A stretch of 64,000 nucleotides of DNA from assembly GCA_022764505.1 (NCBI GenBank), contig JALEQJ010000053.1:23353-87352 (forward strand). Direction: 5' to 3'. Under the pieces are notes generated by a model. The model saw only the letters and a program-made list of their open reading frames with translations, was not told the DNA's origin and made no database searches. The DNA comes from Phocaeicola sp. Its GTDB lineage: Bacteria; Bacteroidota; Bacteroidia; Bacteroidales; Bacteroidaceae. Made by a program: the position numbers and the translations under genes. Below are positions 1-64,000 of the stretch, in pieces. Every line of letters begins with the position of its first letter. The stretch's first letter is position 1.

Positions 1-2
1 AT

Positions 3-1115
3 GACGAAGAGGCAGACAAGGAAGAAGGAGAAAACCTCCTGCCCGTTTTACAGAAAGGACAGTACTTGAACTATAAAGAAATAAAAGCTACAGAACGTTT
101 TACACAACCACAACCTCGCTATACAGAAGCGAGTTTAGTTCGTAAATTGGAAGAATTGGGCATTGGTAGACCTTCTACTTATGCACCCACTATTTCTACT
201 ATACAGCAACGTGGATATGTAGAAAAAGGAAACAAAGAGGGTGTAGAACGCAGTTACACGATATTGAAACTTGCCGGCAAGAAGATAGGAAAATCTGTCA
301 AGACAGAGCAAGTAGGAAAAGATAAAGGCAAGCTGTTGCCTACAGACGTAGGTATTGTCGTTACAGATTACTTGCTGTCTGCTTTCCCCTCTATTATGGA
401 TTATAACTTCACCGCCTCTATAGAAAAAGAACTGGACGAAGTAGCAGAAGGAAAGAAAGTTTGGGAAACCATTATGGCTACTTTCTATACACACTTCCAC
501 CCCTTGGTAGAAGAAGCACATACGGTTCGTACAGCACAGAAAGTAGGAGAACGTATTTTGGGAACAGATCCTCAAACAGGTAGACAAGTTTCTGTGAAAA
601 TAGCCAGATTTGGTCCTGTAGTACAAGTAGGGACTTCGGACGAGGAAGAAAAACCGAAGTATGCTCCTATCACAAAAGAATTTTCTATAGAAAACATCAC
701 CTTGGAAGAAGCTTTAGGGTTGTTTAATTTACCACGTACATTAGGAAGTTACGAAGGAGAAGACCTTGTGATAGGAACAGGACGTTTCGGACCTTATATC
801 AAAATAGGAAAAGCCTATGTTTCCATACCTAAACAGTACGATCCTATGGCTATCACTCTGGAAGAAGCCGTACAAGTAATAGAAGAGAAAAAGCAAGCAG
901 ATGCCCAAAAGCTCATCAAAGACTTCCCGGAAATGCCGAGTTTGCAAGTTCTTAATGGACGCTATGGACCCTACATCAGCTACGAGAAAAAGAATTACAA
1001 AATAATAGAGAAAATAGCACCACAAGACTTATCTTTGGAAGACTGTAAGCGCATTATGGAGGCACAACAAGATAAGCCCGCTACAAAGAAAAAACGCGCT
1101 GTAAAGAAAAAATAA
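3..1115 (+). CDS. topA: DNA topoisomerase I, C-terminal part (5' truncated by window start)
   Basis: The frame of the 66..1115 ORF stays open to the window start (DEEADKEEGENLLPVLQKGQYLNYKEIKATERFTQPQPRYTEASLVRKLEELGIGRPSTYAPTISTIQQRGYV), a topoisomerase IA motif. Repeated topo C-terminal modules (GRFGPYIKIG, GRYGPYISY) and a Lys-rich tail follow. Confidence 0.96.
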   Translation, partial: DEEADKEEGENLLPVLQKGQYLNYKEIKATERFTQPQPRYTEASLVRKLEELGIGRPSTYAPTISTIQQRGYVEKGNKEGVERSYTILKLAGKKIGKSVKTEQVGKDKGKLLPTDVGIVVTDYLLSAFPSIMDYNFTASIEKELDEVAEGKKVWETIMATFYTHFHPLVEEAHTVRTAQKVGERILGTDPQTGRQVSVKIARFGPVVQVGTSDEEEKPKYAPITKEFSIENITLEEALGLFNLPRTLGSYEGEDLVIGTGRFGPYIKIGKAYVSIPKQYDPMAITLEEAVQVIEEKKQADAQKLIKDFPEMPSLQVLNGRYGPYISYEKKNYKIIEKIAPQDLSLEDCKRIMEAQQDKPATKKKRAVKKK

Positions 1116-1117
1116 AT

Positions 1118-1645
1118 ATGATACGCATCTTTCTCATTGGCTTTATGGGGTGTGGCAAAACCACATTGGGACGTGCCTACGCTAAAGAAATGGGATTGAG
1201 TTTCGTAGATTTAGATTGGTATATAGAGGAACGCTTTCATACCTCTATACAGCAGCTCTTCTCGGAACGTGGTGAAGAAGCGTTTAGGAAAATAGAACAA
1301 CGTATGCTACACGAAGTAGCAGAGTTTGAAAACGTAGTAATAGCTTGCGGAGGGGGAACACCTTGTTTTTACGACAATATGGTTTATATGAACCTACAAG
1401 GCACTACTGTTTTCTTGGATACCAGTACACCTACCCTACTTCGCAGATTAAAATTGGCACAGTCTTCTCGCCCTTTATTGGCTGGAAAGACAGAAGAGGA
1501 GCTACTACAATATATACTCACGACCTTGGAAAAGCGAATGCCGTATTACAAGCAAGTGAAACTAAAGATAAACGCAGACTATTTAGAAAGTAGAAAGCAG
1601 ATAGCTACAGCTGTAGCAACATTAAAGAACGCATTAGAACAATAG
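1118..1645 (+). CDS. aroK: Shikimate kinase
   Basis: P-loop GFMGCGKTTLGRAYAKEMGLSFVDLDWYIE and CGGGTPCF motif; 2 bp after topA stop. Confidence 0.95.
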   Translation: MIRIFLIGFMGCGKTTLGRAYAKEMGLSFVDLDWYIEERFHTSIQQLFSERGEEAFRKIEQRMLHEVAEFENVVIACGGGTPCFYDNMVYMNLQGTTVFLDTSTPTLLRRLKLAQSSRPLLAGKTEEELLQYILTTLEKRMPYYKQVKLKINADYLESRKQIATAVATLKNALEQ

Positions 1646-1661
1646 AATATCAAAGACAGAA

Positions 1662-3554
1662 ATGAGAAAATGGCGCATTGAAGACTCAGAAGAACTCTAC
1701 AACATCAATGGATGGGGAGTTTCTTATTTTGGAATCAACGAAAAAGGACATGTGGTAGTAACCCCTCGTACCGGTGGTGCTACCGTAGACTTGAGAGAGA
1801 TAGTGGACGAATTACAACTTAGAGATGTAAGTACGCCTATGTTGGTTCGTTTTCCGGATATATTGGACAACAGAATAGAAAAAATATCCAATTGCTTTGC
1901 ACAAGCCTCTCAAGAATATGGTTTCAAAGGAGAAAATTTTACGGTATATCCTATCAAGGTAAACCAGATGCGTCCTGTCGTGGAGGAGATTATCAGCCAT
2001 GGCAAAAAATTTAATTTAGGACTGGAAGCAGGTTCAAAACCGGAACTTCACGCAGTGATAGCCATCAATACAGACTCGGATTCTATCATCATCTGCAATG
2101 GCTACAAAGACGAGAGCTATATAGAGCTGGCACTCTTAGCACAGAAGATGGGAAAACGCATCTTCTTAGTAGTAGAAAAACTCAATGAGCTGAAACTGAT
2201 AGCAAAACTTGCTAAGCAACTCAATGTTCGCCCCAATATAGGTATCAGAATTAAACTCGCTTCTTCCGGTAGTGGAAAATGGGAAGAAAGTGGTGGCGAT
2301 GCCAGCAAGTTCGGTCTTACTTCCAGTGAACTATTGGAGGCTTTAGATTTCATAGACAAGAAAGAAATGCGTGATTGCTTTAAGCTCATTCATTTCCACA
2401 TAGGTAGTCAGGTAACAAAAATTCGTCGCATAAAAACCGCCCTAAGAGAAGCCTCACAGTTCTATGTTCAAATGCACCAAATGGGGTATCCTGTAGAATT
2501 TGTGGATATAGGTGGTGGCTTAGGCGTAGATTATGATGGTACACGCTCTTCTTATAGCGAGAGCAGTGTGAACTACTCTATTCAGGAGTACTTGAACGAC
2601 TCTATCTCTATTATGGTAGACGCCAGCGAGAAAAATGGTATTCCCCACCCCAACATCATCACAGAAAGTGGTCGCTCGCTTACTGCACACCACTCTGTTC
2701 TGATATTTGAAGTCTTGGAAACAGCTTCTTTCACAGATATGGAAGAAACCTTTGAGGTAAGTCCGGAAGACCATGAGTTGGTAAAAGAACTTTACCAAAT
2801 TTGGGATAAGCTGAACCAAAGCAGAATGATGGAAGCATGGCACGATGCACAACAAATTCGCGAAGAAACATTGGATCTTTTCAGCCACGGCATAGTAGAC
2901 CTCAAAACACGTGCTTTGGTAGAACGTCTATATTGGTCTGTAACGAAAGAAATCAGTCAGATAGCTTCCGGGCTAAAACACGCACCAGATGAATTTAGGA
3001 AACTGGACAAACTATTAGCAGATAAGTATTTCTGTAATTTCTCCCTCTTTCAGTCCTTACCGGACTCTTGGGCGATAGACCAGATATTCCCTATTATGCC
3101 TATCCAAAGGTTGGACGAACGCCCGGACAGATCTGCCACCCTACAAGACATCACTTGCGATTCTGATGGAAAGATAGCCAACTTCGTTTCTCCTCGCAAT
3201 GTATCTCATGGTTTGCCTGTACACTCTATAAAAGGAAAGGAATCTTATTATATCGGTGTTTTCTTAGTAGGTGCCTATCAGGAGATATTGGGCGACTTGC
3301 ATAATCTCTTTGGAGATACCAATGCTGTACACATCAGCGTGAACGAAAAAGGCTACACCATAGATCAAATTATAGATGGAGAAACAGTAGCAGAAGTATT
3401 GGACTATGTGCAATATAACCCGAAAAAACTCGTAAGAACACTGGAAACATGGGTTACGAAATCTGTAAAAGAAGGACGTATCTCTGTAGAAGAAGGAAAA
3501 GAATTCCTCTCCAATTATCGTTCGGGACTTTACGGGTACACTTACTTAGAATAA
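1662..3554 (+). CDS. speA: Biosynthetic arginine decarboxylase
   Basis: 630 aa; PLP-binding NFTVYPIKVNQMRPVVEE, GLEAGSKPEL, HFHIGSQ and DIGGGLGVDYDG motifs typical of SpeA. Confidence 0.96.
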   Translation: MRKWRIEDSEELYNINGWGVSYFGINEKGHVVVTPRTGGATVDLREIVDELQLRDVSTPMLVRFPDILDNRIEKISNCFAQASQEYGFKGENFTVYPIKVNQMRPVVEEIISHGKKFNLGLEAGSKPELHAVIAINTDSDSIIICNGYKDESYIELALLAQKMGKRIFLVVEKLNELKLIAKLAKQLNVRPNIGIRIKLASSGSGKWEESGGDASKFGLTSSELLEALDFIDKKEMRDCFKLIHFHIGSQVTKIRRIKTALREASQFYVQMHQMGYPVEFVDIGGGLGVDYDGTRSSYSESSVNYSIQEYLNDSISIMVDASEKNGIPHPNIITESGRSLTAHHSVLIFEVLETASFTDMEETFEVSPEDHELVKELYQIWDKLNQSRMMEAWHDAQQIREETLDLFSHGIVDLKTRALVERLYWSVTKEISQIASGLKHAPDEFRKLDKLLADKYFCNFSLFQSLPDSWAIDQIFPIMPIQRLDERPDRSATLQDITCDSDGKIANFVSPRNVSHGLPVHSIKGKESYYIGVFLVGAYQEILGDLHNLFGDTNAVHISVNEKGYTIDQIIDGETVAEVLDYVQYNPKKLVRTLETWVTKSVKEGRISVEEGKEFLSNYRSGLYGYTYLE

Positions 3555-3633
3555 TCCTAATGGTTAAATAATATAAAATGTAAGACGGATGCTGTAACTT
3601 TTGGGTTACTCGTCCGTCTTTCTTATAGAAGCG

Positions 3634-4143
3634 ATGCAAAAGATAAGTTTTGAAGAAGATATCTTGCCGCTCAAAGATAAACTCTTTAGAGTTGCTTTTC
3701 GGATAACTTCGGAACGAGCAGATGCGGAAGATGTAGTGCAAGATGTACTACTCAAAGTATGGCGAACGCATACCTCTTGGGAAGATAAGAATTCTGTAGA
3801 AGCCTTTTGTACTGTTATGGCAAGAAACCTTGCTTTGGACAAGATAAAAGAGAAAGGGAGAAATACACAGCCCATTGCAGAAGAAAACTTCCAGCAAGCA
3901 GATGAACAGGGATTAGAAAATGCCTTTCTGAATGCAGAAGCAGAGAGTATTATTGTGAAATTGATAGAAAAATTACCAGAAAAACAACGCACAATATTAC
4001 AGCTCAGAGATGTGGAGGGGAGAACTTACCGAGAGATAGCAGAACTGCTACAAATCACAGAAGAGCAAGTAAAAGTAAACCTCTTCAGGGCAAGGCAACG
4101 CATCAAAATGCAATATTTGGAAATAGACAATTATGGATTATAA
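3634..4143 (+). CDS. ECF-type RNA polymerase sigma-70 factor
   Basis: Region 2 (LFRVAFRITSERADAEDVVQDVLLKVW) and region 4 (LPEKQRTILQLRDVEGRTYREIAELLQITEEQVKVNLFRARQRIK). ATG at 3634 preferred over the TTG at 3601. Confidence 0.93.
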   Translation: MQKISFEEDILPLKDKLFRVAFRITSERADAEDVVQDVLLKVWRTHTSWEDKNSVEAFCTVMARNLALDKIKEKGRNTQPIAEENFQQADEQGLENAFLNAEAESIIVKLIEKLPEKQRTILQLRDVEGRTYREIAELLQITEEQVKVNLFRARQRIKMQYLEIDNYGL

Positions 4144-4609
4144 ATACATAGAACAACTCATAGATAGATATTGGGAGTGCGAAACAACCATAGAGGAAGA
4201 GCAAATTCTACGCACCTTTTTTATGCAAGAGAAGCTACCCGCACATCTTTTGCGCTATAGAGCTTATTTCTCTTATCTGAAAGAAGCACAAAAAATAGGA
4301 GTGAGTGCAGACTTTGAGGAACGCTTGAGAAAAGAAATGGAGCGTCCGGTAGTACAGGCAAAACGTATAGGGTTATTGTATCGTTTTTCTCCCCTATTGA
4401 AAGCCGCAGCTGTCTTACTTTTGGTATTTTCTATGGGTAGCTTGGTAAAACATTCTATGATAGACACTACCGTAGAACCTATGATAGGGCAGGTAGAAGA
4501 TACTATTCAAGAAAAGATAGACCAGCCACAAGTGGCTTACCAAGGAGACACTCTACGGCTCTTGAAAGAAGATGCTGTAGCACCTTACTTAGAAAAAGAA
4601 ATAGATTAA
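4133..4609 (+). CDS. Small membrane protein, probable anti-sigma factor partner
   Basis: Overlaps the sigma factor 3' end by 11 bp. Cytoplasmic N-terminus resembling anti-sigma ZAS-like helices, then one TM segment (PLLKAAAVLLLVFSMGSLV). No recognisable FecR domain. Confidence 0.6.
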   Translation: MDYKYIEQLIDRYWECETTIEEEQILRTFFMQEKLPAHLLRYRAYFSYLKEAQKIGVSADFEERLRKEMERPVVQAKRIGLLYRFSPLLKAAAVLLLVFSMGSLVKHSMIDTTVEPMIGQVEDTIQEKIDQPQVAYQGDTLRLLKEDAVAPYLEKEID

Positions 4610-4680
4610 AAGATATTTTTTTCGTTACTATATAAATACTTAATAACAGCGGTTGGGAAATCGCACCTCTAAAACAGACC

Positions 4681-4722
4681 AATAGGGCGTATCAGAGTCA
4701 GTACTTTGATGCGCCCTATTGC
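4681..4722. terminator. Intergenic hairpin, probable bidirectional terminator
   Basis: AATAGGGCG(TATCA)...(TGATG)CGCCCTATT inverted repeat between converging units. Confidence 0.5.
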
Positions 4723-4768
4723 TTTATTGGGGTTATTGCAGGATTTCCTAGTGTATTTTCCGTATTTG

Positions 4769-5040
4769 GGGAGCGTGATGGTGATACCTAAATCTAACTT
4801 TTTCCAATCTTGAGTAGAACTTATCAGAATTATATGCGCATTGTGAGTATCGTACTCAAAGACAGCCTTTCCTTTGTCATAATAGTAATAAATACCACCT
4901 CCCAACTCACACCAATCATAAGATATATCTCTCCCAAAAATCTCTTGCCTGCCATTTTAATATCGCGCGACAAGCTACATAACCCTCATATACATTCTCT
5001 GCAATTTTATAGTTATACAAGTCTATTCTTCCTATCCATA
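4769..5040 (-). pseudogene. Frameshifted partial tandem duplicate of the adjacent lipoprotein gene
   Basis: Translates as IGRIDLYNYKIAENVYEGYVACRAILKWQARD..., then a +1 frameshift, then SYDWCELGGGIYYYYDKGKAVFEYD..., paralleling IGRIDLYNYEIAENVYEGYVACRATLQWQARD/SYDWCELGGIITFYYNKGKAFFEYD of the neighbour. No N-terminus. Confidence 0.85.
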
Positions 5041-5044
5041 TCTT

Positions 5045-5560
5045 TTACTGTATTGAGAGAGCCAGTCCTGCATCTAATTTTTCCCAATCCTTACGAGAAC
5101 TTACCCTTATCACTTGCTCATTACGGCTGTCATATTCAAAAAAAGCTTTTCCTTTATTATAGTAGAAAGTAATGATTCCTCCCAACTCACACCAATCATA
5201 AGATACTCCCTTCAGAATATCTCTTGCCTGCCATTGTAGCGTCGCACGGCAAGCCACATAACCCTCATATACATTTTCTGCAATTTCATAGTTGTACAAG
5301 TCTATTCTTCCTATCCATTCTCGCCCACTTCTAGGAGATATAATGCGAGATGCTTCTTGAGTAAAACGATGAGCTAAGTTTTCAAGGGTTGGTCCATAAG
5401 CTCTTCTTAATTCTTCTTGTCTCAGTGCGTGTTTTTCTCTTTCTGATAAAGCCCTGTTTTTAGTTCCTTCGTAGGAAGTAGTACAACTAGTGAGAATAAT
5501 AGAGCTAAAAACTAAGCAAACACTTAGAAAAATGACATGAAGTAATGCTTTTCTTTTCAT
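5045..5560 (-). CDS. Hypothetical lipoprotein
   Basis: 171 aa; signal peptide with lipobox-like LTSC (MKRKALLHVIFLSVCLVFSSIILTSC). Intact parent of the duplicated fragment at 4769-5040. Confidence 0.75.
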   Translation of the reverse strand: MKRKALLHVIFLSVCLVFSSIILTSCTTSYEGTKNRALSEREKHALRQEELRRAYGPTLENLAHRFTQEASRIISPRSGREWIGRIDLYNYEIAENVYEGYVACRATLQWQARDILKGVSYDWCELGGIITFYYNKGKAFFEYDSRNEQVIRVSSRKDWEKLDAGLALSIQ

Positions 5561-5608
5561 GGTAATGATATTTTTAATTTACTCTTAGACCTCTATCAAG
5601 TGGTTCTG

Positions 5609-5794
5609 TAAAAAAGAAGCGTGAGGTCGTAATGACATCACCCTTCCGAAGTCGGCTCCTGAGAATGGCCTTAGAGAAAAGAATGATACATATACGACTC
5701 CCACGCATAGATGGACGTGGGAAGTCGTTACACCATTCCTCCTCTCTAGAATTTTCTCAGGATTCACTTCGGGAGAAATGAAGCATAACGCTTC
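5609..5794 (-). ncRNA. ssrS: Candidate 6S RNA (long rod-shaped ncRNA)
   Basis: On the minus strand: terminal stem GAAGCGT...ACGCTTC followed directly by TTTTTT; nested stems GAAGT/ACTTC, CTGAGAA/TTCTCAG, AGAGAGGAG-GAATGGT/ATCATTC-TTTTCTCT, apical CGACTTCCCACG/CGTGGGAGTCG. Total about 185 nt, with a near-consensus Bacteroidota -7 (TATATTTTG) just upstream. Confidence 0.6.
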
Positions 5795-5880
5795 CTAAAC
5801 AAAATATAGTGTGATTCTATTCACACTCTTCTGCAAATGTAAACTTAAATTCTCAAAACCACAAAGCTACATCACAGAAA

Positions 5881-5916
5881 ATAAAAGAGGATATACTTTC
5901 GTATATCCTCTTTTAT
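5881..5916 (-). terminator. Terminator of tRNA-His
   Basis: Perfect 16-bp stem ATAAAAGAGGATATAC-tttc-GTATATCCTCTTTTAT immediately downstream of the tRNA. Confidence 0.7.
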
Positions 5917-5919
5917 CAG

Positions 5920-5994
5920 GGTGACTAGTGGGATTCGAACCCACGACCTCCAGAACCACAATCTGGCGCTCTAACCTGCTGAACTATAATCACC
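5920..5994 (-). tRNA. tRNA-His (GTG)
   Basis: Minus-strand cloverleaf GGTGATTATAGTTCAGC...CCAGATTGTGGTTCTGG...GGTTCGAATCCCACTAGTCACC; anticodon GTG; extra G-1:C73 typical of tRNA-His. Confidence 0.95.
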
Positions 5995-6151
5995 ATTTAG
6001 CTTTCTTCCTTGAAAGCGTTGCAAAGGTAGGCGTTTATTTGAATATACCAAAGAAAAAAACGGATATTTTGCACTTTTTTCTCACGACAAATAGCAGCTA
6101 CCTTTACTTAACCTTATCTTTGTGCTTGTAAAACACCCTAATATAGCGTAA

Positions 6152-7141
6152 ATGAAGTACAGCCTGATAGTACCTGTGTACAACAGACCAGATGAAGTAA
6201 AAGAACTCTTGGAAAGTCTTTTACTACAGACGTATAAAGATTTTGAGGTTATCATCGTAGAAGATGGCTCACAAATACCCTGCGAAGAGATAGTAAATGC
6301 ATTTGCTACACAACTCCCTGTTCGCTATTATACAAAAAAGAACTCCGGTCCCGGACTTACTCGCAATGCAGGTGTATCTTATGCTACGGGAGAATATGTG
6401 ATTATATTGGATTCAGACTGCATATTACCTTCCACCTACTTGGAAGAAGTGGAGAAAGAAATTAGAATGAGACCTTCGGACGCATTCGGTGGAGGAGATA
6501 GAGCACACGCAGATTTTACGCCTATACAAAAAGCCATCAACTATGCTATGACCTCTTTCTTTACTACAGGAGGCATAAGAGGAGGAAAGAGAAAATTGGA
6601 CAAATTCTATCCTCGCAGTTTCAATATGGGAGTGAAGAGAGAAGTATATCAAGCATTAGGAGGTTTCTCCGAAATGAGATTTGGAGAAGATATAGACTTC
6701 AGCATAAGGATATTTAAGGGTGGGTATACTTGTAGGCTTTTCCCCGAAGCATGGGTATGGCACAAACGACGTACAGATCTGAAAAAATTTTTCAAACAAG
6801 TACATAATTCGGGTATTGCACGCATCAATCTCTATCTGAAATATCCCGATAGCCTGAAAATAGTGCATACCTTGCCTGCACTGTTTACTATAGGTGTACT
6901 GTTTTGTTGTCTATTGTCCGTATTTTATCCGCTATTTTTCTGCTTCATCATAGCTTATGCGCTACTTGTAGGAATAGATGCTGCGTGGAAGAACAAGAGC
7001 CTATGGATAGGGTTATTGGCTATTCCTGCTACATTTGTTCAGCTATTGGGATATGGTAGCGGCTTCTTGATGGCGTGGTGGAAACGTTGCATCCTGCATA
7101 AAAAGAAGCACACTGCTTTTGAGAAAAATTTTTACGATTGA
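6152..7141 (+). CDS. Glycosyltransferase family 2 protein
   Basis: MKYSLIVPVYNRPDEVKELLESLLLQTYKDFEVIIVEDGS, DSDC motif, GFSEMRFGEDIDFSIR; C-terminal TM segments. Confidence 0.93.
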   Translation: MKYSLIVPVYNRPDEVKELLESLLLQTYKDFEVIIVEDGSQIPCEEIVNAFATQLPVRYYTKKNSGPGLTRNAGVSYATGEYVIILDSDCILPSTYLEEVEKEIRMRPSDAFGGGDRAHADFTPIQKAINYAMTSFFTTGGIRGGKRKLDKFYPRSFNMGVKREVYQALGGFSEMRFGEDIDFSIRIFKGGYTCRLFPEAWVWHKRRTDLKKFFKQVHNSGIARINLYLKYPDSLKIVHTLPALFTIGVLFCCLLSVFYPLFFCFIIAYALLVGIDAAWKNKSLWIGLLAIPATFVQLLGYGSGFLMAWWKRCILHKKKHTAFEKNFYD

Positions 7142-7170
7142 TAACTTTCTTGCCTATAACATCTTAGAAT

Positions 7171-7866
7171 ATGAAAGAAAAGAAAACCTTGAATCAATGG
7201 GCTGTAGAAGATAGACCCAGAGAAAAATTGATAGAACACGGTGTAGCTTGCTTGAGCAATGCAGAGCTACTCGCTATTATCATAGGATCCGGCAGTAGGG
7301 ACGAAACTGCTGTAGACCTTATGCGAAAGGTGCTTTCCACATACGACAATAAGTTGAGCCAACTGAGCAAATGCAGCGTAGAAGAACTATGCAAGTTCAA
7401 AGGCATAGGAATGGCAAAGGCGATAAGTATTATTGCCACAGCAGAATTAGGCAGGAGGAGAAAGGAAGAAGGAGTAGAAGAACGTCCGCAAATGACTCAT
7501 TCCGGTGCTATCTATGAGTATATGTACCCACGTATTTGCGATACACCGATAGAAGAAAGCTGGGTTTTATTGCTCAATCCGGTTTCTAAACTGATAGATG
7601 CCGTACGCATCAGTAGTGGAGGTCTGGCATTTACAGCCGTAGATATTCGCTGTGTACTCAGAGAAGCCTTGCTAAAACGTGCCACATCTATGATTTTCTG
7701 CCACAATCACCCTTCCGGAAACTGTAAACCCAGTGAGGCAGACGATTCTCTCACTACACGACTTTACCACGCAGCACAAGCGATAGATGTACGCCTATTG
7801 GATCATATTATACTGTCTGATGGAGCTTACTACAGTTATGTAGACAATGGAAGAGCACCTTTTTGA
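7171..7866 (+). CDS. radC: RadC family JAB-domain protein
   Basis: RPREKLIEHGVACLSNAELLAIIIGSG, HhH, FCHNHPSGNCKPSEAD JAMM motif. Confidence 0.95.
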   Translation: MKEKKTLNQWAVEDRPREKLIEHGVACLSNAELLAIIIGSGSRDETAVDLMRKVLSTYDNKLSQLSKCSVEELCKFKGIGMAKAISIIATAELGRRRKEEGVEERPQMTHSGAIYEYMYPRICDTPIEESWVLLLNPVSKLIDAVRISSGGLAFTAVDIRCVLREALLKRATSMIFCHNHPSGNCKPSEADDSLTTRLYHAAQAIDVRLLDHIILSDGAYYSYVDNGRAPF

Positions 7867-7950
7867 GTAGAAAGACAGAAAAAGAGGAGAAATCCTATGA
7901 ATTTCCCTCTATAAATAAATACCTTTGAAAAAACTTAAATATCTGCACAA

Positions 7951-8763
7951 ATGAAAAGAATGAATGACAGGAATTTCCAAGCAAGAAGTTTTTTTCTCCC
8001 ACTTTTATTGCTGTTCGTAGCAATGTCTACTTCTTGCCAAGCCCCCAAACGTATGGAAAAAGAAGCTCTCACTATAGGGGAGTTTGTAACTACAGAAAAA
8101 GTCTTCTCAGAATTACTCTTGGAAACAGAACTGGACGTAACACTTGTATATACACCTCAAAACCCTTTTGTACAAGTTACAGGACCTAAAAAAGTATTAG
8201 ACTATATCCGTGTAAAGAATGTAGCCGGTAAAATGAGCATACAAGATAAAAAAGATATACCTGAAAGAATAAGCAGAGTATCTTCTATCAAAATAGGTAT
8301 CCCACAACTGAAAAAAATAGAGAGCAATGGTACCGGAGATATCAAAGGCACAGATATTATAAAAGCTCCACATATGCTCTTAACAGCTTTAGGCACATCG
8401 GATATTAAATTGTCTATGGCAGGAGAAGATATTGAAATAGAGAATGGAGGTACTAGCGATTGTATCTTCAAATTGGAATATCCAAAAGTCAAAATTAACA
8501 ACAACGGTACAGGAGATATACGCATAGAAGGTACAGGAAAAGAACTTATAATCGGGAACTTTGGTACGGGAGACTTACATTTACAAAAGTTCCGTATGGA
8601 AAGCATAGAAGCACAGAATACTGGTACCGGCGATGTCTCTTGTTGGGCTATACAAAAATTATCTGTAGAGAATAGTGGTACCGGAGACTTCTTTTACTAT
8701 GGATCCCCCAAAGAAAAGAACATATCCAATTCCGGTACAGGCAATGTAAAACAACGTTATTAA
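7951..8763 (+). CDS. DUF2807 (head GIN domain) lipoprotein-like protein
   Basis: Signal peptide ending MSTSCQ; repeated beta-strand motif NGTGDI / GTSDI / GTGDL / GTGDV / GTGDF / GTGNV characteristic of the DUF2807 beta-helix. Confidence 0.85.
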   Translation: MKRMNDRNFQARSFFLPLLLLFVAMSTSCQAPKRMEKEALTIGEFVTTEKVFSELLLETELDVTLVYTPQNPFVQVTGPKKVLDYIRVKNVAGKMSIQDKKDIPERISRVSSIKIGIPQLKKIESNGTGDIKGTDIIKAPHMLLTALGTSDIKLSMAGEDIEIENGGTSDCIFKLEYPKVKINNNGTGDIRIEGTGKELIIGNFGTGDLHLQKFRMESIEAQNTGTGDVSCWAIQKLSVENSGTGDFFYYGSPKEKNISNSGTGNVKQRY

Positions 8764-8783
8764 AAAACAAGTCGTTATATAGT

Positions 8784-8829
8784 AAAAAAAGCAGATAGGA
8801 CGCTCTATTTTCGTCCTATCTGCTTTTTT
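8784..8829 (+). terminator. Rho-independent terminator
   Basis: AAAAAAGCAGATAGGACG...CGTCCTATCTGCTTTTTTT. Confidence 0.8.
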
Positions 8830-8898
8830 TATATAAGAGTAGAGCCTTCGGATCTAAGGCATAATCCTGCTGTACCTGATATGTATAACGCAGGTGCC

Positions 8899-8996
8899 GA
8901 TAGTAAGCCTTACTATCACGATAGCGGGCTGTCGCTATCACGGAAAGAAACCTTGTTATCACGATAAGATAACGTTGCTATCACCTTTTTCCTCCC
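8899..8996. repeat. Cluster of GATAG/CTATC inverted repeats upstream of bioB
   Basis: GATAGTAAGccTTACTATC, CTATCacGATAG, GATAGCgggctgtcGCTATC, GTTATCacgataaGATAAC and GCTATCACC within about 100 bp. Confidence 0.6.
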
Positions 8997-9079
8997 AATC
9001 ACAAAAGAAGTTCCTTACACGTGCTTTGCAGGAGAAATTGAGTTATCTTTGGTAGCTTTTTACGAAACGTAAGATATGT

Positions 9080-10072
9080 ATGGACTTAAAAGAAATCACT
9101 CAACGAATAAAAGATGGCGGAGATCTGACTCGTAAGGAGGCTTCCGAATTGCTCCACCTAACAGACCGAGAGTCGCTGTATGAAGCAGCCCATTGCATTA
9201 CCGCTCATTTTGCCCCTACGCTTTTTGATACTTGCTCCATTGTCAATGTGAAGAGCGGACACTGCCCCGAAGACTGCAAATGGTGTGCCCAAAGCGCACA
9301 CTATCATACCGATGCGGACGAATATAGTGCATTGGAAACACAAGAATGTGTGCAACAGGCAGCATTTAATCGCAAACAGGGTGTAGGACGCTTTTCGCTG
9401 GTAGCCAGTGGTCGCCGACCCACAGTAGCGGATATGAACCGATATCTGGATATTTATGCGAGTATACACCGTGAGGTACCGGATATCAAGTTGTGTGCAT
9501 CACTCGGATTGTGTACAGAAGAACAATTGCACCGCTTACGAGAAGCAGGCGTAACCACCTATCACTGCAATATGGAAAGCGCACCGGATTTTTTCGGCAC
9601 TCTCTGCACCACACATACGCAACGTCAGAAAGAGGAAACACTGGCGGCAGCACGCAAGGTGGGTATGCGCATCTGTTCAGGTGGCATCATTGGTATGGGC
9701 GAATCGGCAGAGCAACGCATTGATTTTGCATTTTATCTGCGGCATATCGGTTCATTATCCATTCCCATCAATATCCTGCAACCCATTCCCGGCACACCAC
9801 TACAAGACACACCACCATTGACAGAAGACGAATATCTGACAGCTGTAGCTCTATTTCGCCTGATCAATCCACGTGCGTTTTTGCGCTTTTCGGGCGGACG
9901 TGCTCAACTATCGGACGAAATCCAACGCAGAGCCATCTATATAGGTATAAATGCAGCCATCACAGGGGATCTGCTTACTACCATCGGTTGCACCACACCA
10001 CACGATATGACAATGATAACAGAGATGGGCAAAATCAATAGCAATGATACAGACTGGGAAATAAACTCATAG
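9080..10072 (+). CDS. bioB: Biotin synthase
   Basis: Radical SAM CxxxCxxC ([17 protein letters not shown]), [30 protein letters not shown] motifs. Confidence 0.96.
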
Positions 10073-10084
10073 CCTGATTAAAAA

Positions 10085-10296
10085 CATTGTGCTAAGGGTA
10101 TCTTGGAGACTTATTACCTATTCAAGAGAGGGTAATATGAATATCTCTATTCCGTACTATAGTTTACATAAACCGCAATGGAAGTTTATAAAAACTATAG
10201 TGGAGGTTTACATAAACTCAAGTATGAAACAGAGATTCCCAATGATAGGATAAAAAAGAACGAGGCTGTAGCAAAAATGACTCTTGCTACAGCCTC
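10085..10296. repeat. Dispersed intergenic composite repeat, copy 1 (contains a 3-unit, 22-bp-period GTTTAYATAAAC array and a terminator hairpin)
   Basis: Clearly homologous to the reverse complement of 40937-41135 (ATTGTGCTAAG...CTACCTATTC...GAATATCTCTATT[C/T]CGTA...array...AAGTATGAAA...TTCCCAA[T/C]GATAGGATAAAAAAG...GAGGCTGTAGCAAAAAT). Confidence 0.85.
10262..10296 (-). terminator. Terminator hairpin downstream of tpx
   Basis: GAGGCTGTAGCAaaaatgactctTGCTACAGCCTC, 3' of tpx. Confidence 0.7.
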
Positions 10297-10318
10297 CTAT
10301 CTTTTTCTACTACGCTAC

Positions 10319-10822
10319 TTACTTAATAGCAGCCAAAGCTGCTTCGTAGTTTGGTTCATTTACGATGTCTTCTACCATTTCTGTATAGATAACCTTTCCT
10401 TCCGGATTCAAGACTACTACAGAACGTGCCAAGAGACCTGCCAAAGGACCATCTGTCATCAGCACACCATAGTTTTCTGCAAAGTGAGATGTATAACGGA
10501 AGTCTGACAAAGAAACTACATTTTCTATACCTTCTGTAGTACAGAAACGACCTTGTGCGAAAGGAAGGTCTTTGGAAATAGCCAAGACTACTGTGTTGGG
10601 AAGACCTGCAGCCAGCTGATTGAACTTACGCACAGAAGTAGCACAAACACCGGTGTCCATACTGGGGAAGATGTTCAATACTGCAAACTTACCCTTTATG
10701 TCTGCCAATGTACAAGTGCTTAAATCTCCTTTTACTAATGCGAAGTCCGGTGCAACCTGTCCTATTTTTACAAATTCTCCTGCTAATGTTACAGGCGAAC
10801 CTTTGAATGCTGTTTTTGCCAT
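10319..10822 (-). CDS. tpx: Thiol peroxidase (Tpx-type 2-Cys peroxiredoxin)
   Basis: [56 protein letters not shown]. Confidence 0.96.
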
Positions 10823-11001
10823 ATATTTTTATTGTTATGTGAATACTAAGAAGCAGATATACGCTTCATTCTTATACAAATATAACCAATAAAGACGTAC
10901 CATAGACATAAAACCCTCATTATTTTACTTTTCTAACATTCTATGGTTCTTCTACGCCTCTTTTTTAGTTTACTTTGCAAGCTCAATCAAGACTTATAAA
11001 T

Positions 11002-11910
11002 ATGGCACGTAGCATAAAAGATTATTTCGTATTGGTAGCAAAAGGTATGGGTATGGGCGCAGCAGATGTTGTACCCGGAGTCTCGGGAGGTACCATTGCT
11101 TTCATTGTAGGTATTTATGACGAATTATTAAATACCATCAAAAGTATCAATATCAAAAATTTAAGATTATTACTAAAAGGTGATTTGAAAGCCTTTTTTA
11201 CAGCCACCAATGCGTATTTTCTGATTGCTATTTTAGCAGGTATCGCCATCAGTATTTTGTCCTTGGCAAAACTCATCACCTACCTGTTAGATGCACACCC
11301 TGTATTGGTTTGGTCATTTTTCTTTGGGCTTGTCTTGGCTTCCGCTTGGTTTGTGTCTAAGGAAATCACTCGCTGGAACTTCAGCAATATCATTTTATTC
11401 ATTGCAGGTACTATTCTGGCATTCTATATTACTATGGCTACCCCTGCAGAAACCTCTTCTCACCCACTCTTTATATTTGTTTGCGGTGCTGTAGCTATTT
11501 GTGCTATGATTTTACCCGGTATTTCCGGTAGTTTTATTCTGGTGCTGATGGGAAAGTACTATTATATTATGGAGGCTATTAAAAATATAGACATCACTAC
11601 TATTCTGATATTTGGTGCAGGTGCATTTGTAGGAATTACGAGTTTTTCTCGTATCCTATCTTATGCCCTCTCTCATATCCGTAATGCTACCCTAGCTATA
11701 CTTTCCGGCTTTATGCTCGGATCACTCAATAAGGTTTGGCCTTGGAAAGCACAAGAAACTATCCTCTCAGAAGGACATAAAATACGTATAGAAACCAATA
11801 TACTACCGGAAGGAGATTGGTATGTAGCCCTTCTGCTTATGTGTACAGGATTTATTCTTGTTTATTTTATAGAAAAATTTGGGAATCAACATTCACAAAA
11901 AAACGCTTAA
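11002..11910 (+). CDS. DUF368 membrane protein (PopT-type undecaprenyl-phosphate translocase family)
   Basis: KGMGMGAADVVPGVSGGTIAFIVGIYDELL and MILPGISGSFILVLMGKYY paired signature motifs; multiple TM segments. Start ATG 11002 preferred over TTG 10975. Confidence 0.9.
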   Translation: MARSIKDYFVLVAKGMGMGAADVVPGVSGGTIAFIVGIYDELLNTIKSINIKNLRLLLKGDLKAFFTATNAYFLIAILAGIAISILSLAKLITYLLDAHPVLVWSFFFGLVLASAWFVSKEITRWNFSNIILFIAGTILAFYITMATPAETSSHPLFIFVCGAVAICAMILPGISGSFILVLMGKYYYIMEAIKNIDITTILIFGAGAFVGITSFSRILSYALSHIRNATLAILSGFMLGSLNKVWPWKAQETILSEGHKIRIETNILPEGDWYVALLLMCTGFILVYFIEKFGNQHSQKNA

Positions 11911-11914
11911 CTCT

Positions 11915-12793
11915 ATGCATATAGGCAGTAACAATAAGAAAATAGTAGCCGTACACGATTTGTCGGGTGTGGGACGTGTATCTCTTATGGTAGCTATTCC
12001 CATTCTTTCTACTATGGGCTTCCAAGTTTGCCCTCTTCCTACTGCAATCCTATCCGGGCATACGCAATTTCCCACCTTCTCTTTTTTGGATTTGACAGAC
12101 GAGATGGAACGTATCATTGTACAGTGGAAAAAACTCGGTATGAAGTTTGATGCCTTTTATACAGGGTACTTAGGGTCTCCACGGCAAGCTGCTATTGTTT
12201 CGGAATTTATAGCAGATTTCTCCACAGAAGAAACCCCGGTCATAGTAGATCCTGTATTGGGAGATAATGGGAAACTATATACCTCCATCACAGAAGAAAT
12301 GGTCGTAGCTATGAGACAACTCATCGCCCATGCAGACCTTATCACTCCCAATATGACAGAGTTATTTTTCTTATTGGGAAAACCTTACGAAGAAATAATC
12401 TCCGAAGATAAACTCAAAGCTTACCTCAAAGAATTATCGGAAACAGGTCCTTCTATCGTTATCGTTACCAGTGTCCCCATAGCAAACGATCCCACCAAGA
12501 CTTCTGTCTATGCTTACGATAAGGACAGTCATAGATACTGGAGAATCACTTGCCCGTATCTGCCTGCGCACTATCCCGGTACAGGAGATACTTTCACAAG
12601 TGTAATTACAGGGGCTATCCTGCAAGGAGACAGCCTACCTATGGCAATGGAAAGAGCTACGCAATTTATCTTGCAAGCCATCAGAGCTACCTTCGGGTAT
12701 GATACCTCTATGCAAGAAGGCATTATGTTGGAAAAAGTACTGCACAACTTAGAACTTCCCTTACAAGTAAGTACCTACGAAAAGATAGACTGA
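11915..12793 (+). CDS. Pyridoxamine kinase (PfkB/ribokinase family)
   Basis: VAVHDLSGVGRVSLMVAIPILSTMGFQVCPLPTAILS, DPVLGDNGKLY, ITPNMTELFFLLG, YPGTGDTFTSVITG. Confidence 0.9.
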   Translation: MHIGSNNKKIVAVHDLSGVGRVSLMVAIPILSTMGFQVCPLPTAILSGHTQFPTFSFLDLTDEMERIIVQWKKLGMKFDAFYTGYLGSPRQAAIVSEFIADFSTEETPVIVDPVLGDNGKLYTSITEEMVVAMRQLIAHADLITPNMTELFFLLGKPYEEIISEDKLKAYLKELSETGPSIVIVTSVPIANDPTKTSVYAYDKDSHRYWRITCPYLPAHYPGTGDTFTSVITGAILQGDSLPMAMERATQFILQAIRATFGYDTSMQEGIMLEKVLHNLELPLQVSTYEKID

Positions 12794-12979
12794 TAAGCTT
12801 CCGGAGAAATAAAGGCGGATATTATCTTACCCGATATGAAAGCTTAACAACAAATTTCTGCACGAAAGTAAGTTTAAGCTGTAAGCTTTTATATGACTCA
12901 TTGAAGGCTAAACTACAGGTAAGTTTCACGAAGAAACGAAAAAAAGAACTCGTTTATTTGCCCATTATAAAAAAAGCAG

Positions 12980-12987
12980 TACTTTTG
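12980..12987 (+). promoter_or_regulatory. Bacteroidota -7 promoter element for the tRNA-Cys/Lys unit
   Basis: TACTTTTG (TAnnTTTG) about 29 bp upstream of tRNA-Cys. Confidence 0.55.
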
Positions 12988-13015
12988 TACCGCATTCAGA
13001 AAACGAGATGCTCTT

Positions 13016-13087
13016 GGTTCCTTGGATGAGTGGCTTAGTCAGCGGTCTGCAAAACCGTGTACGGCGGTTCGAATCCGCCAGGAACCT
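13016..13087 (+). tRNA. tRNA-Cys (GCA)
   Basis: GGTTCCT...CGGTCTGCAAAACCG...GGCGGTTCGAATCCGCCAGGAACCT cloverleaf; anticodon GCA; U73. Confidence 0.95.
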
Positions 13088-13095
13088 CAAGAAAG

Positions 13096-13168
13096 GCACT
13101 CTTAGCTCAGTTGGTAGAGCAACTGACTCTTAATCAGTGGGTCCAGGGTTCGAATCCCTGAGGGTGTA
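13096..13168 (+). tRNA. tRNA-Lys (CTT)
   Basis: GCACTCTTAGCTCAGTTGGTAGAGCAACTGACTCTTAATCAGTGGGTCCAGGGTTCGAATCCCTGAGGGTGTA; anticodon CTT. Confidence 0.95.
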
Positions 13169-13172
13169 CTTA

Positions 13173-13201
13173 GAAAGACTTCCTTTTAGGGAGTCTTTTT
13201 T
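13173..13201 (+). terminator. Terminator of tRNA-Cys/Lys unit
   Basis: AAGACTtccttttagggAGTCTTTTTTT. Confidence 0.7.
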
Positions 13202-13274
13202 TGTATCCATAAATGAGCTACGCATATTTCTTTTGAAGGTATTGCATAACCGTCTCTTTCTAAGGAAATAAAAA

Positions 13275-13307
13275 AGTAAGGACTCGGTAACATACCGAAC
13301 CCTTACT
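13275..13307 (-). terminator. Terminator of asd
   Basis: Minus strand AGTAAGGGTTCGGTAtgtTACCGAGTCCTTACT followed by TTTTTT. Confidence 0.75.
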
Positions 13308-13338
13308 CAAAACTATCCTATCATTTATTTTCAATGAT

Positions 13339-14346
13339 TTATTTGCGCCATTCTTTTATTAAGAACTCTGCTATTTGTACCGCATTGAGGGCAGCTCCCT
13401 TTTTGATTTGGTCGCTTACTGTCCAAAAGCTCAACCCACAATCGTCTGTCAAGTCCTTACGAATACGACCTACATATACAGGATCTTTTCCTGCCAAGAA
13501 TAAAGGCATTGGGTAATCTTTTTTCTCGGGATTATCTTGCAGCACAACTCCTTCTGCGCAACTGAAAGCCTCTCTCGCCTCTTCTACAGAAATAGGTCTT
13601 TCCGTCTCTACCCAAATACTTTCTGAGTGTGAACGCAAGGCTGGTACACGTACACAAGTAGCACTAACCTTGATATCCGAGTGCATAATCTTTCTTGTTT
13701 CGTGATACATCTTCATTTCTTCCTTAGTATAGCCATTCTCAGTGAAAACATCTATCTGAGGAATTACGTTGTATGCCAACTGATAAGCGAACTTCTCTAC
13801 TCGTACAGGCTCATTGTTTACAATCTGTCTGTACTGATCGTGCAATTCCTGCATAGCAGCAGCTCCGGCTCCACTTGCAGCCTGATAAGTAGATACATGC
13901 ACACGCTTAATATGAGACAAATTTTCTATCGCTTTGAGTGCTACTACCATCTGTATCGTAGTACAATTAGGATTCGCAATAATATTGCGTGGAGTACAGA
14001 GTGCATCTGCAGCATTTACTTCGGGTACTACGAGTGGTACATCTTCGTCCATACGGAAAGCACTGGAGTTATCTATCATAATAGCACCATGCTTGGTAAT
14101 AGTCTTGGCAAACTCTTTAGAAGTACCCGCACCGGCAGAGGTAAAAGCAATGTCTATTCCTTCAAAGTCATCATTGTGTTGTAAGAGTTTAACCTCTATT
14201 TCTTTTCCTCCAAAGGAGTATCTTGTACCGGCACTTCGTTCTGACCCGAACAAACGTAATTCATCTATTGGGAAATTTCTTTCTGCCAAGACCTTTAAGA
14301 ATTCTTGACCTACTGCGCCACTTGCGCCTACTATCGCTATTTTCAT
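13339..14346 (-). CDS. asd: Aspartate-semialdehyde dehydrogenase
   Basis: [56 protein letters not shown]. Start at 14346 preferred over the upstream extension in the ORF track. Confidence 0.95.
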
Positions 14347-14400
14347 TCTTTCGTTTTGAGTTGTATAAATAATAGACAAAAGTAAAGATACTGCTACACT

Positions 14401-14444
14401 AAAAAAAATTAGTGTCGCACAAATTTGAAATAGTGCGACACTAA
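14401..14444 (-). terminator. Terminator at the 3' end of the cobalamin operon
   Basis: Minus strand TTAGTGTCGCAC-tatttcaaattt-GTGCGACACTAA followed by TTTTTT. Confidence 0.8.
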
Positions 14445-14470
14445 ATACTTTTATAGTAGAATAAGCCCTA

Positions 14471-16264
14471 TTATGCCAATAGGTTAAATACTTCTCCGTC
14501 CTCACTTATCAGTAGCAGTGTTAAGTCTCCGGAAAAAGTCGTCATACAATGTTTGTAACAATGCTTCATCAAGTGAGTTAAAAATAGCTTTCGGTCTGTA
14601 TCTCCAAATTTTGTCCAGAATTCTCGTGCCAAAACCATACCTTCTATCTGCGCAATGGCTCCTTCTGTACAATCTGCCTCTATGGCTACATTCTTCAGAA
14701 ATTCCTTGTCCAAAATTGCTTTCTTGCTATGTGTATCAAGATGACCGGCAGCCAGTTTTACTGCCTTCCCCAGCATAATACCCAAAATTACTTTATCTAC
14801 TCCTTTCTTCTCTGCAGCAGACAAGGTACTACCTATGAAATTACCATAATGAATAAAAGCTTGCGAGGGTAAATCCGGATATAATTCCTTGACAGAACGC
14901 TCACTCTTGGCACCAGAATTGAAAACCAATCTTTCTGCACCTAATGCTATAGCCACCTCTATTTCTCTTTCTATAGATTCCGTCCATGCTTCCAATGAGA
15001 AGGGACGCACGATACCCAAAGTCCCCAGGATAGAAATACCATCTTTGATACCCAATTTCGGATTAAATGTTTTGACAGCTATTTCTTCTCCACGAGGGAC
15101 GGAGATAGTTACATTCAGTCCGCCACTATACAAAGCACGAAGTTCATTTTGAATCATCTGTCTGGGAACTTTATTGATAGCAGGTTCACCTATAGACAGT
15201 CCTATACCGGGAAGCGTTACCTTCCCTACTCCTTTGCCCTGCAAAAAATGAATACCGGGCTCTACACAAAAGGAGACTGTAGCCATAATGGTTTCTCCGT
15301 GCGTTACATCCGGGTCATCTCCTGCATCTTTTGTAACACAGGCTACAGCATAGCAGGGGTGTTTTTCTACCCTGTCCACTTGCATAGTCATACACTCTCC
15401 ATTGGGAAGAAAAAAGGGCATTTCACGTACTGTACCTCTCCCTAACAATGCCCATAACGCAGATTTGGCAGCTACTGTAGCGCAAGAACCTGTAGTAAAA
15501 CCTATACGCAAAGGATAGAAATCCGGAACAAACCGCTCTACAGCTCTTCGCAAGCCAAACTCTCCTGTTACTACAAAAAAGATAGAAGGCAGAGCCGGTC
15601 TTTTTACCACAAACAATGGGATACCCAGTTTAAGACAAGCCTCTTGCTTCTCATCAAATCCACCGCTATCCCCACTTTCTTTGGTTATCACTGCATCTGC
15701 CCCATACTGTCTTATGAGGGTTTCTGTAGCATCTGCAGAAGAATAAGTGAGGAGTTTTTCTGTAGGAAAACCATACTTCTCTGCCAAGGCAAAAGAACTA
15801 TCACGATCCAAAATCCTGAAAAAGCTCTCATACTGTTTCCAAAATCCAGCCAATTTGCCTATAGTTTGTACACCTGTAAGTGCCAATAATCTACGCACGC
15901 CATACGTCTCCATACGCTCTATGGCATCTTGGTAGTCCTCGCATAGAATGCAAGAAGAATTGAACGTGGGGTATTTTCTTTCTAAACGTATCACAGGTAT
16001 GGCACACGCAGAAGCCGCTTTCTCTACATTATGGTGTAAATTGATAGCAAAAGGGTGTGCTGCATCTACCAATAGGCGGATTTCTTGAGAACGAACAAAA
16101 TCTATGAGTTCGTCCGCTTCCAATCCTCCCGTCAGTCTTATCCCATTCTTGCTCTCTATCTCTTGCTCTTCACCGCGAGTAGAATAATAAAAAGGCTTAC
16201 CGGCTTGGTCTAAGGTTCTAGTAGCGATACGCCCCTCTGTCGTTCCTCCTAATACAAGAATCAT
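14471..16264 (-). CDS. Fusion: precorrin-6A reductase (CbiJ/CobK) - cobalt-precorrin-5B C1-methyltransferase (CbiD)
   Basis: N-terminus [31 protein letters not shown] (CbiJ); C-terminal half [23 protein letters not shown]...[21 protein letters not shown] (CbiD). Confidence 0.92.
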
Positions 16265-18093
16265 CTTCTGAAAAGATGTTTGAACTCATCTGCATACAGG
16301 CGAGACAAGCCTTTTCTATTGTCTATAGCCTCTCCTACTACTAATAGTGTAGTGAGTGTAAGTTTATTTTCTTTTACCGTCTTTGCCATATCCTGTAAGG
16401 TACAGCGATAGATTTTCTCATCTTTCCACGTAAGTTTATAGCACACAGCTACGGGTGTTTCCGGAGGATAAGCCTGTAGTAATTCTGCTTGCACTTTCTC
16501 TACGATACCTGCACTCAAATAGATGCACATCGTACTTTGAGATTGCGCCAATTTATGTAATTGCTCTCTCTCCGGCATTGGAGTACGTCCCTCTCCACGT
16601 GTAAGAATGATGGTTTGTACTTTCTCCGGAATGGTAAACTGAGAGTTCAATGCGGCAGCAGCAGCTTGGAAAGAAGAGATGCCCGGCGTAATATGATAAC
16701 TCATATCGTATTGGTCAAAATAAGCCATCTGCTCTTGTATAGCTCCGTAGATGCAAGGATCTCCCGTATGCAGACGTACAACCAACAAGCCTCTATCGTA
16801 AAATTCTTTCATTATAGCAAACTGCTCTTCCAAATTCATATCAGCCGAACTTCTTACTACCGCACCCTCTTTGGCATAATAAGTAAGATCTATAGGAACC
16901 AGACTACCTGCATAAAGAATCAAGTCTGCTTGTTGTAAGAAACGCTTTCCACGTACGGAAACCAGTTCAGGATCTCCGGGACCGGCACCCACTATTTCTA
17001 TATGCCCTTGTCTGATCACTTCTCTACTCAATGCTACAGAATAAGTAAAATCTCCTCCTTCTTGCAACTTTCCTTTTTGTTTTTCTACGAGTAGTTTCCC
17101 TCTATGGCTACTCAACAAAGCACCGGCTTCCGAAACGCTGGGTGTTCCAACTGCTTGTAAAGGATTATCGGAAGGATTGGGTACATCTATCCCCTCTAAT
17201 TCCTGCGCGGTATAAATGGTTATTTGAGGAACATCAAACTGTTTTTGCAGAGCAGATAAAAGAGGCTCTTCTTTCTTTTGTTCTACAGTAGCTATAGTAT
17301 AGATAGAGTGAGGAGATAACAAATGTTGCTCTACCAATTGTTGCTGAATAGCTGTAGGTATTCCTTCTGTAGGACACATACGCCTGCAACCTACCCCCAA
17401 GTGTAAAACTTTAGGGCGGAAATAGAGAGTTAGCATCGTTGTAGGATAAATGTGAGGAGTTACAGCTATCAGTACCACATACTTTGTTTCGGGGATTTCA
17501 TCTTTATGATAATAGATGTCTATATGAGCAGGCTTGGTGCGTTCCAAAAAAGCCGTTCCTTGATCTTTTATATCCAAAAGTAATGCAATAGGCTTCTTCT
17601 GTACAAAAGCAAAGATCACTTGATTCATAGTATTATGGTCTGCTTCCGGATACCAACCATAAGTTCCTCCCAAAGTATCCAACGCCCATAACCCTTCATT
17701 GTCGCTCTGTGTGGTAATTACTGGGATTCCTCCCAAAGTATGCGCTATTCTATTTGCCCATTCATTGGCTCCTCCTATATGCCCGGACAATACGGGTATC
17801 ACAAACTGACCTGTACTATCTATACAAAGCACTGCAGGGTCGTGATATTTATGCTGTACATAAGGAGCGATGAGCCTTACACAAATGCCCAATGCACCCA
17901 GTACTATGATTTGCGAATGTTGCTCAAAAACTTGAGCCATTACCTCTCCAAAAGATTTTACGAGTATTGTATTAGAAAACTCTACGTCTTCCTTGGCGTA
18001 AATTGTAATATGTGGATATTCTCTTCGTAAAGTCTCTACCATCGTGAGATTTTGAGCGGAGACCAATAAAAGAGCTATATTTTCTTCTTTCAT
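16261..18093 (-). CDS. Fusion: CbiG (cobalt-precorrin-5A hydrolase) - CbiF/CobM (precorrin-4 C11-methyltransferase)
   Basis: N-terminal half with CbiG motifs (LGALGICVRLIAPYVQ, VLSGHIGGANEWANRIA, LHLGVGCRRMCPTEGI); C-terminus IEIVGAGPGDPELVSVRGKRFLQQADLILYAGSLV, HTGDPCIYGAIQEQM. 4-bp overlap with the next gene. Confidence 0.92.
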   Translation of the reverse strand: MKEENIALLLVSAQNLTMVETLRREYPHITIYAKEDVEFSNTILVKSFGEVMAQVFEQHSQIIVLGALGICVRLIAPYVQHKYHDPAVLCIDSTGQFVIPVLSGHIGGANEWANRIAHTLGGIPVITTQSDNEGLWALDTLGGTYGWYPEADHNTMNQVIFAFVQKKPIALLLDIKDQGTAFLERTKPAHIDIYYHKDEIPETKYVVLIAVTPHIYPTTMLTLYFRPKVLHLGVGCRRMCPTEGIPTAIQQQLVEQHLLSPHSIYTIATVEQKKEEPLLSALQKQFDVPQITIYTAQELEGIDVPNPSDNPLQAVGTPSVSEAGALLSSHRGKLLVEKQKGKLQEGGDFTYSVALSREVIRQGHIEIVGAGPGDPELVSVRGKRFLQQADLILYAGSLVPIDLTYYAKEGAVVRSSADMNLEEQFAIMKEFYDRGLLVVRLHTGDPCIYGAIQEQMAYFDQYDMSYHITPGISSFQAAAAALNSQFTIPEKVQTIILTRGEGRTPMPEREQLHKLAQSQSTMCIYLSAGIVEKVQAELLQAYPPETPVAVCYKLTWKDEKIYRCTLQDMAKTVKENKLTLTTLLVVGEAIDNRKGLSRLYADEFKHLFRR

Positions 18094-19277
18094 TGCGCTT
18101 TAAGTATTTCTATTTTATTAAATGAATCAATAGTGATTTGTACAGAAGATTGTATCTCTTTTCCTATATGCCGTATACTCTCGCGAAATTCGTTCAAGCT
18201 ATTTTCTGATACTGAGTTGAAAACGATAATTCCACCGGGCTGAAGATATTGATTGATTTTTTCCAAAATCTCATAGAGTTTATTGCCATGCCCTCCTATA
18301 AAGACAGCATCTGGGCGTGGTAAGTTTTCCACATCTGCCAAGAGGAAATCTCCTATATAATGCTGAATGCCTACTGCTCCGAATTTCTCTGCGTTGCGTT
18401 TCATAAGTTCATCTCCCTCCTCTCTTATCTCAAAAGAATGTATATCCAAATGAGGGAAATGTAATTTTGCTTCTATAGAAACAGAACCGGTACAAAAACC
18501 TACGTCCCAAAATACCTTTCGCTCAGTTAAATCCAAGACATTGAGCGTAAGAAGGCGAATGGGCATCTTCGTGATCATTTTTGCTCTGCCATTCAGCAGA
18601 TAAAACTCGTTATCGGGAATACCAAAATATCTTTTACGAGCATAGGTTCTCTGCAATATCAAGCAATTAGGGTGCCTTAAATCTGTTAATTGAGTAGCTT
18701 CTTCCAAGGAGAGTTTACTTATTCTTTCTTCTGTTTCATTGCCTAAGCACTCTCCTACATACATCACATAGTTATCATAGCCATAACGAAGCATTCTCTC
18801 TGCTATAGTAACGGGTGTGTGTTTCTTATCCGTTAGTACACCTATCAGCTGTTCTCCATCTATCAGAGCCTTATCAAATAAGTTCCAAGGTCTTCCCGTA
18901 AGAGAAACCATATGCATCTCGTGATAAGGCATAGTAAGTTGGTGTGCCAAGCTCTGTAACGAGTTAAAATAGGGATATACCTTGATTTCCGATTGAGGAA
19001 ACTCTCTCTGCAAAGTTGTAGCAAAACCAAAGAAAAGCGGATCTCCAGAAGCAAATACCACTACTTGCTTATGTGCTTTGTAAGCCTCAAGAGATGATTG
19101 TAATGGAACTACAATATCTATCCATTGGAAGCCTTCCGGCAAGAGAGAAGACACTATTTCAAAATGCCTCCTACCACCGGAAAATACCTTCCCTTGCTGA
19201 ATGAGTGTTTTCACGTAAGGAGAAAAAAACTGCTCTCTACAATCACTCAAACCTATCACTATGAACGTAGTATTCAT
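18090..19277 (-). CDS. Precorrin-6Y C5,15-methyltransferase/decarboxylase (CbiE-CbiT, CobL type)
   Basis: CbiE part (VFSGGRRHFEIVSSLLPEG, FASGDPLFFGFATTL) and CbiT part (FWDVGFCTGSVSIEAKLHFPHLDIHSFEI, PDAVFIGGHGNKLYEIL). Confidence 0.92.
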   Translation of the reverse strand: MNTTFIVIGLSDCREQFFSPYVKTLIQQGKVFSGGRRHFEIVSSLLPEGFQWIDIVVPLQSSLEAYKAHKQVVVFASGDPLFFGFATTLQREFPQSEIKVYPYFNSLQSLAHQLTMPYHEMHMVSLTGRPWNLFDKALIDGEQLIGVLTDKKHTPVTIAERMLRYGYDNYVMYVGECLGNETEERISKLSLEEATQLTDLRHPNCLILQRTYARKRYFGIPDNEFYLLNGRAKMITKMPIRLLTLNVLDLTERKVFWDVGFCTGSVSIEAKLHFPHLDIHSFEIREEGDELMKRNAEKFGAVGIQHYIGDFLLADVENLPRPDAVFIGGHGNKLYEILEKINQYLQPGGIIVFNSVSENSLNEFRESIRHIGKEIQSSVQITIDSFNKIEILKAQ

Positions 19278-19292
19278 CTATATCATCTACAA

Positions 19293-20702
19293 TTAGACAT
19301 CATTCCCCGGACGTAGCTGTGCTGCATCATCAAAACAAAGTACAGAGTTGGTCAGTGTAGCCGCTAAATTGCTACCTCCTTTTCTTCCCTCTACAATGAT
19401 TTTAGGTATCTGTGTGAAAGGTTTCACCATATGCTTAGATTCGCAGACATTGACGAAACCTACCGGTGCAGCAATGATGCCTGCAGGCTGAATTTTCTTT
19501 TTACGGATCAATTCGCAAAGTTCTATCAAGGCTGTAGGTGCATTACCAAAAACATACAAGGCTTCCGGGTGCTCTTCTACAGCAACACGCACCCCTGCTT
19601 GTGAACGTGTAATACCCTTTTCTTTCGCCAAGGATATAGTTCTTTCATCATGGAGATAACATTTTACCTCTATCCCCATACGTTGCAAAGCACCTTTACG
19701 AATACCCGATGCAGCCATAGTTACATCTGTAACAATCGTACGTACTCCCCCTACTGTGAGCTTTTCATACATTTGCTGTAGTGCATGGTCATCTATATAG
19801 AGAATATCTTCCATTTGGAAATCTGCCGTAGTATGAATAGCATGAAGCAACGCCCATTTCTTATCTATGCTGATATTAGGATTCTTCAGCTCGCCTGCTA
19901 TAGTACGGAAGCTCTCCATCATAATCTCTTGACCGATGCCTACCCCTTCTTCTTTCTCTACATTACGATAGTAACCACGTGGGGTAATCAACTTATCTTC
20001 GTAAAGATAAGATTGAGAATTTCCTATGATAACTATAGTAAACATATCTATCTCCTCAGGGTCAAATGCACCCAAGGTAGTAGTAACAATCTCCTGCTCT
20101 GCTCTTCCTGCCTGTCTTACATAGCCTACAGGAGTATCCGGGCTACGATGTTCCAAGAACAATTCTTTTAATCTATACAACTGCCAGTACCTGCCTTCGC
20201 TTTTAGGGTTATATATAGCTGTGATAAAATCAGCTTGTGCAGCAGCTATCACACGCGTTTCTATCAGCCTCCAAGGCGTCATAAGATCTGATAAAGAAAT
20301 GACACAAAAGTCGTGTCCGATAGGAGCACCCAACAAAGCTGCAGCTTTTAAGAAAGCACTGATACCCGGCAAAGCCACGATTTCAATATCGCTATTTCTT
20401 TGCTTCTTCATCTCAAAAATAAGAGGGGTCATACCATAGATACCAGCATCTCCGGAGCTGATTACAGCAACACAATGTCCTTCCTCTGCAAACTGGAAGG
20501 CTTGTTCTGCACGAGCCACTTCTCTCTTCATTCCTGTATCTATACACTTCGTACCCGGACGCAGGTATTGTTCTATAAATTGGAAATAGTACTTATATCC
20601 TACTACTATATCGCTTTGTTGCACTGCATTGATCACAGCAGGAGTTATGTCTTCTGGAGAACCAGGACCAAACCCTACTACGAAAATTTTTCCTTTTGCC
20701 AT
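19293..20702 (-). CDS. Fusion: precorrin-3B C17-methyltransferase (CbiH/CobJ) - precorrin-8X methylmutase (CbiC/CobH)
   Basis: N-terminus GKIFVVGFGPGSPEDITPAVINAVQQSDIVVGY, SSGDAGIYGM; C-terminus LLHAIHTTADFQMEDIL, VTDVTMAASGIRKGAL, FGNAPTALIELCEL, PVGFVNVCESK. Confidence 0.93.
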   Translation of the reverse strand: MAKGKIFVVGFGPGSPEDITPAVINAVQQSDIVVGYKYYFQFIEQYLRPGTKCIDTGMKREVARAEQAFQFAEEGHCVAVISSGDAGIYGMTPLIFEMKKQRNSDIEIVALPGISAFLKAAALLGAPIGHDFCVISLSDLMTPWRLIETRVIAAAQADFITAIYNPKSEGRYWQLYRLKELFLEHRSPDTPVGYVRQAGRAEQEIVTTTLGAFDPEEIDMFTIVIIGNSQSYLYEDKLITPRGYYRNVEKEEGVGIGQEIMMESFRTIAGELKNPNISIDKKWALLHAIHTTADFQMEDILYIDDHALQQMYEKLTVGGVRTIVTDVTMAASGIRKGALQRMGIEVKCYLHDERTISLAKEKGITRSQAGVRVAVEEHPEALYVFGNAPTALIELCELIRKKKIQPAGIIAAPVGFVNVCESKHMVKPFTQIPKIIVEGRKGGSNLAATLTNSVLCFDDAAQLRPGNDV

Positions 20703-20708
20703 ATCTAT

Positions 20709-21626
20709 TTAGTCGTTTTCTTGGGCATAATCTGCCTTCTTTTCCATTATTTCATAAAGTTTATATGCTTGTGCAAATTTTATATGCTCAACATATACAT
20801 CTAATATACCACTATATTCTCCCAAACTTTTCAAGAGAACCTCTGTTTTATATCCTGCATTCTCGTACAGTTCTTTCCATTCACCTTGAATATCATTCTT
20901 GGCGTGCTCTCCTGCCACGAACATCAAAGGAATAAGCAAGACCTTATTGTCTTTTGCCGCCTTTACACGTTTCAGTGTTTCTTGGAAAGTAGGATAACCT
21001 TCTATCGTGCCGACGTGAAAATTATGAAGACCTACTTCTTTGAAGGCATAGTCCATCATAGCATAAGCCGCATTTGCGCTTGTATAGGTGCCATGTCCTA
21101 TAGCTACTACTTGTCCAGAATAAGGAATCTCTTGTTTCAGCACTTCGGCCACTTTCAAATAGTCCTCCGGTGCATATAACAAACAATGCCCCAATCTAAT
21201 ATCTGTAAAATGGTCTTGTACTTCGGCTATTTCTTTTCGGATAGCTTCCATCTCTATGCCGTCTATAATATTGCTCGTTTGCACCATTACATACTTATAG
21301 CCTTGTCGTATCAATGCTTGAAAAACCTCTGTGGGTGTCTGCTTCATCACCCCCTTTTTCTTCAATTTCTTTATGACAAGACGTGAACTATACGCTTCGT
21401 AAAAATCCCACTCCGGAAACGCTTCTCTTACACGTTCATTCAGAGTTTCTATCGTTTTCTCACGAGTATCGGTGTGTGTGGTACCGAAATGAATCATAAC
21501 CATAGCCACCTTATCCTGCGCTTGCTTATCTTTTGCAAAGAGAGACGGAACATACTGCTCTTTCTCTGCATACATAGGAAGAGAAAAAAGACACAATGTA
21601 AATAGTAAAGATAGATACTTATTCAT
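20709..21626 (-). CDS. cbiK: Sirohydrochlorin cobaltochelatase-like protein (CbiK family) with N-terminal signal peptide
   Basis: MVMIHFGTTHTDTREKTIETLNERVREAFPEWDFYEAYSS, LLIPLMFVAGEHAKNDIQGEWKE; N-terminus MNKYLSLLFTLCLFSLPMYAEKEQ is a signal peptide. Confidence 0.92.
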   Translation of the reverse strand: MNKYLSLLFTLCLFSLPMYAEKEQYVPSLFAKDKQAQDKVAMVMIHFGTTHTDTREKTIETLNERVREAFPEWDFYEAYSSRLVIKKLKKKGVMKQTPTEVFQALIRQGYKYVMVQTSNIIDGIEMEAIRKEIAEVQDHFTDIRLGHCLLYAPEDYLKVAEVLKQEIPYSGQVVAIGHGTYTSANAAYAMMDYAFKEVGLHNFHVGTIEGYPTFQETLKRVKAAKDNKVLLIPLMFVAGEHAKNDIQGEWKELYENAGYKTEVLLKSLGEYSGILDVYVEHIKFAQAYKLYEIMEKKADYAQEND

Positions 21627-21629
21627 CTG

Positions 21630-23870
21630 TTATTTCTTAAATTTAATCACCACATTAGCAAAGAAAGCACGTCCATGCGTGATAGTTGCATAGTTGTAAT
21701 TGAAAGGACGATTATCTTTGTAATTAAAGATATTTTCTATTCCAAATCCCGGTTCTATGGTAAAATTTCTACAAGAGAAGGTATGTCTGCTACTGATGTC
21801 CCATACAGAGAAAGCAGGAGCTTCATCATAACGTACAGAATAGCGTTTGCCCTGCATACGCCCATTCAGATTGATGGAAAGTCGGTAATTCTTCCAAGTA
21901 TGAGAATAATTGGCAAAGAATGTACCCACGTGTTTTACAGTCTTATCCAATGGTGTATTCTTATCTTTATCTTTCCCATCTACGAAAGCATAAGAAGCTC
22001 CAAAATTCACATCTTTACAAGGATAAAATGTCGCAGAAAGATTAAATCCTTTGATTACCGATCTTGCTACATTATCATATTGCTGTATATCTTTATACTT
22101 GCTCGCATCTATAGGCAGGGTAGCTATCTCCTCTGTAGTCAATCTACGATAATCTATGAGATCTTTTAAGTAATTGATATAGGCATTAGCACTGATGCTG
22201 ACCCATTTTGCATTGTATTCTCCATTCAGTGCGTAATAATTACTTTTCTCTGCTTTCAAATTAGGGTTTTCTAAAACCAATCTACCATTATTATCTGCTG
22301 TAGAATACATTTTAACGAGTTCTGGTGTACGATAGCCACCAGCATAGGATGCACGAAAATTAAAGTTACCTACCTTATACATCAAGGATAGATTTCCCGT
22401 AAAATGACTCTTGAAATTCTCATGATAGATATATCGTACTCCTGCTACGCCTGTCCAATGCTTATTCCATTTATACTCGTTTTGGGCAAAAACAGAAAGA
22501 TTATATATACCTTTTTTTCTATAATCACCCGATGAAGTTTTAATGGTGTACAGTTTATTGAATTCATATTCTGTACCTACGGAAAGTCTGCTCCGATTAT
22601 TGAGCTCAAATATCCCTTTTACTGTAGCATTGTAATATCTAGTACGTTTAGACAGACTGGTGCTACCTTTTTCATTCTTGGGAAGCCCTGTTTTTGAATC
22701 TATATTGTTCCCCATATACACATATTGGGATCTATAGTTGTCCGAATACATATCTGCCTCTATGTAGGAACGCTTATCTATCATATACTTCATTCCGGCA
22801 CCATAAAAGAAACTTTGGTGATCCAAATCATACGTATAAACAAGGTTTCTCTTGATGCTTCCCTTCTTATCTCTCACTTCTTCATAAGCATCTTGAGGAC
22901 GTTCTGTAGTATGATGGTAGAAACCTCCACGAGCATAAACAGAAAGTTTGTCTGTAAAGTGATAGGTAAGTTGCTGGTCTATATTATCACTATAGAAAGG
23001 CATCACCGGCATACGGGCAGTAAACAAGGAGTCTGTGGTAATATCGCTTAGTCTCCACCCATTTCCTGTCATATGCTGATAATTTGTGGTAGAAGAGAGT
23101 TTACCTACATTGGCATCTACATTGATAGACTGGCTAAAGCGTCCCTTGCTACTTACACGAGTATTACTACTCGCTTGAATGGTATTTTTAGGATCATCTG
23201 TGATGATATTTATCACTCCCCCTACAGCATCTGTTCCATACAAAGAAGAAGCTGCACCATTCAGCACCTCTATACGTTTTACATTATCTAAGTTGATACG
23301 CTGATAAGTATCTTCTCCTGTCAGCCTTTTTCCATTTACCAGAATAAGCACATAGTCTTGCCCTACTCCATTCATGGTCATAGAGGTACTGATTCCTGTA
23401 GTAGAAAAAGAGAAAGAAGGATTCAGTCTGGTTAGTGCATCTTCTATCGTAGTGATATTGGCAGCTTTCAGATCCTTGACCGCTATTACAGAAATGGGGA
23501 CAGGACTATCTACCATTTTTCTATGAGTACCTGTACCTGTTACTACTACTTGAGATAAATTATTGTGCGCTTCTTTCATAGCTATCACCAAATCTTTAGA
23601 GTAAGAAGATACAGCATAATGAACAGACTCATAACTCACATGAGTGATACGCAACGTGTGTTTATTTCCACTAAGATTCTTAATGATAAAGATTCCATCA
23701 TTTCCCGTAATGGTTCCGTTAAGACTTTCGTTGATACGAATCGTAGCACCTACGATAGGTTCTTTCGTTTGTGCGTCAATAAGTTTTCCTTGGATAATAC
23801 CATTCTGTGCTACAGCAGTACTCACCATCATACAGCCTATTACAGCTGTAGCCATCTGTTTTTTCTTCAT
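21630..23870 (-). CDS. TonB-dependent outer-membrane receptor, probable corrinoid transporter (BtuB-like)
   Basis: Signal peptide, carboxypeptidase-like regulatory domain (GIIQGKLIDAQTKEPIVGATIRI), plug (IEVLNGAASSLYGTDAVGGVINIIT), C-terminal beta-barrel ending ANVVIKFKK. Directly downstream of a cobalamin riboswitch. Confidence 0.93.
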   Translation of the reverse strand: MKKKQMATAVIGCMMVSTAVAQNGIIQGKLIDAQTKEPIVGATIRINESLNGTITGNDGIFIIKNLSGNKHTLRITHVSYESVHYAVSSYSKDLVIAMKEAHNNLSQVVVTGTGTHRKMVDSPVPISVIAVKDLKAANITTIEDALTRLNPSFSFSTTGISTSMTMNGVGQDYVLILVNGKRLTGEDTYQRINLDNVKRIEVLNGAASSLYGTDAVGGVINIITDDPKNTIQASSNTRVSSKGRFSQSINVDANVGKLSSTTNYQHMTGNGWRLSDITTDSLFTARMPVMPFYSDNIDQQLTYHFTDKLSVYARGGFYHHTTERPQDAYEEVRDKKGSIKRNLVYTYDLDHQSFFYGAGMKYMIDKRSYIEADMYSDNYRSQYVYMGNNIDSKTGLPKNEKGSTSLSKRTRYYNATVKGIFELNNRSRLSVGTEYEFNKLYTIKTSSGDYRKKGIYNLSVFAQNEYKWNKHWTGVAGVRYIYHENFKSHFTGNLSLMYKVGNFNFRASYAGGYRTPELVKMYSTADNNGRLVLENPNLKAEKSNYYALNGEYNAKWVSISANAYINYLKDLIDYRRLTTEEIATLPIDASKYKDIQQYDNVARSVIKGFNLSATFYPCKDVNFGASYAFVDGKDKDKNTPLDKTVKHVGTFFANYSHTWKNYRLSINLNGRMQGKRYSVRYDEAPAFSVWDISSRHTFSCRNFTIEPGFGIENIFNYKDNRPFNYNYATITHGRAFFANVVIKFKK

Positions 23871-23892
23871 GTAAATTTACAAATTAGGCTTT

Positions 23893-24085
23893 CTGACCCC
23901 GGAAAGCATTACACATCTGCCTCGGCAGGTTTCCTGACTTTGCTCATTAAAGAACAACCTTCCCATCTTGCAAACAGTGGCATTCAGTTCTTACGATACA
24001 AGCATTACAGTAGCGGGCACTGTTCCGAACTTTCATCGGATTCCCTTTTATGCAAATAAGAATAGTCTATTTACATCACCGAAAA
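23893..24085 (-). promoter_or_regulatory. Cobalamin riboswitch
   Basis: Minus strand AAAAGGGAATCCGATGAAAGTTCGGAACAGTGCCCGCTACTGTAATGC...GCCACTG...GATGGGAAGG...GTCAGGAAACCTGCCGAGGCAG, the canonical AdoCbl/Cbl aptamer core including the B12 box. Confidence 0.96.
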
Positions 24086-24136
24086 CTTTGACAAAGGTAA
24101 CATTATCTATCAAAAAAGGGAGTGTTTCTCCCCTTA

Positions 24137-24811
24137 TTACTTCACTATTTGATAGACTTGCGACCACTCTTTCTCCAAGCTTTCCATACTGGGTAATAGT
24201 ATATTCGCTCCTTCTTTCATTAAGACTTCATCGGCAATAGGTCCGGTGTTTACAGCTATGGTAAAGATACCTGCATCTACAGCAGAACGAACACCCAATG
24301 GTGCATTTTCTACTACCATCGCCTCATATGGTTTCAAATCCAATTTACTCAAACCCATAAGATAAGGCTCCGGATCAGGTTTTCCATGTTTTACATCGTA
24401 AGCTGTTACCATCAATTCTTGCCTGAATATATTCGGGAAATAATGGTTCAATTTTTCCAGTAGAGAGTGTTGTCCCGATCCTGTAACCAAGATGATTGAG
24501 ATACCCGCTTCTTTTACTTGTTGCAGAAGTTCCAAAGCTCCTTTCATAGGTTCCGCTTCCGGAAGCGCATTAAACAGTCGGCTCTTGGTTTCATAAATGG
24601 CTTGTATTTCTTCTTCTGTAGCTGCGTATCCTCTCTCTCTATGGCTCACTATCTGTATAGTACCGGACGCTGTTCTTCCCTCATGAAGATAAGCCTCTTC
24701 CCTGTTCAGTGTCATACCATGTATCTTCATAGCTTCCGACCAAGCCAAAGAGTGATTTTTCATAGAGTCAAAAAGCACTCCGTCCATATCAAAAAGCATT
24801 GCTTTCAGCTG
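24137..24811 (-). CDS. HAD-superfamily hydrolase (beta-phosphoglucomutase-like)
   Basis: MQLKAMLFDMDGVLFDSMKNHSLAW, LVTGSGQ, KHGKPDPEPYLMGLSKLDLKPYEAMVVENAPLGVRSAVDAGI. Start approximate; the ORF extends to 24940. Confidence 0.9.
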   Translation of the reverse strand, partial: QLKAMLFDMDGVLFDSMKNHSLAWSEAMKIHGMTLNREEAYLHEGRTASGTIQIVSHRERGYAATEEEIQAIYETKSRLFNALPEAEPMKGALELLQQVKEAGISIILVTGSGQHSLLEKLNHYFPNIFRQELMVTAYDVKHGKPDPEPYLMGLSKLDLKPYEAMVVENAPLGVRSAVDAGIFTIAVNTGPIADEVLMKEGANILLPSMESLEKEWSQVYQIVK

Positions 24812-24955
24812 CATTCCGGTATATGTATGACGAGCTATATAAGCAGAAATACTCTCTTTCCAATTATACATAGGATTTGTATTAAAAGCATTTTGAGTTT
24901 TTAAGCTCCTTATGCGGAATCCTAAAAACTCAAAATACATATTTGCTTTATTCTA

Positions 24956-26305
24956 TTATTTCAATCTTTCTTGAATAGCAGCAGATTCTTTTTCATAACC
25001 CGGTTTATTCAAGAGTGCGAACATATTCTTTTTGTACGCCTCTACTCCCGGTTGGTCAAATGGATTTACTCCCAATAAATAGCCACTTATACCACAAGCT
25101 TTTTCAAAGAAGTATATCAGCTGTCCTAAATAGAACTCGTTAAGCTGAGGTACAGAGATACGGATATTTGGAACTCCGCCATCTACGTGTGCTATCTGCG
25201 TACCCAATTCTGCCATCTTATTCACCTCATCTACACGTTTGCCTGCCAAGAAGTTCAGACCATCTAAATTTTCTTCGTCCGATGGTACACGTAATTCTCG
25301 GTTCGTTTCTTCTATGGAAAGTACGGTTTCAAATATGGTTCTCTCTCCTTCTTGAATCCATTGTCCCATAGAGTGCAAGTCTGTAGAGAAGTTCACAGAG
25401 CTGGGGAATATACCCTTGTTTTCTTTTCCTTCGGATTCTCCGTAGAGTTGTTTCCACCATTCCATAAAGTAAGCCAACTTAGGGTGATAATTCACCAAAA
25501 TTTCTATGTTCTTCTTTTCTGCATAGAGTGCATTTCTTACAGCAGCATAAGTAAGAGCCGGATTTTCTGCAAAGCTCTGAGAAGCGCAGATACATTCCAT
25601 TTCCTTAGCCCCTTGTATGATATTATCTATATCAAATCCGGCTATGGCAATAGGAAGCAAACCTACAGGTGTCAATACAGAATAACGTCCTCCTACATTA
25701 TCCGGTATAATATAAGAAGTATAGCCTTCTTTATCCGCAGTAGTACGGGCAGCACCTTTGGAAGCATCGGTAATAGCCACAATCACTTTCTTTGCCATTT
25801 CTTTGCCACGTTGCTCTTCGCATTGTTTTTTCAACAAACGAAATGCCATAGCAGTTTCTGTAGTAGTCCCCGACTTTGAGATATTGATAACTCCAAACTT
25901 TTTGCTTTTCAGGAAAGATTGAAGTTCAAACAAGTAATCTTCACTGATATTGTGTCCTGCATAAACGATAGAGGGAACGCCTGCTTGTCTTTCTTTCAGA
26001 GCTACAAAACTATCGGACAGTGCTTCTATCACGGCACGTGCGCCCAAGTAGCTACCCCCTATACCTGCTACTACTACTACTTCGCAGTTTTCTTGTAATA
26101 CTTTAGCAGTCTGTTTGATGCTTTGAAGAAGTTCTGCAGAAACAGAAGAAGGCAGATGTAACCAACCTAAAAAATCGTTTCCCTTTCCTGTTCCATTTTC
26201 CAACTGTTTCATACACTCCATAGCCGGAGTTGCGTATCCGTCTATGGTAGACTGCGGTACAAAACCTAATACCTTTGAATAGTCTATTTTGATACTTTTC
26301 TTCAT
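24956..26305 (-). CDS. pgi: Glucose-6-phosphate isomerase
   Basis: [64 protein letters not shown]. Confidence 0.95.
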
Positions 26306-26317
26306 ACTTTGTATTGT

Positions 26318-27313
26318 TTATCTAAATGAGTCTGTCAATAATTTTATCTCTATAGCAGGCGCTATACGTTCGTACAATATATTGTATACAGCATCTACTA
26401 TAGGCATATTCACGTGTAGTTTCTTGTTTATCTCATGAATACATTTGGTACCATAGTACCCTTCTGCTATCATTTCCATCTCTATTTGGGCACTTTTTAC
26501 AGAGTAACCCTTTCCCACCATTGTACCGAAGACACGATTTCTACTGAAATTGGAATAAGCTGTTACGAGCAAGTCGCCCAAATAAACAGAATCACTGGTA
26601 CAGCGTTCTAAGGGGTGTGCAGTTTGCAGAAAGCGATTCATTTCTTGCAAGGCATTGGATACCAGTACAGCTTGGAAATTATCTCCATACTTCAATCCAC
26701 TGCAAATTCCGGCAGCTATCGCATAGACATTCTTCAATACAGAAGCATATTCTATACCAGCCACATCGGGGTTCACAGATGTTTTGATATAATGCCCTGT
26801 CATTGTCTTAGCCAAGTCTTTCGCTTTGGACAAGTCTTTACAACCAATGGTAAGATAAGATAAACGTTCCAAAGCCACCTCCTCTGCATGACAAGGTCCT
26901 GCTAAGACGGCTATATTTTCTTCCGGTACTTTATAATAACGATGGAGGTAATCCGAAATAATTACATTTTCGTCCGGCACAATTCCTTTTATAGCTGTAA
27001 CTACAAATTTATCAGAAAGTTTCACTTTAAGTTTCTTCAAGTGCGACTTTAGATAAGGAGAAGGCATCACGAGAAAGATAGTATCCGATTCTCGTATTAC
27101 TTTATTGATGTCCGAAGAGAAGTTGATACGATTGATGTCAAACCTCACGCTCGTCAAATAAGCCGGATTATGCCCCAATCGCATAAATTCCTCTATTCTA
27201 TCATCTCTGCGCATATACCAGTTGATAGATGGGGTTTGTTCCAATATCATCTTGGCGATAGCTGTAGCCCAGCTTCCGCCACCGAGTATTGCAATTTTTC
27301 CCGGAAATGCCAT
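26318..27313 (-). CDS. gpsA: Glycerol-3-phosphate dehydrogenase [NAD(P)+]
   Basis: [58 protein letters not shown]. Confidence 0.95.
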
Positions 27314-27324
27314 AATATCGTCTT

Positions 27325-29049
27325 TTAGAGATTACCGATCCACGTATTTACTTCGTCTACTGTAGGGTTGGTGAGTTCCAATTTATATTTTTTATTTACT
27401 CCACAGATGTCTTGATGTAATTTCTGCGGATTAACATTCTTCATATCCTCTACCAAATTATAACCTGCTTTTTGCAGTACGGGAACCCATACTTCCGGCA
27501 CACCTATCGCTGTAAATTTAGAAACGCTGTCTTTAGGAGTTACTTTTTCCGGGCGCATTTGTGGGAAGAAGAGCACCTCTTGAATAGCCATTTGACCGGT
27601 CAGAAGCATCACCAATCTATCCATACCGATACCCAAACCCGATGTAGGAGGCATACCATATTCCAAAGAGCGAACAAAGTCTTTGTCTATCAACATCGCT
27701 TCATCGTCTCCCTTCTCGCTCAGCCTCATTTGTTCCTCAAAACGTTCCAACTGGTCTATAGGGTCATTCAATTCTGAGTAAGCATTGCAAAGCTCCTTCC
27801 CATTGACCATAAGTTCAAAACGTTCTGTTAATTCCGGATTATCACGATGCTTCTTGGTAAGAGGAGACATTTCTATAGGATAATCTGTTATAAAGGTAGG
27901 CTGTATATAGTTTCCTTCGCAGAATTCTCCGAAGATTTCATCTATCAACTTACCTTTTCCCATAGTCTCGTCTACTTCCAATTTCAGTTTCAGGCATACT
28001 TCACGTACTTGTTCTTCGTTCATACCTGTGAGATCATAGCCTGTAAACTCTTTGATAGAATCCAGCATAGTAACACGCTTATACGGAGCTTTCAGATTGA
28101 TGATATGATCTCCTACTTTCACTTCTGTAGTACCGTTTACGTCCAAACAGATTTTCTCTATCATCTGTTCAGTCATCTCCATCATCCAGTTATAATCCTT
28201 GTAAGCCACATAAAGCTCCATACAGCTAAATTCCGGATTGTGCGTACGATCCATTCCTTCATTTCGGAAGTTCTTACCTATTTCGTAAACACCATCAAAT
28301 CCACCTACAATAAGACGTTTCAGGTAAAGTTCTGTAGCTATACGCATATACAAAGGCATATCCAGTGCATTGTGATGGGTGATAAATGGGCGAGCTGCAG
28401 CTCCTCCTGCTATAGACTGCAAGATAGGAGTTTCTACTTCCATATATCCGCGCGCATTGAAAAACTCTCTCATAGAGTTAAACACCTTAGTACGCTTGAT
28501 AAATATATCTTTTACATCTTCATTTACTACCAAGTCTACATAACGCTGGCGATAACGCAGTTCCGGATCATCAAACTTATCATAAGCTACGCCATCTTTA
28601 TACTTGACAGAAGGCAGAGGTTTCAGAGATTTAGACAAGAGAGTAAGTTTCTCTGCGTGTACAGAAATTTCTCCCATTTGGGTGCGGAAGACAAAACCTT
28701 CTATACCTATAAAATCTCCCAAGTCCAATAACTTCTTAAAAACTACATTGTACAAATTTTTATTTTCCTCCGGACAAATATCATCACGAGTGATATAGAC
28801 TTGTATTCTGCCTTTCATATCTTGAAGTTCTACGAAAGAGGCTTTTCCCATCACACGGCGAGACATCATACGCCCTGCTATCACCACCTTGCGTACAGAA
28901 GTATCGTCTTTGAATTCTTCTTTTATGTCAGTAGAGTAAGCATTTACCTTATATTCTGCTGCTGGATATGGGTCTATACCCATAGTGCGCAATTCATTCA
29001 GACTCCCTCGTCTGATTATTTCTTGTTCACTTAGTTCTAATAAATTCAT
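27325..29049 (-). CDS. lysS: Lysyl-tRNA synthetase (class II)
   Basis: [90 protein letters not shown]. Confidence 0.96.
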
Positions 29050-29194
29050 TGTAAATATATTTCGTCTTATCTTGCAAAGATACAACAAAAGCCTATGAGA
29101 CTATACACTTTCTTCTATTATCCTTCAAAAAAACATAAGATTACAGTGTATTTACCATACTTGAGAATAACATCTCTTCCTAAACGACAAACTA

Positions 29195-29593
29195 CTACGA
29201 CTTACGCTTCAGAAACAGAGGCAGAATCCACAGAGCAAACCCTGTAGCCAAAAACACACCTATGATATTGAATGCCAAATCCAGCCAGTCTCCACTCCTA
29301 TATGTTGTAAAATAGGTTTGTGCCAATTCCATACCTCCACTAAATAATATAGGACAACAGACTGCTCCTATCCACCCGTGCCACATAGGGAGAACTTCCC
29401 TTCTTCTATTCAACAAAAATTCAAACCACAGCGTGAAAGAAATTCCTCCATACATCAAAAAATGCACAAGCTTGTCTGCACCCTCAAATAAGGGTAGCGC
29501 AGTTGCTATTTGAGGTGGACGAAACAATGACAAATAAGTTACTACAAGGATAATAGAGATAGAAAATGGGTATCTTTTTATATAGGTAAGCAT
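29195..29593 (-). CDS. VanZ family membrane protein
   Basis: Hydrophobic; GADKLVHFLMYGGISFTLWFE, SGDWLDLAFNIIGVFLATG typical of VanZ-like proteins. Confidence 0.8.
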   Translation of the reverse strand: MLTYIKRYPFSISIILVVTYLSLFRPPQIATALPLFEGADKLVHFLMYGGISFTLWFEFLLNRRREVLPMWHGWIGAVCCPILFSGGMELAQTYFTTYRSGDWLDLAFNIIGVFLATGFALWILPLFLKRKS

Positions 29594-29719
29594 AATTTTG
29601 TTTTGGCGCAAAGATAACATCTCAAACAGGCTTTTTCGTCGTTCAAACTTTTGTTTATAGTCTTTTAACCAGACACAGCATTTTGTTTATTCCTTTAGCC
29701 TTATACATAGCTATCTTAT

Positions 29720-29815
29720 AATACTATAAACCTGCATCGAAGTTCACATAAACCGTGTTTGGGTTTATATCAACCTCTATGAAAGTTTATATAAACTTCG
29801 GCACGAAATAAAGAT
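29720..29815. repeat. Intergenic GTTTAYATAAAC array, about 22-bp period (upstream of gyrB)
   Basis: Units at 29742 (GTTCACATAAAC), 29763 (GTTTATATCAAC) and 29785 (GTTTATATAAAC), plus a degenerate unit near 29720; shared flank CACGAAATAAAGATT. Confidence 0.8.
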
Positions 29816-29932
29816 TAAAAATACAGATAAGGCATTTTTCCACACACGCCATACCTATCTTTAATATACCGCACAAGTACCCATTTCGTATTTTTAGCAA
29901 TAGAAAATAATTTCATATAGGCTTTTTTTTCG

Positions 29933-29940
29933 TATCTTTG
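29933..29940 (+). promoter_or_regulatory. gyrB -7 promoter element
   Basis: TATCTTTG (TAnnTTTG), 26 bp before the gyrB ATG. Confidence 0.6.
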
Positions 29941-29962
29941 AAGCCATTATAAAGTATCATAA

Positions 29963-31930
<1,968 letters not shown>

Positions 31931-31947
31931 TAGTTTTTCTATATACC

Positions 31948-31986
31948 ACAGCGGGGATAGTCGTTACAGCAGACTGTCCCCGCTGT
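31948..31986 (+). terminator. Terminator downstream of gyrB
   Basis: ACAGCGGGGATAGTC...GACTGTCCCCGCTGT. Confidence 0.7.
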
Positions 31987-32126
31987 TTCTACATAAAACC
32001 AAGAAAAGTAAATAGGGAATATCCTATAATGAAATAGGACAATTTCATAGAGCTACGGTATTTTACCTCTTATATTTGTACCATAAAATAAAAGAGTAAG
32101 ACAACACATCAATACAATATATAATT

Positions 32127-33305
32127 ATGAAAGCAAAGTACACAGTTTTATTATCGTTTCTAATGGCTGTGCTACCGACAATGGCAACAGCACAGACCAC
32201 AGATGACCTCTATTATATCCCTAAGAAGGCAAAAAAAGAGGCTATTCAACAAGTGAATACAGAAGCTAAAACTTCTGTACAAGGAAAAACAGTGGTAGTA
32301 CGCGATGCCAAAGGAAACTATCGCGATGTAGATGAGTACAATCGTCGTTACAACATACGTAACAAAAGGTACTCTTCTCAAAACGATACTATTTACGTAG
32401 ATGAATCGGACTACAACCAACGTGGAGAATGGGTCAATGGTTTTGACGGAACACAAGATGATTACGAGTATGCAATGCGCTTGATACGTTTCCGCAATCC
32501 TCGTTATGCCGTTTCCATCAGTAGTCCGCTCTATTGGGATATCATACACGGTGCGTTTGCATCGTGGGATTGGAATATCTACGATGATGGTCTTTATGCT
32601 TACGTATTCCCTACATTCAGTAATAGATTTTGGTGGAATTGGCGTTATTCTTGGGGAGGCTACTATGGTAGCTACTGGAACTCACCTTGGTACTATGGTG
32701 GTTGGGGCTATTGCCATTACGGATATTGGCCTCGTCCATATGGTTGGGGTGGATATTATGGCTCACCCTACTATTATGGTGGCTGGAGCAGAGATCATTA
32801 TGTACGCAGATACTATAATTACAATGATAGACGAGACTACGGATACAGCAGAGGAAATAGAGACTTCAACCAAAGAAATACCAATAGCTACAACAGAAGT
32901 AATAATAGCTATGGTTATACAAGAGGAACAGACTACAATAACAACCGACAGAATATTCTTACCCGCCCTGATGGAGCTAATATAGGCGAAAGACGTGGAG
33001 GACGTGTTATTACCACAGACAATAGCAGAAACATAAATAATACAGGTCGTTACGTTCGTTCTACACAGTCGGGCAATACATATAGTCGCCCAAGTAGCAC
33101 ACGCAGTGGCTCCTATAGTGGAAATGGAGCTTTCGAGCGTATGCAAAACAATACACAGCGTAACAGTAGCTATTCTAATAGTTCTTACAATACTCGTGGA
33201 AGCAGTTATTCTTCTGGAAGCAGTTCTTCTTTCAACAATAGTAACAGAGGATCTTCTATGAGTACAGGTTCTTCCTCACGCAGTGGAGGCTCACGCAGAA
33301 GATAA
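32127..33305 (+). CDS. Secreted low-complexity protein rich in Gly/Tyr/Trp then Asn/Ser/Arg
   Basis: Signal peptide MKAKYTVLLSFLMAVLPTMATAQ; ordered N-terminal part; WWNWRYSWGGYYGSYWNSPWYYGGWGYCHYGYWPRPYGWGGYYGSPYYYGGW segment; Ser/Asn/Arg tail. Confidence 0.85.
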   Translation: MKAKYTVLLSFLMAVLPTMATAQTTDDLYYIPKKAKKEAIQQVNTEAKTSVQGKTVVVRDAKGNYRDVDEYNRRYNIRNKRYSSQNDTIYVDESDYNQRGEWVNGFDGTQDDYEYAMRLIRFRNPRYAVSISSPLYWDIIHGAFASWDWNIYDDGLYAYVFPTFSNRFWWNWRYSWGGYYGSYWNSPWYYGGWGYCHYGYWPRPYGWGGYYGSPYYYGGWSRDHYVRRYYNYNDRRDYGYSRGNRDFNQRNTNSYNRSNNSYGYTRGTDYNNNRQNILTRPDGANIGERRGGRVITTDNSRNINNTGRYVRSTQSGNTYSRPSSTRSGSYSGNGAFERMQNNTQRNSSYSNSSYNTRGSSYSSGSSSSFNNSNRGSSMSTGSSSRSGGSRRR

Positions 33306-33405
33306 CACACACTACAGCAACTGACTATAATATGGTATGAATCAAGTGGGAGAGCATAAAAACTCTCCCACAATTCCAAACTAACATTCACTAAACTCAG
33401 GAACA

Positions 33406-35016
33406 ATGAAGAAACAAATTTTATTCTCAATAGCACTCCTCACTACAGGAGTTACTTATGCACAAACTTCTTACGATGCTGCGAAGTACACCCATCAAGA
33501 ACTCAATGGAACTGCACGCTACGTGGGTATGGGAGGAGCTATGGGTGCATTAGGAGCAGACCTCAGTACCATGGGCAGCAACCCGGCAGGTATTGGATTA
33601 TTCCGTAGCAGCACAGCTTCTTTGACTTTCGGTCTGAACAGTACTCAGAACAAAGCAGACTTTATGGGTACACAAATCACACAGAACAAAACCAGAATGT
33701 CTTTTGACCAAGTGGGATTTGTCTCCTCTACACACGTAGGAAATAGAAGCAATGTACGCTTTTTCAACTTTGGCTTTAACTACCAAAAACGCAATAACCT
33801 CAACAATGTATTCCACTCTGCCGGCGTTTATCCCAATGGCTACTCACAAACAGTACAAATGGGGAATATGATGGCAGATATAGGCATTACGGAAGATGAA
33901 TTCAATAAAATTTACGACTACGAGAAAGGTGTCAGCCCTGCAGGCAACAATCCTTATCTAATAGATCGCTACCCTTATTTGGGTGTAATGGGAATCCGTA
34001 CCGGATTGGTGTCTTTACCCAAAACAGGCACAGCTCTCAAAGCTTTCCAAGCAGATAAGTTTGCTTATGAATCTACAGAAACAGGTGGCATACAGCAGTT
34101 TGATGTGAATATCTCTACCAATCTTAATGACCGCGTGTATTTAGGTGCTACAATAGGTGCTTACTACATAGACTACAAACGCTCTACTTTCTACAAAGAA
34201 GCTATCTACGATGGAAAACAACTCTCCAATGGTGGATTTGAGATAGAAGGCGCATACCGAATACTGAATGATCTCAAGACAGAAGGTACAGGATTGGATA
34301 TTAAATTAGGAGCTATATTCCGTCCAATAGAAGATTCACCATTCCGATTAGGTGTAGCCATACATACTCCTACATGGTACCAACTACAGGATACCTACTC
34401 TACTTTTATGGAAAGTGATATAGAATATAAAGATACACCCAAAACAGAAAGGAGACAAATAGGAGAAGCTACCTACGACTACACAAATGGCGACAATCTT
34501 CGTGAATATCGTCTGACAACTCCTTGGAAATTCAATGTAAGTGCCGGTACTATAGTAGGAGGTATTATGGCTATAGGAGCAGAATATGAACTGGCAGATT
34601 ACTCTACAGCAAGCCTCAAGTACAATGATGGAGTCCCAATGACACATCAAAATGATGTAATCAAAAGTACACTCAATGCTGTACATACCTTCAAAGTAGG
34701 ATTAGAAACACGCTTAACACCAGAGTTTGCTATCCGTGCAGGTTATAACTACACTTCTGCCCTCTTCAAGAAAGGTGCATACAAAGTATTGGACACAAAT
34801 GATATGCGCACAGACACAGAATTTAGTAACACTTTCGCAAGAAATACATTCACACTCGGTGCCGGCTATAGTGGAAAGCGTTTCTATGCAGACCTTGCAT
34901 ACAAATATGACACTACAAAGAGCGACTTCTACACCTTCAGCAGTGATGCACTCGCAGCTACAAAGGTAACCACAGACCGTCATCAAGTACTCTGTACTTT
35001 AGGACTACGTTTCTAA
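33406..35016 (+). CDS. Outer-membrane beta-barrel protein, OmpP1/FadL-like
   Basis: Signal peptide; GTARYVGMGGAMGALGADLSTMGSNPAGIGLFRSS; 536 aa barrel ending HQVLCTLGLRF. Confidence 0.82.
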   Translation: MKKQILFSIALLTTGVTYAQTSYDAAKYTHQELNGTARYVGMGGAMGALGADLSTMGSNPAGIGLFRSSTASLTFGLNSTQNKADFMGTQITQNKTRMSFDQVGFVSSTHVGNRSNVRFFNFGFNYQKRNNLNNVFHSAGVYPNGYSQTVQMGNMMADIGITEDEFNKIYDYEKGVSPAGNNPYLIDRYPYLGVMGIRTGLVSLPKTGTALKAFQADKFAYESTETGGIQQFDVNISTNLNDRVYLGATIGAYYIDYKRSTFYKEAIYDGKQLSNGGFEIEGAYRILNDLKTEGTGLDIKLGAIFRPIEDSPFRLGVAIHTPTWYQLQDTYSTFMESDIEYKDTPKTERRQIGEATYDYTNGDNLREYRLTTPWKFNVSAGTIVGGIMAIGAEYELADYSTASLKYNDGVPMTHQNDVIKSTLNAVHTFKVGLETRLTPEFAIRAGYNYTSALFKKGAYKVLDTNDMRTDTEFSNTFARNTFTLGAGYSGKRFYADLAYKYDTTKSDFYTFSSDALAATKVTTDRHQVLCTLGLRF

Positions 35017-35056
35017 CACAGGCTACAACACAAAAACTAACTTCATATATTCAAGA

Positions 35057-35094
35057 AAAGGCTGTGGCAAATATTTATTTGCCACAGCCTTTTT
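35057..35094 (+). terminator. Terminator
   Basis: AAAAGGCTGTGGCAAATatttATTTGCCACAGCCTTTTT. Confidence 0.8.
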
Positions 35095-35222
35095 GCTAAA
35101 CTTCATACTATATCAATGAATATATAGGACTTACGTTAATTAAACCGAAGCAATAAAAATAATTTCTCATAAAAGATTACAGATATAGCTATTCGGCTAA
35201 CTTTGTAGAAAATGCTATCCAA

Positions 35223-38200
35223 ATGAAAACAAAGAAATACCTCTTGGCATGGGTTTGCCTACTATTTTATGCTATCACCATGAACGCACAATCTTATAAC
35301 ACACTTTGGCAAGAAGCAGATAACTTGTCAAAAAAAGACCACCCTCGCAGCCTTATCAAGGTGTACAAACAAATAGAAGACAAGGCTATCAAGGAAAAAC
35401 AAATGCCTCAATTGCTCAAAGCCTATTTGAGCCGTCTGCAAGTACAAAAAGCGATTTCGCCGGATTCTACAGAAAATCCTCTCCCTTTATTGGAAAAATG
35501 GAAAAAAGAAAGCAAGTCAGCCTTAGATAAGGCTGTGCTAAACTTCATACAAGGAGCGTATATAGGTCAATTAGGAATAGGTAGGACTCCTTTTGAGAAA
35601 ATACGTCCTTATTTCAAGCAAGCATTAGAAGACAAAGACCTACTCAGAAAGACCTCTGCCACAACTTATACACCACTAAGTTGTAGCCAAAAGCTAAGTC
35701 AAGTCTTCTTGGAGGACAATTTCTTGGATTTATTGGTCAAACAAATCATCTACCACACACTCCACTTTGGGAATCAAAAGCGAATAGAAAGATTGAAAGA
35801 GTGTACCGGCTATTACGATATGCTCATTCAATACTATGATGCACAAAATGACAAAGAGAAAGCAGACTTCACACGCTATATCAAGCAAGATTTCCTATAC
35901 AATGAAGATGAGTTCTTACTGGAAAAGAACCCACAAAATACTATAGCATATATACAGTGGCTTACTGATATGTATACACAGTACAAAGGAAAATCTATGG
36001 GTTTTATTTTGGCAGACAAGTTAATAGATCGCTACATTAATCAAGGAGTATACACGTCTGCTATGCAATATATAGAGGAAAACCTACAGTTCTCCCCTTC
36101 CGAAGAGTACAAAAAACGTTTCTTATACCAAAAATCTATCATCACTACACCATACATACAGGCTGTAGTAGAGTATGGATACCCCCAAACAAAGGGAAAG
36201 ATAACCCTTTGGCATAAAAACATACAACAAGTATCATTACATTGGTACAAGCTACCCTACGATGCTGTAACCATAGAAAAACTACGCAGACAAGGCACTC
36301 AAGAAATAGAAAAGATAGTAAAACAACTACAGCCCATTGTCTACACTTTCCACCTCACACCGCCTACAGACTACAAAACCAAGGTAAGTAAAGAGGATTT
36401 CGTCTATCCGGAAGCAGGACATTATTGGGTGAAAACAGTGGTAGATGGTGTAGAAATAGAATCTGAAAACCAACTACTCTCTTTATCACCCTACACTTTC
36501 ATTGAACAGGCTATAGATCCTAAAATGAAAATAATGGAATACACGCTGATTGATCAAGGTAGCGGTATACCTATTACCCACGCTCCATGGGTTCTTTATG
36601 ATGCCGACTCCATAAAAGAGATAGCAAGTAGTGTTCCTACCAAACAAGGCACACTTGCCTATATATGGAACAAGAAAGAAGATACTCTATTGGCGCAAAT
36701 CAAAGATGGCACAAATAGCACTAACCTCCAGACCATCTCCGCACCTTACAACTATTATAGCGATGATGACAAGGAGGACAAAGAGGAAATCATAGAGATT
36801 TACACAGACAGAGGTGTATATCGTCCCGGACAAACCGTACACGTTACAGGTATTGCCTTTTATGCCATAGACGATATAAGAAAAGTAAATACAGACAGAA
36901 CTTTCACTTTATCATTCAGAGATACCAATCACAAAGAATTAGAGAAAAAAAACATTACCACAGATGAGTTTGGTGCTTTTTCTACCACTTTCTCTATCCC
37001 CAAAGATGTACTCAATGGCACATTCACCATCAGGTGTGATGATGGAAGAGCCTCTATACAAGTAGAAGAATACAAATTACCTACTTTTGAGGTTGCATTG
37101 ACTCCTTACGAGGGCAGTTACACATGGGGTGATAGTATAAAGATAACAGGCAAAGCAATGCTATTGAGTGGTGCACCTGTAAGAGAAGGACGTGTAAGTT
37201 ATAAAATCCACCAAGAACATATTCCTATGTGGAGTTATTATGACAGAGAAGGATTCTGCCAAACACTCCTGAAAGAAGGTACTACCAAGACCAATGCAGA
37301 TGGTACTTTCCAAGTACCTATAATCTTCCCTACCAAAGAAAAAGACAGAGGCAGAAGAACACGAGGTACTCGCTATGCCTTAGAAGTAACAGTAACAGAT
37401 ATTGCAGGAGAAAGTCATCAAATATCGGAAGTGTATTACATCGGCAAGTATGCGTACTCTCCACAAATAAGAAGACTACCCGCTACCATCAATAAAGAGA
37501 ATATTCCTACTTCCATCACCTTAGGAAATTATAATTTAAGTGATGTCTTAGTGAAGAATACCACCATAGTTTGGGAAATAAGAAAGACTGTTAAAAAAAC
37601 ACCTGAAAAAACTCCTTTTCCCTACTTCGAAGAAGACCTTTCTGAAACAGGAAGCGAAGAAAATTCTATCAAGGGAGATTTGATACTTCAAGGAGAAATC
37701 TCTTCCGGAGATAGCATAGATGCACTTACCTTGAAAGGTCTTCCCTCCGGGGAGTACACACTATGGGCATATACCAAAGATGAGCAAGAGAATTATGTGG
37801 AAGCAAGGTTTGTACTCTTCTCTCCCAAAGACAAAAAAAGTCCTGTAGAGGAACCATTGTGGGTATATTCACAACAAAGCACTTTCAGTGAAACACAACC
37901 CATAGAGTACCAATTAGGTGTGCAAGAAAAAGATGCTTATATCTTCTGTTATGTCTACAGTGCAGGGAAACGAGTAGAAAGTACCGTTATCAGGATCAGC
38001 CAAGAGATGAAATCATTCCGTCTTCCTTATAAAAAGGAATATGGAAAGGCAGTACACATCATTTGGGGATTTATGAAACAAGGCCAATGGTACCAAAAAG
38101 AGAACGTCTACACTTACGTCGTTCCCGAAAAGCAACTGAAACTCAAATGGGAAACGTTCCGTGATAAACTACGTCCCGGCGACAGAGAAGAATGGATACT

Positions 38201-40916
38201 TTCTATTGCTGACAAAGATGGAAAACCAGTAGACGCACGTATGCTGGCTACTATGTATGATAGTGCATTGGACGCAATACGTCCTTATAGTTGGAAGTTC
38301 TCTCTGCAATATCCACGCTATACACCTTATGTCCGCATTGATGCAAATCTCACATCTCCCATAGAAATCTATTGGAAAAAAACTTTAGAAAAAGTGCATT
38401 CACCTTACAGTTTCCATAGATTACTCTCGTATAGCTACTTGGAACTTCCACTTTATCATGAAGAGTATGATCTTGATCTTTTCCAAAATTATGATGACCC
38501 TCCCGGTATATTAACTGTACCAATGGCATTGGAAGAGATAGTGGTAACACGTGCACCTCTAAGAGCGAAAATGACAGAAGACAGTATGGAAGAAGCGGCA
38601 GACGAGGACGAAGAAGAAAGTACATCTACAGAAAACAAATCTATGCTTCGCACCAATTTCTCAGAAAATGCATTCTTTTCTCCACAACTCAGAACAGATG
38701 CACAAGGAAGAGTAAAGATAGCTTTCACTATGCCGGAGTCCCTCACACGCTGGAAATTCCAAGCATTGGCACATACCAAAGATATGGACTATGGAAAAAT
38801 GGAAAGCTTTGTTACTACCTCCAAAGAGTTTATGGTACAGCCCAATTTACCACGTTTCCTCCGTGTAGGCGATAAGGGGAATATAGTCGCCTCACTCGTG
38901 AATCTATCCAATAAGTCCATACAGGGAAAGGCAACTTTATCCCTCATAGATCCAGCCACAGACAAAGTGCTACATACAGCTACAGCAGATTTCCACGTAG
39001 CAGAGAATGGTACAAGCAGCATATCTTTCCCATGCGATACACAAGAGGATTGGGGAGGTGTAGTGATTTGTAAAATCACAGCAGAAGGAAATAATTTCTC
39101 CGATGGCGAACAACGCTTCCTCCCTATCCTCTCCAATAAGCAATGGGTTATGGAAACACGTCCATTCCAAATAATAGGAGAAGGTAAAGAAACGATAAAC
39201 ATAGAGGGCATATTCGGAGAAGAACCACAAACAGCACAACATAAGCATCTCACCGTAGAATTGGCGGCTAATGCCGGTTGGTATGCAATCCAATCTCTAC
39301 CACTTTCAGCAGAACATAGAGGAGATGATGTATTCTCATGGACAGCATCTTATTTTGGTAATGCGCTCTCTCAGAAGATACTCAAAGAACAACCCAAACT
39401 ACGTACTACTTTGGAAGCTTGGAGTTTATCACCTACAGACAAAGAGCAATGGTGGAGCAAGTTGGAACAAAACCCAGAGCTGAAAGAGATTGCCTTGGAA
39501 CAATCTCCTTGGTTACAAGAAGCTAAGAATGAAAGTAGTAGACAAAGAGCCTTGGCTGATTTCTTCCAAGAAAATCATTTACGTCTGCAACAAGACAAAG
39601 CATTGCGCAGTATTCTTGCTTTACAGCAAACAGATGGCTCTTTCTCTTGGTTCCCCGGTATGAAAGGAAATCATACGGCTACGCTACAAATTTGTTTATT
39701 AGTAGCACGATTACAGTATTTGGGAGCAGATATGGAAGAAGATTTATCTTCCGCCTACAAAAAAGCAATACAATACATTGAGAGAGAACTCAAAGAAGAT
39801 TATTTGCAAGAATTAGCAGAAAACAAGAAAAGAGGAAATAACCCATTATATGTTCCGGAGCAAGTACTCAATTTCCTCTACATTTCTGCTATAGATCCTC
39901 AAGTCCGTGCGCAAGCAGATCAAAAGATGGTACAATACTATCTACAAAAGATACAGAAGCAATCTTCTCCTTTCACTATCTACGGGAAAGCCAATATCAC
40001 CATTATTATGCAGGCGTATGGTTTGGAAAAGAAAGCTACAGAACTCCTGCGTTCTATAGAAGAATATAGCGTGTATCGCCCGGATATGGGAAGATATTTT
40101 GATACAGCCAAAGCCCTATATGGTTGGAGAAGCTATAAACTCCCTACACAAATAGCAGCATTGGAGGCTATTCATAGACTGAAGAACGATCCAAAAACAG
40201 TAGGAGAAATGCAATTATGGTTACTCAAACAGAAGCAAGTGCAATCTTGGGGAGATCCTGTAGTAACAGCAGAAGCTATTTATGCCCTCTTATTGGGCAA
40301 TAGCACACTCACTGCGCAAGGAAGTATGCAGGCACACTGGGACGATAAGGTAGTCAGCTCAAGCCATAATCCTTTGGGATATACCAAAGAAAGCTTCACC
40401 ACAGCACCTTCCGATGATAAAATCATAATAGAGAAGACCGGTGAAAGTACCGGTTGGGGAGCTGTTTTTGCACAATACCAAACCACTATAGATAAGGTTC
40501 AGGCTACACAAGGAGAAGGCATACAAATAAATCGTGAATACCTCAAAGATGGCATAGCCATTACTCCCGAAACACAGTTGCATATAGGAGATAAAATCAC
40601 TGTAAAAATTACCTTAACCGTAGATAGAGATATGGATTTTGTTCAAGTAAAAGACAGAAAGCCTGCTTGTATAGAACCTCTCATCAAAACTTCCGGTTAC
40701 ACATGGGAAGGTGGTATAGGCTTCTATCGCTCTATAAAAGATAGTGAACTACATTTCTTTATGGATTACGTACGAAAAGGTACATACACTATTTCCTACA
40801 CTGCACACATAGATCGCACAGGCACTTATCAAGCCGGCAGTGCTGTAGCACAAGCAGCTTATGCTCCGGAATTTGGTAGTCATACAGCTGGTATAGCATT
40901 GAAAGTGGCAGAATAA
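35223..40916 (+). CDS. Alpha-2-macroglobulin family protein (MG2 domain), no visible thioester motif
   Basis: 1897 aa; MG2-like IYTDRGVYRPGQTVHVTGIAF, A2M core FSENAFFSPQLRTDAQGRVKIAFTMPESLTRWKFQALAHTKDMDYG; C-terminal TED-like helices (TDGSFSWFPGMKGNHTATLQICLLVARLQYLGA). Confidence 0.92.
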   Translation: MKTKKYLLAWVCLLFYAITMNAQSYNTLWQEADNLSKKDHPRSLIKVYKQIEDKAIKEKQMPQLLKAYLSRLQVQKAISPDSTENPLPLLEKWKKESKSALDKAVLNFIQGAYIGQLGIGRTPFEKIRPYFKQALEDKDLLRKTSATTYTPLSCSQKLSQVFLEDNFLDLLVKQIIYHTLHFGNQKRIERLKECTGYYDMLIQYYDAQNDKEKADFTRYIKQDFLYNEDEFLLEKNPQNTIAYIQWLTDMYTQYKGKSMGFILADKLIDRYINQGVYTSAMQYIEENLQFSPSEEYKKRFLYQKSIITTPYIQAVVEYGYPQTKGKITLWHKNIQQVSLHWYKLPYDAVTIEKLRRQGTQEIEKIVKQLQPIVYTFHLTPPTDYKTKVSKEDFVYPEAGHYWVKTVVDGVEIESENQLLSLSPYTFIEQAIDPKMKIMEYTLIDQGSGIPITHAPWVLYDADSIKEIASSVPTKQGTLAYIWNKKEDTLLAQIKDGTNSTNLQTISAPYNYYSDDDKEDKEEIIEIYTDRGVYRPGQTVHVTGIAFYAIDDIRKVNTDRTFTLSFRDTNHKELEKKNITTDEFGAFSTTFSIPKDVLNGTFTIRCDDGRASIQVEEYKLPTFEVALTPYEGSYTWGDSIKITGKAMLLSGAPVREGRVSYKIHQEHIPMWSYYDREGFCQTLLKEGTTKTNADGTFQVPIIFPTKEKDRGRRTRGTRYALEVTVTDIAGESHQISEVYYIGKYAYSPQIRRLPATINKENIPTSITLGNYNLSDVLVKNTTIVWEIRKTVKKTPEKTPFPYFEEDLSETGSEENSIKGDLILQGEISSGDSIDALTLKGLPSGEYTLWAYTKDEQENYVEARFVLFSPKDKKSPVEEPLWVYSQQSTFSETQPIEYQLGVQEKDAYIFCYVYSAGKRVESTVIRISQEMKSFRLPYKKEYGKAVHIIWGFMKQGQWYQKENVYTYVVPEKQLKLKWETFRDKLRPGDREEWILSIADKDGKPVDARMLATMYDSALDAIRPYSWKFSLQYPRYTPYVRIDANLTSPIEIYWKKTLEKVHSPYSFHRLLSYSYLELPLYHEEYDLDLFQNYDDPPGILTVPMALEEIVVTRAPLRAKMTEDSMEEAADEDEEESTSTENKSMLRTNFSENAFFSPQLRTDAQGRVKIAFTMPESLTRWKFQALAHTKDMDYGKMESFVTTSKEFMVQPNLPRFLRVGDKGNIVASLVNLSNKSIQGKATLSLIDPATDKVLHTATADFHVAENGTSSISFPCDTQEDWGGVVICKITAEGNNFSDGEQRFLPILSNKQWVMETRPFQIIGEGKETINIEGIFGEEPQTAQHKHLTVELAANAGWYAIQSLPLSAEHRGDDVFSWTASYFGNALSQKILKEQPKLRTTLEAWSLSPTDKEQWWSKLEQNPELKEIALEQSPWLQEAKNESSRQRALADFFQENHLRLQQDKALRSILALQQTDGSFSWFPGMKGNHTATLQICLLVARLQYLGADMEEDLSSAYKKAIQYIERELKEDYLQELAENKKRGNNPLYVPEQVLNFLYISAIDPQVRAQADQKMVQYYLQKIQKQSSPFTIYGKANITIIMQAYGLEKKATELLRSIEEYSVYRPDMGRYFDTAKALYGWRSYKLPTQIAALEAIHRLKNDPKTVGEMQLWLLKQKQVQSWGDPVVTAEAIYALLLGNSTLTAQGSMQAHWDDKVVSSSHNPLGYTKESFTTAPSDDKIIIEKTGESTGWGAVFAQYQTTIDKVQATQGEGIQINREYLKDGIAITPETQLHIGDKITVKITLTVDRDMDFVQVKDRKPACIEPLIKTSGYTWEGGIGFYRSIKDSELHFFMDYVRKGTYTISYTAHIDRTGTYQAGSAVAQAAYAPEFGSHTAGIALKVAE

Positions 40917-40936
40917 CTCCAAACAGAGAAGCCAAG

Positions 40937-41135
40937 AGAGAGGGTGTATCAAAATGTATTTTTGCTACACCCTCTTGCTTTTTTATCCTATCGTTGGGAA
41001 ATTCTATTTCATACTTAAGTTTATGTAAACTTCCACTATGGTTTATATAAACTGTGATACGAAATAGAGATATTCCTATTTACCTCCTATGAATAGGTAG
41101 AAGTTCCCAAAATTCTCTTAGCACAATATAGGCTC
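40937..41135. repeat. Dispersed intergenic composite repeat, copy 2 (inverted relative to copy 1; 2-unit array plus terminator hairpin)
   Basis: Reverse complement closely matches 10085-10296; units GTTTATGTAAAC (41019) and GTTTATATAAAC (41041) 22 bp apart; terminator GAGGGTGTATCAAAATGTATTTTTGCTACACCCTC at the A2M side. Confidence 0.85.
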
Positions 41136-41226
41136 TATAGCCCCCAATTTTTCCTTATAAATATGAATACAACACTATACAGACGATAAAATACGACACA
41201 AATAGTGATATATAGAGATAAAAACG

Positions 41227-41234
41227 TATTTTTG
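41227..41234 (+). promoter_or_regulatory. -7 promoter element upstream of TetR-family gene
   Basis: TATTTTTG, 30 bp before the ATG at 41264. Confidence 0.5.
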
Positions 41235-41263
41235 CACATTATCTTACAAAAAGTGCAACACTT

Positions 41264-41860
41264 ATGACTTTATCCAAGACAAGAACAAAATTAGTAGACG
41301 TAGCTCGTCTCCTTTTCGCAAAGAAAGGTGTAGAAGCCACGACCATGAATGATATTGCCTTGGCATCTAAAAAGGGACGACGCACGCTCTATACTTATTT
41401 CAAGAGTAAAGAACAAATTTATATGGCTGTAGTTGCGTCCGAAATGGAATCTCTATCCAATGAGATGGTACGCTCTGCAGAAAAAAATACTACTCCCGAA
41501 CAAAAAATTTTTGAGCTTATCATTACCCATTTAGAGGCTATCAAAGCGGTAGTATATAGAAATGGCACACTCAAAGCAGACTTTTTCAGAGATATTTGGA
41601 GAGTAGAAGCTGTAAGAAAGGACTTTGATGCTACGGAAGTAAGGCTCTTCAGACAGGTATTACAAGAAGGAGTAGAACAAGGTGTTTTCCTCATAGAAAG
41701 CGTGGAAATTATGGCAGACATACTACACTATTGTATCAAAGGAATTGAAGTTCCTTATATTCGAGATAGCATAGGTGGTGGCTTAGATGATGAAACGGGC
41801 TGGAGATATGTAAAAAATATAGTTTATGCCGCTTTGGGACATAAACAAGAATATGTTTAA
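41264..41860 (+). CDS. TetR/AcrR family transcriptional regulator
   Basis: N-terminal HTH TKLVDVARLLFAKKGVEATTMNDIALASKKGRRTLYTYFKSKEQIYMAVV. Confidence 0.93.
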   Translation: MTLSKTRTKLVDVARLLFAKKGVEATTMNDIALASKKGRRTLYTYFKSKEQIYMAVVASEMESLSNEMVRSAEKNTTPEQKIFELIITHLEAIKAVVYRNGTLKADFFRDIWRVEAVRKDFDATEVRLFRQVLQEGVEQGVFLIESVEIMADILHYCIKGIEVPYIRDSIGGGLDDETGWRYVKNIVYAALGHKQEYV

Positions 41861-41882
41861 TAAACAATAAAGAATAAACAAC

Positions 41883-42629
41883 ATGGGATTATTAACAGGA
41901 AAAACAGCTATTATTACCGGTGCGGCACGTGGTATCGGTAAAGCTGTAGCATTAAGATTTGCCGCAGAAGGTGCAAACATTGCATTCACAGATTTGAATA
42001 TAGACGAAAACGCACAGAATACAGAAAAAGAAATTGCAGCATTCGGTGTAAAGGTAAAAGGATATGCTTCCAATGCTGCTTCTTTTGAAGATACGGCAAA
42101 GGTTGTAGAGCAAATTCATGCAGACTTCGGCTCTATAGATGTATTGGTGAACAATGCAGGTATTACAAAAGATGGACTTATGATGCGTATGAGCGAAGCG
42201 CAATGGGACGCAGTTATAGCTGTAAACCTCAAATCTGCTTTCAACTTTATCCATGTTTGTACGCCTATTATGATGCGTCAAAAGAGTGGTAGCATCATCA
42301 ATATGTCTTCTGTAGTAGGCGTACATGGAAATGCCGGACAAGCAAACTACTCTGCCTCCAAAGCCGGTATGATAGGTTTAGCAAAATCTATTGCACAAGA
42401 ATTGGGTTCACGTGGTATACGTGCCAATGCTATTGCACCAGGATTTATCATCACAGAAATGACCGCTGTTCTCTCAGATGATGTAAAAGCAGAATGGAAC
42501 AAACGCATACCTCTCCGTCGTGGTGGTACACCGGAAGATGTAGCAAACATTGCTGTATTCTTGGCTTCAGACTTGTCTGCTTATGTATCCGGACAAGTAA
42601 TCCAAGTAGATGGCGGTATGAATATGTAA
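41883..42629 (+). CDS. fabG: 3-oxoacyl-[ACP] reductase
   Basis: GKTAIITGAARGIGKAVALRFAAEGA, VLVNNAGITKDGLMMRM, YSASKAGMIGLAKSIAQELGSRGIRANAIAPGFI. Confidence 0.94.
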   Translation: MGLLTGKTAIITGAARGIGKAVALRFAAEGANIAFTDLNIDENAQNTEKEIAAFGVKVKGYASNAASFEDTAKVVEQIHADFGSIDVLVNNAGITKDGLMMRMSEAQWDAVIAVNLKSAFNFIHVCTPIMMRQKSGSIINMSSVVGVHGNAGQANYSASKAGMIGLAKSIAQELGSRGIRANAIAPGFIITEMTAVLSDDVKAEWNKRIPLRRGGTPEDVANIAVFLASDLSAYVSGQVIQVDGGMNM

Positions 42630-42652
42630 AACTCATCTAAACACTTATACAT

Positions 42653-42688
42653 AGCACGGAATAGCCCATAAAGAAGCTACTCCGTGCT
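42653..42688 (+). terminator. Terminator hairpin after fabG
   Basis: AGCACGGA-GTAGC type stem (AGCACGGAATAGCCcataaagaAGCTACTCCGTGCTTTTT). Confidence 0.65.
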
Positions 42689-42706
42689 TTTTCAATCTCA
42701 AAGCGT

Positions 42707-43393
42707 ATGACAGTAGTTTACGAAGACAATCATATCATCATCGTCAATAAATCTTCTTCGGAAATCGTACAAGGAGACAAAACCGGAGATGTTCCTCTTT
42801 CCGAAACCGTAAAAGCCTACCTCAAAGAGAAGTATCAGAAACCGGGGAATGTGTTTTTGGGCGTAGTACATAGATTAGACAGACCCGTAAGTGGCTTGGT
42901 TATCTTTGCACGTACGGGAAAAGCCTTGACACGTCTGAATGAGATGTTCAGAGAGAACAAGGTGAAAAAGACCTATTGGGCAATAGTGAAAAATATGCCC
43001 CCTGCACCTGCCGGCACATTGAAACATTACTTAGTACGAAACGAGAAACAAAACAAATCCTACGCTTATGATAAGGAGGTAAAAGATGCCAAACACGCAG
43101 AACTCTCCTATAAAGTCATCGGGAAATCTCAAACCTACCAGCTCTTGGAGATAGACCTCAAGACCGGCAGACATCACCAGATACGTTGCCAACTTGCCAA
43201 AATGGGCTGTCCTATAAAAGGCGACTTAAAATATGGCTATCCACGTTCCAATCCAGATGGAGGTATCTCCCTATTGGCACGGAGTATACGATTTATTCAC
43301 CCTGTCTCTCAAGAAGAAATTTATATAGAAGCTCCTCTCCCTACACAAGATTTATGGGAACACATTGAACTATCTACATCACAAGACAAGTAA
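42707..43393 (+). CDS. RluA-family pseudouridine synthase
   Basis: VYEDNHIIIVNKSSSEIVQGD, VVHRLDRPVSGLVIFARTGKALTRLNEMF, LKTGRHHQIRCQLAKMGCPIKGDLKYG. Confidence 0.94.
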   Translation: MTVVYEDNHIIIVNKSSSEIVQGDKTGDVPLSETVKAYLKEKYQKPGNVFLGVVHRLDRPVSGLVIFARTGKALTRLNEMFRENKVKKTYWAIVKNMPPAPAGTLKHYLVRNEKQNKSYAYDKEVKDAKHAELSYKVIGKSQTYQLLEIDLKTGRHHQIRCQLAKMGCPIKGDLKYGYPRSNPDGGISLLARSIRFIHPVSQEEIYIEAPLPTQDLWEHIELSTSQDK

Positions 43394-43404
43394 TAAAACA
43401 CGAT

Positions 43405-43977
43405 ATGAAAGAAGACTGGAAACCCGGTACACTCATTTACCCATTGCCTGCCGTATTGGTCAGTGTAGGCTCCACACCGGAAGAATATAACCTTATCACC
43501 GTAGCGTGGACAGGTACTATTTGCACCAATCCACCTATGTGCTATATCTCTGTCAATCCCATTCGGCATTCTCATAAGCTACTTATGAAGAATATGGAAT
43601 TTGTCATCAATCTCACTACAGAAGATATGGCTTTCGCTACAGACTGGTGTGGCGTACGTTCTGGAAAAGAATATCACAAGTTTGAGGAGATGAAACTCAC
43701 AGCAGGAAAAGCCGGTGTAGTAAATGCACCTATCATAGAAGAATCTCCACTCTGCATAGAGTGCAGGGTGAAAGAAGTGCTTTCATTGGGATCTCACGAT
43801 ATGTTCATCGCAGAGGTGGTCAATGTAAAAGCAGACACTCAATACTTAGACACAGAAACCGGAAAATTCAACTTGACAAAAAGCAATCTTATCGTGTATT
43901 CGCACGGACATTACTACAGCTTAGGCAAAGAAATAGGCAAATTCGGTTGGTCTATACAGAAGAATAAGAAGAAGTAA
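43405..43977 (+). CDS. Flavin reductase family protein
   Basis: YPLPAVLVSVGSTPEEYNLITVAWTGTICTNPPMCYISVNPIRHSHKLL, HDMFIAEVVNV. Confidence 0.9.
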   Translation: MKEDWKPGTLIYPLPAVLVSVGSTPEEYNLITVAWTGTICTNPPMCYISVNPIRHSHKLLMKNMEFVINLTTEDMAFATDWCGVRSGKEYHKFEEMKLTAGKAGVVNAPIIEESPLCIECRVKEVLSLGSHDMFIAEVVNVKADTQYLDTETGKFNLTKSNLIVYSHGHYYSLGKEIGKFGWSIQKNKKK

Positions 43978-43998
43978 AAGGTGTGTAACAACACTGCA

Positions 43999-44379
43999 TC
44001 AATGTTGCACTACCTTTATATCTGCAAAGAAATTATCTACCATACCACGTATATACAGTTTGCGCTTTTTTCCTGTAGCATTGGGCTGTGCAGTAACGAT
44101 AAGTTTGGAATCAAATAGTTTCCATCTTACGGATAACCAATCATTGGTAACTACAATGGTATCTACCTCTGATCCAATTACTGCACTCACACCTTCTCCA
44201 TCATAATTTACAATATCTATATGATAAATTCCATTGTTTCCTGAAATGAGAGTTTCTCTTCCTTTCTTATCAAACGTAACTTTAGAAGGATAGCCAAAAT
44301 TATCCGAAGGTCCACAAGAGATTAGTAAGGACGAAACTATACATACGAGAACATAGATACTTTGTTTCATAGCTTTCAT
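43999..44379 (-). CDS. Hypothetical lipoprotein
   Basis: Signal peptide with lipobox LLISC; 126 aa beta-rich domain. Confidence 0.65.
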   Translation of the reverse strand: MKAMKQSIYVLVCIVSSLLISCGPSDNFGYPSKVTFDKKGRETLISGNNGIYHIDIVNYDGEGVSAVIGSEVDTIVVTNDWLSVRWKLFDSKLIVTAQPNATGKKRKLYIRGMVDNFFADIKVVQH

Positions 44380-44467
44380 TGTACTGGATTTTTATAAGAT
44401 GTGCTTTTAGAGTTCAACAAATGCGAAAATAAAAACTTTCTACTATTACACAATAACATTCCGCATA

Positions 44468-44525
44468 CGTCCGGAAAAAAGTCCGGACACATTCGGAAAA
44501 AAGTCCGGACGTGTACGGAAAATGA
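44468..44525. repeat. Short tandem palindromic repeat (GTCCGGAC / CGGAAAAAAGTCCGGAC)
   Basis: CGTCCGGAAAAAAGTCCGGACACATTCGGAAAAAAGTCCGGACGTGTACGGAAAA: about 22-bp direct repeat containing the self-complementary GTCCGGAC. Confidence 0.75.
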
Positions 44526-44530
44526 AAGCA

Positions 44531-45226
44531 TCACTCTGCTGTAAGTCCGTGCCAATAACGCATAAAGTCCGTGTATTTGCCATAGCACACTATTTGGTCT
44601 CCTTTTTCCAATGCCATATCCTCCGGATACTGTTGCGCCACACTATGGGATAGAACAGACACGTCCAAATTGTTCCAGATGGTATGCGAACGCACTATAG
44701 AGACTATACGCAGTTGGTGTTTCTCTTCTATATCCCAGTGTTGCAGTTGTTTGCCTTCCAAGACAGAAGGGATATTGAACTTAAAGATATAATGTTCTTC
44801 GTCTATCTTGAAAGTTTCTACATTCACTCCCAATTCCAAACATTGTACCAAAAGTCTTGCCGCATCTTGTTCGGGAGTAAGAATACGTTCTATACCAAAG
44901 GCTTCCAATACGCCTTGATGAATATGATCTACGGCACGAGCATAGATATGCGGGATTTTATGTTGCTTCAATAATGCCACCAATCTCACAGAAGCACCAA
45001 AATTCTCTCCTACGGCTACGATACCTATATCTATAGTTTTGAGAGGCAACGATGCCAAAGCTTGCTCGTCTGTAGCGTCCATAATGTAGGACATCGCCAT
45101 ATAATCTTTCAGTCGGTCTACAGCCAGTTCATTGCTATCTACTCCTACTACTTCGTGTCCCAAAGCACTCAGTTCTTCTACCAATACTGAGCCATAATTT
45201 CCTAATCCTATAATCAAATACTTCAT
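44531..45226 (-). CDS. K+ transport regulatory subunit, TrkA/KtrA-type RCK protein
   Basis: MKYLIIGLGNYGSVLVEELSALGHEVVGVDSNELAVDRLKDYMAMSYIMDATDEQALASL; TrkA-C domain. Confidence 0.93.
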   Translation of the reverse strand: MKYLIIGLGNYGSVLVEELSALGHEVVGVDSNELAVDRLKDYMAMSYIMDATDEQALASLPLKTIDIGIVAVGENFGASVRLVALLKQHKIPHIYARAVDHIHQGVLEAFGIERILTPEQDAARLLVQCLELGVNVETFKIDEEHYIFKFNIPSVLEGKQLQHWDIEEKHQLRIVSIVRSHTIWNNLDVSVLSHSVAQQYPEDMALEKGDQIVCYGKYTDFMRYWHGLTAE

Positions 45227-45231
45227 AATGC

Positions 45232-47061
45232 TTAATTCATTATTACGTTTTCTTCCGGATACTTAAACTTGTTTTGTCTTTCTCTCTTCATCAGCCCTGC
45301 AACCAATGTAAAAGCTCCTACTCTACCCAAGAACATAAGTAACAGTACCACGGCTTTTCCACACTCGGAAAGACGTGGTGTAAAATCTATGCTGACTCCG
45401 GCTGTAGAAACAGCAGCTATGCTTTCTGCCAATAAGTGTGAAAAAGGAATACCACTCTCTGTAAGACTCAATAAGAAGACTCCTACGAATATCAGTGAGA
45501 AGAAAAAGAAGAAAGCGGCATTGGCGTGTCTGATGGTTTCTTCGGAGAGTTCTCTCCCTGCTATGATGGTACGCTTTCCTCCACGCAATGCTGTGCGAAG
45601 ATTGAGTAAGACTACGGCAAAGACATTCACCCGCATTCCACCGGCAGTAGACTGTGCGCCTCCTCCTATCGTCATCAATAAAAACATAAGCAGCATAGTA
45701 GGCATAGCATACGCCGTAATACTTATACTGGAAAAGCCTGCGGATCTGGTACACGTAGCACTAAAAAAAGCGTGCGTACATTTTTCTGTCCAGTGCATAC
45801 CCTGCAAAGCACCATTCCATTCCAAAAGTGCAATAGCCAGCGTACTACTTATCAGCAGTACAGTTGTCATTACCAATACTATCCGTGTATTGAGATTATG
45901 TAAATGTCTTTTTACCCTAAAAGGTTGGGAACGATGAAACAATCGCCACCATAAACGTCTACTATAATACAGTAATGAAGATCTGAAATTAACCAACACA
46001 GGAAATCCTACTCCTCCTAATATCACCAAGAAAGAAAGCACAAGGAAGAGGGCATTGTGTCCCCTAAAAATCAAGGTACTGCCCAAACCATCCGGCAAAG
46101 AAGAAAAACCTGCATTGCAAAAAGCTGATACAGAATGAAAAACCGCGAAATAGAGTTCTTCCTCCATACTTACGCCCAAACTACCTCGTACAGATAACCA
46201 AATAAGCAAAGCCCCTATACCTTCTATAAAAAAGGTAAAACCCATAATATAAAAGAGCGTAGACAGAAGGGAATTGAGCGAATTGGTACTCAGCATATCA
46301 CTCACTACCATATTGCTATATAATGAGGAGTTTTTCATAAATAGCAAAGCAAAAAAACTTGTTATGGTCATCACACCAAGTCCTCCTATCTGCACCAAAA
46401 TAATAAGAATAGTCTGTCCTTCTAAGGTTAAAACAGCCGGCATATCTACGGTAGACAGCCCTGCTACACAAGTAGCACTGGTAGAAAGAAAAAAAGCATC
46501 TAACCAATGGATACCACTGTATGTAGATCTGGGAAGCATCAATAAGCCTGCACCTACCAAAATAATGAAGAAGAAACTCCCGGCTAATATCAAAGACGGA
46601 TTGGTACGCTTTCCCAATAATTTCACAAATCTATCCGATAAGAAAGTAACGGAAAGCATACTTAAAACAGCCATTCTATAGAAAGGGTGATGAAAAAAAT
46701 CCCAAACCCACATCACTCCTGTTTCCGGAACCGGTCTTTGAAAAATGACAGGAAGCAAAGTAAGAAAAAGCAAGGCATACAAGAGATGCATCCAAGGTGT
46801 TACTCGTTGCGCAGTTTCCTTTGTCCGGAAAATATAACCTATCACCATATAGAGCATAAATATGCCCCAAGTAAGATTATTGATCCTATGGAGAAATACA
46901 CCTTCTACCTCTGTAAGCTGAAAACCATAACGATATATCCCCGAGAGTAAAAACAGAAAAGAAAATAGATAAATGGAAAAACGCAATACACGAAAAAACA
47001 AGACAGCATAGGGAACTATACGTTTCTCATACCACTCCAAAATACGTTCTTCGCTTATCAT
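45232..47061 (-). CDS. TrkH/KtrB family potassium transporter
   Basis: Multiple TM; DAFFLSTSATCVAGLSTVD, FHSVSAFCNAGFSSLPDG, FFSATCTRSAGFSSI, AVSTAGVSIDFTPRLS selectivity-filter-like repeats. Confidence 0.94.
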   Translation of the reverse strand: MISEERILEWYEKRIVPYAVLFFRVLRFSIYLFSFLFLLSGIYRYGFQLTEVEGVFLHRINNLTWGIFMLYMVIGYIFRTKETAQRVTPWMHLLYALLFLTLLPVIFQRPVPETGVMWVWDFFHHPFYRMAVLSMLSVTFLSDRFVKLLGKRTNPSLILAGSFFFIILVGAGLLMLPRSTYSGIHWLDAFFLSTSATCVAGLSTVDMPAVLTLEGQTILIILVQIGGLGVMTITSFFALLFMKNSSLYSNMVVSDMLSTNSLNSLLSTLFYIMGFTFFIEGIGALLIWLSVRGSLGVSMEEELYFAVFHSVSAFCNAGFSSLPDGLGSTLIFRGHNALFLVLSFLVILGGVGFPVLVNFRSSLLYYSRRLWWRLFHRSQPFRVKRHLHNLNTRIVLVMTTVLLISSTLAIALLEWNGALQGMHWTEKCTHAFFSATCTRSAGFSSISITAYAMPTMLLMFLLMTIGGGAQSTAGGMRVNVFAVVLLNLRTALRGGKRTIIAGRELSEETIRHANAAFFFFFSLIFVGVFLLSLTESGIPFSHLLAESIAAVSTAGVSIDFTPRLSECGKAVVLLLMFLGRVGAFTLVAGLMKRERQNKFKYPEENVIMN

Positions 47062-47195
47062 CTTGTCTATTTCTTTTTTGCAAAGGTATGAAAACACTAT
47101 GTACAGCCATACTTTTTTCTATCTTTCCGTCAAAAAGGGATACAGACCACCCGAAAAAAGGAGAATTTATAAACGTCCGTATAAACCGATACTCG

Positions 47196-47203
47196 TATCT
47201 TTG
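47196..47203 (+). promoter_or_regulatory. -7 promoter element upstream of DUF4301 gene
   Basis: TATCTTTG, 40 bp upstream of the ATG. Confidence 0.5.
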
Positions 47204-47242
47204 TAACACTACAAATACCACTATAAAATACAATCATCTATT

Positions 47243-48772
47243 ATGTGGACAACAGAAGATAAAGCCATTTTCAAGGAAAAAGGCATCACAGAAAAACAAG
47301 TAAATGACCAACTGAAAAGATTTGAAGTAGGATTTCCTTATTTGGATTTAACAGACGTAGCAACTATAGAAAACAAAGGCATCTTACGTTTGCAAAACAC
47401 AGAAGAGGAAGAAGTCATTCAAGAATGGGAAACCTATAGACTGTCTACAGAAAGAAAAGAAATACTCAAGTTCGTTCCTGCCTCCGGTGCAGCAAGCAGA
47501 ATGTTCAAGGATCTTTTTGAGTTTCTTACTTCAGAAAGAGAAGAACCCACTACAACTTTTGAGATCAAATTCTTTCAACACCTCAAAGAGTTTGCCTTCT
47601 ATTCCGCACTGAACGATACTTGCCTCCATCTATATGCTAAAGATATCCCTTCCCTGCTTATGGAGAAGCAGTACAAAAGCATCGTACAGTCGCTATTGGG
47701 AACAGAAGGATTGAATTATGGCAAACTACCCAAAGGATTATTGCTCTTTCATCATTATACACAAGGAAACAGAACACCCGTAGAAGAACATTTGGTAGAG
47801 GGCGCACTCTATGCTGCAGATAGCGAAGATGAGGTACACTTGCATTTTACAGTATCTACAGAACATCGTGCACTCTTCGAAGCATTATTGAAAGAAAAAA
47901 CAACAACCTACGAGGAGCAACTACAGAAAAAATTCCACGTAAGTTTCTCGGAACAGAAAAGCAGCACAGACACCATTGCTGCCAATGCAGAAAACCAAGC
48001 CTTCAGAGAAAACGGAGAATTGGTATTCAGACCCGGCGGACACGGGGCTTTAATAGAAAATTTGAACGACTTAGATGCAGACATCATCTTTATCAAGAAT
48101 ATAGATAATGTAGTGCCCGATACTCTCAAAGCAGATACCGTACGGTATAAGAAAATCATAGCCGGACTACTTGTGAAACTGCAAAAACAAGTATTCGCTT
48201 ACCTGCATCTCTTAGATCGTGGCAACTATACAGAAGAAGACATCAAGCAGATTTTTCGCTTTTTACAAGAAGAACTTCAAGTGCAGTATCCCGAATCTTG
48301 GGAAAGAGAAGACCTCAAAACGCAAGCACTCTACGCTTACCAAGTACTCCACAGACCGCTACGCATCTGTGGTATGGTGAAGAATATAGGAGAACCCGGT
48401 GGTGGTCCTTTCTGGGTGAAGGATAAGCAAGGTATAACAACTCTGCAAATCATAGAAAGCTCACAAATCAATATGCAATCTCCCATACAAAGAACTATGT
48501 TTGAGGGAGGCACACATTTCAATCCCGTAGATCTGGTATGTGCAACAAAAGACTACAAAGGACATAAATTCCTTCTCACAAATTTCGTAGACGAAGAAAC
48601 CGGCTTTATTTCCTCTAAATCCAAGAATGGTCAAGAACTCAAAGCACTGGAGTTACCGGGCTTATGGAATGGTGCTATGAGCAAGTGGAATACCCTCTTT
48701 GTAGAAGTTCCACTAAGTACTTTCAATCCTGTAAAAACCGTAAACGATCTTTTGAGAAAAGAACATCAGTAA
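47243..48772 (+). CDS. DUF4301 family protein
   Basis: 509 aa; MWTTEDKAIFKEKGITEKQVNDQLKRFEVGFPYLDL, FVPASGAASRMFKDLFEFL, GGHGALIENLNDLDADIIFIKNIDNV. Confidence 0.88.
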   Translation: MWTTEDKAIFKEKGITEKQVNDQLKRFEVGFPYLDLTDVATIENKGILRLQNTEEEEVIQEWETYRLSTERKEILKFVPASGAASRMFKDLFEFLTSEREEPTTTFEIKFFQHLKEFAFYSALNDTCLHLYAKDIPSLLMEKQYKSIVQSLLGTEGLNYGKLPKGLLLFHHYTQGNRTPVEEHLVEGALYAADSEDEVHLHFTVSTEHRALFEALLKEKTTTYEEQLQKKFHVSFSEQKSSTDTIAANAENQAFRENGELVFRPGGHGALIENLNDLDADIIFIKNIDNVVPDTLKADTVRYKKIIAGLLVKLQKQVFAYLHLLDRGNYTEEDIKQIFRFLQEELQVQYPESWEREDLKTQALYAYQVLHRPLRICGMVKNIGEPGGGPFWVKDKQGITTLQIIESSQINMQSPIQRTMFEGGTHFNPVDLVCATKDYKGHKFLLTNFVDEETGFISSKSKNGQELKALELPGLWNGAMSKWNTLFVEVPLSTFNPVKTVNDLLRKEHQ

Positions 48773-48799
48773 ACTCTATTGGTGGAATATAGGAAAAAG

Positions 48800-48838
48800 A
48801 AAACGGCTATATCGTCTAAAAGATGATATAGCCGTTTT
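48800..48838. terminator. Bidirectional terminator between converging DUF4301 gene and sdaA
   Basis: AAAACGGCTATATC...GATATAGCCGTTTT. Confidence 0.75.
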
Positions 48839-48860
48839 ACTTATAGTACAGGTTTTCTGC

Positions 48861-50066
48861 TTACACAGTTTCGTAGTGTTTAGCAAGTCCCCCTTCACTG
48901 GTTTCTTTATAGAGAGATGGCAGGTCATTACCTGTCTGTTTCATTACCTGTACTACCTTATCAAAAGAAACTCGGTGGCGACCATCTGTCAGCGTAGCGT
49001 ACAAATTGGAATCCAAAGCACGTGCGGCAGCATAAGCATTTCTTTCTATACAAGGAATTTGTACCAAGCCACAAACCGGATCGCAAGTCATACCTAAATG
49101 GTGTTCCAAGCCCATTTCCGCAGCATATTCTATTTGTGCCGGAGTTCCACCGAAGAGTTGAGAAGCTGCAGCAGATGCCATAGAACAAGCTACCCCTACC
49201 TCTGCCTGACAACCGGCTTCTGCACCGGAAATAGAAGCATTGCACTTCACTATATTTCCTACCAATCCGGCAGTAGCCAAGGCACGCAAGATACGTGCAT
49301 CACTAAACTCTTTCACTTTCTGTAGATGATAGAGGACAGCAGGCAATACTCCAGATGCACCGCAAGTAGGTGCTGTAACAATGCGTCCTCCTGAAGCATT
49401 CTCTTCGCTTACAGCTAAGGCATAAGCAAAAACCAATCCTCGACTACGCAAAGAATCTTTATACCCCAAGGCTTTCACATGGTAAGAAGCTGCTTTTCTT
49501 CGTAAATTCAGAGGACCGGGCAAAGCTCCTTCAGTATCCAATCCACGTTCTACAGCAGCTTTCATTGTTTCCCAAATTTCCGCTAAGTAGTCCCAAATAT
49601 CTTCTCCTTCACATTCTGCCACATATTCCCAATATCCACGTCCTGTACGCTCGCACCATGCTTGCACTTGAGACATTGTTGTCATTTCGTAAATATCGGG
49701 CGTGGTTCCTTGTGGTTTTCCCTCTTCTGCCAATGCTCCTCCCCCTACACTGAATACTGTCCATTCATGAGATAAGCTACCATCTGCCTGCTTCACGCGG
49801 AAAGTCATACCATTGGGGTGAAGAGGTAAAAAGATTTGAGGCTCCCAAACAAATTCTACAGGTGCTACTTTCTCCAATTCTTCTTGAATAGCAGCATCTG
49901 TCATGTGCCCTTTTCCTGTAGCAGCTAAACTTCCATATAGCGTAACTTGGAAGCTATGTGCATCGGGGTGTTCATCTCTGTACTGTATAGCAGCTTTACG
50001 AGGTCCTATTGTATGACTGCTGGAAGGACCATTGCCTATTCTGTATAATTCCTTTATTGATTTCAT
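48861..50066 (-). CDS. sdaA: L-serine ammonia-lyase
   Basis: [78 protein letters not shown]. Confidence 0.95.
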
Positions 50067-50088
50067 GTTATTAGTATGATAAGGGTGA

Positions 50089-51369
50089 TTATTTCACACG
50101 AAGCGTTTTGCCTTTCTGTATTGTATTTCCTTTTATACCATTGAGACGTTTCAGTTTTGCTACTGTTGTACCATGCTTTTTAGCTATAGAACTGAGGGTT
50201 TCTCCTGCACGTACCTTATGAGATTTTTTCCCCGCAACGCGCGTACTTTTTTTCGTAGATTTAGAGGACTCTATTGGAGCTTCATCTATTTCTACGATCT
50301 CTCTACGACCTATATAAGCATCGCTATCACTGCTCACTATGCTATCTTCGTTGTCTATATATTGATCTATCAAGCTCTTTGGTAATCTTAGCGCATACGC
50401 TCCTGCATTTCCGGGAATCACATCTCTCTTCAGTTCCGGATTCAACGCACGTAGGAGTTCTATATTTATATCCTTGCATGCCTCTACTACCTGATTAAAA
50501 TGAATGTTTTTATGTACATGTACGGTATCTGTTCCCTCCGGATATTGATCCATTTCCATAGGTGTGATATGATGCTCACAATAATAAGTCATAATGTAAT
50601 TGGCTGCAATGAATGCTGGCACATATCCTCTGGTTTCTCTCGGCAGATAACTATAAATCTCCCAATAATCTGTCTTTCCACCCGCACGTTTAATCGCCTT
50701 ATTCACGGTTCCGGGACCACAATTATATGCCGCCAAAACCAAATGCCAATCATTGTATATACCATACAAATCTTTCAAGTAACGTGCCGCCGCTCTGGAA
50801 GACTTGAAAGGATCTCTACGCTCGTCCATCAAACTATTATTTTCCAAGCCATAGCTTTGTCCTGTACGTAACATAAACTGCCAAAGCCCAACAGCACCTT
50901 GTCTGGAAGTTGCAGTAGGATTCATAGCAGATTCTATTACGGGAAGATATTTCAGCTCATTGGGCAAGTTATACAAATCCAGAGCTTCTTCTATCATAGG
51001 CATATATAGATTTCCTGCAGTAAGCATAAAAGCTACTTTATTGCGCAGTCTGTTGGCGTAAGCATCTATAAATCCTCTTACTACACTATTGTAGGGCATT
51101 TCTATCACAGCCGGAATCCGTTTCAAACGTTCTCTGTAGACTTCATCACTTACGATAGGTGCTGTATCAAAATCTCCACAATCTTTTGATGCTTTGATGT
51201 AACGTTTCGCCAACCAACTTTTATAAAGACTGTCCATAGAGGACTGCATACCCTCTGGCAAATCTATGGTTTCTTGCTCCCCTTTAGAAGAATTGACTGT
51301 GATACTTTGCTGTGCTACTGCAGTGAGTGTTAAGCAAGCGAATAAGAAACTGATATAAATTCTTTTCAT
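50089..51369 (-). CDS. Lytic transglycosylase with C-terminal LysM (MltD-like)
   Basis: LKYLPVIESAMNPTATSRQGAVGLWQFMLRTGQSYGL, DERRDPFKSSRAAARYLKDLY, LAAYNCGPGTVNKAI; LysM HKVRAGETLSSIAKKHGTTVAKLKRLNGI. Confidence 0.94.
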   Translation of the reverse strand: MKRIYISFLFACLTLTAVAQQSITVNSSKGEQETIDLPEGMQSSMDSLYKSWLAKRYIKASKDCGDFDTAPIVSDEVYRERLKRIPAVIEMPYNSVVRGFIDAYANRLRNKVAFMLTAGNLYMPMIEEALDLYNLPNELKYLPVIESAMNPTATSRQGAVGLWQFMLRTGQSYGLENNSLMDERRDPFKSSRAAARYLKDLYGIYNDWHLVLAAYNCGPGTVNKAIKRAGGKTDYWEIYSYLPRETRGYVPAFIAANYIMTYYCEHHITPMEMDQYPEGTDTVHVHKNIHFNQVVEACKDINIELLRALNPELKRDVIPGNAGAYALRLPKSLIDQYIDNEDSIVSSDSDAYIGRREIVEIDEAPIESSKSTKKSTRVAGKKSHKVRAGETLSSIAKKHGTTVAKLKRLNGIKGNTIQKGKTLRVK

Positions 51370-51380
51370 TGTGTTTGTGT

Positions 51381-52163
51381 TCAAAAATTGATGGTACATT
51401 TTAGCCCTAATCCTTGCGATTCGTAAGGTCTTTGAGGGTCTGCATAAAATAGTGTAGGTGCTACAGTCATACTCAAATCCGAAGATATATCAAAGTCCGA
51501 GAGTTCTGCATCTACATACGCATCTATCACAGAAAGCAAGTACACACCAATGGTTATAATGATACTCAAATCTCTCTGTCTCCGATAGATATCTTTTCGG
51601 CTTCGGAACAGCTCTTGATAGTAGGAAAGATTACTTTTTACATCTACGTGCGAAGGTAAAAAATCTTGATAACTTTTTCTGGTAGGATTATCGCTCATAA
51701 TGTCTTGATAGGCTTGCGAGTAATCTTTGTACATATTGCTATTCCAAGAGACTGCATAAGCACAACCCACAAAACCACCATATATGATAGGTAATTTCCA
51801 ATACTTCCTGTTATAGATTTGTCCTGCTCCCGGAAATACTAAAGCAAGCCACAACGCCTTTTGTGGCTTAGGTAGCCATTGTTCTTTGGGAAGTTTGAGA
51901 GGGGGAAGCGGAGCTTTGGAAAGAGAATCTTTTTGTTTGCCCAAATGAAGCGTATCCAGATTTATCAAAGCCTCATCTTGTGGCACGACAGAACGCTCAC
52001 CTATCACCAAACTATCTTTTATTTGCTTTGCCCGAATACTATCTGTAGGAAGTGTGCGCTTCCTACGTTCTTTAGAACGCTGTGCTTGCACACTCAGTGT
52101 ACAACAAAACAGAAGTGTCAGTACGCTCCAAATAATCTTCCTAATATAATGAGAGGTATTCAA
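51381..52163 (-). CDS. DUF5683 domain-containing protein
   Basis: Signal peptide; KALWLALVFPGAGQIYNRKYWKLPIIYGGFVGCAYAVSWN; next to parB. Confidence 0.82.
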   Translation of the reverse strand: MNTSHYIRKIIWSVLTLLFCCTLSVQAQRSKERRKRTLPTDSIRAKQIKDSLVIGERSVVPQDEALINLDTLHLGKQKDSLSKAPLPPLKLPKEQWLPKPQKALWLALVFPGAGQIYNRKYWKLPIIYGGFVGCAYAVSWNSNMYKDYSQAYQDIMSDNPTRKSYQDFLPSHVDVKSNLSYYQELFRSRKDIYRRQRDLSIIITIGVYLLSVIDAYVDAELSDFDISSDLSMTVAPTLFYADPQRPYESQGLGLKCTINF

Positions 52164-52171
52164 AATAATAC

Positions 52172-53062
52172 TTAGCGAATGGTCTTGTCCAATAAATCTA
52201 TAATACGTGCCAAATCTTCATCGTTTGAAAAAGGAATCGTAATACGCCCTTTCCCTTTCTCGGTTTGAGAAAGGCTTACTTTGGTTCCAAAACGAGAAGT
52301 CAATTGCTTCTGTAAATCCTGATATGCAGAAGAAAGTGGCGCACTTTTCTTGCTCAAACGTTTAGCCCCTACTTGAACCGTTTCTCCTGTAGCCAATGCC
52401 TTTGCCAATTCTTCTACCTTACGTACCGAATACTTTTCCTTGAGCAATTCCTGAAAAAGCCCCAACTGTATTTGTGGATCATCTATGGTGAGCAACGCAC
52501 GTGCGTGTCCCATATCTATAGATTTATTCTTTAGTGCTATCTGTATAGGAGCAGGTAGTTTGAGTAAGCGTAGATAGTTTGTAACCGTAGCGCGTTTCTT
52601 TCCTACCCGTTCACTCAGCTTTTCCTGTGTCATACCCGGTTGCTCCAATAGTTGCTGATATGCCAAGGCTATTTCCAAAGAATTAAGATCTTCACGCTGG
52701 ATATTCTCTACCAGTGCCATCTCCATCACATTATCATCGTCTGCGGTGCGAATGTAGGCTGGTATAGATTTTAACCCTACACGTTGCGATGCTCTAAAAC
52801 GACGTTCTCCTGCAATAATCTGGTAGGTTCCGTCTTCCATCTTGCGCAAAGTAATAGGTTGTATAATACCTATCTCTGCTATAGAATCTGCTAATTCTTG
52901 GAGGGCATCTTCATCAAATTCACGTCGTGGCTGATTAGGGTTTCGTACAATGCGACTCAATTCTACTTCACTGATGGAAGAGCCTGAAGTAGTTACTTCT
53001 TCTTTTGCAGAAATGAGAGCATCTAATCCTCTACCCAATGCGTATTTTTTCTGAACTGCCAT
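52172..53062 (-). CDS. parB: Chromosome partitioning protein ParB
   Basis: GRGLDALIS, NPNQPRREFDEDALQELADSI, AGERRFRASQRVG, ALVENIQREDLN; HTH. Confidence 0.96.
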   Translation of the reverse strand: MAVQKKYALGRGLDALISAKEEVTTSGSSISEVELSRIVRNPNQPRREFDEDALQELADSIAEIGIIQPITLRKMEDGTYQIIAGERRFRASQRVGLKSIPAYIRTADDDNVMEMALVENIQREDLNSLEIALAYQQLLEQPGMTQEKLSERVGKKRATVTNYLRLLKLPAPIQIALKNKSIDMGHARALLTIDDPQIQLGLFQELLKEKYSVRKVEELAKALATGETVQVGAKRLSKKSAPLSSAYQDLQKQLTSRFGTKVSLSQTEKGKGRITIPFSNDEDLARIIDLLDKTIR

Positions 53063-53070
53063 GAGATGAT

Positions 53071-53838
53071 TTATTTTTGGTTCTTGGTAATGATTTCTTG
53101 TGCCAATGCTAAGTGGTTCTTTGCTCCTGTAGAATCTGCATCGTAAAGAATAGCGGGAATACCGTGGCTGGGTGCTTCGCTCAACTTCACGTTACGCTGA
53201 ATTATAGTCTTGAAAACAAGTTCTTGGAAATGTCTTTTTACTTCATCGTAAATCTGATTAGCAAGGCGCAAACGAGAATCATACATAGTAAGTAAAAAGC
53301 CTTCTATGTCTAACTCTGTATTGAGTCTGCTCTTTATGATCTTGATCGTATTCAAAAGCTTACTGATACCTTCCAAAGCGAAATACTCACATTGCACCGG
53401 TATAATTACAGAGTCTGCTGCTGTAAGCGAATTGATCGTGATAAGTCCCAGAGAAGGAGAACAGTCTATCAATATAAAATCATAATCGTCTTTTATGGAG
53501 CTCAATGCTTTCTTCAGTACATTTTCTCGTTCCTCTACATGAAGCATTTCTATTTCTGCTCCTACCAAATTGATATGAGAAGGTATAATATCCAACCCGT
53601 CTATATCTGTAGTATAAACAGCCTCTTTTATATCATTTCCATTGATAAGGCATTCGTAAATAGAACAATCTACCTGTTTGAGGTCTACCCCCAAACCTGA
53701 AGAAGCATTGGCTTGTGGGTCTGCATCTATCACTAAGACTTTCTTTTCCAATGTAGCCAGTGAAGCAGCCAAATTTATAGTGGTAGTGGTCTTCCCCACT
53801 CCTCCTTTCTGATTTGCCAAAGCGATTATTTTACCCAT
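53071..53838 (-). CDS. parA: Chromosome partitioning ATPase ParA/Soj
   Basis: MGKIIALANQKGGVGKTTTTINLAASLATLEKKVLVIDADPQANASSGLG. Confidence 0.97.
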   Translation of the reverse strand: MGKIIALANQKGGVGKTTTTINLAASLATLEKKVLVIDADPQANASSGLGVDLKQVDCSIYECLINGNDIKEAVYTTDIDGLDIIPSHINLVGAEIEMLHVEERENVLKKALSSIKDDYDFILIDCSPSLGLITINSLTAADSVIIPVQCEYFALEGISKLLNTIKIIKSRLNTELDIEGFLLTMYDSRLRLANQIYDEVKRHFQELVFKTIIQRNVKLSEAPSHGIPAILYDADSTGAKNHLALAQEIITKNQK

Positions 53839-53950
53839 AAGTCTTCTTTCTTGTGAAACTGCGAAAGTAATAAAGAATCATTGATATTTCCTTACTTCTT
53901 ATTTATATTTTATATTGATTAAAAGAGAATGACAAGTACATCTTACCTGT

Positions 53951-55222
53951 TTATTCTTCTGTGTATCTCTCTATGGTTTGCTTACGATCCGGACCTACAG
54001 AAACGAACTTAATTGGTGTTTCCAACTCTTCTTCCAAGAAGTCCAAGTAAGCATTAAATTCTTCCGGAAATTCATTCTCATCGGTGAGTTTGGTAAGGTC
54101 TGTCTGCCAACCAGGAAGTTCTACATAAACAGGCTCTACTCCTTCTGTAACATCGTAAGGGAAGTAGTCTATTATTTCTCCATTTACCTTATAAGCTACA
54201 CAAGCCTTGATGGTATCAAAAGTATCCAAGACATCACTCTTCATAAGGATAAGTTGTGTTACACCATTGACCATAATAGCATATTTCAGAGCTACTAAAT
54301 CTACCCAGCCGCAACGTCTTTCTCTACCGGTTACCGCACCATATTCGTGTCCTATATCTCTGAGTTTCTTTCCGGTTTCATCAAACAGTTCTGTAGGAAA
54401 AGGCCCACTTCCTACACGTGTACAGTAGGCTTTCATAATACCATAAACATCTCCTATTTTATTGGGACTGATACCCAATCCTGTACAAGCACCTGCACAA
54501 ACCGTATTGGAAGAAGTTACGAAAGGATAAGAACCGAAATCTACGTCCAACATAGTGCCTTGTGCACCTTCGCAAAGCACCGTTTTTTCATTTTTAAGCA
54601 TACGGTTTATCTCGTGTTCGCTGTCCACCAAATTGAAAGTCTTAAGGTATTCCACAGCAGACAGCCATTCTTTTTCCGCTTCGGTTATGTCATATTCGTA
54701 CTGTAAACTTCTAAGAATAGCCTCGTGGCGTGCCTTGGCTGCTTGATATTTTTCTTCAAAGTGATGCAAGATATCTCCTACTCTCACACCGGTTCTGTTT
54801 ACTTTATCTGTATAAGTAGGTCCTATCCCTTTCCCTGTAGTACCTACTTTTCCACTTCCTTTGGCAGCTTCGTAGGCTGCGTCCAATGCCCTATGTGTAG
54901 GAAGTATAAGATGCGCTTTCTTGGATATGTACAATCGTTCTTTCAGTGGGTGTCCGGAAGCTTCCAAAGCTTCTGCTTCTGCCTTAAACAGAGCAGGATC
55001 CAGCACAACACCATTTCCTATGATGTTTATTTTGTCTCCTTGAAAGATTCCCGAAGGAATAGAACGAAGGACGTATTTTTCCCCTTCAAACTCCAATGTA
55101 TGTCCGGCATTAGGACCTCCTTGAAAACGTGCTATCACATCATAACGCGGAGTTAAAACGTCTACCACTTTTCCTTTTCCCTCGTCGCCCCATTGCAACC
55201 CTAATAGTACATCTACTTTCAT
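53951..55222 (-). CDS. purA: Adenylosuccinate synthetase
   Basis: MKVDVLLGLQWGDEGKGKVVDVLTPRYDVIARFQGGPNAGHT, GTTGKGIGPTYTDK, EGAQGTMLDVDFGSYPFVTSSN. Confidence 0.97.
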   Translation of the reverse strand: MKVDVLLGLQWGDEGKGKVVDVLTPRYDVIARFQGGPNAGHTLEFEGEKYVLRSIPSGIFQGDKINIIGNGVVLDPALFKAEAEALEASGHPLKERLYISKKAHLILPTHRALDAAYEAAKGSGKVGTTGKGIGPTYTDKVNRTGVRVGDILHHFEEKYQAAKARHEAILRSLQYEYDITEAEKEWLSAVEYLKTFNLVDSEHEINRMLKNEKTVLCEGAQGTMLDVDFGSYPFVTSSNTVCAGACTGLGISPNKIGDVYGIMKAYCTRVGSGPFPTELFDETGKKLRDIGHEYGAVTGRERRCGWVDLVALKYAIMVNGVTQLILMKSDVLDTFDTIKACVAYKVNGEIIDYFPYDVTEGVEPVYVELPGWQTDLTKLTDENEFPEEFNAYLDFLEEELETPIKFVSVGPDRKQTIERYTEE

Positions 55223-55701
55223 CTTTCTTTCATTTGTTGTTTTGTTTTTTTCTTTGTCAGCTTTCTTTTACAAGCACTACACATTCCATATATATATAAG
55301 GAATAATGAGAGGCTGTAAAATTTCTTACTTTGGCATTCGTGATGGCACGCTGTAAATAAGGGTCTTCAAATTCTGTTACCTTACCACAAGACGTGCATA
55401 TAGTATGATGATGTGTTTCATTATTGTAAGCACGTTCATACTGAGAAGTATTCCCGAACTGATGTTTCAGAACTAACCCCGCATTGATAAATAACATAAT
55501 AGAATTGTACAAGGTAGCTCTGCTTACTCTGAAACGTTTCCCTTCTGCCATACTTTTATACAGACTATCTATATCAAAATGTCCATCGGAAGAATAGATG
55601 GTGTCCAATATAGCATACCGCTCGGGCGTTTTTCTACGTCCGTGCTTCTGCAAGTAGTCTGTGAGTATATTACGCACATTCTCTCTTATTTCGTCTGTCA
55701 T
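55219..55701 (-). CDS. Fur family metalloregulator
   Basis: KTPERYAILDTIYSSDGHFDIDSLYKSM, RVSRATLYNSIMLF, HHHTICTSCGKVTEF...CSAC. 4-bp ATGA overlap with purA. Start placed at MTDEIREN. Confidence 0.92.
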   Translation of the reverse strand: MTDEIRENVRNILTDYLQKHGRRKTPERYAILDTIYSSDGHFDIDSLYKSMAEGKRFRVSRATLYNSIMLFINAGLVLKHQFGNTSQYERAYNNETHHHTICTSCGKVTEFEDPYLQRAITNAKVRNFTASHYSLYIYGMCSACKRKLTKKKTKQQMKER

Positions 55702-55849
55702 TTCTTTAATGGTTTGAGACTTCAAAGGTATTTCTTTTCCTCGAAAATAGCTAAAAAAGAAACTACTGTTTTGCACTTTCACTCGTGGAGGAAAAGAGGA
55801 TAAAGATAGTTTCTTACCTATGCAAAATACAGCCTGCCATCTCCTATTT

Positions 55850-55894
55850 AATAATGAAAGGCATACTCCTATTATGAGTATGCCTTTCATTATT
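55850..55894 (-). terminator. Terminator of DUF3332 gene
   Basis: Perfect 19-bp stem AATAATGAAAGGCATACTC-ctattat-GAGTATGCCTTTCATTATT. Confidence 0.75.
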
Positions 55895-55915
55895 GCTTAT
55901 CTTTGGCATCAGTGC

Positions 55916-56461
55916 TTATTGAACTCCGGCATCATAAAAACCTTTGCGCAAAGCCACTTTACCTATTTCATCGGCTGTTACAGTAAGAGGTTTTGCATTG
56001 GGACGATGCACAGTATAAGTTCCATTACCATTGCTACGGAAGAGAGGTACGAGTTTTTCTCCCTCACGAACGTTCCATGTTTGAGTTTCTTTTTCATACA
56101 CGAGCGAGAGTTCTTTTCCTTCTTCTCCTTTTCTACTGATAGTATAACCGTCTTCTCTTGTAGCAATGAGATAATCGTGTCCGTCTTTACCTTTTACTTC
56201 CTTTGTGCCTAGCTGTGCTGTAACCGGATTTTCTCCACTCCAAAATTCCACAGAGTTGAGAACCAAGATATCTGCCAAGTAAGCCACAGGATATACCGGT
56301 ATAATGTGGAAAGCCAAGAAAACTATTTCATTAGCAAACTTATTTCCTACACCAGCATTCCAGTTTCTTAAGTTATTCCAAAGCCCAAAAGAGCCTATAC
56401 AAGAAGAGAGGGTCAAGCCTCCTACGACCAAGGCCGCTACATACATTCTAATCTTTCTCAT
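55916..56461 (-). CDS. DUF3332 family lipoprotein
   Basis: MRKIRMYVAALVVGGLTLSSCIGSFGLWNNLRNWNAGVGNKFANEIVFLAFHIIPVYPVAYLADILVLNSVEFWSG. Confidence 0.88.
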   Translation of the reverse strand: MRKIRMYVAALVVGGLTLSSCIGSFGLWNNLRNWNAGVGNKFANEIVFLAFHIIPVYPVAYLADILVLNSVEFWSGENPVTAQLGTKEVKGKDGHDYLIATREDGYTISRKGEEGKELSLVYEKETQTWNVREGEKLVPLFRSNGNGTYTVHRPNAKPLTVTADEIGKVALRKGFYDAGVQ

Positions 56462-56610
56462 TTACTTGCTTTTTAATTTATTTCCATGAGCAAAGGTATA
56501 TATTCCATAAGTTCCTCTACTATCTTTTATCCCAAAACTGCACATAATCTTTACCGCAAAAGAGATTCCTTTTCTTAAAATACACTATTATAAAAGAGAA
56601 GTAACCCTCA

Positions 56611-56687
56611 CTATCTATAAACTTCCATTGAAGTCTATATAAATCATACTTTGGTTTACATAAACTTCCTCCGAAGTCTACATAAAC
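56611..56687. repeat. Intergenic GTTTAYATAAAC-type array, about 22-bp period (upstream of thrS)
   Basis: Units at 56611 (degenerate), 56633 (GTCTATATAAAT), 56654 (GTTTACATAAAC) and 56676 (GTCTACATAAAC); spacings 22/21/22. Confidence 0.8.
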
Positions 56688-57034
56688 CTAACTAAGGAAC
56701 AAAATAATAGTAATAAAGCCAACATCATTATGAAAAGCCTAAAAACACAAGTATTGCATAGCAGCAGTATGTACACCACTCCTTCATCTTATTTTTCAAG
56801 AGTTTATTCATAACAGGGCTCTCCTACAAACTTATGATCAAAACAAAGAGAGAAAGAAGAATAGGCAACAAGATAAATATCTATAAAATAGGTATTGAGT
56901 TGCCATAAATCTCCTCTACAAAACTACAATCTTACACCAAGACAAGTAGGTTTTTCTCACTAAGAGCCTCATTTCTTAACGTATGACTATACAAAAACGT
57001 GGTACTTATTGAATACTTCCCGAAAAAGTTTCTG

Positions 57035-57042
57035 TATTTTTG
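57035..57042 (+). promoter_or_regulatory. thrS -7 promoter element
   Basis: TATTTTTG, 33 bp before the ATG. Confidence 0.55.
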
Positions 57043-57074
57043 CACATTCAGAATAGCATATAAACAAATAAAAG

Positions 57075-59015
57075 ATGATAAAGATAACATTCCCAGATGG
57101 CTCTGTTCGTGAATATCATGAAGGAGTAACCGGCTTAGAAATAGCAGAAAGCATCAGTTCACGCTTAGCGCAAGATGTCTTAGCATGTAGTGTAAATGGA
57201 ACCACCTACGATTTAAGTCGCCCCATCACCACAGACGCAGAGTTTGTGCTTTACAAGTGGGAAGACAAAGAGGGTAAGCATGCTTTTTGGCATACCAGTG
57301 CCCACTTATTGGCAGAAGCACTTCAGGAGCTTTATCCGGGTATTCAGTTTGGTATCGGTCCTGCTATAGAAAATGGTTTTTATTATGATGTGGATCCGGG
57401 AGAAGCTATCATCAGAGAAAGCGACCTTCCTACCATAGAGAAGAAAATGATAGAATTGGCCACTCGCAAAGAAAATCTTGTACGCACTTCTATTTCCAAA
57501 GCAGAAGCTCTCAAGATGTTCGATGAGCGTGGAGAAACTTATAAGTGCGAGCTTATCTCAGAATTAGCAGACGGCACCATCACTACCTATACACAAGGTG
57601 CATTCACAGACCTTTGTCGTGGTCCTCACTTGATCAACACTGCTCCTATCAAGGCTATCAAACTGCTTTCCGTAGCAGGAGCTTACTGGCGTGGACAGGA
57701 AGATCGTAAGCAGATGACACGTATCTATGGTATCACATTCCCTAAGAAAAAATTATTGGACGAATACCTCGTACTGCTGGAAGAAGCCAAGAAACGCGAC
57801 CACAGAAAAATAGGAAAGGAAATGGACTTGTTTATGTTCTCGGACACTGTAGGAAAAGGTCTTCCTATGTGGTTACCCAAAGGAACAGCACTACGTCTCC
57901 GCCTACAAGAATTCTTGCGTCGCATTCAGGCTCGTCATGACTATCAAGAAGTAATGTGTCCGCCTATCGGTAACAAACAGCTTTACATCACTTCCGGACA
58001 CTATGCCAAATATGGTAAGGACGCATTCCAACCTATACATACACCTGAAGAAGGAGAAGAGTACTTCCTCAAACCTATGAACTGTCCTCACCACTGTATG
58101 ATCTACAAGAACACCCCACGTTCTTACAGAGATCTACCTTTACGTTTGGCAGAATTCGGTACTGTATGTCGCTATGAACAGAGTGGAGAGCTACACGGTC
58201 TTACTCGTGTACGTAGCTTCACACAAGACGATGCTCACATATTCTGTAGACCGGATCAAGTAAAAGAAGAGTTCGTGCGAGTGATGGACATTATCTCTAT
58301 CGTGTTTGAAGCGATGAATTTTGAAAATTTCGAAGCTCAAATCTCTCTCCGCGATAAGGTCAACAGAGAAAAATACATCGGTAGTGATGAAAACTGGGAC
58401 AAAGCAGAACAAGCCATCGTAGAAGCCTGTGAAGAAAAAGGTCTCAAAGCCGTAATAGAATATGGAGAAGCCGCTTTCTATGGTCCTAAGTTAGACTTCA
58501 TGGTGAAAGATGCACTCGGACGCCGTTGGCAATTGGGAACAATCCAAGTAGACTACAACTTGCCGGAAAGATTCAAGTTGGAGTATATGGGTTCCGACAA
58601 TCAGAAACACCAGCCTGTTATGATTCACCGTGCACCATTCGGGTCTATGGAACGCTTCGTAGCCGTGCTGATAGAACATACCGCAGGAAAATTCCCACTA
58701 TGGCTTACACCGGACCAAGTAGCCATCTTGCCTATCTCCGACAAATACAATGACTATGCACACGAAGTACGTATGCTCCTCCGCAAATACGATATTCGTG
58801 CCAACGTAGATGACAGAAACGAAAAGATCGGTCGCAAAATACGAGACAATGAAATGAATCGTATCCCTTATATGCTCATCGTAGGAGAAAAAGAAGCCGA
58901 AGAGAAGAAAGTTTCTGTCCGTAAACAAGGTTCAGGAGATCAAGGAACTATACCTGTAGAAGAGTTCGCAAAAAATATAGCAGAAGAAATAGATAATATG
59001 ATAAATAAGTGGTAA
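57075..59015 (+). CDS. thrS: Threonyl-tRNA synthetase
   Basis: TGS domain [103 protein letters not shown]. Confidence 0.97.
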
Positions 59016-59096
59016 GTTTGCACCCGATTTGGGTGTAAACCTATTCACTAAAAAGAAATTAGATAAAATAACAGACAAACAAGCGCAAAAAACTGG

Positions 59097-59690
59097 ATGA
59101 AAAACGAAAAATTAAAGGACCAACATCGCATCAACGAACAAATACGTTCTAAAGAAGTCCGCATAGTAGGAGATGATATGGAGTCTTCAGTCTACCCCAT
59201 AGCACAAGCCCTAAAAATGGCAGAAGAACGAGACGCAGACTTGGTCGAAATTTCCCCTAATGCCAATCCGCCTGTTTGTAGGATTATAGAATACTCTAAG
59301 TTTCTTTATCAGCTCAAGAAAAGACAAAAAGAGCAAAAGGCTAAACAGGTAAAAGTGAATGTCAAAGAAATACGCTTCGGACCTCAAACAGACGAGCATG
59401 ACTATAACTTCAAACTGAAACACGCAAAAGGCTTCCTTGAAGATGGAGACAAAGTAAAAGCTTACGTATTCTTCAAAGGACGCTCTATTCTCTTCAAAGA
59501 ACAAGGTGAAGTATTGTTGCTAAGATTTGCAAACGATTTGGAAGAAATAGCCAAAGTAGAACAAATGCCTATTTTGGAAGGAAAGAAAATGATCATCTTC
59601 CTTGCTCCCAAAAAGCCGGCATCTCCGAAGAAAGTGGTAGCACCATCTAAGCCTGCAAAAGAAAAGGAAGAAAAAAAACAAGCAGAATAA
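59097..59690 (+). CDS. infC: Translation initiation factor IF-3
   Basis: [68 protein letters not shown]. Confidence 0.96.
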
Positions 59691-59756
59691 AACAACTACG
59701 CGCCAAGGTATAGTGCGTACTGTATATATAGTAATAATAATAAACAACAAACTAAG

Positions 59757-59954
59757 ATGCCAAAGATCAAAACTAACTCCGGTGCCAAAAAAAGATTCGC
59801 TCTTACCGGAACAGGTAAAATCAAAAGAAAGCACGCTTTTCACAGTCATATCTTGACTAAGAAAACAAAGAAGAGAAAAAGAAACCTTGTACACACAGGC
59901 TTGGTAGACACAAGCAATGTATCACAAGTAAAAGAACTTCTCTGCTTGAAGTAA
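59757..59954 (+). CDS. rpmI: 50S ribosomal protein L35
   Basis: [44 protein letters not shown]. Confidence 0.97.
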
Positions 59955-60058
59955 TTCTAAGAGAAAGCGTAACATTATTACCAATTTTATAAACCGAATG
60001 ATTAGCCCTAAGACCGATTTAAACATCGGCGCTAACAGTCAAAAAGAAGAATAAAACT

Positions 60059-60403
60059 ATGCCAAGATCAGTAAATCATGTTGCTTCAAGAGCAAAAAGA
60101 AAGAAAATTTTAGGTTTAACCAGAGGATACTTCGGCGCACGTAAAAACGTGTGGACAGTAGCCAAAAACACTTGGGAAAAAGGTTTAACCTATGCTTACC
60201 GCGATCGTAAAAATAAGAAACGTAACTTCCGCGCACTTTGGATACAACGTATTAACGCTGCTGCACGTTTAGAAGGTCTTTCCTACTCTAAGCTTATGGG
60301 AGCATTACACAAAGCAGGTATTGAAATCAACAGAAAAGTACTTGCAGACCTCGCAGTAAACCACCCTGAAGCATTCAAAGCTATCGTAGCGAAAGTAAAA
60401 TAA
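60059..60403 (+). CDS. rplT: 50S ribosomal protein L20
   Basis: [83 protein letters not shown]. Confidence 0.97.
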
Positions 60404-60428
60404 CTTTCTACACGAACTTAACCATAAG

Positions 60429-60463
60429 AAAAGATGTATCTCTGTGGGAGATACATCTTTTTT
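60429..60463 (+). terminator. Terminator of thrS-infC-rpmI-rplT
   Basis: AAAAGATGTATCTCtgtggGAGATACATCTTTTTTT. Confidence 0.85.
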
Positions 60464-60564
60464 TGTTTACAGACTCCTCAAAAAGAAATAATCTATATTA
60501 CTTGCATTTACGAAAAAAAGCAGTTTAATTTGTTGTAGTATTAACATTAACACAAAACACAAGT

Positions 60565-60972
60565 ATGGCAAATAACGTAAAAGACATTGAAGGAGTAGGC
60601 GATGTATATGCAGAAAAACTAAATGCAGCAGGCATCAAAACCACAGCAGACTTATTGGAAAAAGGAAAAACAAAGAAAGGACGTATACAGATAGCAGAAG
60701 AAACTGGTATCAGTGAAAAGCTTATTTTGAAATGGGCTAATCACTCAGATTTATTCCGCATCAAAGGTATCGCAGGACAATTTGCTGAATTATTGGAAGC
60801 GGCTGGCGTAGACACTGTAAAAGAATTCCGTCATCGTGTTCCAGCTAACCTCCACGCAAAATTACTCACTACAAACGAAGCAAAAAACCTCTGCAATCGT
60901 GTGCCTTCTATCACAGAGTTAGAAAAGATGATAGCACAAGCTAAGGAATTAGAACCAATGATTACTTACTAA
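60565..60972 (+). CDS. DUF4332 (helix-hairpin-helix) protein
   Basis: VKDIEGVGDVYAEKLNAAGIKTTADLLEKGKTKKGRIQIAEETGISEKLILKWANHSDLFRIKGIAGQFAELLEAAGVDTVKE, tandem HhH motifs. Confidence 0.88.
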   Translation: MANNVKDIEGVGDVYAEKLNAAGIKTTADLLEKGKTKKGRIQIAEETGISEKLILKWANHSDLFRIKGIAGQFAELLEAAGVDTVKEFRHRVPANLHAKLLTTNEAKNLCNRVPSITELEKMIAQAKELEPMITY

Positions 60973-60984
60973 TCTTCCTAAAGC

Positions 60985-61029
60985 AAAAAAAGATGCGCTA
61001 CAAGTAAACATTTGTAGCGCATCTTTTTT
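60985..61029 (+). terminator. Terminator
   Basis: AAAAAAGATGCGCTACAAgtaaacaTTTGTAGCGCATCTTTTTT. Confidence 0.85.
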
Positions 61030-61196
61030 ATACCTATCTGCAAGTAAATGAGACAACAATCATTAAAAGCAGAACTGTAGCGTTAAAAGTAAAAAAAATA
61101 TCACTCTATGAGAACAATCAATACTTTTTACCTTTATATTCGCACATCAAAATTGTTAATTAACTAATTTATTTAACTTAATATACAGCGTAAATT

Positions 61197-62693
61197 ATGA
61201 AAAGAACAACCCAATTATTAGCAGGTGCATTGGCGATTGCTGTGGTAAGTTCTGCCGTAGCCGTAACTACCACTTACAGCCTCTTAAACAAAGGACAAGC
61301 GCACGCAAATGATTTTGAAAGCGAATTTCAAACTGCATCGGGTATGAGAACCAACCTTGCAGGCGGAACGGTCGCTCAACCTGTAGATTTAACTAATGCA
61401 GCAGAAAGTTCCCTCAATTCTGTGGTGCACATTATTTCTGTCCAACGTAGCAAAATTCAAACTATAGAATCACAACCGGATATTTTCGATTTCTTCTTTG
61501 GCAATGGTACAAACAGACAACAACAAATACGCACTCCAGAGCAAAAAGGATTTGGTTCCGGTGTCATCATTTCTACAGATGGCTACATCGTTACCAATAA
61601 TCACGTGATAGATGGTGCAGACGAGATTTTAGTAAAACTACAAGACAGCAGAGAGCTCAAGGGACGTGTCATTGGCGCAGACCCAACATCGGACTTAGCA
61701 CTTGTAAAGATAGAAGGAGATGATTTTCCTGCTATAATGATAGGCAACTCGGACGACTTAAAAGTAGGTGAATGGGTATTGGCTGTAGGAAACCCCTTCA
61801 ATTTAGGCTCTACCGTTACAGCTGGTGTAGTCAGTGCTAAAGCACGCAATATAGATGCCAATCAGGTAGAATCCTTTATACAGACAGATGCCGCTATCAA
61901 TCGTGGGAATAGTGGTGGCGCATTGGTAAATGTACGTGGAGAATTGGTAGGTATCAATGCAATGCTGGTATCCCCTACCGGTACTTATAGTGGTTATGGG
62001 TTTGCCATTCCTACCAGCATTATGACCAAGGTGGTAACAGACTTAAAGAAATATGGTACTGTACAACGTGCATTGCTCGGAATAACAGGAAGACCAATAG
62101 GTGTAGAAAGCTACCCTGATGAAATTCGCAAAGCACAAAAAGAATTGGGAACCAATGAAGGTATAGAGATATTGGAAATCACAGACAACAGCTCTGTAGA
62201 CGGAGTACTGAAAGTGAAAGACGTAATTCAAGAAGTAGCCGGTCAGCGAATCAAGACAATGGGTGATCTGCAAGGTATACTGGCTAAATATCGTCCCGGC
62301 GACAAAATAAACATTAAAGTCTGGAGAGATAAAGCCACAAAGAGCTTTACTATCACACTGAAAAATGCACAAGGTACTACCAAGGTTGTCAAAAATGCAG
62401 ATATGGAAATACTGGGTGCAGCTTTCAGACCTATTACAGACGAGACCAAACGAGAACTGAATCTGGGATATGGTATAGAAGTAACAGGAGTGGAAAAAGG
62501 CAAAATGAGCGATAGTGGCATCAGAAAAGGTTTTATTATCCTAAAAGCCAACGGAGAACAAATAAAGTCCGTAAAAGACTTAGAAACTGTAATGAAACAA
62601 GCATCGCAATCTCCGGAACAAGTACTATTCTTATCGGGTGTTTATCCTTCCGGAAAACGTGCTAACTATGCCGTAGACCTTTCTCAAGAATAA
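61197..62693 (+). CDS. Do/HtrA-family periplasmic serine protease with two PDZ domains
   Basis: GFGSGVIISTDGYIVTNNHVIDGADE (His), DLALVKI (Asp), NRGNSGGALVN (Ser); two C-terminal PDZ-like segments. Confidence 0.95.
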   Translation: MKRTTQLLAGALAIAVVSSAVAVTTTYSLLNKGQAHANDFESEFQTASGMRTNLAGGTVAQPVDLTNAAESSLNSVVHIISVQRSKIQTIESQPDIFDFFFGNGTNRQQQIRTPEQKGFGSGVIISTDGYIVTNNHVIDGADEILVKLQDSRELKGRVIGADPTSDLALVKIEGDDFPAIMIGNSDDLKVGEWVLAVGNPFNLGSTVTAGVVSAKARNIDANQVESFIQTDAAINRGNSGGALVNVRGELVGINAMLVSPTGTYSGYGFAIPTSIMTKVVTDLKKYGTVQRALLGITGRPIGVESYPDEIRKAQKELGTNEGIEILEITDNSSVDGVLKVKDVIQEVAGQRIKTMGDLQGILAKYRPGDKINIKVWRDKATKSFTITLKNAQGTTKVVKNADMEILGAAFRPITDETKRELNLGYGIEVTGVEKGKMSDSGIRKGFIILKANGEQIKSVKDLETVMKQASQSPEQVLFLSGVYPSGKRANYAVDLSQE

Positions 62694-62717
62694 GTACATA
62701 GAACCATATACAACAAC

Positions 62718-62760
62718 AAAAGCGTGGCAAGGAAAATGAAGCTCCTTTGCCACGCTTTTT
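62718..62760 (+). terminator. Terminator of htrA-like gene
   Basis: AAAAGCGTGGCAAGGAaaatgaagcTCCTTTGCCACGCTTTTTT. Confidence 0.85.
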
Positions 62761-62968
62761 TATGAAAAGACTCTCCTACATTCTTTCTCATTATACAGCC
62801 ACACTTCTACTTTACTCCAACTATACTTACATCACTATAAAACAAACTAACTTAAACCTAAGACCCGCTTCAAGCACTTTTCCGATTGCCACATAAAGGA
62901 TTTTCATAATGTAACAGTGAAAATCGTAAAAAAAACGTCCAATCTATTGCACGATAAAAACTATTCAC

Positions 62969-62976
62969 TACCTTTG
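62969..62976 (+). promoter_or_regulatory. tRNA-Leu -7 promoter element
   Basis: TACCTTTG about 27 bp upstream of the tRNA. Confidence 0.55.
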
Positions 62977-63002
62977 CATCGCAATTGAGAGAAATTGCAG
63001 TT

Positions 63003-63086
63003 GCCCAGATGGCGGAATCGGTAGACGCGCTGGTCTCAAACACCAGTGGAGTAACATCCATCCCGGTTCGACCCCGGGTCTGGGTA
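63003..63086 (+). tRNA. tRNA-Leu (CAA)
   Basis: GCCCAGATGGCGGAATCGGTAGACGCGCTGGTCTCAAACACCAGTGGAGTAACATCCATCCCGGTTCGACCCCGGGTCTGGGTA; class II variable arm; anticodon CAA. Confidence 0.95.
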
Positions 63087-63093
63087 CTAATAA

Positions 63094-63121
63094 ACCCTGA
63101 TAATCGGCTGATTATCAGGGT
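63094..63121 (+). terminator. Hairpin immediately downstream of tRNA-Leu
   Basis: ACCCTGATAATC-ggct-GATTATCAGGGT followed by a T-rich run. Confidence 0.6.
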
Positions 63122-63326
63122 CTTCTATTTCTGTAAGGCGTACTAAATGTATACTGAGCGACAAAAACAAGAATAGAGTGTACTTTTGTGGTTTTCATCC
63201 TTTCATCTTTATGATTTCTTAACTCTTATGCATTCTTTGCTGTCTTATTATTGCTGATGTTTTCTCGGAAAATGCAATTTCCACCTTATATTTGTATCTG
63301 AGAACAAATTTATATAAGGTACAGTT

Positions 63327-64000
63327 ATGGAAAATCATATAGAAACCAATTTCAGAGAAATACAGAAGATATTAGATAGTTGCGTATCGCATGACTATAA
63401 AACTAAGGTTGATGCACTATTTTTAAAGAGTGAATATCTGACACAGGCTCAGCTAAAGGATTATTTGCGACAGGAAATTTTCCGTGTCTCTGAAAATATA
63501 GTAGCCATTCAGCAAAAATACCGTGTCGTGCGTGATATTGTACAGGATATGGATGTTCCCGATTTTTTATGGGAAAGCGGTTATTTTGAGGACTTGAACT
63601 CTGATGAGAGGAAAAAGTACATCGTTTTCCGCTGTTCTGATTTTGATATGGATGCATATTTGCATGAACCGTCTTGCTATGATGAACGGCTTCCCTATTT
63701 TTCCATCATCGTTAGCCTTGTGGTACTTTCCAAGTATTTGTACTGTCTGCAAGAGCAGGAGAGCAAATACTATACAGATTCTGTTACCACTAAAGAACAA
63801 GTCGTGCCAAAAGAAAAAGATGAAAGTGTAGAAACCACTCCAGCCAAGATTGTGGGTAAAAGCAATCCCTTCAAATCCACTTTGAAAGCCAATGAAATCA
63901 AACTTCTGACCGAATGTGTGAACGAAGCGAATATGTTTACTACTACTGTCAGCACCAAAATACTTACCGATTTTTTCAACTGTAAGTTGGACGGTGTATT
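63327..64000 (+). CDS. Hypothetical accessory protein, possibly from a mobile element (3' truncated by window end)
   Basis: Open frame from ATG 63327 to window end (MENHIETNFREIQKILDSCVSHDYKTKVDALFLKSEYLTQAQLKDYLRQEIFRVSENIVAIQQKYRVVRDIVQDMD...LLTECVNEANMFTTTVSTKILTDFFNCKLDGV). Missing from the ORF track because it has no in-window stop. TATATTTG promoter motif at 63287. Confidence 0.75.
   Translation, partial: MENHIETNFREIQKILDSCVSHDYKTKVDALFLKSEYLTQAQLKDYLRQEIFRVSENIVAIQQKYRVVRDIVQDMDVPDFLWESGYFEDLNSDERKKYIVFRCSDFDMDAYLHEPSCYDERLPYFSIIVSLVVLSKYLYCLQEQESKYYTDSVTTKEQVVPKEKDESVETTPAKIVGKSNPFKSTLKANEIKLLTECVNEANMFTTTVSTKILTDFFNCKLDGV

Follow-up and report, generated by a model that had tools for sequence, protein, structure and literature searches.

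Insertion sequences of the IS1182 family have been described in staphylococci, where IS1272 and TnSha1 insert into stem-loops, often those of terminators, and in doing so delete the target stem-loop and leave no duplication behind (PMC5678879, PMC4923244). MITEs of IS1182 type are also already known, as exemplified by MITEPye1 of Paracoccus yeei (PMC11578231). Here we analyzed two related loci in the genome of a Phocaeicola species, and we consider it probable that both are left-truncated copies of an IS1182-type MITE that is mobilized in trans and replaces terminator stem-loops without duplicating its target.

The two loci lie in inverted orientation within the window, as we call the whole stretch of 64,000 nucleotides that was analyzed; copy 1 occupies positions 10086-10296 on the plus strand and copy 2 positions 41129-40940 on the minus strand (Table 1). 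They can be aligned over approximately 190-210 bp, from ATTGTGCTAAG through the hairpin end, and display the same order of modules, namely a leader, palindromic 12-mers at 22-bp spacing, a tail and a hairpin. An earlier note on this DNA had claimed that the similarity extends beyond the 12-mers, and this was borne out by a BLAST comparison of positions 10080-10310 to the window, which yielded two blocks on the minus strand within 40940-41127, one covering the array, tail and hairpin (85% over 114 bp, E=2e-31) and the other the leader (80% over 71 bp, E=4e-12); leader, tail and hairpin thus align, and not the 12-mers alone. The same note had counted three 12-mers in copy 1 and two in copy 2, which agrees with the 22-bp period, and had estimated an extent of about 200 bp. 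This extent is correct for the shared part, but the element itself is larger, because all element sequence to the left of ATTGTGCT is absent from both window copies. The hairpin of copy 1 folds with -25.7 kcal/mol and that of copy 2 with -21.6 kcal/mol, both well below shuffled sequences (z=-8.0 and z=-5.3, respectively), and they are located at the 3' ends of genes, as had been proposed, 22 bp past the stop codon of tpx (PF08534) and 23 bp past that of the alpha-2-macroglobulin gene (bMG10/A2M).

Table 1. Modules of the two element copies in the window.
Feature	Positions	Strand	Basis
Copy 1, leader module of the left-truncated element, from ATTGTGCTAAG up to the array	10086..10161	+	alignment with 41129-41053 and 25 other genomic copies
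Copy 1, 12-mer array with three palindromic units, GTTTAYRTAAAC, spaced by 22 bp	10162..10217	+	repeat spacing
Copy 1, tail module and A-run	10218..10261	+	alignment of copies
Copy 1, right terminal inverted repeat, which is the predicted intrinsic-terminator hairpin for the minus-strand gene tpx, with the tail GTTCTTTTTT	10262..10296	+	folding; family boundary
Copy 2, leader module, left-truncated at the same ATTGTGC point as copy 1	41053..41129	-	alignment of copies
Copy 2, 12-mer array with two units, spaced by 22 bp	41019..41052	-	repeat spacing
Copy 2, tail module and A-run	40975..41018	-	alignment of copies
Copy 2, right terminal inverted repeat and predicted terminator hairpin, 23 bp beyond the stop codon of the A2M gene	40940..40974	-	folding; family boundary

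Complete copies of the element measure 705-747 bp (approximately 0.7 kb); they are foldback elements with no transposase inside and carry GAGGGTRTGTC at both ends. Examples include L006 (G000:C32:65196-65910, 715 bp), L009 (728 bp) and L011 (747 bp), as well as others. The terminal inverted repeats, GAGGGTRTGTCAAAAT, make up the extreme ends of the element. At the left end, a hairpin (GAGGGTATGTCAAAATAGGCATACCCTC) is followed by a T-rich run; the core forms nested hairpins, its left half (CAGGGTTA...CCTAACCCTGCCCT) being paired to its right half (AGGGCAGG...GAACCCTGCC), and after the core come the leader, the 22-bp array, the tail, an A-run and the hairpin of the right end (GAGGGTGTAGCAAAAATATATTTTGACACACCCTC). 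For the full element, a folding energy of -220.7 kcal/mol was obtained, versus -166 kcal/mol for shuffles (z=-7.6). Both ends have the form of a terminator hairpin whose T-run is directed inward, and therefore each end is terminator-like for transcription entering from outside. The absence of obvious terminal inverted repeats, noted previously from the window copies, is thus incorrect for the family, since complete copies have hairpin ends that match those of the IS1182 family; similarly, the hairpin that had been described as a terminator is the right-hand terminal inverted repeat itself.

Copy counts were obtained by similarity searches in the draft genome, which comprises 2,135,809 bases in 70 contigs and is 92.8% complete. 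A BLAST search with positions 10080-10310 gave 51 matches, and a query corresponding to the upstream/core part of a longer copy gave 85, tandem arrays included. When both are merged, the element is found at about 56 distinct places that add up to approximately 20.1 kb, or about 1% of the 2.14-Mb draft, and the family is therefore not limited to the window. Both parts are present at 23 of these places, the leader, array and tail only at 17, and the core only at 16. Copies are truncated at many different points, core modules are amplified in tandem at some loci, and the family is strongly modular. No full-length match was identified in 60 congeners and 392 other Bacteroidales genomes, in which matches were short and weak and several fell on the end hairpin; with such long queries few candidates were scored per genome, and highly diverged relatives may escape.

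Individual loci illustrate various arrangements of these parts. In L117 (G000:C53:23500-27500), at least six copies of a core unit of approximately 101 bp are arrayed in tandem; the array is interrupted by an insertion sequence that has ACGTGAGTTCGGGATAA as its ends and whose PF13612 transposase is disrupted by frame breaks. L118 (G000:C66:10300-12300) and L119 (G000:C11:54000-58000) are tandem series in which left core modules alternate with right ones; end hairpins are degenerate at most in L118, and none were seen in L119. The window also holds solo arrays at 29721-29830 and 56615-56700, in which 12-mers at a spacing of approximately 22 bp generate imperfect palindromes of approximately 90 bp, and about a dozen more of these solo palindromes, devoid of leader, tail and terminator ends, occur across the genome. 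At positions 35059-35090, following the gene at 33406-35016, a terminator (AGGCTGTGGCAAATATTTATTTGCCACAGCCT) is similar to the end hairpin of the element, and may be either a solo element end or an unrelated terminator. In a scan of genome contigs, among which the genome studied here may be missing, two 12-mers at 22-bp spacing matched mostly Alphaproteobacteria, with no match in Bacteroidota and no named relative. Pairs of GTTTAYRTAAAC palindromes at 22-bp spacing recur among Reyranella and related Alphaproteobacteria (L043, L045, L051, L053, L058, L062, L064, L065 and others), and are probably an unrelated operator.

The simplest reading of these sequences is that the element is a non-autonomous element (MITE) of IS1182 type, because the same hairpin ends flank intact IS1182 elements in congeners. 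Within its own genome, GAGGGTRTGTCAAAAT (at most one mismatch) occurs 19 times, in all cases inside element copies by coordinates, and the reversed control does not occur. In congeners, this motif and hairpin also open elements of approximately 1.8 kb that encode an IS1182-family transposase (NF033551, 473.5 bits, cut-off 270). The right end of these insertion sequences mirrors that of the MITE, with an A-run, a hairpin and GACACACCYTC; the terminal 16 bp of the element are identical (16/16) to the IS1182 left ends of G017, G002 and G022, and nearly so (15/16) to that of G060. The asymmetry between left and right ends is also common to both. The element is short, multi-copy, non-coding and bounded by terminal inverted repeats, as is characteristic of MITEs, and shares these repeats with IS1182 elements; an autonomous partner in the same genome is the IS1182-type MITE trait that it lacks. 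The transposase scores above the cut-off in 10 of 61 genus genomes, and a profile search detected none in the 92.8%-complete draft studied here, so that the earlier observation of no encoded transposase within the element extends to an IS1182 transposase anywhere in the draft; the partner has most likely been lost from, or is unassembled in, this genome. A DDE_Tnp_1 search of the draft detected only the PF13612 insertion sequence, one copy of which interrupts the array in L117; it is unrelated and was rejected as a partner. Similar hairpins are present in other Bacteroidales outside any insertion sequence observed, and therefore some convergence among terminators is possible. In G022, the locus L244 (G022:C23:15500-19500) resembled a parallel element, since an IS1182-like left end lies beside 5.5 tandem copies of a 22-nt unit (TGATGCGGATGAGTTGAGCAAC), but a right end was looked for and not found.

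The earlier note had proposed a search for target-site duplications, and none was found: the nine complete MITE copies, whose ends are defined by the terminal inverted repeats, carry no direct duplication at their flanks. This MITE trait is thus missing, as expected for stem-loop-replacing IS1182 members, and its absence fits the published behaviour of IS1272. Inverted similarity between flanks did not attain significance among the nine MITE copies (p=0.10); for the congener insertion sequences it reached p=0.009, a value that leans on one site (L209, G060:C1:4683200-4688800). Here, an IS1182 copy lies between perfect 66-bp direct repeats, each of which is a complete stem-loop, and such a duplicated stem-loop had been foreseen by the IS1272 authors as a variant of their own model (PMC5678879). 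Read outward, the sequence that immediately flanks the MITE ends is rich in T (50% versus 31% further out), which would be expected of A/T-runs left over from a bidirectional terminator. At the site of one G060 insertion sequence, the related genome G019, in which the site is empty (n=1), displays AAAGCGCAA-loop-TTGCGCTTT beside an A-run.

The location of the element tracks gene 3' ends, and not promoters. A neighbouring gene could be called, by a simple ORF caller, for 33 element ends. Of these, 25 face the 3' end of a gene and the other 8 are located elsewhere; in control gaps of the window, the corresponding share among gene ends is 45% (p=3.3e-4), several of the samples being small. The stop codon lies at a median distance of 32 bp, and at 20-41 bp for 19 of the 25 ends that face a 3' end. 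Comparable placement was observed for the IS1182 copies of congeners, in which 27 of 38 ends face gene 3' ends (p=1.0e-3), many of them at 21-30 bp. Native terminator stems of other genes in the window start mostly 18-42 nt past the stop codon, and since the 20-41 bp spacing matches this range, the element starts where a native terminator stem would. The earlier suggestion that the element supplies terminators at gene 3' ends as it spreads is well supported, termination itself being predicted, and our analysis indicates that the element most likely replaces native terminators with its own.

Selection against harmful insertions alone could also enrich copies near gene 3' ends, in which case the transposase would have no preference for terminators. 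This would agree with the general tolerance of intergenic repeats at 3' ends and with the 8 of 33 ends located elsewhere, but we consider it unlikely, since the narrow distance from the stop codon, which matches that of native terminator stems, argues for target preference over selection alone; the same placement of congener IS1182 elements, the stem-loop at one of their empty sites and the IS1272 precedent also speak against it. A somewhat less likely explanation is that of an intergenic repeat similar to BOX or ERIC, spread by recombination or an unknown enzyme, whose likeness to IS1182 ends would stem from convergence among terminators. The lack of an IS1182 transposase in the genome, the strong modularity with tandem amplification of core modules, and the related hairpins that stand alone in other genomes are all in keeping with such a repeat; however, it would have to account for 16 terminal bp identical to the ends in G017, G002 and G022 with the same left/right asymmetry, for an end motif that is found nowhere else in the genome, and for a placement relative to stop codons that is common to the element and to congener IS1182.

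It is very unlikely that the element is a structured RNA or regulatory module (an attenuator, a small RNA or a protein-binding array) kept for its function, with dispersal being incidental. Although the strong fold of the full element (z=-7.6), the palindromic 12-mers spaced by two helical turns and the solo palindromes of approximately 90 bp with the same 12-mers would suit a module of this kind, a search of seven copies against Rfam gave nothing above the gathering score and three sub-threshold matches only, copies are truncated at many points, the element is absent from the congeners searched, and its location follows gene 3' ends instead of promoters.

We therefore favor an IS1182-type MITE, which would be mobilized in trans by a transposase of that family. 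Its insertion would replace the stem-loop of a resident terminator without target duplication, and the terminal hairpin would then become the predicted terminator of the adjacent gene. Later deletions would give rise to partial copies, including both window copies, in which the hairpin has been kept beside tpx and the A2M gene; if the MITE is placed in the manner of IS1272, its terminal hairpin would have replaced the native terminators of these two genes.

Most mobile elements harm the site where they land. The element and the congener IS1182 copies, in contrast, appear to target terminators and to bring one at each end, which would be a simple way of staying harmless. With 33 scored ends, this is a multi-copy case in which stem-loop-replacing transposition can be tested in Bacteroidales, and in which one can measure to what extent a mobile element can exchange the terminators of a genome. 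We would give only a small chance to the bolder proposal of a selfish element that, by swapping the terminators of its host for its own as it spreads, has replaced dozens of gene 3' ends within a single species, and whose structured interior, with its foldback core, tandem-amplified modules and palindromic 22-nt arrays, has gained a role for the host, for instance as an insulator between convergent genes or as a binding site for a chromosome protein.

By description, the element is reminiscent of the BOX elements of Streptococcus pneumoniae, which are modular repeats with an internal unit in variable number; we know of no BOX elements with terminator-hairpin ends. The IS1182 elements of congeners (including G060, G017, G002 and G022) share with it the terminal GARGGTGTGTCAAAAT, the left hairpin with its inward T-run, the A-run and hairpin on the right, and the placement at 21-30 bp past stop codons, but they are approximately 1.8 kb long and encode a transposase; the element, in contrast, has no transposase gene and its interior is a foldback. 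IS1272 and TnSha1 resemble it in their stem-loop or terminator targets and in the lack of target duplication (PMC5678879, PMC4923244); they are, however, autonomous or composite, and replacement was seen directly for them and is inferred for this MITE. MITEPye1 differs by its 1-3 chromosomal copies, its direct-repeat borders and the fact that no internal array was reported (PMC11578231). BrickBuilt and MITE464/PgRS of Porphyromonas gingivalis are likewise intergenic MITEs with a leader, a minisatellite and a tail, the BrickBuilt minisatellite measuring 23 nt versus 22 nt here; they are, however, unrelated in sequence and have IS5-type ends (GAGACCTTTGCA) where the element has GAGGGTRTGTCAAAAT, and membership in this group was thus rejected (Table 2 of PMC4596501). 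In the element described here, IS1182 terminator ends are combined with a foldback core that is also amplified in tandem and with a 22-nt array of variable length, and the copy number is high.
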